Part shown: piece by piece, positions 1 through 44,975 of the stretch
Position numbering within the stretch: position 1 is the first letter of the stretch
How the letters are laid out: every line of letters starts with the position of its first letter
NCBI GenBank assembly: GCA_946622415.1
Contig: CAMOPX010000014.1
Location: 1 to 44,975 of the forward strand
Length of the DNA stretch: 44,975 bases
Source: an uncultured bacterium
GTDB taxonomy: Bacteria > Cyanobacteriota > Vampirovibrionia > Gastranaerophilales > Gastranaerophilaceae
Direction: 5' to 3'
Notes under the pieces: generated by a model
The model's input: only the letters and a program-made list of their open reading frames with translations
The model's database searches: none
Told to the model about the DNA's origin: nothing
Translations under genes and position numbers: made by a program

Positions 1-124
1 AGTTCAGAGAATGAGCGTATTTTGCGTAGGGCGAAGCGATAGCGTAGACCCGAAGTAGCGAGGGTAATATGTAGCGACAACGAAGTGAAGCGGAATACTT
101 GCCCGAGTGAAGCAAAATACAAGA

Positions 125-236
125 GAGGAATTTTGATTAAATCGTATATGCTTCACGATATCCAAGCCGAGTTTTCTTTTTTCGGTTCACTTTTTTCTTT
201 TGCTTGTGGCGTTTGAACCAAAAGAAAAAAGTGAAC
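125..236 (+). repeat. Dispersed ~112-bp structured repeat, copy 1
   Basis: The element has three conserved parts: block A (125-146), block B (160-178) and a terminal hairpin (185-236). The hairpin has perfectly complementary 18-nt arms (185-202 and 219-236) around a 16-nt loop. The same three parts in the same order occur on the minus strand at 36260-36372. The 13 nt between A and B differ between copies, and the loops agree at about 12 of 16 positions. It could be a REP/MITE-like element or a structured RNA; it contains no ORF. Confidence 0.8.
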
Positions 237-287
237 AATAAAAAATAAAACAAAAAACAGAACTTGTATAAAGCCATTAAATTTAAT

Positions 288-316
288 TTGACAATTTATG
301 TACAAACGTACATAAT
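288..316 (+). promoter_or_regulatory. Sigma-70-type promoter of lexA-like gene, leaderless geometry
   Basis: TTGACA (288-293) and CATAAT (311-316) are separated by exactly 17 bp. The -10 ends 6 bp before the ATG at 323, so the expected transcription start is the A of the start codon. No Shine-Dalgarno sequence precedes the gene, which agrees with a leaderless transcript. Confidence 0.75.
297..314. promoter_or_regulatory. Probable LexA/SOS operator
   Basis: A perfect inverted repeat, TATGTAC-AAAC-GTACATA, lies in the spacer and covers the -10 region of the promoter of the lexA-like gene. A repressor bound here would block RNA polymerase, as expected for autoregulation. The core GTAC-N4-GTAC resembles the cyanobacterial LexA box core (GTAC-N4-GTWC, from memory) more than the Gram-positive CGAAC-N4-GTTCG or the E. 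coli CTGT-N8-ACAG box. Confidence 0.75.
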
Positions 317-322
317 ATAATT

Positions 323-916
323 ATGGAAAATATTATTCAAGATTTAACCCAAAAACAAAAAGATTTTTTGCAAAATTTGCAGGAAAATTATGGTACTCTT
401 GCGCTACCAAGTTTTGAACAGATTAAAAACGACTTAAATTTTAAATCAAAAAATTCTGTTAAACAGTATATGGAAGTATTGAAAGATAAAAAATTAATTT
501 TGTCTTTCAATAATAATCTCTATATAAATAAAGATATCTTTGGTGCAAAGCTTGTTGCTTCGTATGTGAAAGCGGGTTTTGCCGCAGTTATGGAAGATAA
601 AATAGAAAAAAGAATCTCAATGGACGAAATATTGGAAATAAATTCTCCTTCAACCTTTGTTTTTAAGGTGTCCGGTGATTCAATGACCGACGCCGGTATA
701 TTGGATGGTGATTATGTCGTAATCAAAAAAACTCCGGAAGCAAGAATCAATGATATTGTCCTTGCTGTTATAGATAACGAATTTACTTTAAAGACCTATA
801 AAAAAGATTCAAAAGGCTATTATTTAAAGCCCGAAAATAAGGCATATCCTATTTTAAGACCAAAATTTTCTCTTAGTATTTTTGGTGTCGCAATAGGAAT
901 TACGAGGAGAATTTGA
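323..916 (+). CDS. lexA: LexA-like repressor / UmuD-like S24 autopeptidase
   Basis: SOS-type transcriptional repressor of 197 residues, the usual LexA length. Residues 8-60 form a LexA-like winged helix, and residues ~75-197 the S24 self-cleaving domain. The Ala84-Gly85 bond in VKAGFAA is the expected cleavage site. Ser120 (SGDSM) and Lys157 (FTLK) are the catalytic dyad. Around the cleavage site and in the C-terminal half it looks more like UmuD than classic LexA (the AGFAAVMED-x3-RI stretch), so one protein may serve as repressor and as polymerase V accessory subunit. It is followed 1 bp later by umuC, and a palindromic operator lies in its promoter. It has no Shine-Dalgarno and is probably translated from a leaderless mRNA. 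It could be an umuD with a retained DNA-binding domain rather than the global LexA. Confidence 0.87.
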   Translation: MENIIQDLTQKQKDFLQNLQENYGTLALPSFEQIKNDLNFKSKNSVKQYMEVLKDKKLILSFNNNLYINKDIFGAKLVASYVKAGFAAVMEDKIEKRISMDEILEINSPSTFVFKVSGDSMTDAGILDGDYVVIKKTPEARINDIVLAVIDNEFTLKTYKKDSKGYYLKPENKAYPILRPKFSLSIFGVAIGITRRI

Positions 917-917
917 T

Positions 918-2105
918 TTGAAAAAGCAAATGAGAGTAATTGCGCTTGTTGACTGTAATAATTTTTTTGTTTCATGTGAAAGGTTATTAAAACCCGAACT
1001 AACAGGTAAGCCTGTATGTGTTTTATCAAATAATGACGGCTGTGTTGTTTCTCGCTCTAATGAAGCTAAAAAATTAGGCTTAAAAATGGGTGCGCCCTAT
1101 TTTATCGTAAAAAATCAATTTAAAAATGTCACGTTTTTATCAGGGAACCTGCCTTTTTATTGTGAAATATCAAAACGAGTTATGGATAAACTCTTTGACT
1201 ATACTCCCGATGTTGAAATTTATTCGATAGATGAAGCTTTTTTAGATTTAACTGGTATAGACAAAGTTACGGGACTTAATTTTGATGAACTTATTAACAA
1301 AATTGTGTTTGATATAAAAGAAGAAATAGGGATAGATGTTTCTGTCGGATTGTCTTATTCAAAGGTATTAGCAAAACTCGCAAACGATAAATCGAAAACA
1401 ATTCAATTATCCATGCCCGATAAAAAAACCTACAAAATCGGCTACAGAAAAATCGAAGAAGAATTAAAAGAAACTTTAATCAGTGAAGTTTGGGGTGTTG
1501 GAAAAAATACAACGGCGCTTTTAAAAAGATATTTAATTCAGACCGCTTGGGAATTTGTTTCGCAGAGTGATTTTTGGATAAAGAAAAACTTGGGAAAAAC
1601 AGGGCTTGATTTAAAACAAGAGCTTTTAGGCACGGTTGTGAGTAATGTAAATCCTCAACATCAAGAACCAAAATCAATTTCGAGAAGTGAAAGTTTTAAG
1701 GAATTTCAAACAAACAAAAACTACATCCAAGAGCAATTAAACGGCCACATACACAAAGTCTGCAAAAAATTAAGAAGTGAAAACCTTTTGACTTCTTGTA
1801 TCGGTGTAATGCTCAGAACAAAAGATTTTCAAACTTCAACCCTTAAAATAAATTTGGTAAACCCTGTTGATACCGAGTTTGAACTTGTTAATTATTCAAT
1901 TGAAATATTGAATAAAATGTTTAAAAACGGCATTGTATATCGTTCTGTCGGTTTTTTTGCGACAAAATTATCCCCTAAATCCGCACAACAGATTTCTATT
2001 TTTGACGGAGAAAGAATTATAAAGCAACAGAAACTCTCCTCCTGTTGGGATAAGTTGGAAAATAAATTCGGAAAAAATGTTGTAAAAATCGGTATGAATA
2101 ATTAA
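918..2105 (+). CDS. umuC: Y-family translesion DNA polymerase, UmuC-type
   Basis: Error-prone translesion polymerase of 395 residues, slightly shorter than E. coli UmuC (~420). The N-terminal palm carries the first metal ligand Asp12 (VDCNNFF) and the catalytic pair Asp105-Glu106 in SIDEAFLDLTG. The region around residues 185-200 (VWGVGKNTTALLKRY) is the helix-hairpin-helix, followed by the little-finger domain. The TTG start at 918 is chosen because GAGGAGA (904-910) sits 7 bp upstream; the in-frame ATG at 930 would be 19 bp away. It forms a two-gene operon with the lexA/umuD-like gene and should be induced by DNA damage through the shared operator. Its stop codon touches the stop of pheS with no base between. 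Confidence 0.93.
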   Translation: MKKQMRVIALVDCNNFFVSCERLLKPELTGKPVCVLSNNDGCVVSRSNEAKKLGLKMGAPYFIVKNQFKNVTFLSGNLPFYCEISKRVMDKLFDYTPDVEIYSIDEAFLDLTGIDKVTGLNFDELINKIVFDIKEEIGIDVSVGLSYSKVLAKLANDKSKTIQLSMPDKKTYKIGYRKIEEELKETLISEVWGVGKNTTALLKRYLIQTAWEFVSQSDFWIKKNLGKTGLDLKQELLGTVVSNVNPQHQEPKSISRSESFKEFQTNKNYIQEQLNGHIHKVCKKLRSENLLTSCIGVMLRTKDFQTSTLKINLVNPVDTEFELVNYSIEILNKMFKNGIVYRSVGFFATKLSPKSAQQISIFDGERIIKQQKLSSCWDKLENKFGKNVVKIGMNN

Positions 2106-3140
2106 CTAAAATTGCTTTAAGAATTTTTCATCGTCATTAAAGAACAATCTTATATCATCAATTGCGTATTTTAACATAGCAAGACGTTCTACGCCCATAC
2201 CGAATGCAAAGCCTGAATATGTTTCAGGGTCAATATTTACTCCTTTTAATACGTTAGGATCAACCATCCCTGCGCCTAAAATTTCAAGCCAGCCGCTTCC
2301 TGAACATACGGAACAACCTTTGCCTTTGCACATAATACATTCAACATCAATTTCAACAGAAGGCTCCGTGAACGGGAAAAAACTGCTTCTGTATCTTGTG
2401 GGTCTTGATGAACCAAAATACAGTCTTATAAATTCGTTTAAAACACCTTTTAATTGTGCCATTGTAACATCTTTATCAACATACAAACCTTCGATTTGGT
2501 GGAATAAATTGTTTTTTCTTGCCGAAACGGATTCGTTTCTGTATACTCTGCCCGGAGAAATTATTTTAATCGGGGGATTTGAATTAATCATTTGTCTTGC
2601 TTGCGCATTGGAAGTTTGACTTCTTAACACGACATTAGGGAGATTTGCACAGTAAAAGGTATCTTGTACATCTCTTGCAGGGTGTTCTTTCGGAACGTTT
2701 AATAAATCGAAATTAAACTTTTCAAGTTCAACTTCGGGAGAAAATTCGGGATTTATCAATGAAAAACCGAGATGATTAAATATTTCTACAATTTCATTTA
2801 CTGTTCTTGTTAAAGGATGAACATGACCAAGCGGGATATAATCTCCATCCATTGTTATATCAATTTTTTCTTTTAATAATTTTTCATTTAATTCTTTTTT
2901 GTAAAATAAATCATTTTTTTGTGCAACTAAAGTATTGAGTTCATTTGAAACCTTATTAATCAAAGCGCCGATAACGGGTTTTTGTTCCGGAGTTAAATCT
3001 TTCATACTTTTTTTCAAATTGTTAAATTCTGAATTTCTTGATAAGTATTGATTTTTAACTTCTTCCAGCTCTTTTAAATTTGTTGTTTTTTCTATTTTTT
3101 CAATAGCTTCTGTTCTTATTTGATTAATTTTATTTTCCAT
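2106..3140 (-). CDS. pheS: Phenylalanine--tRNA ligase alpha subunit
   Basis: Catalytic alpha subunit of the cytoplasmic PheRS (alpha2beta2), 344 residues, normal length. An N-terminal coiled coil (~1-85) that binds tRNA precedes the class II catalytic core. Visible motifs are the motif-2 stretch SPGRVYRNES, the family cysteine cluster C-x2-C-x-G-x-GC-x2-C, and motif 3 near the C-terminus (FGMGVERLAML). The start at 3140 is preferred over the upstream in-frame ATG (3164) because AGGAGAG lies 6 bp before it. The beta-subunit gene pheT is not adjacent, unlike the common pheST operon. It ends immediately at the umuC stop. Confidence 0.95.
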   Translation of the reverse strand: MENKINQIRTEAIEKIEKTTNLKELEEVKNQYLSRNSEFNNLKKSMKDLTPEQKPVIGALINKVSNELNTLVAQKNDLFYKKELNEKLLKEKIDITMDGDYIPLGHVHPLTRTVNEIVEIFNHLGFSLINPEFSPEVELEKFNFDLLNVPKEHPARDVQDTFYCANLPNVVLRSQTSNAQARQMINSNPPIKIISPGRVYRNESVSARKNNLFHQIEGLYVDKDVTMAQLKGVLNEFIRLYFGSSRPTRYRSSFFPFTEPSVEIDVECIMCKGKGCSVCSGSGWLEILGAGMVDPNVLKGVNIDPETYSGFAFGMGVERLAMLKYAIDDIRLFFNDDEKFLKQF

Positions 3141-3186
3141 TTTAATCTCTCCTTTGATTATCATAGCTTAAACAAAAAAAATGTAC

Positions 3187-3192
3187 TATAAT
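3187..3192 (+). promoter_or_regulatory. Possible -10 element close to the 3200 start
   Basis: TATAAT ends 7 bp before the ATG at 3200 and no Shine-Dalgarno is present, so the mRNA may be (nearly) leaderless. No good -35 hexamer lies 17 bp upstream. Confidence 0.4.
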
Positions 3193-3199
3193 TACATTT

Positions 3200-4717
3200 A
3201 TGAATTTTATTTTTTATATTGCGCTTTTACTTTTTATACTGCTTTTTGGCAGTATGGATGTAAATATTGACTATGATTTTTGGGCAAGAATAATAGTCGG
3301 AAAAACATTTATGCAAACAGGAGTACTTTTGCATAATGATTTTTATTCTTTTGGTTCAACCCACGAATTTATTGACCATGAATGGGGCTCGGGGGTTATT
3401 TTTTATCTGGTTCAAAACTGTTTTTCGGATGTTGGTTTGTTTGTTTTTAAATCTTTAATTATATTTTTAACCTTCTTTTTTATTGTAAAAACGATAAAAT
3501 TGCAAAATAAAGATTCCAAAATGTGTTTTTTAATTTTCTTTTTTGCACTTCATGCGATTTCATACAATATTTTTTCAACAATAAGATGTCAAATATTTTC
3601 ATTTTTCTTTTTTGCTTATTTTATTTATATTTTGGAATATGTAAGAATTAAAAGAGAATACAGATTATTGTGGACTCTGCCGGTATTAAATATATTGTGG
3701 CTTAATCTCCATGGCGGGTTTGTTGTTGGATTGGCTTTAATTTTCTTATATGCATCGGGTGAATATTTTAACAAAAAGCCGTCAAAATACTATTGGATTA
3801 CATTAGGGGCTTCTTGTTTTACGGTTTTAATTAATCCTTACGGAATAAAATACATAAATTACATCTTTGGTGCATTTTTATTAAACAGAACACATATCCC
3901 CGAATGGCACAGTGCATTTTTTGGTAATAGTTTTGAAAATCAACTGTTAAAATATAAAATATTTTTCTTTGTTGCGGTTTTCAGTTATTTAATTTATTTA
4001 TTTAAAAATATTTTAGGAAAAAATTTTAAAAATTGTGTTTTAAAAATAGATTACACAAAATATCTTGTTTTATTTTTTACCTTTGCTATTGCATTGAAAA
4101 GTGCAAGATGTCATCCTTTCTTTGTCTATGCGCTTCTAATTTATTGCTATTCGGAAATTGAAAAATTCATAAATAAATATAAATTTCAAAAACCGGCAAA
4201 AATAATTGATATAGTTTTATTTTTTATGATTTTCATTTCAACGCTGTCACACTTGTATGATTACAGATTTTTAAACAGGGTAAATGAAAATTTTTATCCT
4301 GTAAACAGTGTTGAATTTATAAAAATCAATAATTTAAAAGGCAATGTTTTTACAAATTTTCATACCGCAAGCTATGTTATCTACAAACTTTATCCGAATA
4401 ATCATATCTATATGGATGGCAGATATGAGGAGGTTTATGATAACTCTTTAATTGACAATATGGCAAAATTTTCTCTTGCCGAGGATTATAGAGAATTTTT
4501 GAATCATTATCATTTTGATATATTGATAATAGATAAAACTTACCCGAAAATAATAGAAGAACTAAGAAAAGATAAAAATTTATTTTTGGCATATGAAGAA
4601 AAGCAGTTCTGCGTATTTTTGCCTGGTAATTTAATAAATAAGAAGTTTATTTATCCTCAAAAAACTCAAACCGATTACAATAAAGAAAAGTTTGATACAA
4701 ATATAAATTGGCTCTAA
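3200..4717 (+). CDS. Polytopic membrane protein, GT-C glycosyltransferase-like
   Basis: Integral membrane protein of 505 residues with about ten hydrophobic segments in residues 1-350 and a soluble C-terminal part (~370-505). The first luminal/periplasmic loop has the pattern DYDFWARIIVGK...HNDFYSFGSTHEFIDHEWGS. This resembles the DxxWHL...G...D.FSYT...W..HEWL stretch of uncharacterised membrane proteins related to GT-C (family 39-type) glycosyltransferases. The C-terminal part has an N-F-H-T-A-S-Y-V...YMDGRYEEVY motif typical of the same group. A lipid-linked sugar transferase in envelope polysaccharide or glycoprotein synthesis is possible, but no substrate can be assigned. It stands alone as the first gene of a plus-strand run, 91 bp before the AsmA-like gene. 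Confidence 0.7.
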   Translation: MNFIFYIALLLFILLFGSMDVNIDYDFWARIIVGKTFMQTGVLLHNDFYSFGSTHEFIDHEWGSGVIFYLVQNCFSDVGLFVFKSLIIFLTFFFIVKTIKLQNKDSKMCFLIFFFALHAISYNIFSTIRCQIFSFFFFAYFIYILEYVRIKREYRLLWTLPVLNILWLNLHGGFVVGLALIFLYASGEYFNKKPSKYYWITLGASCFTVLINPYGIKYINYIFGAFLLNRTHIPEWHSAFFGNSFENQLLKYKIFFFVAVFSYLIYLFKNILGKNFKNCVLKIDYTKYLVLFFTFAIALKSARCHPFFVYALLIYCYSEIEKFINKYKFQKPAKIIDIVLFFMIFISTLSHLYDYRFLNRVNENFYPVNSVEFIKINNLKGNVFTNFHTASYVIYKLYPNNHIYMDGRYEEVYDNSLIDNMAKFSLAEDYREFLNHYHFDILIIDKTYPKIIEELRKDKNLFLAYEEKQFCVFLPGNLINKKFIYPQKTQTDYNKEKFDTNINWL

Positions 4718-4808
4718 ATTAAATGTTAAAATAAGTTTATTTTTTGTAGGTTTTGTTATTTATGAAGTATAATGTTATTAAATGATATGGTAGGGGATTA
4801 GTGATAAA

Positions 4809-7800
4809 ATGAAAAAATTTTTTAAAATTTTATCTTTAACTTTGGTTTCTTTAATCGGTGTTTTATATTTGGTATTTTTGGTTGTACCGCCTTTTATAAA
4901 TTTAGAAAAATATAGACCGCAAATAGTTAAACTTGTAAAAGACAATTCAAAACTGAATCTTAATTATTCAAAAATGCAATTATACACTACCCCTCTTTTA
5001 TCCGCGGGTGTTATTTTAAAAGATGTTAATGTAACATTTGATGATAATACCTCCATTCTTAAAACCGATAAAATTAAAACAGGTATTTCTCTGCCCTCAT
5101 TATTTACTTTAACTGTTAAAACCGCATACACTACAATAGATAACCCTTTAATAAATTTAGAAATTACGGATGGAAAACAATACAAAATTGTTTCTCTTAT
5201 AGAAACAATCATTAATGAAAACATTAAAAATCCTAAACCGGAAAAAGAAAAATCAGAACAAGACATAAAAAACGAAGAAATAATTACTTGGGTAATTGAA
5301 CATTTAAGAATAAAAGTGCCGATTATAAAGATAGCAAACTATAAACTTGATGTTAATGACCCGACAACAAAAAACAATCTTGCTTTATCGGGAGAAGAAC
5401 TCAAACTCGGCTATTGGAGCAAAAACAGTACAGCAAAACTGCAGACAATCGCTCATCTTTATTCAAATGAAAAAGAAAACATTCTTGCAGATTTGAACAT
5501 AAAAACAATTGTTCCCGAAATAAAGAAAAATTCTCAAAAAGAAGAAACGGACCCCGATGAAATTGTTGAAATACCTTTTATTAATATAATCGATATTTAT
5601 CAGAAATACGATTTAAAAACGAATGTAACATCAAAACTCAGAATCAAAAAAGATAAGGAAGGAAACAGATTTGCATTCGGATTTTTTGATGTTGACAATT
5701 TGACTCTTAAATTATCAAATATTCAACTTCCCGAAAGTTACTTTCATTCAAAATTCAATGGTGAAAGAATCACTTATGACAGTTATATTTTTGTAAAAAA
5801 TGATGAAAAGCTTGATGTAGCGGGATTTATTCAAATGGGTAAAAACCCGAGATTAAAAACCGCACTTGCGTCAAACGATATCCATTTTGTTAATGTACTC
5901 GATTTATTGGAAGGGCTTTTGGATAGCTTAAATATCAAAAACGATATTAATGAAATCAATGCAACCGGATATTTAAACGCTAATGCGATGATAGATACCG
6001 ATTTTAAGAAGCTGACTTCACAAGGTTCTATCAAGGTTATTGAAGGTGCGTTTATAAATAAGAAAAATAATATAGGTATAAAGGATATCGCAGCAAATAT
6101 TTTATTTGATAACAATGCAATAAATATCAAAGATGCAAACGCAATAATTAACGGTTCAAAAGTTACTTTAGAAGGAAGTATTGATAATACATCATTTGCA
6201 GATATAAAACTTTCTGCTAACAATTTATCCGTTCCGGCTTTATATAATGCTTTTGCACCGGATGAGCTGAGAAAAGCATATAAACTCACTTCTTTAAATG
6301 TTACTTCAGACGTTAATTTAAAAGGAAAACTTGATAACTTGACAGCAACGGCAAAAGCAAAACTTTCCGATTTAGCTTTGTCGGATGCTAAAAAAACAAT
6401 GTTTATTTCAAATAAAAATCTTGATGCCGATTTAAATGCCGATACAAAAAATATTAAAGCAAAATTATCGGATACAGGCTTCAGCTTTAATATGCCTTCT
6501 TCAAAAATCTATACCAATGTTAATTCTCTATTGATAAATGTAGATAACGAAAAAGTCGCGATTAATCCATTTGAACTCATTTACAATAAAAAATCAAAAA
6601 TCAACGTAAAAGGTAATATAACAAATTATCTCAAAGACCCGAAGCTTGATATTTTTCTTAACGGTTTAATTTCAACCGACGATATTAAAACAACTTTAGG
6701 AAAAGAAGTTTCTTACTATTTAATATCAAAGGGAAATATTCCGTTTAAAGTTGCAGTAACAGGCGATATTAAAACTCAAAATGTTCTTGCACAATTACAT
6801 TCAAACAAATCAAATTACATCACTCCTGTTGATTTAAAAGAGCTTGTTGGTGCAAATACACTTTTGCAGGGTGATATCAAAATTAAAGGTAACAAAATCC
6901 ATATTAAAAATTCAGGATTATTTAAAATGGCACAAGGTTCATTTACTGATAACCTGAATCAAAACCAGCTAAACAAAAAAGAACTTGTTGAATTAAGTGC
7001 GATAATTGACGGTGACCATATTAACCTTTTGAGATTAAGTATCCCGAACAGTTTATCAGGCAAACTTTCCATAATGAAAAAATCTTCATTTAAAGTTACA
7101 GGAAAACTTATCGGAAACGGAAAAATATCTAACCCTAATTTTTTGGGCAATTTAAAAATATCCGATATAAATCTGCCTGAATTAAGCACAAATATTAAAT
7201 CAATCGGAATAAATCTTCTTGCAAAGAGCGTTACCGTAGATGCCGATGATGTTGATTTGAACGGTTCAAAATTAACGGCATCTTTTAAAACATCGCTTGT
7301 ACCGATGAAAGTATTTCATATAACCGACATAAAGGCAAAATCGGAAGCAATTGACGTGGATAAAGTTTTGGTTGTGGCTGATAGTCTTATGAAATATCTT
7401 CCTCCCGCAAGTTCTTCGTCTTCTTCTAAAGGCGGTCATAGCGCGGATATACCTTTATATGCGGAAGGTAAATTTGCAATTAAAAAAATTACAACAGGAC
7501 AAATAGTTCTTAATCATACACTCGGCCACCTAAAAATATTGAACAACAATTTAATTCTTGAAAAACTTAGAACAAGAGGATTTAACGGTACAATGAGCGG
7601 AAAAATCACCATGAATCTTATAACTCAATTGTTGACCGTTCAAATGACAGGTGAAAACATTGATTCTAATTTAATGTTAACTCAAGCAGCGTCTATGAAA
7701 GATATGTTAACGGGAACAATGAGCTTTAAGACCAATATTAATTTAAAAGGTACAACCTACGAAGAACAGGTTAAATCTTTAAAGGGTACGGTTGAATTTT

Positions 7801-8975
7801 CTATGAAGGATGGGCAGTACGGACCATTTGCAAAATTGGAAAATTTCTTCCTTGCTAAAAATATCAGAGAAAACCCGATTTTTAAAGCTACAATCGGTGC
7901 AATATTATCTCCGATATTAACAATTGACAGTACGCATTTTGAAGAATTGAAGGGCAAATTGAATTTCAATAACGGAATCGTAAATCTTGCTCCGATAGCT
8001 TCAAGAGGTGATATTTTATGTATATTAATCAAAGGTGATATGAACCTTTTAACCAATACAATAGAATCGAAAGTCAGAGTTCGTTTGGCATCAACCGTAT
8101 CCGATTTATTGGGACCATTAGCATTAGCTAACCCTGTTAATTTGATTAAAAATACTCCGGGTTTGAATATTGCAACGGCAAAACTCTTTACCTTCTTCTC
8201 TCAGGTTGTAACGGAACAAGAGTATAAAGAAATACCCGATTTCAGCTCAAAGCATTCCGATAAAAACGCTACAAAATTTCAAATAGTATTATCGGGTGAC
8301 GTTACAAAACCCGTTAAACTTGTAAAATCATTCAAGTGGCTATCTTTGCAATCAGATTACGATAAAGCAAAAAGCTTTAGCGATAATTATGTAAAAGAAC
8401 AAGAGGCACTTGCAAGAGAAGAGCTTATGAAAAAGCTTCAAGAACAATATGAAATGGATAATAGAGTGAAAGTTGGTATTCAAAAAGTATTACAAATGGA
8501 TACAACTGCCCCCGAGGTCAAGAAGATGCTCGCTGAAGAAGCGCAAAAAGCAATTCATGAAAAAGTAGAAACAGTCAGCAAAGAAGCGCAAAACAAAGCT
8601 CAAGAATCAATCATAAAAACACAAGAAGCTTTGCAGGCTAAAAAAGATGAAGCTGTGTCAAAAATTCAATCCAAAATCCAAAATTCTATACAAGAAAAAT
8701 TGCAAAACGTAATTCCGCAAAATACTGCCACATCTTCTGCTTCTGCAAACTCAACCAATCAAAATACCCAAGAAACTTCTAAAACAAGTACGGAAAATAC
8801 TACGCAACCAAAATCTGAAACAAAACAAGAAGTTAAGCAAGAAGTTAAACAGGAAGAAAATAAAATAACAGAAACCAAACCGAAACAAGATGCAGCAAAA
8901 GAATCTGCAGCTGATACAAAAACTTCACAAGATGAATCAAAGGCGGAAGAAAGTGCAAAGAAAGGACAAAATTAA
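4809..8975 (+). CDS. AsmA-family envelope protein with long charged tail
   Basis: 1388-residue protein with a single N-terminal membrane anchor (~7-29). It then has a long beta-rich AsmA/TamB-like body made of repeated stretches of the type 'LKGxIxxxxxxPxLxxxLxxxxI'. The family's C-terminal AsmA module lies at ~980-1150 (LKGTVEFSMKDGQYGP, FEELKGKLNFNNGIVNL). Family members are inner-membrane-anchored periplasmic bridges thought to carry phospholipid to the outer membrane, so the gene implies a diderm envelope. After residue ~1170 the chain changes to a K/E/Q/A-rich, coiled-coil-like region and ends in a low-complexity tail with KQEV repeats and S/T/N-rich linkers, which is unusual for AsmA proteins. 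The start is supported by AGGGG 12 bp upstream. cysK follows after 2 bp. Confidence 0.85.
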   Translation: MKKFFKILSLTLVSLIGVLYLVFLVVPPFINLEKYRPQIVKLVKDNSKLNLNYSKMQLYTTPLLSAGVILKDVNVTFDDNTSILKTDKIKTGISLPSLFTLTVKTAYTTIDNPLINLEITDGKQYKIVSLIETIINENIKNPKPEKEKSEQDIKNEEIITWVIEHLRIKVPIIKIANYKLDVNDPTTKNNLALSGEELKLGYWSKNSTAKLQTIAHLYSNEKENILADLNIKTIVPEIKKNSQKEETDPDEIVEIPFINIIDIYQKYDLKTNVTSKLRIKKDKEGNRFAFGFFDVDNLTLKLSNIQLPESYFHSKFNGERITYDSYIFVKNDEKLDVAGFIQMGKNPRLKTALASNDIHFVNVLDLLEGLLDSLNIKNDINEINATGYLNANAMIDTDFKKLTSQGSIKVIEGAFINKKNNIGIKDIAANILFDNNAINIKDANAIINGSKVTLEGSIDNTSFADIKLSANNLSVPALYNAFAPDELRKAYKLTSLNVTSDVNLKGKLDNLTATAKAKLSDLALSDAKKTMFISNKNLDADLNADTKNIKAKLSDTGFSFNMPSSKIYTNVNSLLINVDNEKVAINPFELIYNKKSKINVKGNITNYLKDPKLDIFLNGLISTDDIKTTLGKEVSYYLISKGNIPFKVAVTGDIKTQNVLAQLHSNKSNYITPVDLKELVGANTLLQGDIKIKGNKIHIKNSGLFKMAQGSFTDNLNQNQLNKKELVELSAIIDGDHINLLRLSIPNSLSGKLSIMKKSSFKVTGKLIGNGKISNPNFLGNLKISDINLPELSTNIKSIGINLLAKSVTVDADDVDLNGSKLTASFKTSLVPMKVFHITDIKAKSEAIDVDKVLVVADSLMKYLPPASSSSSSKGGHSADIPLYAEGKFAIKKITTGQIVLNHTLGHLKILNNNLILEKLRTRGFNGTMSGKITMNLITQLLTVQMTGENIDSNLMLTQAASMKDMLTGTMSFKTNINLKGTTYEEQVKSLKGTVEFSMKDGQYGPFAKLENFFLAKNIRENPIFKATIGAILSPILTIDSTHFEELKGKLNFNNGIVNLAPIASRGDILCILIKGDMNLLTNTIESKVRVRLASTVSDLLGPLALANPVNLIKNTPGLNIATAKLFTFFSQVVTEQEYKEIPDFSSKHSDKNATKFQIVLSGDVTKPVKLVKSFKWLSLQSDYDKAKSFSDNYVKEQEALAREELMKKLQEQYEMDNRVKVGIQKVLQMDTTAPEVKKMLAEEAQKAIHEKVETVSKEAQNKAQESIIKTQEALQAKKDEAVSKIQSKIQNSIQEKLQNVIPQNTATSSASANSTNQNTQETSKTSTENTTQPKSETKQEVKQEVKQEENKITETKPKQDAAKESAADTKTSQDESKAEESAKKGQN

Positions 8976-8977
8976 AG

Positions 8978-9904
8978 ATGAAAATATTTAACAATATAAC
9001 AGAATTAATCGGAAAAACACCTATTTTAAAATTGAATAAATTAAAAGATAAATTAAATTTAAAAGCAAATTTATTTGTGAAGCTTGAATCCTATAATCCC
9101 GCAGGCAGTGCTAAAGATAGAATCGCATTATATATGTTGAAGGATGCAAAAGAAAAGGGTTTAATTAATTCAGAAACACTTATAATCGAACCTACAAGCG
9201 GAAATACAGGAATCGGACTTGCGGCATTGTGTTCATATTTCGGATATAAATTAATTCTTACTATGCCGGAAACAATGAGTGTTGAAAGAAGAAACCTGAT
9301 TTCAGCGTATGGCGCAGAAATTGTTTTAACAGAAGGTAAAATGGGCATGAAGGGTGCTATTGCAAAAGCAAAAGAATTAGCAGAAAGCAATAAAAACAGC
9401 TTTATCCCTTCTCAATTCACAAATCTCTCTAACCCTAAGGCTCATTTTGAAACAACGGGGCCTGAGATTTGGGAAGATATGGACGGTAATATTGATTATT
9501 TTGTTGCAGGTGTCGGAACGGGCGGAACTATATCGGGTGTTGGCAAATATTTAAAATCAAAAAACCCTAATATCAAAATTATGGCAGTAGAACCATCGAC
9601 TTCGCCTGTTTTATCAAAAGGTGTATCCGGTGCACACAAAATACAAGGAATAGGTGCGGGATTTGTTCCTGAGACTTTAGATACAAAGATATATGATAAT
9701 ATTATGCCGATAGATAATGAAGCTGCTTTTGAATATGCAAATAAACTGGCAAAAATCGAAGGTGTACTCATTGGTATTTCATCAGGTGCGGCACTCGCTG
9801 CAGGAATTGAAATTGCAAAAAAAGATGAAAATAAAGAAAAAAATATAGTAGTATTTTTACCTGACGGCGGAGAAAAATACCTATCAACAGGTGTATTTTC
9901 TTAA
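8978..9904 (+). CDS. cysK: Cysteine synthase (O-acetylserine sulfhydrylase)
   Basis: PLP enzyme that makes L-cysteine from O-acetylserine and sulfide; 308 residues, normal length. The PLP-binding lysine is Lys46 in PAGSAKDR. The substrate/phosphate loop TSGNTG is at 73-78, and the PLP phosphate-binding GTGGTISG is at about residues 179-186. The C-terminal SSGAAL and DGGEKYLST motifs are present. It begins 2 bp after the AsmA-like gene and is probably cotranscribed with it, although no functional link is obvious. It is followed by a repeat-rich region facing a gene on the opposite strand. CysM-type or related beta-synthases are the alternatives; the motifs fit CysK best. Confidence 0.93.
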   Translation: MKIFNNITELIGKTPILKLNKLKDKLNLKANLFVKLESYNPAGSAKDRIALYMLKDAKEKGLINSETLIIEPTSGNTGIGLAALCSYFGYKLILTMPETMSVERRNLISAYGAEIVLTEGKMGMKGAIAKAKELAESNKNSFIPSQFTNLSNPKAHFETTGPEIWEDMDGNIDYFVAGVGTGGTISGVGKYLKSKNPNIKIMAVEPSTSPVLSKGVSGAHKIQGIGAGFVPETLDTKIYDNIMPIDNEAAFEYANKLAKIEGVLIGISSGAALAAGIEIAKKDENKEKNIVVFLPDGGEKYLSTGVFS

Positions 9905-9923
9905 TAAATGTTATGTAGAATAA

Positions 9924-9990
9924 TTGTCATGCTGAACTTGTTTCAGCATCTCAAAATCTATAAGACCCTGAAACGAGTTCAGGGTGACAA
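9924..9990. repeat. Long intergenic hairpin (convergent-gene spacer)
   Basis: Arms 9924-9946 and 9968-9990 (23 nt each) pair at 20 Watson-Crick positions plus two G-T wobbles and one mismatch, around a 21-nt loop. The core word CTGAACTTGTTTCAG and its partner CTGAAACGAGTTCAG resemble a palindromic intergenic repeat I recall from several unrelated bacteria. Located between the convergent cysK and the isochorismatase-like gene, it could act as a bidirectional terminator or mRNA 3' stabiliser. Confidence 0.7.
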
Positions 9991-10080
9991 GTTTTGTCGG
10001 GTTAAAACCGACCTATAATCTATAAGACCATAATACGAGTTCAGGGCAAAAAGTGTTGTCGGATTAGATCCGACCTATAA
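9957..10080. repeat. Two 62-bp direct tandem repeats
   Basis: Copies lie at 9957-10018 and 10019-10080. Both start TCTATAAGACC, share CGAGTTCAGGG in the middle, contain a small hairpin (GTCGG...CCGAC) and end CGACCTATAA. They differ at about a dozen positions. The first copy supplies the right arm of the longer hairpin (9924-9990). Their only visible content is hairpins; no ORF crosses them. Confidence 0.75.
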
Positions 10081-10081
10081 G

Positions 10082-10618
10082 CTATTTAATCAATCCCTGA
10101 ATTTCTTTAAAACTCGGGTGTTTGGAACTTTTTAAAAATTCAAACAACGCTATTTCAAGTGTTATAATTTTGCACCCAAATTGTTTCATTAAATCCAGAG
10201 CAACGGTTTTATTGTATTCGCTTCTTGAAGCGCAGCAATCTGCCACCACAAAAACATTGCAATCTCTATTCAATAAATCAAACGCCGTTTGAAGAACGCA
10301 AATATGTGTTTCTATTCCAAAAAGTATTATATTTTTATTCTTTGTTTTATTAAATTCTTCCTTGAATTCGGGTGTGGCGAGGGCTGAAAATGTAGTTTTT
10401 TCTATTGTTTTAAAAGCTTTGATTTTTTTAATATCTTCAATTGTTGCCCCTAATCCTTTAGGATATTGTTCGGTCAGTATTGTATCGATATCTAATATTT
10501 TTGCACTTTTCAATAATTTTGTACAATTTTCGATAATGCTTTCTTTATGGGAAAACATATTGACCAATTTTTCTTGTATATCTATCGCAATTATTGTTGA
10601 ATCGCTTGCATTAAACAT
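10082..10618 (-). CDS. Isochorismatase-fold cysteine hydrolase
   Basis: 178-residue hydrolase of the isochorismatase/nicotinamidase (YcaC-like) superfamily, normal length. The expected triad is Asp13 (AIDIQEK), Lys74 (TIEKTTFSAL) and Cys107 (GIETHICVLQTA). The start is the ATG at 10618, which shares its A with the TAA stop of the upstream leuC-like gene (TAATG), so the two are translationally coupled. An in-frame TTG 6 bp upstream is possible. Substrates in the family include isochorismate, nicotinamide and various amides; the sequence does not decide. Coupling to an aconitase-family large subunit suggests a shared catabolic step, but that is inference. Confidence 0.85.
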   Translation of the reverse strand: MFNASDSTIIAIDIQEKLVNMFSHKESIIENCTKLLKSAKILDIDTILTEQYPKGLGATIEDIKKIKAFKTIEKTTFSALATPEFKEEFNKTKNKNIILFGIETHICVLQTAFDLLNRDCNVFVVADCCASRSEYNKTVALDLMKQFGCKIITLEIALFEFLKSSKHPSFKEIQGLIK

Positions 10619-11850
10619 TAACAAATATATCCTTTAATTGCTGATTTTGCTGCAGTATATGGACTTGATAAATAAATAAATCCGTTTGTGTTACCCATTC
10701 TTCCTTGGAAATTACGATTTTGAGTTGCAAGACAAACTTCTCCGTCGCCTAATATTCCGCCATGGACACCTACACAAGGACCGCAGCCTGCAGGTAAGAA
10801 ATTTCCTCCCGCTTCTAAAAATATTTCTAATAAACCTTCACGAGCTGCCTGCATATATATATCTTTACTTGCGGGTGCAACAATCAATCTCACTCCGTCT
10901 GCAACGTGGTGACCTTTGAGAATATTTGCCGCTATTCTTAAATCTTCTATTCTTCCGTTTGTACAGGTACCTATGAATACTTGATTGATTTTTACATTAT
11001 TTAATTCCGATGCTTTTTTTGTATTGTCAACGGTATGCGGACAAGAAACCATTGGTTCAATATCTTCCGCTTTGATTTTAATTACCCTTTCGTATTCTGC
11101 ATCTGGGTCGATTTTTGTTTCTTTAAATTTGTCGCCTCTATTGTGTTTTGTCAAATATTCTTTTGTTTTTTCATCCGTTTCAAATAAACCCGCCTTAGCA
11201 CCTGCTTCTACCGCCATATTGGCAAGAGTGAATCTTTGGGACATTTCCATATTTTCTATTGTATCTCCGCAAAATTCAAGTGCTTTATATGTAGCACCAT
11301 CTGCACCAATCATTCCGATTAAATAAAGCATAAGGTCTTTTGAGCAAACGTTTTCTTTGAATTTTCCCGTTACTTCAATTTTAAATGATTGCGGAACTTT
11401 AAACCACGTTTTTCCAAATGCCATTGAAACTGCAATGTCTGTTGAACCCATACCCGTTGCAAAAGCGCCCAATGCACCCGAGGTACATGTATGAGAATCG
11501 GCACCGACAAGAATTTCTCCGGGGTTTACGTATTCTTCAATTAATCTTTGGTGACAAACACCGCAGCCTATATCGGATAATACAGCGCCATATTCTTTTG
11601 CAAAATCACGAATAATATTGTGTGCGTTAGATAATTCTTTTCTTGGTGACGGTGCGGCATGGTCAATAAAAAGAATTGTTCTTTTAGGATTTTTTAAAGG
11701 TTTATTTAATTTTTTAAATTCTTTTATTGCAAGCGGGCCTGTACCATCCTGTGTTGCACAAACGTCAACATTTGCTATTACTAATTCGTTGAATTTTACT
11801 TCGTGGTCTGTATGAGCTGATAAGATTTTTTGAGCAAGTGTTTGTCCCAT
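10618..11850 (-). CDS. leuC: Aconitase-family large subunit (LeuC/homoaconitase-like), paralogue 1
   Basis: [4Fe-4S] hydro-lyase large subunit of 410 residues, the length of the archaeal/anaerobe-type LeuC and homoaconitase class. Cluster ligands are Cys296 (IGTCTNGR), Cys356 and Cys359 (GCGPC). The substrate-side motif GADSHTCTSGA lies at 116-125 and GVCHQ at 97-101. The start at 11850 is chosen because AAGGAGA lies 7 bp upstream; a longer in-frame extension to 11910 has no such site and an unlikely hydrophobic sequence. No small (LeuD) subunit gene is in the window. A second paralogue lies at 16282-17574. GVCHQ is like homoaconitase/LeuC enzymes of archaea, so the true substrate (isopropylmalate, homoaconitate or another 2-hydroxy acid) is open. 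Confidence 0.82.
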   Translation of the reverse strand: MGQTLAQKILSAHTDHEVKFNELVIANVDVCATQDGTGPLAIKEFKKLNKPLKNPKRTILFIDHAAPSPRKELSNAHNIIRDFAKEYGAVLSDIGCGVCHQRLIEEYVNPGEILVGADSHTCTSGALGAFATGMGSTDIAVSMAFGKTWFKVPQSFKIEVTGKFKENVCSKDLMLYLIGMIGADGATYKALEFCGDTIENMEMSQRFTLANMAVEAGAKAGLFETDEKTKEYLTKHNRGDKFKETKIDPDAEYERVIKIKAEDIEPMVSCPHTVDNTKKASELNNVKINQVFIGTCTNGRIEDLRIAANILKGHHVADGVRLIVAPASKDIYMQAAREGLLEIFLEAGGNFLPAGCGPCVGVHGGILGDGEVCLATQNRNFQGRMGNTNGFIYLSSPYTAAKSAIKGYIC

Positions 11851-11935
11851 TATAATATCTCCTTGAAAATACCTATCAAATATTATAAAACAAACAAAAC
11901 ATATAGTCATAATATTTTTTCGTTTAATTATATGA

Positions 11936-11962
11936 TAACAATTAAATTAATTTACACGATAA
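11936..11962 (+). promoter_or_regulatory. Possible sigma-28 (flagellar) promoter of motAB
   Basis: TAACAATT (11936-11943), 11 bp, then CACGATAA (11955-11962). This matches the flagellar sigma-28 pattern TAAAGTTT-N11-GCCGATAA at 5/8 and 6/8 positions with exact spacing. The implied start (~11969) leaves a short leader holding AGGAGA (11975-11980). AT-rich background makes chance matches likely. Confidence 0.35.
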
Positions 11963-11992
11963 TAGACATATTATAGGAGAATATTAACAAAA

Positions 11993-12760
11993 ATGGATAT
12001 AGCAGCAGTAATTGGTACGTTTCTTGGTATTGCCTTCATATTAACAGGGCAAGCAATGGAAGGTGGTAACATAGGACAGTTGTTACAAATAACAGCCTTC
12101 TTTATTGTTGCCGGTGGTACGGCAGGTGCGGTATTTTTGAGCTTCCCTTTATCAGATTTTAAAGTTGCAGCACACTGTATTGGTGTTGTTTATTTTGGCA
12201 AAGTTCCGAATTTTGAAACACTTATCTCGGAAATTACAACCTATGCTCAAAAAGCAAGAAAAGAAGGCGTTATTGCACTTGAAAAAGAAGCGCAAAACGC
12301 ATCTCATCCTCTGTTAAAGCTTGGACTTGAAGCTATAGCAGATGGTGCTGATCCTACTATGGTACGTGACATGATGGAAACACAGTTGTCGCAAAAAGAA
12401 GAGCAAATTTCAGCAGGCGCAAAGGTTCTCGAATCAGCGGGCGGTTATTCTCCGACACTTGGTATCATTGGTGCTGTATTAGGTTTGATTCAGGTTATGC
12501 AAAACCTCTCTGACCCTTCAAAACTGGGTGCAGGTATTGCGGTTGCGTTCGTTGCAACGATATACGGTCTTGTTATTGCAAACTTAATAACAATACCTTA
12601 TTCAACAAGAGCAAAAAGAAAGTATGCAAAAATATTCACCTCTATGGAAATAATGATTGAAGGCATTTTATCAATACAAGCTGGTGAAGCACCTGCATTA
12701 ATCGAAAGAAAATTAGAATGTTATCTGCTGGATAAAAAATCTGATAACGGGGCTAAATAA
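11993..12760 (+). CDS. motA: Flagellar motor stator protein MotA
   Basis: Proton-channel stator subunit that, with MotB, turns ion flow into flagellar rotation. 255 residues, normal for the Gram-positive/cyanobacterial-type MotA, with four membrane segments (about 2-22, 30-50, 150-170, 178-200). The large cytoplasmic loop (~60-145) contacts FliG. The signature stretch GYSPTLGIIGAVLGLIQVM (~149-167) and the following GAGIAVAFVATIYGL are clearly MotA/ExbB/TolQ family. AGGAGA is 12 bp before the ATG. The stop overlaps the motB start by one base (TAATG), so the two are translationally coupled. The gene implies a flagellated organism; no other flagellar genes are in the window. Confidence 0.95.
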   Translation: MDIAAVIGTFLGIAFILTGQAMEGGNIGQLLQITAFFIVAGGTAGAVFLSFPLSDFKVAAHCIGVVYFGKVPNFETLISEITTYAQKARKEGVIALEKEAQNASHPLLKLGLEAIADGADPTMVRDMMETQLSQKEEQISAGAKVLESAGGYSPTLGIIGAVLGLIQVMQNLSDPSKLGAGIAVAFVATIYGLVIANLITIPYSTRAKRKYAKIFTSMEIMIEGILSIQAGEAPALIERKLECYLLDKKSDNGAK

Positions 12761-13746
12761 TGGCAAAAAAGAAAAAAGCTGAAGAACACGAAAATCTGGA
12801 ACGTTGGCTTGTATCTTATTCCGACTTTATGACGTTATTGTTTGCCACGTTCGTCGTTTTGTATGCTTTGGTTCAGGAAGATGTCGATAAATTTAAATAT
12901 TTTGTTGATTCTTTAAGAGATGCGTTTGATCAGACAATAATGAGCGGTCAAGACGGGATTAATAAAGATTCATCAAATTCATTACTTGAAGGCAGAGACG
13001 GTGCAACTAACCCTGTTATGCTTGAATATGTGAGCCAAAAATATGAACAAAGCTCTTATGAATCAATAGAGAACAAAATAAATGAAATGAAAGAAGACGG
13101 TATTTCAGCATCGATTGACGATAGAGGTCTTGTTATAAAATTTGATAAAGATGCAATAAAATTCGCAGCTGCATCAGCTGAAATTAATCCATCTTCATAT
13201 ACAGCATTAAACAGAGTTGCTCAAATTATAAAAGAAAAATTTTCAATTCACTATATAGAAGTAGCAGGCCACTCCGATTCCGACAGAATGCCGCCAAACG
13301 GAAAATATCCTTCAAATTGGGAATTATCATCAGCCCGTGCATCAAGTGTAGTTCGCTTTTTAATCAAAAATCATAATTTTAACCCGAGGATTTTCACTGC
13401 TGTCGGTTATGCTGATACCGTGCCAGTTGTTCCGAATGCAACTAATGAAAATAAGGCTAAAAACAGAAGAGTTGAAATAATTGTTCTAAAAAATAAAAAC
13501 AGAAATCTTGTTAAAAAAGATATGGATACTATATTAAAAGAAGCAAAAGCTATGCAGAGAATATATAAGGGAGAAGCTGCAAACTCTCCTTCGGATGCTA
13601 TGAAACAGCTAATCGGTAATGATAAACAACTGCTTGAAAATGTTATTGATATGTCAGGCGAATATAAAAACGAAGTGAAACGTTTAAATAACCTGAATGA
13701 TGATAGTTACGTAATAGACGGTCAAAAGCCGTCATTTATGGAGTAA
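12760..13746 (+). CDS. motB: Flagellar motor stator protein MotB
   Basis: 328-residue stator subunit with one membrane helix (~20-40). Asp22 in YSDFMTLLFA is the conserved ion-carrying residue, so the motor is probably proton- or sodium-driven in the normal way. A plug/linker region precedes the periplasmic OmpA-type peptidoglycan-binding domain (~125-240), with GHSDSDR, NWELSSARA and NRRVEIIV. About 85 residues follow the OmpA domain, a longer tail than in many MotB proteins, charged and of unknown role. The ATG overlaps the motA stop (TAATG). The patatin gene follows after 4 bp. Confidence 0.95.
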   Translation: MAKKKKAEEHENLERWLVSYSDFMTLLFATFVVLYALVQEDVDKFKYFVDSLRDAFDQTIMSGQDGINKDSSNSLLEGRDGATNPVMLEYVSQKYEQSSYESIENKINEMKEDGISASIDDRGLVIKFDKDAIKFAAASAEINPSSYTALNRVAQIIKEKFSIHYIEVAGHSDSDRMPPNGKYPSNWELSSARASSVVRFLIKNHNFNPRIFTAVGYADTVPVVPNATNENKAKNRRVEIIVLKNKNRNLVKKDMDTILKEAKAMQRIYKGEAANSPSDAMKQLIGNDKQLLENVIDMSGEYKNEVKRLNNLNDDSYVIDGQKPSFME

Positions 13747-13750
13747 TCTC

Positions 13751-14932
13751 GTGAAATATTTTGCGGTATTCGGTGGCGGCGGAATCAGAGGTATTGCATA
13801 TTGCGGTGCATACAAAGCACTATTAGAAAAAAAAGTTGAATTGTCAGGTCTTGCAGGTAGTTCAATCGGTGCAGTATTCGCTTCACTTTTATCGCTTGAT
13901 TATGCATATGATGAAATATTTGAAATATTTTCGGATACCGGTTTTGGACTTTTTAACGATTTTAATTTGGATTTAAAAAAAGAAATTGCATTTTCAAAAG
14001 GTCAAAAGTTTTTTGACTGGATAAGAAACCATATTGAAGCAAAGTTTTATGGTAATGATTATGAAAAAGGAAAAATGAATCCGGTTAAATTTTCAGATAT
14101 CAAAAAAAACCTTATAATTTATGCTGTTGATCTCAATAAAATGGTTTTTAAAGAATTTTCAAAATTAAAAACACCTGATACGGAAGTTGCTTACGCTGTT
14201 AGAGCAAGTGTTTCTATGCCGGGGTTATTTACTCCCCTGATTGATGAAAATGACCCCTCTTGTATCGTTGATGGTGATTTGTTAAAATCTTCGCCTTTGT
14301 GGCGTTTTTGCGATACAATCAAAAATTCACCCGATAGAATTTTAGAATTCAGACTAGAAGATAATGCCAAGAAAGATAGCGTTTTTAGTCCCGTTGAATA
14401 TATTAATCGTGTTTACAATGCTTTTTGCGGTTTTGCAACGGATTATATTATTGATTTATACGGTAAAAAAGATAAATTTGACTACATTAAAATAAATACA
14501 CCCGACATTTCTGTTGTTGATTTTTTGATTTCAAAACAGAAAAAACAAGAGTTGTTTGAAATAGGTTACAATTCTACGGTTGATTATTTTGATAACGTTT
14601 TGTATAAAAAAAGAAATGATTTGTTTATTAAATACAAAAAAATCTTAGAATTTCTTTTGGATTTTCAAAGAAGTTTCCAAAAGAATAATTACTGCAATTC
14701 TTATATAAAATTATGCGAAATGTATGTTTATCTTTTTGATGAAAAACGATACATAGATACCACAATACAAGAAAAATTATCTGATTTAAAAAATCTGTTT
14801 TTTGAAAACTATGTTAAATCAAGTATTTTTAATCTAAACAAAGGCTCAATAAAAGATAAACGCAAAGAAATATACAGTTTACTGCTTGATTCCGTAAAAT
14901 TATTAACGGAAAAAACAGAGGAGCTGGGTTAA
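13751..14932 (+). CDS. Patatin-like phospholipase
   Basis: 393-residue lipid acyl hydrolase. The oxyanion hole is GGGGIRG (8-14), nucleophile Ser38 lies in GSSIG (36-40), and the second dyad residue Asp174 lies in DGD (174-176), so all catalytic elements are intact. Residues ~240-393 form a non-catalytic, mostly helical extension rich in Lys/Phe/Tyr with no recognised domain. It starts with GTG at 13751, and GGAG at the motB end (13740-13743) serves as ribosome-binding site. It lies 4 bp after motB, so it is probably expressed with the stator genes, which is an unusual partner. It has no signal peptide, so it may act inside the cell or be exported by another route. The 3' end overlaps dacB by 4 bp on the opposite strand. 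Confidence 0.88.
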   Translation: MKYFAVFGGGGIRGIAYCGAYKALLEKKVELSGLAGSSIGAVFASLLSLDYAYDEIFEIFSDTGFGLFNDFNLDLKKEIAFSKGQKFFDWIRNHIEAKFYGNDYEKGKMNPVKFSDIKKNLIIYAVDLNKMVFKEFSKLKTPDTEVAYAVRASVSMPGLFTPLIDENDPSCIVDGDLLKSSPLWRFCDTIKNSPDRILEFRLEDNAKKDSVFSPVEYINRVYNAFCGFATDYIIDLYGKKDKFDYIKINTPDISVVDFLISKQKKQELFEIGYNSTVDYFDNVLYKKRNDLFIKYKKILEFLLDFQRSFQKNNYCNSYIKLCEMYVYLFDEKRYIDTTIQEKLSDLKNLFFENYVKSSIFNLNKGSIKDKRKEIYSLLLDSVKLLTEKTEELG

Positions 14933-16281
14933 TATTTTCTATATAACAAGCTTATTATATTATCTTCAAAGTTTTTTAAAACAGCACTTCTTTTTGGTGA
15001 GTTTTGTATAATTATTGCAAAAGAAAGTTCGTTATTCTTTTTGCTGTTCAAGATACCTGCTATTGCTGACATATTAGAAAGCGTTCCTGTTTTTGCTTTC
15101 AAGTTGTCCTTTAAAAATAACATTCTGTTATTTAATGTTCCCTGATTCGGTGCCGACATTAAAGCTTTAATGTTTGTTGTTGAATTAATGTAATTTAAAG
15201 AATTAACAAGAAATTCTGTATTTAATAAATTAGCTCTCGAAACTCCGCATGAATCAGTTATTTTAATATCTTCGTTTATTGTGTTTTTGTATACACCATA
15301 GAACATTTTTATCATATCTGAGTTTGTTGCCGGATGAGATTGACCTATGTATTTTGAGGCAGCAACTTTTGATACAACTTCTGATGAAAAGTTGTCTGAA
15401 TTATGTAAAATATTTGTTCCTATTTCTTCTATCGTGTGACCTATTGAAGCAATTTTTGTCACCTTAGAAGGGGTTTTTGCAAATTGAATTTTTCTTGAAT
15501 ATAGATATTTGTTTTTATTTAATGCTTTATTTAATTTAATAATATAATTTACTTGCGGATTTAATACGGGTAATTTTTTAATTTCATCTTTAACAATTGT
15601 TCCTTCAAATGTAATTATGGGTGATTTTTCTCCGTATTTTCTTGTTATTTTGTATTCTTGGTTTTGACCGAGTTTAAGCTCGTTTATTACGGGCAATTTG
15701 TATTCGTCATCTTGCAGAATATCGACTTTTGTAGCTAAACTCGAGCGTTTAATTGCGATATCTGTTTCGTTTTTATCGATGATATATGGAGTGATAGCTC
15801 TTTGGTAAGGCCAAATATCTTCTTGCATCCAAGTTTCCGGATATGGAGTTTTGTCGATTATTGAATCATCAATATAGATATTATTTATTTCAGATACATC
15901 AATTTTATTTTTTACATCAGCAAATAATGCAGTTAAATCAGCAGATGTCATCATCGGGTCAGCACCCAATTTAACATATAAGTTATTGCTTGTATCTTTG
16001 AAAACTATTGTTTCAAATTTATAATTTTCACCCAAAACCTTGTAACTTGCGCCAAATGTAAGTAATTTTAGAGTTGATGCAGGATTTAATAATTTTTTTT
16101 CATTTTTTTTATATACCGTATGGCTATTCAATTTGTTTTGTACATAAATGCTTATTGTTGAATTGTGTTCGTAATTTGATTTTTTTATGTAGCTGTTAAT
16201 TGCGTTTGCGTTCGCAGAAGCGCAAAATAGAAGCATAAATGCAAATATTTTGGTAATATTTGTTTTGAAAAAGGATTTCAT
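14929..16281 (-). CDS. dacB: D-alanyl-D-alanine carboxypeptidase/endopeptidase (PBP4, S13)
   Basis: Periplasmic class C penicillin-binding protein of 450 residues that trims or cleaves peptidoglycan cross-links. A signal peptide (1-27, ending ANANA) is followed by the serine peptidase fold with all three motifs: Ser69-x-x-Lys72 (PASTLK), Ser295-Asp296-Asn297 (NSDNFSSE) and Lys397-Thr-Gly (KAKTGTLS). The family's inserted domains lie between the first two motifs. The ATG follows the leuC-2 stop with no gap (TAG then ATG) and AGGAATT precedes it, so it is translated from the same mRNA. This suggests operon membership rather than functional relation. Confidence 0.92.
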   Translation of the reverse strand: MKSFFKTNITKIFAFMLLFCASANANAINSYIKKSNYEHNSTISIYVQNKLNSHTVYKKNEKKLLNPASTLKLLTFGASYKVLGENYKFETIVFKDTSNNLYVKLGADPMMTSADLTALFADVKNKIDVSEINNIYIDDSIIDKTPYPETWMQEDIWPYQRAITPYIIDKNETDIAIKRSSLATKVDILQDDEYKLPVINELKLGQNQEYKITRKYGEKSPIITFEGTIVKDEIKKLPVLNPQVNYIIKLNKALNKNKYLYSRKIQFAKTPSKVTKIASIGHTIEEIGTNILHNSDNFSSEVVSKVAASKYIGQSHPATNSDMIKMFYGVYKNTINEDIKITDSCGVSRANLLNTEFLVNSLNYINSTTNIKALMSAPNQGTLNNRMLFLKDNLKAKTGTLSNMSAIAGILNSKKNNELSFAIIIQNSPKRSAVLKNFEDNIISLLYRKY

Positions 16282-17574
16282 CTATAATTCCTCTACTGAA
16301 CCTATTCTTCCGAGTATGGCACTGGCAGCTGCCGTGTATGGACTTGCAAGATATATTTTGGAATCCGTATGACCCATTCTGCCGACAAAGTTTCTGTTTG
16401 TGGTTGAAATACAAACTTCATTCGGTGCCAATATTCCGCAATGTCCGCCCAAACAAGGTCCGCAGGTGGGTGTTGAAATAGCAGCACCCGCTTCTATTAT
16501 TGTTTGATAGTAACCAAGTTCTATTGATTTTAAAATAATTTCTTGCGTTGCGGGAAAAACAATAACTCTCACATCGGGATGAACTTTTCTGTTTTTAAAG
16601 ATTTCGGCTGTCGCTTTAATATCTTCTAATCTTCCGTTTGTGCAGCTTCCAATTACAACCTGATTGATTTTTATATTGTCTTTTATTGCATCTGTTATTG
16701 TTTTTGTGTTTTCGGGTAAATGCGGATATGACACAACGGGTTCAATTTTGCTTGCATCGTATTCAATTATTTTTTCATATTCTGCATTTTCATCACTATA
16801 GAAGAATCTTGGTTCTCTATAATACTCTTTATTGGGACGATTTTTGAGATATTCTTTTGTGATGTTGTCAGCTGCAATAATTCCGTTTTTTGCACCGGCC
16901 TCTATTGCCATATTGCAAATGGTAAAACGGCCGTCCATATCCATATTTTCGATTGTATCGCCGCTAAATTCCAAAGCTTTATATAATGCACCGTCTACCC
17001 CGATATCTCCTATTAAGTGCAAAATTAAATCTTTTGCCGTTACATAGGGCTTTAATTTGCCGTTAAATACTACTTTTATGCTCGGGGGAACTTTAAACCA
17101 AGTTGAACCTGAAGCCATTGTGCAACCCAAGTCGGTTGAGCCGACACCTGTTGAAAAAGCGCCCAAAGCACCATAAGTACAGGTATGTGAATCTGCACCT
17201 ATTATTAAATCACCCGCCGTTACAATGCCTTTTTCCGGTAAAAGGGCATGTTCTATTCCCATTGTTCCGACATCAAATTTATGAAGAAGATTTTGCTTTT
17301 TGGTAAAATCTCTTAAAATCTTTGCTTGTATTGCGGACTTTATATCTTTATTCGGAACAAAATGATCAGGAACCAATACTACTCTTGATTTATCAAAAAC
17401 GCTTTCCATTCCTATTTTTTCAAAAACTTCTATTGCAATAGGACCTGTGATATCGTTCGCAAGAGTAATATCGACATTTGCTTCTATTAAATCATTTGCT
17501 TTAACGTAATCTTTTTTGGCATGATGAGCAAATATTTTTTCCGTAATTGTCATCGGGTGTTTATTTTCGGACAT
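16282..17574 (-). CDS. leuC: 3-isopropylmalate dehydratase large subunit, paralogue 2
   Basis: [4Fe-4S] hydro-lyase large subunit of 430 residues. Ligands are Cys311 (GSCTNGR), Cys371 and Cys374 (TCGPC). GADSHTCTYGALGAF is at ~127-140, and GIEHALLPEKG just before it is the form I associate with LeuC of Clostridia and Thermotoga. This copy is therefore the better candidate for true leucine biosynthesis (2- to 3-isopropylmalate). The start has AAGGAAAA 3-9 bp upstream, inside the end of the four-cysteine gene. No leuD, leuA or leuB lies nearby. It differs widely from paralogue 1 (no GVCHQ; different insert around residues 240-265), so the two are not a recent duplication. Confidence 0.87.
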   Translation of the reverse strand: MSENKHPMTITEKIFAHHAKKDYVKANDLIEANVDITLANDITGPIAIEVFEKIGMESVFDKSRVVLVPDHFVPNKDIKSAIQAKILRDFTKKQNLLHKFDVGTMGIEHALLPEKGIVTAGDLIIGADSHTCTYGALGAFSTGVGSTDLGCTMASGSTWFKVPPSIKVVFNGKLKPYVTAKDLILHLIGDIGVDGALYKALEFSGDTIENMDMDGRFTICNMAIEAGAKNGIIAADNITKEYLKNRPNKEYYREPRFFYSDENAEYEKIIEYDASKIEPVVSYPHLPENTKTITDAIKDNIKINQVVIGSCTNGRLEDIKATAEIFKNRKVHPDVRVIVFPATQEIILKSIELGYYQTIIEAGAAISTPTCGPCLGGHCGILAPNEVCISTTNRNFVGRMGHTDSKIYLASPYTAAASAILGRIGSVEEL

Positions 17575-17575
17575 T

Positions 17576-17755
17576 TTATTTTCCTTGTTTTGATTTTATA
17601 TCCAGAACGTTATTGTGTGCAATAACATATACAGAACATGTTTTTGTGCTTGCCATCCACCATGCGCAGTTCTCCTGAAGGCAAATTCTGCTGTCAGGTG
17701 CGCCTGCTGATAATAGTGGGCAAAACGGTATTTTTTTCTTGCTTATTTCTGTCAT
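17576..17755 (-). CDS. 59-residue four-cysteine protein
   Basis: Small protein found by reading the gap between two genes. Its cysteines are at 12, 25, 30 and 40 (FCPLL, then CLQENCAWW, then KTCSVY), a spacing that suggests a metal or [4Fe-4S] site. It starts 4 bp after the stop of the reductase gene, with GAGAAGG as ribosome-binding site, and ends 1 bp before leuC-2. It is therefore locked into the operon. Small proteins with a C-L-x-E-x-C-A-W/M-W motif are, from memory, common in anaerobes and poorly characterised. A role in Fe-S delivery or electron transfer with the flavoprotein upstream or the Fe-S hydratase downstream is inference. Confidence 0.78.
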   Translation of the reverse strand: MTEISKKKIPFCPLLSAGAPDSRICLQENCAWWMASTKTCSVYVIAHNNVLDIKSKQGK

Positions 17756-17759
17756 AATT

Positions 17760-18614
17760 TTATACCTTCTCTAATTCTATGCCTTGCTTAATTAAATTAC
17801 ATTTTGTTTCGTCACATCTTTTTTCTTCCGCTTTATAGATTCGGGTTCTGTTGATTACTTCGTCAAAATCTATTTTGTGCGCATCGAAATCAGGGCCGTC
17901 TACGCAGGCAAATTTTACTTCTCCGCCTACTGTTAATCTGCATGCTCCACACATTCCCGTACCATCTACCATAATAGGGTTCATTGAAGCTTCCGTTTTT
18001 ATTCCGTATGGTCTTGTTAATTCCGCAACTGCTCTCATCATGGGCATTGGACCAACAGCTATAACGTAATCAACTTTTTCTTTATCCATAATTTCTTTTG
18101 CAACATTTGTTGTAAAACCTTTTATTCCGTAACTTCCGTCATCTGTTGTGATATGGAGTTCGGTTACTGCATTTTTCATTTTATTTTCCCAGAAGATTAA
18201 ATCTTTTGTTCTTGCACCCATAACCATATGAACTTTGTTGCCTGCTTCTTTAAATGCTTTTGCAATCAAATAGCATGGTGCTGCGCCGTATCCGCCGGCA
18301 ACGCATATTACGGTACCGTAGTTTTCTATATGAGTCGGAACACCCAAAGGTCCGACAATATCTTCTATTTCGTCTCCAACATCAAGTGTTGCAAGTTTTT
18401 TAGTTGTATAGCCTACGGCCATATAAACAATTGTTAATATTTCGTTTTGTCTGTCATAATCTGCAATTGTCAGAGGAATTCTTTCCGAATTTTTGTCCGT
18501 TCTCAAAATAATAAATTGACCTGCTTTTGCATTTCTTGTTATAAAAGGTGCTTTTACTTTTATTTCAAATTGATTTTTACACAGTTCTTTTTTGTATAGA
18601 ATTTCATATCCCAT
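17760..18614 (-). CDS. NfnA-like ferredoxin-NADP(+) reductase subunit alpha
   Basis: 284-residue FAD/NAD(P)-binding protein with a [2Fe-2S] site. An FAD-binding barrel (~1-95; RIPLTIADYD and GYTTKKL) precedes the nucleotide-binding domain (VAGGYGAAPC, ~105-114; VGPMPMM, ~188-194). The C-terminal iron-sulfur segment has DGTGMCGACR...ACVDG: Cys222, Cys225 and Cys237, with Asp217 as the likely fourth ligand. This is the layout of NfnA/SfnA and of PyrK-related proteins; length and motif fit NfnA. The NfnB subunit, which completes electron-bifurcating transhydrogenase, is not next to it; the four-cysteine protein takes its place. It heads the operon with GGAG 9 bp before its ATG. Confidence 0.85.
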   Translation of the reverse strand: MGYEILYKKELCKNQFEIKVKAPFITRNAKAGQFIILRTDKNSERIPLTIADYDRQNEILTIVYMAVGYTTKKLATLDVGDEIEDIVGPLGVPTHIENYGTVICVAGGYGAAPCYLIAKAFKEAGNKVHMVMGARTKDLIFWENKMKNAVTELHITTDDGSYGIKGFTTNVAKEIMDKEKVDYVIAVGPMPMMRAVAELTRPYGIKTEASMNPIMVDGTGMCGACRLTVGGEVKFACVDGPDFDAHKIDFDEVINRTRIYKAEEKRCDETKCNLIKQGIELEKV

Positions 18615-18725
18615 TTGTCTTTACTCCAATATATTATTATCGTTTAAGATTATCATAACCCAAAAAAAATCCCGTGTCATTTTTGTTAAGGATAATTACA
18701 AGTTTATTGTCTATAGTGATTTTGT

Positions 18726-18754
18726 TTGTCCGATATAATTTTTTGTGTGATAAT
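18726..18754 (+). promoter_or_regulatory. Possible promoter of PPi-phosphofructokinase gene
   Basis: TTGTCC (18726-18731), 17 bp, then GATAAT (18749-18754) preceded by TG one base upstream (extended -10). The predicted start near 18761 leaves a 26-nt leader containing AGGAGA (18775-18780). Confidence 0.45.
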
Positions 18755-18786
18755 AGTTTTATCGAAAGTTATATAGGAGAATAATG

Positions 18787-20466
18787 ATGAGAGAAATTTC
18801 ACCTCTTCAAAAAGAAAGATTAAATTATCAGCCAAAATTGGCAGGCGTATTAGCAAATGGCATTAATAACGTAAAATTGTCACTAGGTGAAGCGACTGCA
18901 TCAGTTGCAAATCAAGATGAAATTAAAGCTCTGTTTCCGCACGTTTATGGCGAACCTATTGCCAGATTTTCATCAGAAGGCACTTCATTATCAAATGACA
19001 AAAGAAATGTTGGCGTAATTTTATCAGGCGGACAAGCTCCCGGTGGCCATAACGTTATTGCAGGTTTATTTGATGCTTTGAAAGCCGCCAATAATGAAAA
19101 TAAATTGTATGGTTTTTTAGGCGGTCCGTCAGGTATTGTTGACGGTAAATATATGGAAATCACGGATGAAATAATCAATAAATACAGAAATACAGGCGGT
19201 TTTGATATAATTGGTTCAGGCAGAACAAAACTTGAAACTGAAGAACAATTTAAAAAATCACTTGAAGTATGCAAATCATTAAATATTTCAGCTATTGTTA
19301 TAATTGGCGGTGATGATTCAAATACAAATGCATGTCTTTTAGCGGAATGGATGAGAGCTAATAACACAGGTATTAGTGTAATCGGTTGTCCTAAAACAAT
19401 TGATGGCGATCTTAAAAACGATCAGATTGAAATCTCATTTGGTTTTGATACAGCAACAAAAACCTATGCTGAATTAATCGGAAATATTCAGCGTGATGCA
19501 AATTCGGCTAAAAAATATTGGCACTTTATTAAATTAATGGGTAGAAGCGCATCCCATGTTTGTCTTGAAGTGGCACTTCAAACTCAACCTAATATCACTC
19601 TTATTGGTGAAGAAGTCGAAGCAAAAAAACAAAGTCTTGATGAAATTGTTACATATATGGCAAATATTATTGCGGCTCGCGGAAATTCAGGAAAGAATTT
19701 TGGTATCGCTTTGATTCCCGAGGGGTTAATTGAATTTATTCCCGAAATGAAAACCATGATTTCAACTCTTAATGATTCTCTTGCTGTTTTAGAAAAAGAT
19801 GAAAATTATCAAAATGCAGCTCAAGACGAAAAATATTCAATAATCACATCGAAACTTGATGATGCAAGTGCAAAATTATTTAATTCTTTGCCTTCTACTA
19901 TCAAAGCACAATTATTAATGGATAGAGATCCTCACGGAAATGTTCAGGTTTCAAAAATAGAAACAGAAAAACTTTTGATTGAAATGATTGAAGTTAAATT
20001 AAAGCAAATGAAAGCTCAAGGCACATATAATGGCAAATTCTCTTCACAAGCGCATTTCTTTGGTTATGAAGGAAGATGTGCAATGCCTTCAAACTTTGAT
20101 TCAGATTACTGCTATTCTTTGGGTTATAACGCTTTTGCCTTGATTCAATCAGGTTTAACGGGTTATTTATCTTCAATTAAAAACACGACTAAACCCGCAA
20201 ATCAATGGATAGCAGGTGGTGTTCCTTTAACTATGATGATGAATATGGAACGTCGTCACGGTGAAATGAAACCAGTAATCAAAAAAGCTCTTGTAGAACT
20301 AGATGGTCCTGTATTTAAGGCGTTAGAAGATAACAGAACAAAATGGGCAATAAATGATTGCTATATTTTCCCCGGTTCTATTCAATACTTCGGACCTTCA
20401 AGTGTATGCGATATAACAACAATTACGCTTCAATTAGAACAAGAAAAATCACTTGTTAATGTGTAA
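18787..20466 (+). CDS. pfp: Diphosphate--fructose-6-phosphate 1-phosphotransferase
   Basis: PPi-dependent phosphofructokinase that reversibly phosphorylates fructose 6-phosphate in glycolysis, saving ATP. It has 559 residues and belongs to the long PFP clade (plant beta subunit, spirochaetes, Chlamydia). Motifs are GGQAPGGHN near residue 81, GGDDSNTNA near 175 and PKTIDGDLKND near 200. The Gly-Gly-Asp-Asp form is the mark of PPi-dependent rather than ATP-dependent enzymes, where the first Asp is Gly. Two ATGs are adjacent; the second (18787) lies 6 bp after AGGAGA, the spacing usual for its neighbours, and is preferred over 18784. It is monocistronic, with a strong terminator 18 bp downstream. 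Confidence 0.93.
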   Translation: MREISPLQKERLNYQPKLAGVLANGINNVKLSLGEATASVANQDEIKALFPHVYGEPIARFSSEGTSLSNDKRNVGVILSGGQAPGGHNVIAGLFDALKAANNENKLYGFLGGPSGIVDGKYMEITDEIINKYRNTGGFDIIGSGRTKLETEEQFKKSLEVCKSLNISAIVIIGGDDSNTNACLLAEWMRANNTGISVIGCPKTIDGDLKNDQIEISFGFDTATKTYAELIGNIQRDANSAKKYWHFIKLMGRSASHVCLEVALQTQPNITLIGEEVEAKKQSLDEIVTYMANIIAARGNSGKNFGIALIPEGLIEFIPEMKTMISTLNDSLAVLEKDENYQNAAQDEKYSIITSKLDDASAKLFNSLPSTIKAQLLMDRDPHGNVQVSKIETEKLLIEMIEVKLKQMKAQGTYNGKFSSQAHFFGYEGRCAMPSNFDSDYCYSLGYNAFALIQSGLTGYLSSIKNTTKPANQWIAGGVPLTMMMNMERRHGEMKPVIKKALVELDGPVFKALEDNRTKWAINDCYIFPGSIQYFGPSSVCDITTITLQLEQEKSLVNV

Positions 20467-20483
20467 AATTTTGAATAATATCT

Positions 20484-20513
20484 AAAGACCTCAACAATTT
20501 GTTGAGGTCTTTT
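20484..20513 (+). terminator. Rho-independent terminator of pfp
   Basis: A perfect 13-bp stem (20484-20496 with 20500-20512, AAAGACCTCAACA and its complement) with a 3-nt loop is followed by TTTT within TCTTTTAAG. It lies between the convergent pfp and Nudix genes and may work in both directions, although the T-run is better on the plus strand. Confidence 0.88.
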
Positions 20514-20543
20514 AAGTAGTTTAATAAAAGTTTTTTAGAAAAA

Positions 20544-21230
20544 TTATGAGAAGAAATGTCCTCTTTTTGAATCAAGAGTGATTCTATCGAATGAATACAA
20601 TGCCGCAGGGCGTTTTGAAACGGATTTTGTGTATTCATTTGTTTCGACAAGAATGTTGGAAGATAACATTTTCTTTCTGAAATTTCTTTTGTCTAAAGTT
20701 TTCTTTAAAATTAATTCGTATGATTTTTGCAATTCTGTAAGTGTAAACTTCTTAGGAAGTAATTGGAACGCAATGGGACACAATTCCAGTCTTTCTCTTG
20801 TTCTTTTTAGAGAATATTCAATAATTTCTTTGTGGTCAAAAGCGAGTGAAGGTAATTTGTCAACTTCATGCCATTGAACATCGGCTACACCTTCCGTATT
20901 TTTAATATCGAGTTTAATGTCTTCTGCTCTTAAAAGTGCAAAATAAGCGCATGTTATGACACGGGCGTTCGGATAACGAAGCGGGTCACCAAAGGTATAG
21001 AGCTGTTCAAGATATATGTTTGATACCGTAGTTTTTTCTTTTAAAACCCTTAATGCAGCGTCGTCTATATTTTCTGATAATCTGATAAAACCGCCGGGGA
21101 TAGACCATTTTCCTCTGAACGGTTCATTAACACGTTTTACGAGAAGTACTTTTAACTTATTGTCATGAATAGTTAAAATTACTACATCGACCGTAACCTC
21201 GTGTGTTTTAGTTTCCGCAAACGTTCTCAT
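20544..21230 (-). CDS. Nudix protein, NrtR-like regulator
   Basis: 228-residue protein. Residues ~8-140 are a Nudix fold and the rest contains a winged-helix part (PKKFTLTELQKSYELILKK), the layout of NrtR-type regulators of NAD metabolism. The Nudix box GGFIRLSENIDDAALRVLKEKTTV keeps the first half, but R-E-x-x-E-E is replaced by R-V-L-K-E-K. The stretch YLEQLYTFGDPLRYPNARVIT is typical of the NrtR-like group. It is therefore probably a ligand-sensing, non-hydrolytic protein that binds an ADP-ribose-type effector. The ATG at 21230 is chosen because a promoter ends 6 bp upstream; an in-frame TTG at 21245 would lie inside the promoter. No NAD-biosynthesis gene is adjacent. Confidence 0.8.
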   Translation of the reverse strand: MRTFAETKTHEVTVDVVILTIHDNKLKVLLVKRVNEPFRGKWSIPGGFIRLSENIDDAALRVLKEKTTVSNIYLEQLYTFGDPLRYPNARVITCAYFALLRAEDIKLDIKNTEGVADVQWHEVDKLPSLAFDHKEIIEYSLKRTRERLELCPIAFQLLPKKFTLTELQKSYELILKKTLDKRNFRKKMLSSNILVETNEYTKSVSKRPAALYSFDRITLDSKRGHFFS

Positions 21231-21236
21231 AGCCTT

Positions 21237-21265
21237 ATAATACAATAAAATCGGATAAAATGCAA
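21237..21265 (-). promoter_or_regulatory. Promoter of Nudix gene, leaderless geometry
   Basis: On the minus strand TTGCAT (21265-21260), 17 bp, TATTAT (21242-21237), then 6 bp to the ATG at 21230. The predicted +1 is the A of ATG. AAGG is only 2 bp from the ATG, too close for a normal Shine-Dalgarno. Confidence 0.6.
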
Positions 21266-21274
21266 ATTTTACAC

Positions 21275-23080
21275 TTATTCTATTATTCTGCCGTTATACT
21301 GTTCTATCATTTCTTGAACCTTAGGGCTGTATTGTTTTACGGAGACTTTATTTTCCTCTTTGCTTTCTTCATCGGGCTGCTCTTGTATTGAAGAAGAAGC
21401 TATTTCTATGGCTTCAGGCTTTTGTTCCGGTTTTTGAATTTGCTGTATTCGCTGATTTTGCTGATTTTGTCTGTTAAAGGAAGAATTTGCGAATCTTGGT
21501 TTTACTTCTATATATTTTGTATTTGCATCGATTTTTGTAAATTCGATTTTAAAATTCGGATACAAATTCTTAACAGTGTTTTCTAACATTGATAACTTAG
21601 CCGGCGTTTTTGCTTGTGTCATGGCGTTTTCATGGGTGAAACCTAAAGTGATTGTATTGTTTTCAACTTTCACAAGCTTAGCTGTTCCGCTATAGAGCGC
21701 CTTCGTCGGCAAAGACGGAATTGCCGATAAAACATTTGCCCAAATTTCCGCTCCGTCTTGATTTTGTGCAATTTGTTGCGGAATAGGGTTTTGCGTTGCT
21801 TGGGCGGGCTTTGTTTCTTCTTTTTGTATAGAATCCGTTTTTGTTTCTTGTTGATTTGTTTCAACTTGGATTTGCGGTTTAGGTTTTTCTACCGTTTTTA
21901 TCGGTGATTGCATAGAAATCGCCGTTTGGAATTTTTGTGATTGTATATTTTGTGTTGCAGCAGGTGCTGTTTTTACCATGCAATCAGATTTACATCCTGC
22001 AATTACAGCCAGTTCCATCCATAAATACGGGTTTGTTGAAATTTTTATTTCTTTATAATATTCGATAATCGTACTTAATATTTTAAAAATCTTATTTTTA
22101 TTGAAATTTTGGTTTTGAATTTTCTTAAAGTCGTCATCCGTAAGAGTTGTATATTTAGAAATATCGTTTGTATTTGTTGAATCAAGGATAAGAACAATAT
22201 TTCTTAAAAATTCAATAAGATTTTCGGCTAAGTTTCTCGGTTCATTACCTTTTGAATATATTTCATTAATATCGCCAATTGATTTTTCGATGTTTTTATC
22301 CGATATATCTTTCAAAAGATTCAATAAAACATCAAAATTTATTTTGCCGAGCAAATCTTCAATCAATTCTTTATCTATTTCTTCTTTAATGCCGAGTATG
22401 CTTACTTGGTCTAATAAAGCAAGAGAATCCCTCATTCCGCCGGATACATTTTTTGCTATTGTAAACAATGCCGAATCGGTTATTTTTATATTTTCAAGTT
22501 CTGAAATTTTTCTCAGACGTTTTATTATGTCATCAATGGTTATTCTTCTGAAATCGAAGCGTTGACACCTTGATACTATGGTTTCTAATACTTTATGAGG
22601 TTCTGTTGTTGCAAGTATAAATATGACGTTTTTCGGCGGCTCCTCAAATGTTTTTAATAGCGCATTAAATGCGTCTGTTGAAAGCATATGAACTTCATCT
22701 ATAATAAAAATTTTGTATCTGCCGTTTATAGGTGCATATTGTACTTGTTGAATCAGGTCTTTTGCATCTTGGATGCCTCTGTTTGATGCTGCGTCAATTT
22801 CAATTACATCTAATCCTGATGTATTTGTTATATCGACACAACTCGGACATTTTTGACAGGGGTGTATAGTCGGACCTTCAATGCAGTTTAGAGATTTTGC
22901 AAAAATACGTGCGCAGGAAGTTTTTCCTGTTCCTCTCGGACCGCAAAAAAGATATGCATTAGCAATTCTGTTTAGTTCTATTGCATTGCTTAATGCCTTA
23001 ACAAGAGCCTCTTGACCTATTACATCGTCAAATGACTGAGGTCTGTATTTTCTAAATAATGGCAGATAACTGTTTTCCAT
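21275..23080 (-). CDS. dnaX: DNA polymerase III subunit gamma/tau
   Basis: Clamp-loader ATPase of 601 residues. Walker A is GPRGTGKT (47-54), the zinc-binding cysteines are Cys66, Cys75, Cys78 and Cys81, Walker B is DEVH (127-130), and the SRC sensor (VSRCQRFDFRR) lies near 168. AAA+ domain III ends near 360. A low-complexity Gln/Lys/Pro-rich linker follows (~380-440), then a C-terminal domain (~445-515) and a second Gln-rich linker. The full-length tau-like form is encoded in one frame. No Shine-Dalgarno is seen; TATAAT (23093-23088) ends 7 bp before the ATG, so leaderless or weakly led translation is likely. It lies 29 bp after the membrane-protein gene. Confidence 0.95.
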   Translation of the reverse strand: MENSYLPLFRKYRPQSFDDVIGQEALVKALSNAIELNRIANAYLFCGPRGTGKTSCARIFAKSLNCIEGPTIHPCQKCPSCVDITNTSGLDVIEIDAASNRGIQDAKDLIQQVQYAPINGRYKIFIIDEVHMLSTDAFNALLKTFEEPPKNVIFILATTEPHKVLETIVSRCQRFDFRRITIDDIIKRLRKISELENIKITDSALFTIAKNVSGGMRDSLALLDQVSILGIKEEIDKELIEDLLGKINFDVLLNLLKDISDKNIEKSIGDINEIYSKGNEPRNLAENLIEFLRNIVLILDSTNTNDISKYTTLTDDDFKKIQNQNFNKNKIFKILSTIIEYYKEIKISTNPYLWMELAVIAGCKSDCMVKTAPAATQNIQSQKFQTAISMQSPIKTVEKPKPQIQVETNQQETKTDSIQKEETKPAQATQNPIPQQIAQNQDGAEIWANVLSAIPSLPTKALYSGTAKLVKVENNTITLGFTHENAMTQAKTPAKLSMLENTVKNLYPNFKIEFTKIDANTKYIEVKPRFANSSFNRQNQQNQRIQQIQKPEQKPEAIEIASSSIQEQPDEESKEENKVSVKQYSPKVQEMIEQYNGRIIE

Positions 23081-23087
23081 AAGTTTA

Positions 23088-23093
23088 ATTATA
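23088..23093 (-). promoter_or_regulatory. -10-like TATAAT 7 bp before dnaX
   Basis: TATAAT on the minus strand ends 7 bp before the dnaX ATG, which has no Shine-Dalgarno. No convincing -35 hexamer is found 16-18 bp upstream, so this is a weak prediction. Confidence 0.35.
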
Positions 23094-23109
23094 GTGCTAA
23101 CATAAAAAT

Positions 23110-24972
23110 TTATCTATAGATTTTAAAGACCAAAAATACATAATCAGATTCTATCGAATTTAGTGCACTGTAGATATCAATACTGTTTTTCTTTGTCTTG
23201 TAATACTCGTTATCAACTTTTTTATATTGAACAATTGATTCAAGCATGAAATTTGAATCTGCCAGTTCGATAAAATTGTAAAGAGTTTTTGATTTTATGG
23301 CATCGTACAGTATTTTTGTTTTATTTTGCGGAATTTTATTGTATTTGTAATCAATTTTTCTTAATCTTGTTGTATAGTTATCAATGTTTGATGATTTAAT
23401 TATTGATATATCAGATACGGGTTTTGAATTTAATTTATCTATAAAAATAATAACTCTGTTATTGAGTTTATCCGTACTTTTATCTATAAAATATTTTGTC
23501 AGATAACTGTTCAATTTTTGTTCGGTTAAATAATCTCTTATTAATCTGTTGATATTTTTTTTGTTTATTGTTGTAGTGTTTTTGTTGCTTAAATTTCTTA
23601 TTATGCTTTTTTTGTTGTTTTTTTGAAGCATGGAGTAATCAAAATCAAAAAACGTTAAATCCTTATAATAAAGATTGGCATACTGCGCCATATATGGCAT
23701 TATTATGTAGTCATCGTCTTTTATATTGTATTCTTCAATAAAACTATCCAATACATTGATTGTGGGGTAACTTTTGTTTACGGTAATATTGAATGCATTT
23801 ACTTCAGGATTTATAAATTGTATTGTAATTAAACAAAATATAATTAAATACCTGAAAAATCTGTCTTTTATTTTGCATATACCGTAACCTAAAAGTATAA
23901 GACTTGTTATAAATAACTGTGTTAAATAAACAGGGTTTGTGTCGATAATTTCATAAAGCATAAAAATTGCCGTCAGCAGGAAATTTAATATTGCAATTAA
24001 AAATATAAATTTTAATTTGTAGTTTTTTTTGTATGCTTTTATCATATAAAAAACAAGCATTATTATCGGTAAAATCGAGCTGTAAAAAAGTGTTATAAGT
24101 ATTTTTATTGAATTTATGTTTTTGATATCAGGATTAACAAAAAAGCTGAATATCATCCCAAGAACGGAATTGGTTTGAATTTCGGGGGTATTAAAGCTTA
24201 AATACGGACTTATGTATTCGTTTAAAATTAAATATAAACTGTTTAAATTTAAACCGATTCCGTTGTAGTTGTTTGGAATAATTACATTGGTCCAATTGTA
24301 ATATTGCACAATTATTAAGGGAAAAGTTAAAAGAAGCGTAATAAAACTGTAGATTGAAGTTTTTATTACTCTTTTTTTGATAAAGCTTCTTTTTTCAAAA
24401 AATAAATACAACAACAAAAGCTCGGGAATTACATACAAAAATCCTAAATTATTCGTCAGGAGAAAAAGAATATTTGAAAAGATGAGAAAATTAGAGCTTT
24501 TTTTGTTCGGTTTTTTTATAAAGTTAAGAATTGCTTTAATAAGAATTGTTCCTGTAAGAAAATAAAGGCAGTATGGTGCAATTAAGCTTGTATAATAAAG
24601 GAAAAAATGATTTATTGCAAAAAATATACCAAGTAAATAACCTAAATTTTTATTTAAAATCTGTTTGCCGATTTGTATTATAAAAAATATATTCACCAAA
24701 GCAATCAAACAATTGATTACTTTTAAAAAACCGATACTTTTCGTAAAAATAAAAAAGTAATGAATTAAAAAATAATACAACGGTAAAAAGTAATCTTTTA
24801 GTATTGTTTCTTTTAAAATACCAAAAGGAAAAGAGCAGGAAGATATTGCCAATGCTTTGAATTCAATATTTATAATCCCGTTTTCATGTATAAGATAATT
24901 GGCCCTAATGATGACAAAAACTATAAATATCAAAATATAAAAAATATATTTTGTATTTTCCTGCAATTTCAT
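23110..24972 (-). CDS. Polytopic membrane protein, GT39/ArnT-like glycosyltransferase
   Basis: 620-residue integral membrane protein with about eleven hydrophobic segments in residues 1-410 and a soluble C-terminal domain (~415-620). The layout is that of GT-C dolichyl/undecaprenyl-phosphate-sugar transferases (ArnT/PMT-like). The first external loop (ANYLIHENGIINIEFKALAISS...LKDYFLPLYYFLIHYFF) occupies the place of the catalytic D/E-containing loop with its downstream L-P-L-Y-Y. The typical Asp-Glu pair is replaced by E-F-K, so activity is uncertain. A perfect-geometry promoter lies directly upstream. Neighbouring genes give no pathway. It shares the general architecture of the 3200-4717 protein but no clear sequence similarity. 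Confidence 0.68.
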   Translation of the reverse strand: MKLQENTKYIFYILIFIVFVIIRANYLIHENGIINIEFKALAISSCSFPFGILKETILKDYFLPLYYFLIHYFFIFTKSIGFLKVINCLIALVNIFFIIQIGKQILNKNLGYLLGIFFAINHFFLYYTSLIAPYCLYFLTGTILIKAILNFIKKPNKKSSNFLIFSNILFLLTNNLGFLYVIPELLLLYLFFEKRSFIKKRVIKTSIYSFITLLLTFPLIIVQYYNWTNVIIPNNYNGIGLNLNSLYLILNEYISPYLSFNTPEIQTNSVLGMIFSFFVNPDIKNINSIKILITLFYSSILPIIMLVFYMIKAYKKNYKLKFIFLIAILNFLLTAIFMLYEIIDTNPVYLTQLFITSLILLGYGICKIKDRFFRYLIIFCLITIQFINPEVNAFNITVNKSYPTINVLDSFIEEYNIKDDDYIIMPYMAQYANLYYKDLTFFDFDYSMLQKNNKKSIIRNLSNKNTTTINKKNINRLIRDYLTEQKLNSYLTKYFIDKSTDKLNNRVIIFIDKLNSKPVSDISIIKSSNIDNYTTRLRKIDYKYNKIPQNKTKILYDAIKSKTLYNFIELADSNFMLESIVQYKKVDNEYYKTKKNSIDIYSALNSIESDYVFLVFKIYR

Positions 24973-24978
24973 AATTAA

Positions 24979-25007
24979 AGTATATCAGAATCAAATTATA
25001 TTGTTAA
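24979..25007 (-). promoter_or_regulatory. Promoter of GT39-like gene, leaderless geometry
   Basis: On the minus strand TTAACA (25007-25002, 5/6 match), 17 bp, TATACT (24984-24979), then 6 bp to the ATG at 24972. There is no Shine-Dalgarno. Confidence 0.65.
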
Positions 25008-25025
25008 ATACTTTAAATATAAAAT

Positions 25026-25463
25026 TTATCCTGCTCTTTTTAAAAGTTGAATCCTGCTGTCATCCGAATCTGTCCATACTAAATCGCCAATATTAGTTTT
25101 TGTGTACGTCAGACTTGTATTGTCTTTTGTATTTTGAACAATCATAATATAGTAACTGTTCAACCAAGGATTTTCATATACGTCTGCATCTTCGGACGAT
25201 GCCACTTTCATCCCTTTTAATTTTCCGTTTGCAATAAACTCCATACTTTGAAGCATATCAATAAAATCCCTCGGGCTGATTGATTCTTTTACTTCATCCG
25301 GAAGTGTCGTATAGAGTCTGTAGTATTTGCTTTTTTCATACGATGAAAATGATACCGTATCATTTTGTATCGGTTTAATCATTTGTGGCTTGGTTTGTTT
25401 TAAGGAATTTGTATTTCTGTGTACCCCAAACAAACCACAGCTGCTCATTGGTGGAACCCTCAT
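25026..25463 (-). CDS. Hypothetical protein with DTVSFSS N-terminal motif
   Basis: 145-residue protein not recognised as a known family. It is largely hydrophilic, with no signal peptide or membrane segment. Residues 1-40 look disordered and end in the short motif NDTVSFSSYEK. The remainder (~45-145) looks like a small alpha/beta domain (LPDEVKESISPRDFIDMLQSMEFIANGKLKGM; SYYIMIVQNTKDNTSLTYTKTNIGDLVWTDSDDSRIQLL). AAGGA lies 8 bp before the ATG. It stands alone, 53 bp upstream of the GT39-like gene and 131 bp downstream of the DUF3137-like gene. It may be a lineage-restricted protein; no function is proposed. Confidence 0.65.
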   Translation of the reverse strand: MRVPPMSSCGLFGVHRNTNSLKQTKPQMIKPIQNDTVSFSSYEKSKYYRLYTTLPDEVKESISPRDFIDMLQSMEFIANGKLKGMKVASSEDADVYENPWLNSYYIMIVQNTKDNTSLTYTKTNIGDLVWTDSDDSRIQLLKRAG

Positions 25464-25594
25464 ACCTTTATCCTTTTTTTCCTAACAACAATTCTTAAAG
25501 TATCTTTACTATATTATAGCATATTTTGCTTAATTTTTCCATATAAATATTACAAAAAATTTCAAAAATTTTATCGTACTATATTGAATAATTT

Positions 25595-26722
25595 TTAATA
25601 ATTTTTATCAAGCTTAAAGTATTCAATCATATTGTAGATTGATTTTAATTCTCTATAAAATCTGAAAATATATTTTGAACTGTTGACAGATGTATATAAG
25701 TTGCCCATTTCAAAACAATCGTTATTTGTTGATATTGCTACCATAAAATTGTCATCAAAGAACGAGCACTTTATTTTTTTACTCTTGTATGCGGTTGTGA
25801 ATTTATTTAATAATTCCATAAATAAAGGAGTTACAAGATATCTTGCTTCTGTATCATCAGATGAATATACATCGAATTTTTTTATAAATTTTGTATCTTC
25901 TAAAATTATTTTATTAAGCGGTTCTTCACGTTTTTGATAGCGATATGCTAAAAAGACGGTAATTAAGAAAAATATTATTGCAAAAACGAGTTTACCATGC
26001 GAATAACCGCGCTTAAATATTTCTAATGAACCAACTGCAGCCAACCCTATTGTTATTAAAAAATTCTGTTTTTTTGTTTGATTTCCTTTTGTTGAAATAA
26101 CAGTTCTGTTTTTGATTTTTTTATTGTATTTAAAAGTTACTACTGCTCCTCCAAATACCGTGTAATATGAACCTCTTGACCCATGTTTAATTAGATGAGC
26201 TTCGTATATATTAAAAGGGACTTCTTTGTATTTGCAATCAAATTCATCATCAATATATACTTCGTCAAAATTCGTAAATAACCCGCTTTTATTCAGTTCT
26301 GAAAAAATGCTGTCGCTACTGTATACTAAAGCTGATTTTTTATCGTGCTTTATCCATTTAATGTCACCAAATATTTGTAAAACATCATTTATTGTTTTGT
26401 TTTTTATTAAATTTTTGAAATCCTTATTATTTTTTTGTAAATCATAGCGGGTACAAAGCGCAACAATTATAAGAATGCCTATAATTGGCAAAACTATAAT
26501 AAGAGAATCGTCAAGAGTGTACGCTGTATACATAAGTATCATTGGAAGAAAAAAGCAAGAAATACCGATAATTATCAAAACGGAAAAAAATATTTTGGTT
26601 ATTATATCTTTTCTTTTTAAATTAATTCTTGTTTGTTCCAATGTTTTAAATTTTGGGACAAGTTCATTTTCATATATTTTTAAAAAATTGCGAAAACTTA
26701 AATTTGATTCTTTAACTTCCAT
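25595..26722 (-). CDS. DUF3137-like membrane protein
   Basis: 375-residue protein with two adjacent N-terminal membrane helices (~45-85). A large soluble region (~110-220) carries FGGAVVTFKYNKKIKNRTVI, the pattern I associate with DUF3137 (galanin-like) proteins. A second hydrophobic hairpin (~225-265) and a C-terminal soluble part follow. Function in the family is unknown. The ATG at 26722 is preferred over the in-frame TTG at 26734; GGAT lies 7-10 bp before it. It starts 19 bp after spmB and is probably the last gene of the spmAB operon. Confidence 0.7.
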   Translation of the reverse strand: MEVKESNLSFRNFLKIYENELVPKFKTLEQTRINLKRKDIITKIFFSVLIIIGISCFFLPMILMYTAYTLDDSLIIVLPIIGILIIVALCTRYDLQKNNKDFKNLIKNKTINDVLQIFGDIKWIKHDKKSALVYSSDSIFSELNKSGLFTNFDEVYIDDEFDCKYKEVPFNIYEAHLIKHGSRGSYYTVFGGAVVTFKYNKKIKNRTVISTKGNQTKKQNFLITIGLAAVGSLEIFKRGYSHGKLVFAIIFFLITVFLAYRYQKREEPLNKIILEDTKFIKKFDVYSSDDTEARYLVTPLFMELLNKFTTAYKSKKIKCSFFDDNFMVAISTNNDCFEMGNLYTSVNSSKYIFRFYRELKSIYNMIEYFKLDKNY

Positions 26723-26741
26723 GGTTCTATCCAAGTTGTTC

Positions 26742-27275
26742 TTACAGGAAAAATATTCTGCAAATAATAATCGCTGCGATTAAGCCGACTATATCCGCTA
26801 AAATTCCTGCCATAAGGGCATGTCTGAATTTTTTGATTCCGACAGAACCAAAGTAAACTGCTGCCACATAAAATGTTGTTTCGCTGCTTCCTGTGATTAC
26901 GGCAGCGAGTTTTGTTGCGTATGAATTTGCACCTGTTTGATTGATTACATCTCCCAAAACTCCTAATGTTGCAGAACCGGACAAAGAACGGGTAAGCATT
27001 ATTATTGTTGTTTCTACCGGAATTTTTAAATAATCAAATATCGGAGATAATAAATTCTGAATTGTATCCGCTGCACCGCTTGCTCTAAAGGCTGATGTTG
27101 CGGTTATTATTGCAATTAAATAAGGAATAATTCTTATTGCAATATCAAACCCGCCTTTAGCACCTTCAATAAAATTTTCATAAACGGGAACTTTTTTAAT
27201 TATGCCGTAGGTTACGATTGATGTAATTATAATCGGTAAAATAAATACGGAAAGCGAGTTTAATATTTTAATCAT
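26742..27275 (-). CDS. spmB: SpmB-like nucleoside-recognition (Gate) membrane protein
   Basis: 177-residue protein with about five membrane helices, the size of Bacillus SpmB. The conserved core RSLSGSATLGVLGD (~97-110) with the following GSSETTFYVAAVYFGSVGIKK (~129-149) is the Gate/nucleoside-recognition signature. In Bacillus, SpmA and SpmB affect spore core dehydration, but the pair is common in non-spore-formers, where its transport substrate is unknown. The ATG overlaps the spmA stop by four bases (ATGA). No sporulation gene is in the window. Confidence 0.88.
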   Translation of the reverse strand: MIKILNSLSVFILPIIITSIVTYGIIKKVPVYENFIEGAKGGFDIAIRIIPYLIAIITATSAFRASGAADTIQNLLSPIFDYLKIPVETTIIMLTRSLSGSATLGVLGDVINQTGANSYATKLAAVITGSSETTFYVAAVYFGSVGIKKFRHALMAGILADIVGLIAAIIICRIFFL

Positions 27276-27853
27276 TTAAACCCCCTTACTTTTTCCAGTA
27301 TTTTTGCAAAGAATAAAGCTGACACAAAAGCTATGCTTGTTGTAATTAATGTAGGAATAATAATTTGTGAAGGATTTTCCATTCCGTTTGATGCAAGTAT
27401 TGCAAGTACCGTCGCAGGGACTATTTGAAAGCCTGCCGTATTTATTGCAAGGAATGTGCACATTGAATTTGTTGCGTGGTCTTTTTTGGGGTTTTCTTCT
27501 TGCATATTTTCCATGGCTTTTATTCCGAAGGGTGTTGCCGCATTACACAGACCCAAGGCATTTGCGCTGATATTTAGTGCAATATTTGAAAGTGCTTTTT
27601 TGTTTTCTTTTAAATCAGGAAAAATTAAAAGAAGAGGTTTGTTAATTATTTTTGCAAATATTTCCATTAAACCTGATTTTTCGGCAATTTTTACCAAACC
27701 GAGCCAAAACCCCATTATTCCAATTAACCCGAATGAAATCTCTACTGCTTTTTTGGCACCTTGAAATATTTCATCCGTCATTACATCCATTTTGCCGTTT
27801 ATAATTGCGCAGATGAATGAAATTACTATTAAAAAAGCGAATATATAGTTCAT
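27272..27853 (-). CDS. spmA: SpmA-like nucleoside-recognition (Gate) membrane protein
   Basis: 193-residue membrane protein of SpmA length with about five hydrophobic segments. Family motifs are MGFWLGLVKIAEKSGLM (~48-64), ANALGLCNAATPFGIKAME (~96-114) and the MCTFLAINTAGFQIVPATV stretch (~130-148). With SpmB it probably forms a heteromeric transporter. It begins 1 bp after the stop of the 443-residue gene, so both are in one operon (41-residue ORF, 443-residue protein, spmA, spmB, DUF3137-like). Confidence 0.88.
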   Translation of the reverse strand: MNYIFAFLIVISFICAIINGKMDVMTDEIFQGAKKAVEISFGLIGIMGFWLGLVKIAEKSGLMEIFAKIINKPLLLIFPDLKENKKALSNIALNISANALGLCNAATPFGIKAMENMQEENPKKDHATNSMCTFLAINTAGFQIVPATVLAILASNGMENPSQIIIPTLITTSIAFVSALFFAKILEKVRGFK

Positions 27854-27854
27854 T

Positions 27855-29186
27855 TTACCTCTGATAATGCGTCATGAAATATTCTTCTCCTGTAGATGAG
27901 ATTGAATATTTTTTCTGACCGTCAACTTCAATTACTTTTATAAAGTTTCCGGTTATTAAGCCGTTAATAACGGAAGAATCCGCAATGTTGCCTGTTGCCT
28001 GAAATATTTTTGAATTTATATATTTCATATTAAAACTGTGCTGGCCGCTTATATGTTTAATATAATATGCGCATATTAAAAATTCGTCAATAATACCTTT
28101 TGCATTGTAGTTTGATAAAAACGTCTTAAAATCCAAATTAAGAGCTTGTTTTGCTTCAGGGTATTCTTTTGCTGCAATAATATTTTGTGATTCAGGCGGG
28201 TTATTAAATGGATTTTCGTTTGAAAAGATTGAGCCCATTTCTTGGGAATCTGAATTGTTTTGAGTAATAGGCAATTCTTCTTGTTTGTCGGGTATAATAA
28301 ATTCCGCATCAGAATTTTTGTATCCGTTTCCAAACATAGCATTATTCTGTTGACTTTGTGTCGAATTATATTTATCTAAATCAACATCGAATTCTTCATC
28401 AAATTCTTCGTCAAATTCCTTTAATTCGACATTATCCGTTTTGGGCGGATTTGAATATGAATCCGGAATATCAATATCAAAAGTTTCGTCGGATGCTATA
28501 TCGATATCATTTATTGCGTTTTGTACGAGTTCTATTGTTTTATTTAAATTTTCTTGTTTTTCTTTTTTTGTATCAACTTTTGGTTCGTCAATGCCAATTA
28601 TTTCCAGGTCTTGTGAATCGTTATTTTTTGTTTGAAATTCTAAAGAATTATTTTGTTGCGGTTTGATGGATACAATTTCGGGCAGAGGATTTGCCGCAGG
28701 TGCTGTTTGTTGTTGAATGGGAGCTTGAGCTTCTGAGTTTAGAGTTTGTTGCTGAATAGTGGGGCTATTTTGAACATCTTCTTGGAAAACAAGTTCTTCT
28801 TTTGGAACAGGTTTAAACACTAAACCACCGAGCTCTGATGATTTTTTTGTTTCTTCTTTTTCAATATCAGGATCGGATAATTGAATAAATTCATCGTTAT
28901 CGGTTTTTAGTTGTATGTCATTTGTATTCAAATTTTCATTTGGTTGTGTGTATGATGGCACGCTTTTTTGGGGTGCAGAGCTTTCTATATTTTTTTCTAA
29001 ACTGTCTATCGATTTTACTTCTACATTTTTTCTTTCGATTTTTTTAATTTTATCGGTAAACTCTTTGCTTGCACCATACATAAGGGAGAAATAAATATCC
29101 ATTTCCCTCTGTATTACAAATTTATCTGTTGAGTTTAAAGAATACTCACCATTATTTGATTTAATTTTTAAATTATAATAATGCAC
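27855..29186 (-). CDS. Hypothetical acidic protein, winged-helix-like C-terminus
   Basis: 443-residue protein of unknown function. Residues 1-40 form a small conserved-looking unit (YYNLKIKSNNGEYSLNS). Residues ~60-345 are an acidic, Gln/Asn/Glu/Pro-rich, probably disordered linker with EEFDEEFDVD-type repeats. The last ~95 residues (from LNLDFKTFLSNYNAKG) are ordered and helical. They end in a short beta hairpin, ViEVDGQKKYSISSTGEEYF, as in winged-helix domains. It starts with GTG at 29186, and AGGGA lies 5 bp upstream. Directly upstream lies a 41-residue ORF resembling its first 40 residues. Role unknown; DNA or protein binding by the C-terminal domain is inference. Confidence 0.75.
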   Translation of the reverse strand: MHYYNLKIKSNNGEYSLNSTDKFVIQREMDIYFSLMYGASKEFTDKIKKIERKNVEVKSIDSLEKNIESSAPQKSVPSYTQPNENLNTNDIQLKTDNDEFIQLSDPDIEKEETKKSSELGGLVFKPVPKEELVFQEDVQNSPTIQQQTLNSEAQAPIQQQTAPAANPLPEIVSIKPQQNNSLEFQTKNNDSQDLEIIGIDEPKVDTKKEKQENLNKTIELVQNAINDIDIASDETFDIDIPDSYSNPPKTDNVELKEFDEEFDEEFDVDLDKYNSTQSQQNNAMFGNGYKNSDAEFIIPDKQEELPITQNNSDSQEMGSIFSNENPFNNPPESQNIIAAKEYPEAKQALNLDFKTFLSNYNAKGIIDEFLICAYYIKHISGQHSFNMKYINSKIFQATGNIADSSVINGLITGNFIKVIEVDGQKKYSISSTGEEYFMTHYQR

Positions 29187-29207
29187 TACTATCCCTGATT
29201 ATCCATC

Positions 29208-29333
29208 TTATTGTTGTTTTTTAAGTATTTCTTCACGCCATTTTTCGAGTTGTTGTTCGACAAAATCCGCATCATCTGAAGAAAATTCTATCTCTAATTC
29301 ACCTTTTTTCATTTTGAATACGTATTGAGGCAT
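29208..29333 (-). CDS. 41-residue small protein
   Basis: Small ORF (MPQYVFKMKKGELEIEFSSD..., ending EEILKKQQ) with a strong AGGAG 8 bp before its ATG, 22 bp upstream of the next gene. Its residues 3-33 line up with residues 2-33 of the downstream 443-residue protein: Y-x-hydrophobic-K-hydrophobic-K, GE, S-x-D and F-V at similar spacing. It therefore looks like a free-standing version of that N-terminal unit. Codon use and the ribosome-binding site support translation. Function unknown. Confidence 0.68.
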   Translation of the reverse strand: MPQYVFKMKKGELEIEFSSDDADFVEQQLEKWREEILKKQQ

Positions 29334-29573
29334 TTTTAAACTCCTAATTCTACCAACATTATATATAAAAAATCATTTTTTTTCTTTAAATTTTAAGTAT
29401 TGTTAAATTAACCTTTAATATTTGGCATGGAAAAAATTGATTTTTATAAAAAAATTGTTAAATTATTGGTATAAATGCCCACATTTTTAATACAAATGTA
29501 TGACTAATTACACATAGATTTTTCTTATAATACTCTTGTAATTGTACAAAGGGGTTAATATCAGAGGTTTATT

Positions 29574-31079
29574 TTGTATAATTCAATATATCCTAACATA
29601 AATTATCATAGACACAATTTTGAGCAAAGACAAAGCTCTAATTTTAATGCCGTAAATAACCCCCAAGTAAACAATAATGAACAACAAAGACAGCAACCTG
29701 CAAATCAACAAACATATCCCAACGGCACAAAAGCCGCAATTGATTATAACAGAGGACAAATCAATATTTCGCAGGTTTTAACAGATTTTAAAAATACAAT
29801 CGTTGCTATTAACGCGCCAAATGAAGTTCGTGACGAAGTTTACCTTTATTTAAATCTTGTTGATAGAGAATCTAAAAAACAAGAACCAAGCAGGGATATT
29901 ATTCTTGCTAATTTAAAAAATGCTTCAAGAATCTCTGATACATATATAGCAAACAGCCTGAATAAGCCGTCTAATGTTGTTGAAGGCTGGATTGATGCAT
30001 TGTTTTTACAAAAAATAAACCTCAAGTCTGACCCTGATGAAATAAACCCTGATTTTCTTCTTGAATTCCCTAAGCAAGCCCAAGAAAAAATTGAAGCAAA
30101 CAAATTAGCACAAGAACAAAACATTACTGAAGAACCTTTGATAGAAAGCGAATCTGATGAAGTTCTTGATTTGGCAAAAATTGCAGAGGAACAAGAACAA
30201 GCAGAAGCTGTTCCCGCTCAAAGACAAGAAATCAGGTATGAAAACTTAGAAGTTGAAAGTTCTCTTGAATTAACGGAGCAATCCGAACCTGTAGAAGCAC
30301 CTGAAATTGGTTTTACTCCAATTAATGTTGTTGATGCCAAAGCAAAAGAAATATTTTCCAAAGTAAAACAGCTTCCAAAAACAGAATCAGGCTATACTGA
30401 TGCTCTTAATATGTTGAATGAAGCTTTAGGACTGATGGAAAATGATGATGATGTTAACGGAAACATTAAAGCAGCGATTCATATGGAACGAGGTAAAATA
30501 TTTGATAGCTATGACTATGTTGATTATGCTTTAAGAGATTATTTTGAAGCTACAAAAGCAAATGATTTAAATTTAAAAGCAAATGCTTTTTATAAAACAG
30601 GAAAAATTTATGATGAATTCAGTGAGTTTTCACCCGCTTTAGAAAACTATTTATCATCCGTTGCATATAGCGGCGAGGCGGATAACTACTCCGGTCAAAC
30701 GACTGTATTATCCAAAATTGCTGATTTATATGCAAAACAATACGATATTGAAAGATGCAGTGATTTTTCATCTCTTGCATTGGATGCAGCACAGGAAACC
30801 AACGATGATGTGCTTGTTGCAAACACACATTCAAATATTGCTCAAAATTATCAATACTTAGGTGAAAACGATAAAGCACTTGATAACTATAAAGATGCAC
30901 TTGCCCTGTTTTCAAGAACCGATGAATCGTATGAACAAATGGCATATAATTACGAACAAGCTTCAATTGTTATGGGAAAACTCGGCAATTCTCTTAAAGC
31001 AGCGAAGCTTCAAGAGAAGGCTCTTCGATATTATCAACTAGCTCAACAACAGCAGGAGCCACAGGAAGCAGCAAGTTAA
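29574..31079 (+). CDS. TPR-repeat protein
   Basis: 501-residue cytoplasmic protein. Residues 1-55 are Asn/Gln-rich and disordered. A helical domain (~57-165) contains DYNRGQINISQVLTDFKNTIVAINAPNEVRDEVYLYLNLVDRES and SNVVEGWIDAL. Residues ~165-265 are an acidic Glu/Gln linker. Residues ~270-490 are a run of about six tetratricopeptide repeats (e.g. AFYKTGKIYDEFSEFSPALENYLSS; NIAQNYQYLGENDKALDNYKDAL). TPR domains scaffold protein complexes. The TTG start at 29574 is supported by AGAGG 6 bp upstream; TATAAT (29526-29531) is the likely -10. The last 86 bp overlap the 3' end of aroB on the other strand. Confidence 0.82.
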   Translation: MYNSIYPNINYHRHNFEQRQSSNFNAVNNPQVNNNEQQRQQPANQQTYPNGTKAAIDYNRGQINISQVLTDFKNTIVAINAPNEVRDEVYLYLNLVDRESKKQEPSRDIILANLKNASRISDTYIANSLNKPSNVVEGWIDALFLQKINLKSDPDEINPDFLLEFPKQAQEKIEANKLAQEQNITEEPLIESESDEVLDLAKIAEEQEQAEAVPAQRQEIRYENLEVESSLELTEQSEPVEAPEIGFTPINVVDAKAKEIFSKVKQLPKTESGYTDALNMLNEALGLMENDDDVNGNIKAAIHMERGKIFDSYDYVDYALRDYFEATKANDLNLKANAFYKTGKIYDEFSEFSPALENYLSSVAYSGEADNYSGQTTVLSKIADLYAKQYDIERCSDFSSLALDAAQETNDDVLVANTHSNIAQNYQYLGENDKALDNYKDALALFSRTDESYEQMAYNYEQASIVMGKLGNSLKAAKLQEKALRYYQLAQQQQEPQEAAS

Positions 31080-32055
31080 TTTTTTTATTTTGAACTTTTT
31101 TATCTTGTTTCATTATTTCAATGAATTTTTTAGTATCAAATTCGGGTATTTTACCCGTAAGTTCAAACTTGTCTATTAAATAATTTATTTTTTGGAAATA
31201 ATTTTCATCTATTCTGTTTAAGCTTAATGCGAGCTTTGCTGCCATTTTCATACCGTGAGCAACAGCTTGTCCGTGAGAGATTTTTTTATAATTCATTAGA
31301 GTTTCGATGGGGTGAGCGTATGTATGCCCAAAATTAAGCACTTTTCTTAGACCCCCTTCTTTAATATCCTTATTGACAACATTTGCTTTTAAAGATACAC
31401 AAATTGCGATAATTTTTTCGATTTCTTTTTTAACATCATCTTTTTGCAACTGTTCAAGAAGGCCTAATAAATTGTATTCTATATCATGTTTGCAAGATTT
31501 TTCAATGAATGCATATTTTAAAATCTCACCCAGACCGCATTTATATTCATAATCATTTAATGTATTCAAAAATTGCGGATCAATAATAATTTTTTTGGCA
31601 GGATAAAATGAACCCACAAGATTTTTTCCGAATTTTGTATTATAGCCTGTTTTTCCGCCTATGGCAGAATCGCACATTGCAAGAAGCGTTGTTGGGATTT
31701 GTATTAATTCAACTCCTCTTAATACGCTTGATGCGACATAACCCGCCAAATCTCCGACAACCCCTCCGCCGAGTGCCATAATACAATCTCTTCTCTCTAT
31801 TCTTTTTAAAAGAAGCTGATTAATTATTTCATTGAAGGTTTTTTCGTTTTTATATTTTTCGCCGTCTTTTATAATAATAACTTTATCCGTATTGAATTTA
31901 TAAACAATTTGCGGGTATAGTTTTGCAACGGTTTTATTGGTGATTAAAAAATAATTTTTGTTTTCAAAAAAACTCTGTATTTCATCTTTTAAATCATTCT
32001 TTATATAAATTTCGCTAACTAAATTTTCGCATGTATTTATTGTAATTCTTTGCAT
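30994..32055 (-). CDS. aroB: 3-dehydroquinate synthase
   Basis: Second enzyme of the shikimate pathway (DAHP to 3-dehydroquinate, NAD and metal dependent); 353 residues, normal length. Visible are the NAD-binding GGGVVGDLAGYVASSVLRG (~96-114), PTTLLAMCDSAIGGKTGYN (~121-139), the metal ligand regions GLGEILKYAFI and LNFGHTYAHPIE, and HGQAVAHGM. It overlaps aroK by 19 bp in another frame. Its own 3' end overlaps the convergent TPR gene by 86 bp, and the overlapping part encodes the normal C-terminal strand LLLPVAPAVVELVDNI. It is the last gene of the aro operon. Confidence 0.95.
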   Translation of the reverse strand: MQRITINTCENLVSEIYIKNDLKDEIQSFFENKNYFLITNKTVAKLYPQIVYKFNTDKVIIIKDGEKYKNEKTFNEIINQLLLKRIERRDCIMALGGGVVGDLAGYVASSVLRGVELIQIPTTLLAMCDSAIGGKTGYNTKFGKNLVGSFYPAKKIIIDPQFLNTLNDYEYKCGLGEILKYAFIEKSCKHDIEYNLLGLLEQLQKDDVKKEIEKIIAICVSLKANVVNKDIKEGGLRKVLNFGHTYAHPIETLMNYKKISHGQAVAHGMKMAAKLALSLNRIDENYFQKINYLIDKFELTGKIPEFDTKKFIEIMKQDKKVQNKKINLLLPVAPAVVELVDNIEEPSLEASLL

Positions 32056-32546
32056 ATTTCATCCGTTATTTTTTGTATTGTTTTGTTGTCTGTATGTACT
32101 GTTAAGTTTGCTTTTTTATAGAATTGCTCTCTTGATAATAAAATTTTTTCTATCTCCTTTTTGGGATTATCAACAAGAAGAAGCGGCCTTGTTTTATCGT
32201 TTTTGATTCTGTTGAATATTGTATCAGGTTTTGCTTTTAAATATACCGTATAAACTTCATTATTAAAGAGTAACTTTCTGTTTTCTTCTTTTAATATTAT
32301 TCCGCCGCCTGTTGAAATTATTATGTTTTCTTTTAAAAGGCAAGTGGTTAAAATCTCATTTTCTTTTTTTCTAAAAGCCTCTTCTCCGTATTCTTTAAAA
32401 AAATCTTTTATCTTAATTTTGTTTTCTTTTTCAAAAACATAATCCAAATCGACAGCTTCTATATTTAATTTATTTGCCAGTAATTTGGAAATTGTAGTTT
32501 TTCCTGAGCCCATCATTCCGATTAGAGCAATTTTTTTAAATTTCAT
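32037..32546 (-). CDS. aroK: Shikimate kinase
   Basis: 169-residue kinase that phosphorylates shikimate; normal length. Walker A is GMMGSGKT (10-17), the shikimate-binding Asp lies in VDLDYVFEKE (~33-36), and the GGG of STGGGIIL and the lid KTRPLLL are present. It overlaps aroC by 11 bp and aroB by 19 bp, so the three aro genes are translationally packed. Confidence 0.95.
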   Translation of the reverse strand: MKFKKIALIGMMGSGKTTISKLLANKLNIEAVDLDYVFEKENKIKIKDFFKEYGEEAFRKKENEILTTCLLKENIIISTGGGIILKEENRKLLFNNEVYTVYLKAKPDTIFNRIKNDKTRPLLLVDNPKKEIEKILLSREQFYKKANLTVHTDNKTIQKITDEICKELQ

Positions 32547-33660
32547 TTATCCTCTTTTTGTATGCTCTGAATGCTTTATCTATATCATTCTTACAATCCT
32601 TGCCGAATTTATCCAGAAAATTATCAAGTATTACTATTGCTGCCATATTTCTTGCAACTACTCCTGCCGCTTCAACGGCACAGTTGTCTGCTCTTTCAAA
32701 ATGCGCAGAAGTGTTCTTATGTGTAATTATTTCTACGCTATTTAAGGCTTTTTTCATTGTCGGAATAGGCTTCATTGCAACCGTCAATACAATATCTTCG
32801 CCATTACTCATACCGCCTTCTATTCCGCCTGAGTTATTTGTTTTGTGACAATATTTTTCGTTTTCATAGTAAATTTCATCATGAGAATTGAAACCTGAAA
32901 CCATGGAATATTCTTTTCCTAATCCGACTTCAACAGATTTTATGGCAGGAATGGACATTAAGCTTTGTGCAAGCATTCCGTCCAATCTTTTATCCCAATG
33001 AACAAAACTGCCTAATCCGACAGGTACATTTTTAATTGTTATTTTTATTACACCGCCAAGACTGTCGCCTTGTTCTTGATATTCTTTAATGTATTTTTCA
33101 AAATCTTCTTTCTTATCACAAGCTCCGATTGATAAGATTTCTGAGGAAAATTCAATATCATAATATTTGAGAATATTTTGACATATTGCACCGACTGCGA
33201 CTCTTGTTGCAGTTTCTCTGGCACTTGAGCGTTCTAAAACATATCTTATATCTTCAAAATTATATTTAATTACTCCCGCTAAATCCGCATGTGCGGGTCT
33301 TAATTTTTTGATTATTTTTTCGGATATCTTTTCGTTTATTTCTTCTCTTGTTGTTTCGTCGAGATTTTCAAAGTCGATTTTTGTAATGCTCATCGGATAA
33401 ATCCAATTTTGAAAATCTTTATTTTGTATTTGAAATGCTATAGGAGAAGCGGTTGTAATTGAATGTCTAACGCCTGATGTAATTTTGATTTTATCTTTTT
33501 CGATTTTCATTCTGCCGCCTCTACCGACACCTGATTGACGTGCAGATAATTCGGAATTTATAAAATCAAAATCGAGTTCATATCCGTAGGGGATTCCTTC
33601 TATAATGCCATTCAGACATTCTCCGTGTGATTCTCCCGCTGTTAAAAATCTTAATGCCAT
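32536..33660 (-). CDS. aroC: Chorismate synthase
   Basis: FMN-dependent last enzyme of the shikimate pathway (EPSP to chorismate); 374 residues, typical. Family signatures are GESHGECLNGIIEGIPYG (8-25), RQSGVGRGGRMKIEKD, the RSSARETATRVAVGA stretch (~139-153) and the C-terminal GGMSNGEDI. The ATG follows the Nif3-like gene stop after 1 bp. It opens the aroC-aroK-aroB block; aroA, aroD and aroE are not in the window. Confidence 0.96.
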   Translation of the reverse strand: MALRFLTAGESHGECLNGIIEGIPYGYELDFDFINSELSARQSGVGRGGRMKIEKDKIKITSGVRHSITTASPIAFQIQNKDFQNWIYPMSITKIDFENLDETTREEINEKISEKIIKKLRPAHADLAGVIKYNFEDIRYVLERSSARETATRVAVGAICQNILKYYDIEFSSEILSIGACDKKEDFEKYIKEYQEQGDSLGGVIKITIKNVPVGLGSFVHWDKRLDGMLAQSLMSIPAIKSVEVGLGKEYSMVSGFNSHDEIYYENEKYCHKTNNSGGIEGGMSNGEDIVLTVAMKPIPTMKKALNSVEIITHKNTSAHFERADNCAVEAAGVVARNMAAIVILDNFLDKFGKDCKNDIDKAFRAYKKRINEI

Positions 33661-33661
33661 A

Positions 33662-34399
33662 TTACACCATAACCCACGGTTTTTCTTCTTTTGCTATCAT
33701 AACGTCAACCTTTGTTTTTGAAATCAGTCCTTGAATTAAAGGTAATACAGGGAGTTCAGATTCAAAATGACCTATATCTATAACGGCAAAACTGTCAACT
33801 TCCAAAGCTTTATGGAATTTAATGTCGCCTGTTATAAATACGTCAACATCATAGTTTTTTAATTTATTAACAAAACTTCCGCCGCCGCCTGCGCAGATTG
33901 CAATATTTTTAACTATTGTAACGTTATCGGGATTTATTAATTTAACAGATTCAAGACCTAACGATTGTTTTATGTTTTCAATCAGCTGTTCGAGCGCGAG
34001 TTCGTCTTTAAGATGAGAAATTTTAATATAATCTTCCACTGTTACAAGGTTTTGTAGTCCTAATACTCCGCACAAAGCATCTGTTGTAGAGCCGTACGTT
34101 TTATCAAGGTTTGTGTGTGCGCAATAAACACAAATATTGTTCTTTATTGCTTCATTAATAAGCGGATTATTTATTTTTTTAATCGGTTCAAAAATCAAAG
34201 GGTGATGAGTTACGATTAAATCGCAATCGTTTGTTATTGCTTGTTCTAAGACTTCTTTTGTGAAGGATAAAGCAACTAAAACTTTGTTCGTATAATCATG
34301 TCCTAAATCAATTTGCCAGCCTGAATTATCCCAATTTTCGGCTAAATCTAAAGAAGCGTATTTTTCAATTTTTGAAATAATATAATCTGTTTTAATCAC
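33662..34399 (-). CDS. Nif3-like dinuclear metal-centre protein
   Basis: 245-residue protein of the NIF3/YbgI (GTP cyclohydrolase I type 2-like) family. Metal-binding residues are visible in VTHHPLIF (the adjacent histidines), AHTNLD and, near the C-terminus, DIGHFESE. The GTG start at 34399 is chosen because GGAGG lies exactly 6 bp upstream, inside coaBC; the in-frame ATG at 34426 has no such site. The start overlaps the coaBC stop by 8 bp. The biochemical role of the family is unsettled. Its place between coaBC and aroC reflects the operon rather than a proven function. Confidence 0.88.
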   Translation of the reverse strand: MIKTDYIISKIEKYASLDLAENWDNSGWQIDLGHDYTNKVLVALSFTKEVLEQAITNDCDLIVTHHPLIFEPIKKINNPLINEAIKNNICVYCAHTNLDKTYGSTTDALCGVLGLQNLVTVEDYIKISHLKDELALEQLIENIKQSLGLESVKLINPDNVTIVKNIAICAGGGGSFVNKLKNYDVDVFITGDIKFHKALEVDSFAVIDIGHFESELPVLPLIQGLISKTKVDVMIAKEEKPWVMV

Positions 34400-35561
34400 A
34401 GACAACCTCCAGTATTTTTCTTGCAATATTACTTTTAGTATCTAAATCTATATCAATTATTTTACCACTTTTTGAAATAATTGTAACTTTATTTGTGTCT
34501 GTATTTAGTCCCGTGTTAACATCATTTGCTATAATGTAATCAAGATTTTTATTTTCCAGTTTATTTTTTGCACATTCCAATAAATTTTTATCGGTAAGAC
34601 AAAAACCGATTAATTTTCCTTTTTTATCTTTATTTTCGCTTATTGTTTTTAATATATCCGGATTTTTAATAAATTTTATATCTAAATAATTTCCCGTTTC
34701 TTCTTTTGAGATTTTTGTTTGAGAAATATTTTCGGCTCTAAAATCACCAACTGCAGCAGACATTATTAAGTAATCAAATTCTGTTTTTTTTAATTCTTCA
34801 AGCATATCTTGTGCTGATTCAACATTGATTGTTTTATAAGGCTTATTTGATAATTCTTTTGTTGTGATTGCACAAACATCATACCCTAAGTAATACGCCC
34901 AATCGCATATTGCAGTTCCCATTTTGCCTGATGATGAATTTGTTATAAATCTCACAGAATCTATTTTTTCTCTTGTTCCGCCTAATGTCACAACAATTTT
35001 TTTGGAATTATTTTCTTTATTTTGAAAAAGTATTCTTAATGTATCATCATATATTAAATTAATATCCGCCAGTCTGCCTTTTCCTGTTGAATCGCAAGCG
35101 AGATATCCAACATCCGGTTCTATTATTGTGCAATTATGGCTTTTTAATTTTGATAAGTTCTCTTGTATAAAAGGGTTATTCCACATTCCGTCATTCATAG
35201 CCGGTGCAAGTATTACGGGTTTATTTTTCCCTAAATATGCGCAAAATACACTTGTTAAAAGGTTATCTGCAATACCTGTTGCAAATTTTGAAATCGTATT
35301 TGCTGTAATCGGTGCAACAACAAATATATCTGCCCAATCACAAAGACTTATATGTTGTGTATTTTCTCTTTGGGCAAATTCTTCAAAATAACATTTTTCT
35401 TTCGTTAAAGTTTCCAACACAAGAGGAGAAATAAAGTTCTTAGAATTTGGAGTTATAACAGTCTTAACGTTAAAACCTTTCTTTTTATATAAACGAATGA
35501 GTTCATATATTTTATATGCTGCAATTGATGAAGTTATCCCAAGGAGAATGTTTTTTTGCAT
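34392..35561 (-). CDS. coaBC: Bifunctional phosphopantothenoylcysteine decarboxylase/synthetase
   Basis: Two-domain coenzyme A biosynthesis enzyme (389 residues). The N-terminal FMN decarboxylase half (CoaC) has the active-site His70 (TQHISLCDWAD), the PAMNDGMW motif (120-127) and the flap Cys156 (GYLACDSTGKG). The C-terminal CTP-dependent ligase half (CoaB, from ~183) has TLGGTREKIDSVRFITNSSSG and MSAAVGDFR, with the catalytic Lys in KFIKNPDIL. The ATG shares its A with the gmk stop (TAATG). It ends within the ribosome-binding region of the Nif3-like gene. Confidence 0.95.
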   Translation of the reverse strand: MQKNILLGITSSIAAYKIYELIRLYKKKGFNVKTVITPNSKNFISPLVLETLTKEKCYFEEFAQRENTQHISLCDWADIFVVAPITANTISKFATGIADNLLTSVFCAYLGKNKPVILAPAMNDGMWNNPFIQENLSKLKSHNCTIIEPDVGYLACDSTGKGRLADINLIYDDTLRILFQNKENNSKKIVVTLGGTREKIDSVRFITNSSSGKMGTAICDWAYYLGYDVCAITTKELSNKPYKTINVESAQDMLEELKKTEFDYLIMSAAVGDFRAENISQTKISKEETGNYLDIKFIKNPDILKTISENKDKKGKLIGFCLTDKNLLECAKNKLENKNLDYIIANDVNTGLNTDTNKVTIISKSGKIIDIDLDTKSNIARKILEVVCD

Positions 35562-36130
35562 TACTTTGTTTCCTTGTCATAAATTTCAATTAATTTATTA
35601 ACAGCTGATTCTACTATATCGTTTTCAATGACATAGTGAAATTTATCCGCATTTTTAATCTCTTCGCGTGCTGCTGTAAGACGTTTTTGTATAGCTTCTT
35701 CACTTTCGCTGTGACGTCCTCTTAATCTTTGTTCGAGTTCTTCAAATGTCGGAGGTTTTATAAATATTGTGACTGCATCGGGACATTTTTTCATTACCTG
35801 TAAAGCACCCTGTAATTCAATCTCCAGAAGAACACTTTTATTTTCGGATAATTTTTCTTCAACGAATTTTTTGCTTGTTCCGTAGTAATTTCCGCTGTAA
35901 TTAGCGTATTCTAAGAATGCATCCTCTTTAATTAAGTTTTCAAATTCGTTTTTTGTAATAAAGAAATAGTGCATTCCGTTTATTTCGCCGTCACGAGGAT
36001 GTCTTGTTGTAGAGGATATTGAATAGACTATATTTTTATCAACCTTTTTAAAAAAGTCGGTTAAAATTGTACCTTTTCCTACACCTGAAGGTCCCGTGAA
36101 AATAATAAGTTTTGCTTTTTGGTTTGACAT
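35561..36130 (-). CDS. gmk: Guanylate kinase
   Basis: 189-residue kinase that makes GDP from GMP and ATP; normal length. The P-loop is GPSGVGKG (13-20), with GMP-binding SSTTRHPRDGEINGMHYFF and the lid region RLRGRHSESEEAIQKRL. The start at 36130 is chosen because GGAG lies 6 bp upstream; the extension to 36169 lacks a ribosome-binding site. First gene of the gmk-coaBC-nif3-aroC-aroK-aroB operon. The gmk-coaBC pairing is common in bacteria, where rpoZ often lies between; it is missing here. Confidence 0.95.
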   Translation of the reverse strand: MSNQKAKLIIFTGPSGVGKGTILTDFFKKVDKNIVYSISSTTRHPRDGEINGMHYFFITKNEFENLIKEDAFLEYANYSGNYYGTSKKFVEEKLSENKSVLLEIELQGALQVMKKCPDAVTIFIKPPTFEELEQRLRGRHSESEEAIQKRLTAAREEIKNADKFHYVIENDIVESAVNKLIEIYDKETK

Positions 36131-36160
36131 TGGGTACTCCGATAAATTTTTTGTTAATTT

Positions 36161-36189
36161 ATTATACATTAAAATAAAAAATATGATAA
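36161..36189 (-). promoter_or_regulatory. Possible promoter of gmk operon
   Basis: On the minus strand TTATCA (36189-36184, 4/6), 17 bp, TATAAT (36166-36161, 6/6). It would give a leader of about 25 nt containing the GGAG site of gmk. Confidence 0.4.
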
Positions 36190-36259
36190 CTTAGTTTGAA
36201 TTTATCTAAATTATAATTTTGTATTAAGTATAGTTTTATTTTAGATTATTTAATTTTAT

Positions 36260-36372
36260 GTTCATTTCTTTCTTTTCGCTCAATCGCCGCAAGGAAAAGA
36301 AAGAAATGAACCAAAGAAAGAAAACTCGGCTTGGATTTTTTCTTGGGACTTACGATTTAATCAAAATTCCTC
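36260..36372 (-). repeat. Dispersed structured repeat, copy 2
   Basis: Inverted copy of the 125-236 element. The hairpin at 36260-36311 has perfect 18-nt arms (36260-36277 and 36294-36311) and a 16-nt loop. Block B is at 36318-36336 and block A at 36351-36372, all read on the minus strand. Relative to copy 1 the stem differs at three pairs (C-G to T-A, T-A to C-G, G-C to C-G), each change matched on the other arm. Confidence 0.8.
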
Positions 36373-36475
36373 TTTTTTTAAACTCGGAAAGTTATATTTA
36401 AAGACATTTTGCATAAATGCAAAATTATAACTTTCCTCAAACAACAAAAAAAGATTGTGGAATTTTGATTAAATC
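36354..36475. repeat. Nested palindrome, 122 bp
   Basis: The outer arms are perfect 17-nt complements (36354-36370 and 36459-36475) formed by block A sequence in both orientations. Inside are 11-nt arms (36386-36396 and 36426-36436) and an inner 9-bp hairpin (36406-36414 with 36417-36425, ATTTTGCAT-AA-ATGCAAAAT). The whole could fold into one branched stem-loop. Confidence 0.7.
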
Positions 36476-36489
36476 TTGATGTCGATAAA

Positions 36490-36515
36490 AAATACTCAAC
36501 CATATCGGAGTTTTT
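36490..36515 (-). terminator. Weak hairpin downstream of gatD
   Basis: ACTC (36494-36497) pairs with GAGT (36508-36511), with A/T runs on both flanks; on the minus strand the stem is followed by a T-rich stretch. The stem is short, so termination here is uncertain. Confidence 0.3.
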
Positions 36516-36565
36516 ATTTATTGTCTTTTGAGATTTTTTCATATAACAAGTCTTGTTTGTCTATC

Positions 36566-37303
36566 TTATTTTGAATTTTTTATAAACTCATGGCTATACC
36601 ATTCAATATCATCGCATAAGCGTGTCAGGGGAATTTTGCATTTATATTTTACTCTCAAGGATGCTGCAATAAAAAAGTCGCACAAATTAGGGTTTTGGGC
36701 AAAAATCGGACTTACAATATATGTTCCTATGATATTATTAAATCTTGCACCTTCGGTTTTATCTTTATTATTGCCGAAGCCTTTTTGCAAAATTAAAAAA
36801 GGGTTTGTATCTTCAAAAAGATGAGTTGTCATAGTGTGATTTTCAAAACCGACTATGGTTTTACTCTTTAAAAAGTTGCAGTTGCCCGATATATTTCCGT
36901 ATCTGAATTTTTTACCCGCAATTGAATTTATATTTAAAAGTTTAATTCCCTCTGTTTGCGGTTTATTGTGAGGTTGAAAATAGTTTCCTATCATTTGATA
37001 TCCGCAATTAACGGCAAGCATTGGAACAAAAGCGAGAGTTGCAATTTTTAATTCCTCTTGATTTCCTTTCAGATATTTAATGCAATAGTTCATTGCTTCC
37101 GTGTTTGAACCGCCCAGATAATAAAAATCAAATTTAGAAGGAGAACCGATTTTATCGTGTGTGCGAATTTCCTGCACATCTACATCAATATCTCTCCATT
37201 TTGCTCTTTTACAAAATACTTCGATATTGGCATTATCACAATAACCTTGCATAATATCAGGATATAAATATGCAACTTTTAATTTAAGAGGATTTTTTGA
37301 CAT
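36566..37303 (-). CDS. gatD: Lipid II isoglutaminyl synthase, glutaminase subunit GatD
   Basis: 245-residue CobB/CobQ-like glutamine amidotransferase. It matches GatD in the N-terminal pattern LKVAYLYPDIMQGYCDNANIEVF. The nucleophile Cys100 lies in AVNCGYQMIG and the partner His156 in VGFENHTMTTH. GatD supplies ammonia to MurT for amidation of the D-glutamate in lipid II, a step needed for cross-linking in many monoderms and also present in Cyanobacteria. MurT is not adjacent. Instead the gene overlaps proS by 25 bp and must be cotranscribed with it. Another CobQ-like amidotransferase role is the alternative, but the length and N-terminus favour GatD. Confidence 0.83.
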   Translation of the reverse strand: MSKNPLKLKVAYLYPDIMQGYCDNANIEVFCKRAKWRDIDVDVQEIRTHDKIGSPSKFDFYYLGGSNTEAMNYCIKYLKGNQEELKIATLAFVPMLAVNCGYQMIGNYFQPHNKPQTEGIKLLNINSIAGKKFRYGNISGNCNFLKSKTIVGFENHTMTTHLFEDTNPFLILQKGFGNNKDKTEGARFNNIIGTYIVSPIFAQNPNLCDFFIAASLRVKYKCKIPLTRLCDDIEWYSHEFIKNSK

Positions 37304-38994
37304 TCTTCAATGGCTTCTTCGGGAGTTAATTTCTTAACTTCTCCTTCTTTCCTTAATTTAAATTCTACAAGCCCTTCACTTATCGTTCTGCCTACGGTAA
37401 TTCTAATCGGGAAACCTATCAAATCCGCATCTTTAAATTTTACACCTGCTCTGTCTGACCTATCGTCTATTACCGTTTCAATGCCCAGTTCGTTTAATTT
37501 ATTATATATTTCGTCGGCTTTTTCAGCTTGCACAGGGTCTTTTGTATCAACAGGAATAACAATAACGTGATACGGTGCAATTTCAATAGGCCAAATGATA
37601 CCGAAATCATCGTGGTATTTTTCTATGGCTGCAGCCATTGTTCTTGAAACACCGATTCCGTAGCAACCCATTATATAAGGTTTTAATTCTCCGTTTTCAT
37701 CGGTATAAACCGCATTCATAGGTTCTGAATATTTTGTTCCGAGTTGGAATATATTTCCGACCTCTATGCCTCTTGTGATTTTAAGCGGTTTTTTGCAAAC
37801 GGGACAAAATTCTCCGACTTTTACAACGGAAATATCATGAAATTCTTTTATATCTTCTTCTAAATTAGCACCAACAATATGTTTATCTCTTTCGTTTGCG
37901 CCTAAAACAAAATTCTTCATTCCTTTGACGGTATTATCAAAAATTACTTTTACCTTTGATTTATCAACGCTTCTATAGGAAATAAAACCTGCTTCTGAAT
38001 TTAAATATTCTTTTATTTCGCTTTCTTCCATAGGTCTTATTTCTATTGCATTTAATGCATTCATCAGTTTTGTTTCTTCAATTTCTTTATCGCCTCTAAT
38101 CATTGCGATAGCGGGTTTTGAATCCGCAATATAGGCAACGGCTTTTAATATGCAATTTTCGTTAATTTTTAAGAATTTTGATAAATCTTCTATTGTCTTT
38201 ACATTTGGCGTATCAACTGTTTTTTCTTCATTATAGCCGTAATCAGCACCGTTTGTTTCTTGAATAGGAAGAATTGAAATTGCATGGTTTGAATTAGCGC
38301 TGTAGTCGCAGCTGTCGCAATAGAATACATCATTTTCTCCGACAGCAGTATCTGTTAATACCATATATTCGTGAGAAACAGCACCGCCTATCGCACCGCT
38401 ATCCGATTGTACAGCTTTAGTTTCAAGTCCGCATCTGTTAAAAATACTAGTGTAGGTTTGTGCCATAACTTTATATTCTCTTTCCAAATCTTCTTGACTT
38501 GTGTGGAAAGAATAGGCATCCTTCATTATAAATTCACGACCTCTTAATAGTCCGAATCTCGGTCTTATTTCATCTCTGAATTTTGTTTGAATTTGGTATA
38601 CATTCAATGGAAGCTGCTTATAAGATTTTGCAACATCAGATACAACGGATGTAACAACTTCTTCATGAGTGGGTGCAAGACACATTTCATTATCGTGTCT
38701 ATCCTTGCATCTTAATAGTTCTTTTCCGTATTTTGCCCATCTGCCTGATTTTTGCCAAACCTCAGCCGGTTGCACAAAAGGCATTAATAATTCTTGTGCG
38801 CCGGATGCATTCATTTCTTCTCTTATGATATTTGATATTTTATTTAAAACCCTTTGAGCTAAAGGCATATATGTATAAATTCCGTTTGCGAGTTTTTTAA
38901 TAAAACCTGCTCTGACAAGTAATTTATGAGAAATAGCCTCTGCATCATTCGGAAATTCTCTTAATGTTTGTACAAACAGTTTTGACATTTTCAT
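37279..38994 (-). CDS. proS: Proline--tRNA ligase
   Basis: 571-residue bacterial-type prolyl-tRNA synthetase (class II). It has the N-terminal catalytic part (QTLREFPNDAEAISHKLLVRAGFIKKLANGIYTYMPL; motif 2 around FRDEIRPRFGLLRGREFIMKDAYSF), the editing INS domain (~225-390) and motif 3 (YGIGVSRTMAAAIEK). The C-terminal anticodon-binding domain (~470-571) follows. The ATG at 38994 is used; GGGGG lies 12 bp upstream, and a second ATG two codons later is equally possible. The 3' end overlaps gatD. Confidence 0.96.
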   Translation of the reverse strand: MKMSKLFVQTLREFPNDAEAISHKLLVRAGFIKKLANGIYTYMPLAQRVLNKISNIIREEMNASGAQELLMPFVQPAEVWQKSGRWAKYGKELLRCKDRHDNEMCLAPTHEEVVTSVVSDVAKSYKQLPLNVYQIQTKFRDEIRPRFGLLRGREFIMKDAYSFHTSQEDLEREYKVMAQTYTSIFNRCGLETKAVQSDSGAIGGAVSHEYMVLTDTAVGENDVFYCDSCDYSANSNHAISILPIQETNGADYGYNEEKTVDTPNVKTIEDLSKFLKINENCILKAVAYIADSKPAIAMIRGDKEIEETKLMNALNAIEIRPMEESEIKEYLNSEAGFISYRSVDKSKVKVIFDNTVKGMKNFVLGANERDKHIVGANLEEDIKEFHDISVVKVGEFCPVCKKPLKITRGIEVGNIFQLGTKYSEPMNAVYTDENGELKPYIMGCYGIGVSRTMAAAIEKYHDDFGIIWPIEIAPYHVIVIPVDTKDPVQAEKADEIYNKLNELGIETVIDDRSDRAGVKFKDADLIGFPIRITVGRTISEGLVEFKLRKEGEVKKLTPEEAIEECQKILLN

Positions 38995-39047
38995 AGTCTT
39001 ATGTTTCCCCCTATTTTATATATTTATTTTAGATTAAAAATAAAATA

Positions 39048-39076
39048 TTGCACATGCCCGAAAAAATATATAAACT
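39048..39076 (+). promoter_or_regulatory. Possible leaderless promoter of the LMN-like trio
   Basis: TTGCAC (39048-39053), 17 bp, TAAACT (39071-39076), then 7 bp to the ATG at 39084, with no Shine-Dalgarno. Both hexamers are only about 4/6 matches. Confidence 0.35.
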
Positions 39077-39083
39077 GTTTATT

Positions 39084-40484
39084 ATGGATATCTTTAATTC
39101 GTTAAGTGTGATTGTTGTATTTTTACCGTTGATTTTCGCAATAAGTATGCTTATTGCGAGAGTGAAGTTTGTTCTGATAAATAAAACAATTCTGAATTAC
39201 GGTTTATATCTTATAAATATTATTAATTTAATTTTGGTTTCTATATCAGCTTATTTTATTTATGTCCAAAATAAAACCTTTAATTTTGGTTTAAATTGTT
39301 TTGATTTTTCTTTTAATTTGCTTGCGGATAAAAACAACATATTATTTTTAATTACGGCTTCAATTTTTTATTTTTTGGTTAATGTCTTTGTAATAAGATT
39401 TTTTATTACAAAGAAGCAGTTTTTGTTTACAAAACAAAGATACTATATTCTATTTTCGTTATTAATTTCTAATACATATTTGTTTTTATGTTCGCCAAAT
39501 ATCCTGCAGTGTCTTGTATTCTGGTTTGTACAATCATTGATTATACTTATTTTTTCTTATTTTGATATATTTAAAATAGGCACAAAAGTTAATATAACAA
39601 GATTTTTAAGGATAAATCTGCTGGGTGATTTTGCTTTTTTGGTTGCGTATGTCTTGTTTTTTAAATATGCGATATTGCAAGAGCCATTAATTGAAAGCAC
39701 AAGTATTGCCATAAAAAATATTAATCTCTTTTTTAGTTATTTAATAGGAATAAGTTCAATCGGTGAATATAAATTTGCACTTATAATGCTTCTTATTGCT
39801 GTATTTTCAAGGTTGATTATATTTCCTTTCAGTTGTTACTACAGCTTTTTTGCAAATTCTTCTTCGGTTTTGTATTTGCCGATTATGATTTGTGCAAATA
39901 ATATTTTAGGTGCATATTTATATTTAAATATTTGTCCGATGTTTGATTATTTCCCGGACGCCAAGATGTTTATTTATACCGTATCGCTAATTACAATTAT
40001 TACGTCATTGATATTTATAACTTACGAAAAAAACATAAAAATTATTTACGGTTATTTACTGTCAATTATAAATGCCGTATTTATTTCTATAGTGTTATTT
40101 AATAAATATTCTGTATTTATTTATTTTGGATTACTGTTTGTTTTGCTTTTAATATTGATGAATCTCTTTTCTAAAGATAAAAACAATATTAAAAGAAAAG
40201 TTTTAAATAAGTTTACAGGATTCTATCTTGAAAAGTTTAATATATTTGTATTTGAAAAAGTGCCATATAAGCTTGCAAATATTTTAACCCTTGTAAATAA
40301 GTATTTCTTTAAGATACTTTTTGGTTTGGGAAATAAAATAACAGATACCGCAAATACCTTCTTTGTGATAAAATCGTCAAAAGCTTCTAAAATTACGATT
40401 ATAAGGACAGTTTTTCTCGTTTTTACTTTATTTGTTGTTTTTATAATACTTGCAATTCTTTTTAGGAGGATAGATTTTGGATAA
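39084..40484 (+). CDS. NuoL/MrpA-like membrane protein, highly diverged
   Basis: 466-residue polytopic membrane protein. Its first ~270 residues follow NuoL of respiratory complex I: LADKNNILFLITASIFYFLVN (the 'DxLSxxM' helix), a helix ending in WFVQSLIILIFSYF (NuoL WExxGxxSYLLIGF), then INLLGDFAFLVAY (NuoL xRVGDxxF). LIAVFSRLIIFPF corresponds to NuoL GAxGKSAQxPL. The helix-5 Glu is replaced (W147-F148) and the central Lys becomes Arg243. The chain is ~150 residues shorter than NuoL. A NuoL-like C-terminal amphipathic stretch (FYLEKFNIFVFEKVPYKLANIL) is kept. Start at 39084 is chosen from hydrophobic start context; ATG 39054 and TTG 39048 are possible. It overlaps the next gene by 8 bp. Confidence 0.7.
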   Translation: MDIFNSLSVIVVFLPLIFAISMLIARVKFVLINKTILNYGLYLINIINLILVSISAYFIYVQNKTFNFGLNCFDFSFNLLADKNNILFLITASIFYFLVNVFVIRFFITKKQFLFTKQRYYILFSLLISNTYLFLCSPNILQCLVFWFVQSLIILIFSYFDIFKIGTKVNITRFLRINLLGDFAFLVAYVLFFKYAILQEPLIESTSIAIKNINLFFSYLIGISSIGEYKFALIMLLIAVFSRLIIFPFSCYYSFFANSSSVLYLPIMICANNILGAYLYLNICPMFDYFPDAKMFIYTVSLITIITSLIFITYEKNIKIIYGYLLSIINAVFISIVLFNKYSVFIYFGLLFVLLLILMNLFSKDKNNIKRKVLNKFTGFYLEKFNIFVFEKVPYKLANILTLVNKYFFKILFGLGNKITDTANTFFVIKSSKASKITIIRTVFLVFTLFVVFIILAILFRRIDFG

Positions 40485-41958
40485 ATTATCGTATAATATG
40501 CTTCTTCAAATATTATATTTTATCTTTCCTTTTATTTTTGTAATAATTTTTGGAGCTTTTCAGTTCGTAAAAAATCCTGTCAAAATAAGACGCTTTACAA
40601 AAGGGTTTTTTATCTTGGAAACAATTTTGTTGTTTTTAATTTTTGCTTTTAACGATGTTTTGAATGTCAATATTTTTAATTGTTCTTTCAACTGTGATAA
40701 AAAATTAATGCTTCTTTTATTTGTTTCTAATTTTCTCTTTTTGCTTGTTATATTTTTGTCTAAATCGTTAATTAAAATTGCAAAGAAACTTTTTTATCTT
40801 GCTTGTGTTTTATTATACGGTCTTTTAAATATTTTTATAATTTCCGATAATGTTATTTTTTCTTTTGTTTGCTTGTTTTGGCTTATTCTTTCGATGTTTT
40901 TTATATCGGATATAATGAACAAAAAAACGTTAACATTAAAAGAATCAAAAAAACTGCTCATTTTTGATATCGGTGCATATTTTGTTGCAGGATTTTTTAT
41001 TTGTTTTGATTTTTTAAGATATTTTATTTTAAATGAAACCCCGATTAATTTTTCTTATATGTCTGAATATTTTGCGCACATTGATGATAGAGCAATCTTG
41101 ATATCTTTTATCGGGTTTTTGATATTAATGTTTAAGTGTTTTGGTTTCTTAAATTTATTTGAAAGATATAGAGAATTATTTTCCAAAAAAACATTTTTTA
41201 ACGCTTCCGTTGTTACCATAACGGAAAGTATTATCGGTATTTGTTTGTTGTATAGAATATATAATGCGTTTGATTATTTATTTTATCAATACCAAGCCGT
41301 AATTTCTTCGATATTACTTTTGGTTATTGGCTATAACGCTATTGCCTCATTTAAAGTTGATAACTTATTAAAGACCGTTAATTCTGTTTATGTTGTGAGT
41401 CTTTCTTTGGGATTATACTCTGTGTTTTCATACAGTAAAACGGATAGTATAATTTCTTTTTATTACTTTCTTTCATTGATTTGTTCGTATGCATTTATTT
41501 TGTTTGTTTTTGCAATTTTAGAAAATTTGTTTAATACAAAAGATATTGACGATTTTAAAAGAATAAATGATAAAACCAAAAAAATGCAAATTTTTACATT
41601 GTTTGGTTTGCTTAATTTTGCAAAAGCTCCTGTATGTTCGCATTTTGTTTATTTTTTAATGCTTTGTTTAACTGTAAATTCGATTGAATACGATTGTGCC
41701 TTCTTAAAGGCAATGCCATATTTAATAATTTTGTGTATATTTTTGTGCTGCATTTCAATATTCAATATAATAGCAAAAATTCTTATAGAGCCTTTGGAAA
41801 TTGATAAAAATAAACATCAACTTTTTAAACATCAAAATGCGGTTTTAATTGCGCTTATTTTATTTATGGTTATTTTACTTTTTGGAATTGAAGGCAATAT
41901 CAGTAATACGGATTTTAATTTATTATCGGGAAATATCGGCTATGTACTATTTAATTAA
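40477..41958 (+). CDS. NuoM-like membrane protein, highly diverged
   Basis: 493-residue polytopic protein with about 13 hydrophobic segments, near the length of NuoM (~500). FLILMFKCFGFLNLFERYRE (~214-233) corresponds to NuoM AFAVKMPxxPLHxWLPDAH and keeps Lys220. NAIASFKVDNLLKTVNSVYVVSLSLGL corresponds to NuoM AxxQTDIKRLIAYSSVSHMGF. The helix-5 Trp-Glu is W135-L136, so the Glu is missing. LLNFAKAPVCSHFVYF corresponds to the NuoM LGxPGTxxFVGEF loop, without its Gly and Glu. The TTG start has a perfect AGGAGG 7 bp upstream, which decides the start. It overlaps both neighbours. Confidence 0.7.
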   Translation: MDKLSYNMLLQILYFIFPFIFVIIFGAFQFVKNPVKIRRFTKGFFILETILLFLIFAFNDVLNVNIFNCSFNCDKKLMLLLFVSNFLFLLVIFLSKSLIKIAKKLFYLACVLLYGLLNIFIISDNVIFSFVCLFWLILSMFFISDIMNKKTLTLKESKKLLIFDIGAYFVAGFFICFDFLRYFILNETPINFSYMSEYFAHIDDRAILISFIGFLILMFKCFGFLNLFERYRELFSKKTFFNASVVTITESIIGICLLYRIYNAFDYLFYQYQAVISSILLLVIGYNAIASFKVDNLLKTVNSVYVVSLSLGLYSVFSYSKTDSIISFYYFLSLICSYAFILFVFAILENLFNTKDIDDFKRINDKTKKMQIFTLFGLLNFAKAPVCSHFVYFLMLCLTVNSIEYDCAFLKAMPYLIILCIFLCCISIFNIIAKILIEPLEIDKNKHQLFKHQNAVLIALILFMVILLFGIEGNISNTDFNLLSGNIGYVLFN

Positions 41959-43339
41959 TATTATTAAAAATTCTGACATATTGGAAACTGTTTCATTTTT
42001 TTCATCTGAAATAGTATTGTTTTTTGCGTTTTTATTTAATCTGATTTTGTTTTTAATATTTAAAAGAAATCCAAAGGCAAAACGTCTTTCTGATTTTGTA
42101 ACTTCACTTGTTTTTGTTTTTAATTTTATTTTGTGCTTCATAATGTACTTTAATAATTTTAATAACGAACAATTCACGGTTACTTTTTTGGATGATTTTT
42201 TGTATCAAAATGTAGACGTTTTATTCACAAAAACAGTTATTAATCTGTTTATGCTTTTGTTTTTATTTTCCACATACAGGCTTGTCAGATCAATTTCTTA
42301 TAAGGCTACATTAATTAATGCATATTTATGTTTGATTGCCCTTTCTTCTTCAATAATAATTCAGGTAAATAATATTCTGCTTACATTTTTCTTCCTTGAT
42401 TTGAATATATTTTTAATCTTTAAATACGGTTCTTCATTCAAATTTAATACTTTTAAATACTTCCAATCGGATTATCTGTTTGCAAATATTGTATCAACAA
42501 TACTTTTTTATTCTGTTGCGTTTGCTTTAATGTTTAACGATTCTGATAATCAAATTACGATTTTAAATTTCTGTTTGCTTATGGCATACATGCTAAAAAT
42601 CGGTATATTCCCGAGTGTTAATTTCTTCAATTTAAAAAGTCACAAAAATAACCTGCCCTATTCTATTCTTTTATATTCACTTGTTTTGTATACCGGAATT
42701 GCGGGATTTGTTAAAATATTTAATTCATCCGTATTATCGGGTGATATATTTTTGGCGGGTGTTGTATGTTTTTTGGTTTTATGTGCTTTCAATGTGCTTT
42801 TGTATGCACGAAAAACAAAAAATTTGCTTAAATTTTTATCTTGCAGCTGCCAATACTTTGCAATATTCGTAATATTAGAATTTCTTGTATCTTTGGATGA
42901 AGAATCGGCAATCAGATTAGCTTCTTTATATCTCTTTGCATCACTTGCCGTTTATACATTGCTTTGTATATTTAAAATAAATTCAAGAAGTACAAAAATG
43001 TCATTAAATAATTTTAGAGCAATATTTTTGAAAAACAGAACTTATGCCTTTTTATTTTCTCTTTCTTTGCTTTTATTGTTTTCCGTAGTGCCGAGCGGAG
43101 TATTTTTGAATTTTATTAACGGTATGAAAAATATATATTCTTGTGACAGATTTGGGTACATTCTTTTTGTTATATTTGCCTTTGTTTCTGTACTTATGAT
43201 ACTAAAAGTTTTTGATATTATTTTAAATTGTTATAATTTTGAAAAAAATGCAGTTGTTGATACTTTTACAAAAAAGACAACATTGAATTATGTTGCCTTT
43301 TGGATATCAGTAATACTTTTATTTATTTTGATATTATAA
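41942..43339 (+). CDS. NuoN-like membrane protein, highly diverged
   Basis: 465-residue polytopic protein. It is the clearest of the trio: FFFLDLNIFLIF (~150-160; Asp153 where NuoN has Glu) is followed by FKYFQSDYLFANIVSTILFY, the NuoN 'xKYFxxGAxxSAxxLYG' segment. YMLKIGIFPSVNFF keeps Lys219 (NuoN FKxxxxPFHxW). NLLKFLSCSCQYFAIFVIL corresponds to NuoN NIKRLLGYSSIAHxGYLLV. A final LFSVVPSGVFLNFINGM corresponds to xxAGIPPxxGFxxKF. Start at 41942 is chosen because it matches the NuoN N-terminus; it overlaps the M-like gene by 17 bp. An upstream in-frame ATG (41849) would overlap by 110 bp. The stop overlaps the convergent small gene by 6 bp. Confidence 0.72.
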   Translation: MYYLINIIKNSDILETVSFFSSEIVLFFAFLFNLILFLIFKRNPKAKRLSDFVTSLVFVFNFILCFIMYFNNFNNEQFTVTFLDDFLYQNVDVLFTKTVINLFMLLFLFSTYRLVRSISYKATLINAYLCLIALSSSIIIQVNNILLTFFFLDLNIFLIFKYGSSFKFNTFKYFQSDYLFANIVSTILFYSVAFALMFNDSDNQITILNFCLLMAYMLKIGIFPSVNFFNLKSHKNNLPYSILLYSLVLYTGIAGFVKIFNSSVLSGDIFLAGVVCFLVLCAFNVLLYARKTKNLLKFLSCSCQYFAIFVILEFLVSLDEESAIRLASLYLFASLAVYTLLCIFKINSRSTKMSLNNFRAIFLKNRTYAFLFSLSLLLLFSVVPSGVFLNFINGMKNIYSCDRFGYILFVIFAFVSVLMILKVFDIILNCYNFEKNAVVDTFTKKTTLNYVAFWISVILLFILIL

Positions 43340-43705
43340 GTTTTCGTTATTGTATTCGGTATTGTATTTTTTTGCATAGAATGGAGTGTCGCTGTTCCAA
43401 GTATTTGTGAATTGAATTTGATGTTGACCGAATTGTCCGTCATCTTGCATCGGATCAAGATAATTTTTTATTGATGTGTACGAACGACCGAAGGCATTTT
43501 TACCTTTTCTTCTTGAATAATAGCTGCCGCTTTTTACGTTTTTACCTTGATTGAATCTTGCGGTAGTGTCTACGGCTTGAATTGTGCTTTCGCTGTAGCC
43601 TTGTCCTCTTAGGGTATCAATATGCGGTGTTTCATCTTCAAAATAATACGCAAACGTAACTCCGCTAAATGCAAGAATACATAAACTAATTGCTAATTTT
43701 TTCAT
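43334..43705 (-). CDS. Small secreted protein of unknown function
   Basis: 123-residue protein with a clear signal peptide (MKKLAISLCILAFSGVTFA, cleavage near residue 19). The mature part is hydrophilic, rich in Tyr, Asn, Ser, Gln and Arg and has no cysteine. A short segment HIDTLRGQGYSESTIQAVDTTARFNQGK looks helical and could be a small binding motif. GAGGA lies 8 bp before the ATG. It is not recognised as a known family. Its 3' end overlaps the NuoN-like gene by 6 bp, tail to tail. Confidence 0.72.
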   Translation of the reverse strand: MKKLAISLCILAFSGVTFAYYFEDETPHIDTLRGQGYSESTIQAVDTTARFNQGKNVKSGSYYSRRKGKNAFGRSYTSIKNYLDPMQDDGQFGQHQIQFTNTWNSDTPFYAKKYNTEYNNENL

Positions 43706-43774
43706 TAAATTATCCTCAAAAATAATGTGCTTATCTTTTTATTATATTTTATATTATATATCATGTTAAAAAAT

Positions 43775-44827
43775 TTACAAAATTTTTAAATCATCTTTTA
43801 TAAGTATTTCCAATTCATCAAGCAGACTCTCTTGCGGAACCTTTTTTATCATTTTTCCTTTTTTAAATATATATCCTTCGCCTATTGCACCCGCTATTCC
43901 ATAGTCTGCTCCTGCAGCTTCTTTTGGGCCGTTAACGGGACAGCCCATTGTTGCAATTGTAATATTACAATCGAGATTTGAAAATTTTTCTTCCACCCGT
44001 TTTGCTAAGCCTATTAAATCAATTTGTGTTCTTCCGCATGTCGGGCATGATATGAAATTCACTCCTTCTTTTCTTAAATTCAGTGTTTTTAATATCTGTT
44101 TTGCAAGCTTAACTTCTTCAATCGGATTTTCTGTCAACGACACTCTAATCGTATCGCCGATACCTTCTGCTAATAGAGTTCCTATTCCTATGGCCGATTT
44201 TACAATTCCGCCTCTTAATGTTCCCGCTTCCGTTAAACCTATGTGTAAAGGGTAGGGAATTTCTTCGTATATTTTTCTGTATGCTTTTATCGTTGTCATA
44301 ACGTCGGAGGATTTAAGTGATACTTTTATTAAATTAAAATCTAAATCCTCAAGAATTTTTATATGCCTTTTTGCAGATTCAACCATTTTTTTATCTAAAG
44401 AGAGTTCTTTATTTTCATATAAATCTTTTTCTAATGAGCCTGCATTTACTCCTATTCTGATTGGAACTTTTGCTTCTTTTGCCATTTTGGCAACTTTTTT
44501 TGTATGTTCAAGGTTGCCTATGTTTCCGGGGTTTATTCTTAATGCATTTATTCCGTTTTCAATTGAAGTTAAAGCTAATCTGTAATCAAAATGTATATCT
44601 GCAATAACGGGAATGGGAGAATTTTTTACTATTTCTTTTATTGCGTTTGCTGCAGTTTTGTTGGGAACTGCAACACGTATTATTTGGCAACCTTCTTTTG
44701 TTAGTTCTTCGATTTGTTTTAGGGTTGAATATGAATCTTCGGTTTTTGTATTTGTCATTGATTGTATTGAAACGGGTGCGCCTGCGCCTATTTCAACATC
44801 GCCTATTTTAAATTTTATTTTTTCCAT
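43775..44827 (-). CDS. ispG: 4-hydroxy-3-methylbut-2-enyl diphosphate synthase
   Basis: [4Fe-4S] enzyme of the MEP isoprenoid pathway (MEcPP to HMBPP); 350 residues, the compact bacterial form without the plant/Chlamydia insert. The TIM-barrel half has VSIQSMTNTKT and RINPGNIG (~98-104). The C-terminal half holds the cluster ligands Cys261, Cys264 (SCPTCGRTQ), Cys296 and Glu303 (MGCPVNGPKE). Electrons come from ferredoxin or flavodoxin. AGGA lies 12 bp before the ATG; TAAAAT ends 6 bp before it, so a leaderless start is also possible. A 12-bp palindrome lies upstream. Confidence 0.96.
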   Translation of the reverse strand: MEKIKFKIGDVEIGAGAPVSIQSMTNTKTEDSYSTLKQIEELTKEGCQIIRVAVPNKTAANAIKEIVKNSPIPVIADIHFDYRLALTSIENGINALRINPGNIGNLEHTKKVAKMAKEAKVPIRIGVNAGSLEKDLYENKELSLDKKMVESAKRHIKILEDLDFNLIKVSLKSSDVMTTIKAYRKIYEEIPYPLHIGLTEAGTLRGGIVKSAIGIGTLLAEGIGDTIRVSLTENPIEEVKLAKQILKTLNLRKEGVNFISCPTCGRTQIDLIGLAKRVEEKFSNLDCNITIATMGCPVNGPKEAAGADYGIAGAIGEGYIFKKGKMIKKVPQESLLDELEILIKDDLKIL

Positions 44828-44852
44828 CTTAATATTTTATCCTCTTGGTTTT

Positions 44853-44880
44853 GATTTATGATAAAATCTTATCATAAATC
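44853..44880. promoter_or_regulatory. Palindrome between divergent ispG and right-edge gene
   Basis: Perfect 12-bp inverted repeat (GATTTATGATAA, 4-nt spacer AATC, TTATCATAAATC), midway between two divergently oriented genes. It could be an operator for a dimeric regulator or part of a promoter; AT-richness lowers its weight. Confidence 0.5.
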
Positions 44881-44896
44881 GTTTTTAGAGAGTTAT

Positions 44897-44975
44897 ATGT
44901 TTAGAGAATTATTAAAATTTGAAAAATCAAAATACCCTGTTATTACTGTTGCTTTTTATTGTTTGATTGTTTTTT
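44897..44975 (+). CDS. Partial gene, N-terminus of a probable membrane protein
   Basis: An open frame begins with ATG at 44897 (MFRELLKFEKSKYPVITVAF...) and runs off the window after 26 codons. The pattern of a short cytoplasmic segment, 'KYPV' and then a hydrophobic helix resembles the start of rhomboid-type proteases, but too little is present to name it. An AGAGAG stretch precedes the ATG. Confidence 0.45.
   Translation, partial: MFRELLKFEKSKYPVITVAFYCLIVF

Follow-up and report, generated by a model that had tools for sequence, protein, structure and literature searches.

Background

Complex I carries a membrane arm whose antiporter-like subunits are NuoL, NuoM and NuoN, corresponding to NdhF, NdhD and NdhB in cyanobacteria. 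Complex-I-like transmembrane subunits also function without quinone chemistry in the Mrp antiporters, which have small subunits of their own. The same is true of DAB2, wherein DabB pairs with the carbonic-anhydrase-like DabA (PMC13144422). Gilliamella and other Orbaceae possess nuoJKLMN without the catalytic subunits, and this holds for all 95 Gilliamella genomes studied (PMC11325843). Homologs of NuoL, NuoM and NuoN without D, C, I and B have also been described in Chloroflexi RBG-1351, a predicted obligate fermenter (PMC3971608). In isolated modules of the Thermus thermophilus complex, conduction is blocked by the substitutions K235M, E377Q and K385I and becomes faster when the TM5 Glu is removed (PMC11496545). 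Complex I in Melainabacteria is treated in PMC8235220. No report of arms consisting only of L, M and N in the Gastranaerophilales was found in the literature searched, which included few subscription papers.

The locus described here lies in a contig of a member of the Gastranaerophilaceae; the window is the whole stretch of 44,975 nucleotides that was analysed. Its three membrane genes are orthologous to the complex I subunits, have the same order and keep the TM7 basic residue, and they occupy the same genomic slot as the complex I operon of the related genus g37. Unlike complex I, the trio operon lacks the redox arm as well as genes for A, H, J and K, its L is about 160 aa shorter, and the TM5 Glu, the TM8 Lys and the TM11 and TM12 charges are mostly lost. 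The Gilliamella arm is similar in being a membrane arm without catalytic subunits in gut bacteria, and differs in that Gilliamella, a member of the Gammaproteobacteria, keeps J and K, as do genera g6, g33 and g20 in the present family. Chloroflexi RBG-1351 is a single metagenome genome in which NuoEF are present too (PMC3971608). The Nqo12 and Nqo13 modules of T. thermophilus resemble the trio as antiporter-like subunits apart from complex I; unlike the trio, they are engineered and proton-conducting and have an intact proton path (PMC11496545). The trio operon contains neither a partner comparable to DabA nor Mrp-type small subunits, and in contrast to DAB2 and Mrp the trio is itself a descendant of complex I.

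Organization of the locus

The original prediction described three overlapping genes in the order L-M-N with flanks on the opposite strand; both the reading frames and the arrangement of the flanking genes agree with this (Table 1). The start of L at the ATG is supported by 25 aligned rows, in which M1 is invariant and D2 is found in at least 90%; the longest reading frame begins at a TTG at 39048. Based on the length of its relatives, N most likely starts at the ATG rather than at the upstream TTG. A promoter scan returned 25 sites compared with 35.6 expected in shuffled sequences.

Table 1. Genes, segments and residues of the trio locus, in window coordinates
Feature	Position	Strand	Remarks
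proS	37279..38994	-	syntenic anchor
NuoL-derived subunit	39084..40484	+	466 aa; starts at ATG
L Arg243, TM7 basic residue	39810..39812	+	R/K in 25/25
L C-terminal part, matching HL clamp helix and last TM of NuoL	40218..40484	+	hhalign E 1.2e-6; reversed control 0.13
NuoM-derived subunit	40477..41958	+	493 aa
M Lys220, TM7 basic residue	41134..41136	+	R/K in 25/25
NuoN-derived subunit	41942..43339	+	465 aa; longest ORF from TTG 41849
N Asp153, at the place of the TM5 Glu	42398..42400	+	D/E in 23/25
N Lys219, TM7 lysine	42596..42598	+	K in 25/25
Small secreted protein gene	43334..43705	-	syntenic anchor
ispG	43775..44827	-	syntenic anchor

Identity of the subunits

Taken singly, the window proteins L, M and N have no match in Pfam at E<=10, and the sole NCBIfam match is that of M to NuoM (E 2.2, colinear). 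Identity was examined with profiles built from 25 relatives. For these profiles 29 PDB sequences were listed at E<=10, and each of them belongs either to complex I or to a Mrp antiporter; the Mrp chains occur among the matches of L and M. The best match of the L profile is NdhF (9.5e-11) and that of the M profile NdhD (1.9e-15), while the N profile places an NdhD-type chain (7.9e-5) narrowly ahead of NdhB (1.1e-4). Comparison of the profiles with hhalign gives a one-to-one diagonal (L-L, M-M, N-N), and all nine reversed controls have E values of 0.16 or worse. On this profile evidence the trio is NuoL, NuoM and NuoN in gene order; the homology first proposed by eye is thus upheld subunit by subunit, and the proteins do belong to the family for which a lack of profile matches had been named as a refutation. 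AlphaFold2, run on two-row alignments (the window and locus L003), gave two low-confidence models with pLDDT values of 39.8 and 41.7, which were left out of account.

Occurrence and origin of the trio

In the window's genus (g1) the slot between proS and ispG contains just L-M-N, and it holds all of NuoA-N as 11 genes in g37 (locus L184), the nearest relative with a complete operon, where NuoK was recognized by eye in a reading frame. The trio is therefore the remainder of an inherited complex I; its description as an orphan is correct and can now be given a source. Complete operons are also adjacent to ispG at loci L055, L140, L141, L185 and L186, as well as at L146 from another family of the same order.

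The trio is kept in 25 of the 27 genus genomes with a located ispG locus. Three reading frames are present at all 25 loci, and L, M and N are the sole genes between proS and the small-protein gene (two contigs end before proS). In genome G027 the trio has been cleanly deleted, so the arm is dispensable, an observation that counts against the main explanation given below. A six-frame profile search of the ispG loci of G009 and G027 found no convincing trio remnant (best E 0.0082, outside the slot); the absence from G009 rests on genome-wide searches because the contig ends 1.4 kb beyond the small-protein gene. The state of the trio in G006 (77% complete) is uninformative because ispG is missing too. 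Many genera of the family have no membrane arm whatsoever.

Redox partners in the genome

The claim that no related gene lies near the trio holds, as matches to PF00361, PF00146 and PF01058 in the window's genome are all on another contig (C9) and PF00507 has no match. The matches on C9 form a group-4 hydrogenase-like operon, which accounts for every NuoB- and NuoH-family match in this genome. NuoA was absent from the seven genus genomes sampled. The trio operon contains no gene for A, H, J or K, no hydrogenase-like large or small subunit and no DabA, and MrpB, C, E, F and G are lacking beside the trio in the operon at all 25 loci. By the genome-wide searches, which covered the A, B and H families, the set needed for a functional complex I (A, B, C, D, H, I, J and K) is not present.

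A NuoB-family protein is found in 22 of the 25 trio genomes, in G000 inside a Hyf-like operon. The three others, G008 (87% complete), G012 (92%) and G015 (99%), carry the trio yet lack any match to the NuoB or NuoH family, and G027 shows the reverse, with the hydrogenase-like complex present and the trio absent. G006, which also has the reverse pattern, was left out of this count for the reasons given above. Among 12 chosen genomes of g6, g9, g17, g23 and g33, none has a NuoB-family match. A hydrogenase partner was rejected on this co-occurrence, which likewise disfavours the earlier suggestion that the trio is a module partnering a distant redox unit.

Selection and evolutionary rates

Each of 25 species has three long reading frames with 27–42% identity to the window proteins. 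The dN/dS ratios of the trio genes are 0.08–0.21 (9 pairs), values that are rough because dS exceeds 1 in many pairs, and the range of the small neighbour gene (0.027–0.205) overlaps them. Intact reading frames together with these ratios rule out pseudogene decay, the outcome in close relatives that would have spoken against the original prediction, and point to purifying selection. L, M and N evolve 4.8–6.2 times as fast as IspG, rates that fit weak constraint too, and their distances covary beyond IspG (partial r 0.62–0.75). Covariation with the trio is seen for the small neighbour gene as well (partial r 0.32–0.55), and this gene evolves at 4.2 times the rate of IspG; the covariation and rate signals are therefore not specific to the trio.

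Shortening of NuoL

Compared with NuoL from complete operons, L has lost the TM12–TM15 region and with it about 160 aa, and the second half-channel is absent. This half-channel was deleted separately in two lineages, g1 and the J-K-L-M-N clade, and the HL helix and last TM were retained after both deletions. In E. coli, NuoL truncated at its C- and N-termini yields little complex I, which is fragile (PMC3274701).

Residues of the proton path

Some proton-path residues were thought to survive in the window and others to be lost, and this mixed fate extends to the genus. The helix-5 Glu is absent from L and M in 25/25 rows each, as proposed, and the Asp noted in N corresponds to an acidic residue in 23/25. 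The central basic residue, given as Arg in L and Lys in M and N, is Arg or Lys in 25/25 rows for all three proteins (L, R19/K6; M, R17/K8; N, K25); the M residue is shifted by two to three positions from the canonical column. This basic residue is the sole proton-path charge kept by g1 in all three subunits. M and N have lost the TM8 Lys, and L and N the TM12 Lys, in 25/25; the Lys of the NIK motif in L is kept in 25/25. The trio thus lacks the complete set of TM5 Glu, TM7 Lys, TM8 Lys and TM12 Lys/Glu.

In complete operons outside g37, M has its TM8 Lys and its TM12 Glu and N its TM8 Lys in 13/13 each, and L has its TM12 Lys in 12/12. The redox-free arms outside g1 retain the same charges in 1/10, 0/10, 1/9 and 1/10, respectively. 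The N TM12 Lys is kept in 9/9 of these arms and the place of the M TM12 Glu is taken by Lys or Arg in 8/10, which makes sealing of the arm less certain. In g37 the operon is complete, but M already lacks its TM5 Glu, TM8 Lys and TM12 Glu, and N its TM8 Lys.

Loss series in the family

Operons of the family form a loss series from complete through A-H-J-K-L-M-N, J-K-L-M-N and L-M-N to nothing, and L, M and N are retained together in every redox-free operon read. An initial NuoM tree with four complete operons grouped the redox-free arms as a single clade (support 80), which spoke against independent losses; this clade was broken up by a larger M+N tree containing ten complete operons more. In the M+N tree, g1 and g36 are sister to the complete g37 (support 100), g23 groups with the complete g16 (support 100), g17 joins the J-K-L-M-N clade (support 87) and g9 is unplaced (52). 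Since the redox-free arms are split among complete genera, the redox arm was lost at least three times, a firm minimum, and at most about five times. The outline of an IspG tree agrees with the M+N tree, but that tree groups g37 with g36 at 83 and its backbone is weakly supported. The arms of g9, g17, g6, g33 and g20 and the complete operons of G042, G050, G051, G055 and G066 lie away from ispG, so for these relocation or transfer is possible.

Proposed function and alternatives

It is proposed, with about an even chance of being correct, that the trio is the distal arm of complex I, presumably assembled, redox-free and proton-tight, and kept by selection as a slab with a non-pumping job. Complex I would have lost its Fe-S/quinone module (B, C, D, I) together with A, H, J and K from the proximal part of the membrane arm. 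The proton path may have been worn first, once coupling ceased to matter, with the redox arm lost afterwards, an order suggested because the g37 operon is complete yet already worn. The opposite order, in which redox-arm loss led to sealing, was dropped as this operon is already without four charges; its erosion predates redox-gene loss, and loss of gating is therefore no simple cause of sealing. L, M and N would still assemble, with the HL helix of L as their clamp, and the resulting membrane complex would neither pump nor pass protons end to end. Assembly is suggested, indirectly, by retention of the HL helix and last TM after both NuoL deletions, by the fragile complex I of E. coli with truncated NuoL and by the covariation of L, M and N; sealing is suggested by the charges missing from redox-free arms and by the substitutions that block isolated modules. 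What selection would retain is the slab as assembled, including the half-channels that face the cytoplasm and the buried TM7 Lys/Arg, for a job that most likely is non-redox and non-pumping; our guess is a structural role or a binding or sensing site. Of the roles first considered, a stand-alone ion-translocating complex is weakened by the loss of the middle and terminal path charges and of the second half-channel of L; the best fit is a membrane complex repurposed by a fermenter, close to the repurposed channel in a fermentative organism that was first suggested.

An ion conduit, either a Mrp-like secondary antiporter or a regulated H+/Na+ leak via the TM7 Lys/Arg, is unlikely. It would account for the invariably basic TM7 residue (25/25 per subunit), the acidic TM5 residue of N (23/25), the NIK Lys of L (25/25) and the Mrp chains among the PDB matches, and J-K-L-M-N arms are similar to Mrp in subunit types. 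However, all 25 g1 rows lack the TM8 Lys in M and N and the TM12 Lys in L and N, L is missing its second half-channel, none of the 25 loci has a Mrp small-subunit gene in the operon, and equivalent single changes stop conduction in isolated modules (PMC11496545). Slow decay under weak or past selection, with the trio on its way out, is doubtful as well, as 25 species with intact long reading frames and dN/dS of 0.08–0.21 are hard to obtain without present selection and L, M and N persist jointly in every redox-free operon read; very fast evolution, the clean loss in G027, the absence from G009 and the many armless genera do fit such a relic, and the Gilliamella nuoJKLMN genes were termed possible remnants by the authors (PMC11325843). 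Docking of the trio as an extra arm on another redox complex, for example a group-4 hydrogenase-like (Ehr-type) complex encoded by the same genome, is highly improbable: the NuoB-family proteins of 22/25 trio genomes and the Hyf-like operon of G000 suit it, but the three trio genomes without NuoB or NuoH family, the reverse in G027 and the 12/12 genomes of other genera missing the NuoB family do not.

The family offers a natural experiment that has been repeated within it: L, M and N stay in every redox-free operon read, conduction charges erode, and NuoL is shortened separately in two lineages that both retain the clamp helix. Genus g37, with its complete operon and worn proton path, represents the preceding step. 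Only tentatively, uncoupled complex I may have become a new redox-free, proton-sealed complex kept by selection, and this repeatedly (three to perhaps five times in the family, and independently in Gilliamella); the second channel of NuoL would have been excised independently with the clamp helix retained, and the buried TM7 Lys/Arg would serve for binding or sensing rather than proton movement. If the arms are functional, this part of complex I would have a role undescribed in the literature searched, and if no protons pass through them, the missing residues would provide a natural test of the requirements for conduction through the channel. The bee symbiont Gilliamella, with its nuoJKLMN, is a possible system for such studies. 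As selection keeps the trio intact, part of a proton pump seems to be useful without its redox half in this gut relative of cyanobacteria.

Identity of the L, M and N Genes

The L, M and N proteins of the window are highly diverged. Searched alone, none has a Pfam match at E ≤ 10, and the only NCBIfam match is to NuoM (E 2.2). Among the PDB matches listed at E ≤ 10 for profiles of 25 relatives, solely complex I and Mrp chains are found (L 11, M 12, N 6). Using hhalign against alignments of four complete operons (complex I genes NuoA-N), each protein pairs with its namesake (L-NuoL 2.8e-17, M-NuoM 1.8e-23, N-NuoN 3.3e-16); among cross matches with canonical subunits, the strongest pairs M with NuoN (5.7e-9). 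All nine reversed controls gave E 0.16 or worse. Iterated ORF searches from M reach the two antiporter-like subunits of an operon on contig C9, then N, then L, every new entry being an antiporter-like subunit, while searches from L or N are confined to their own subunit. We regard the identity of the trio as NuoL, NuoM and NuoN, and its origin from complex I, as virtually certain. At residues ~110-121 (counted from ATG 39084), the window L has a conserved, basic loop that contains a short genus-specific insertion relative to NuoL.

Locations of the trio and of associated features
Feature	Location	Strand	Content
L ORF	window 39084-40484	+	
M ORF	window 40477-41958	+	
N ORF	window 41942-43339	+	
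Small secreted protein	window 43334-43705	-	~120 aa
Hyf-like group-4 operon	L030:7028-14247 (G000:C9)		two antiporter-like subunits + NuoH-, NuoD-, NuoB-like
Complex I operon, genus g37	L184:4700-14807 (G063)		complete, 11 genes
ORF upstream of L, genus g36	L132:10275-10814	-	160-180 aa
ORF upstream of L, genus g36	L133:4210-4698	-	160-180 aa
Stretches compared for dS	L031:834-5075; L041:5274-9512		

Origin in the proS-ispG Slot

In the window, which is contig C14 of assembly G000 (1.88 Mb in 50 contigs), the trio is flanked by proS on one side and by the small secreted protein and ispG on the other, each of them encoded on the - strand. Searching with M as the only query protein recovered the trio in 25/28 genomes of the genus (g1). 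All 25 loci have the order L-M-N, small protein, ispG, and proS adjoins L save in two where the contig stops. The three genomes without a match are G006 (77% complete, also without ispG), G009 and G027, the latter two with ispG; in G027 only ~130 bases, with nothing between, separate the small protein from proS. Within the genus, identities to the window are 74-83% for IspG, 79-93% for ProS, 37-51% for the small protein and 27-42% for the trio. The small protein adjoins ispG across many of the family's genera, including ones in which the locus no longer holds complex I, and its sole Pfam match is weak, below the cut-off.

The same slot is occupied by a complete operon in g37, another genus of the family, where the order is ispG, small protein, NuoN-M-L-(K)-J-I-H-D-C-B-A, proS, with K an open frame in a gap of the operon. 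Complete operons also adjoin ispG at L055, L140, L141, L185 and L186, and one lies near ispG with one extra ORF between in another family of the order (L146).

Graded Loss of Complex I Genes

NuoA was found in 39/146 genomes and 15/41 genera of the family. Operons without B, C, D and I (redox-free arms) retain A-H-J-K-L-M-N in L148 and L149 (g17) and, in diverged form, in L139 (g9); NuoA of L149, and NuoA and NuoH of L139, were confirmed by separate searches. J-K-L-M-N operons with a NuoL of only 385-387 aa occur at L134 and L142 (g6), L135 (g33) and L136 (g20). K-L-M-N with an ORF at the place of J adjoins ispG at L137 (g23), and L-M-N with a full-length L is found at L132 and L133 (g36), with N of L133 truncated where its contig stops. 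J is backed by BLAST in L134, L135, L139, L148 and L149, by a weak Pfam call in L136, and by position alone in L142 and L137. The g36 ORF at the J/K place has no Pfam match and may be either an eroded remnant or a novel gene.

None of 12 chosen genomes of g6, g9, g17, g23 and g33 has a NuoB-family match, and a redox-free operon was read in five of them (G035, G043, G049 (85% complete), G059, G168). The seven-gene operons L139 and L149 belong to G035 and G043, whose entire assemblies are without such a match, and L148 to G124. The other carriers (G046, G062, G069, G124, G201) have one NuoB-family protein each, on a different contig.

A tree of M+N, which took in 14 operons retaining redox genes, groups g23 with complete g16 (support 100), g1 and g36 with complete g37 (support 100), and g17 with the J-K-L-M-N clade (support 87), leaving g9 unplaced (support 52); the g1 stem measures 2.17 substitutions per site. 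By these placements, the redox arm was lost at least three and at most about five times. The IspG tree broadly agrees, with weak backbone support, and an earlier, smaller M tree placed all redox-free arms in one group (support 80).

NuoL was also shortened twice. The g1 L is missing the TM12-TM15 stretch but at its C-terminus still aligns with HL and the final TM of NuoL (E 1.2e-6; reversed control 0.13); L of the J-K-L-M-N clade is missing TM9-TM15, with the same C-terminal match (2.3e-19; control 0.14). Because these clades lie apart in the M+N tree, and L is full length in g36 and g17, the cuts are separate events. In complex I the HL helix spans M and N, and its retention suggests that the arm may still assemble.

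Proton-Path Residues

Residue columns were anchored on motifs of L055, with helix names and E. coli positions that we take to apply. In complete operons outside g37, M TM5 Glu, M TM8 Lys, M TM12 Glu and N TM8 Lys are each present in 13/13, and Lys at L TM11 and L TM12 in all 12 with a full L. The g37 operon retains the L residues and has Arg at TM7 in L and M; M TM5, M TM8, M TM12 and N TM8 are Met, Asn, Ala and Gln. M and N of this complete operon are already without several proton-path charges, and g37 complex I, although complete, may be uncoupled.

In redox-free operons outside g1, Lys is kept at M TM8 in 1/10, at N TM8 in 1/9 and at L TM12 in 1/10 (Arg in 2, deleted in 4), and M TM12 Glu in 0/10, with Lys or Arg in 8. 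N TM12 Lys is present in 9/9, TM5 Glu in 6/10 (L), 8/10 (M) and 7/9 (N), and a TM7 Lys/Arg in 9/10, 10/10 and 7/9, respectively. All 25 g1 trios have lost the TM8 and TM12 Lys, and the M TM12 column holds Glu in 2 and Arg in 2; a TM7 basic residue in L, M and N alike and the L NIK-motif Lys are found in 25/25, and N TM5 is acidic in 23/25. In engineered T. thermophilus modules, conduction is reported to be blocked by K235M, E377Q and K385I and to be faster without the TM5 Glu; expression of the modules impaired E. coli growth in minimal medium, a result on whose meaning the authors are cautious (PMC11496545). Read against these mutants, the residue losses suggest that the redox-free arms are sealed to protons. 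The trio is very likely redox-decoupled, and the chances are about even that it is assembled, proton-tight and non-pumping.

Candidate Partners

The large subunit of the C9 operon is without paired metal-binding cysteines, a motif expected of a [NiFe] hydrogenase, and the operon probably encodes an Ehr-type complex. A Melainabacteria NiFe-type complex likewise without these cysteines is described by Di Rienzi et al. (PMC3787301). A C9-type complex was rejected as an obligate partner of the trio: G008, G012 and G015 have the trio and no NuoB- or NuoH-family match, and G027 shows the reverse.

Selection and Evolutionary Rate

All 25 loci have three long ORFs, with a short N in G007 (395 aa). In nine close pairs, in which dS is often >1, the dN/dS ranges are as follows: L 0.078-0.208, M 0.118-0.204, N 0.119-0.158, small protein 0.027-0.205, IspG 0.024-0.091 and, from five pairs, ProS 0.031-0.063. 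Median distances relative to IspG are 4.8x (L), 6.2x (M), 5.8x (N) and 4.2x (small protein). L, M and N distances covary beyond IspG (partial r 0.62-0.75), as do those of the small protein, less strongly (0.32-0.55). The trio is very likely under selection. Between L031 and L041, dS of L (0.33) is close to that of ispG (0.36), with M (0.80) and N (1.22) far above, as if M-N of one locus had been exchanged by recombination.

Relation to Published Systems

An 11-subunit complex I is published for gut and aquifer Melainabacteria (PMC3787301), as is complex I without NuoEFG (PMC6349859), the inheritance of which is described as largely vertical in a study that excluded MAGs with <7 annotated genes (PMC8235220). 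Membrane arms likewise without redox subunits are reported from all 95 Gilliamella genomes (PMC11325843) and one Chloroflexi genome (PMC3971608). Relative to the literature searched, what appears to be new is the graded loss of genes and its recurrence, together with the evidence on selection, the pattern of residues and the shortening of NuoL on two occasions.
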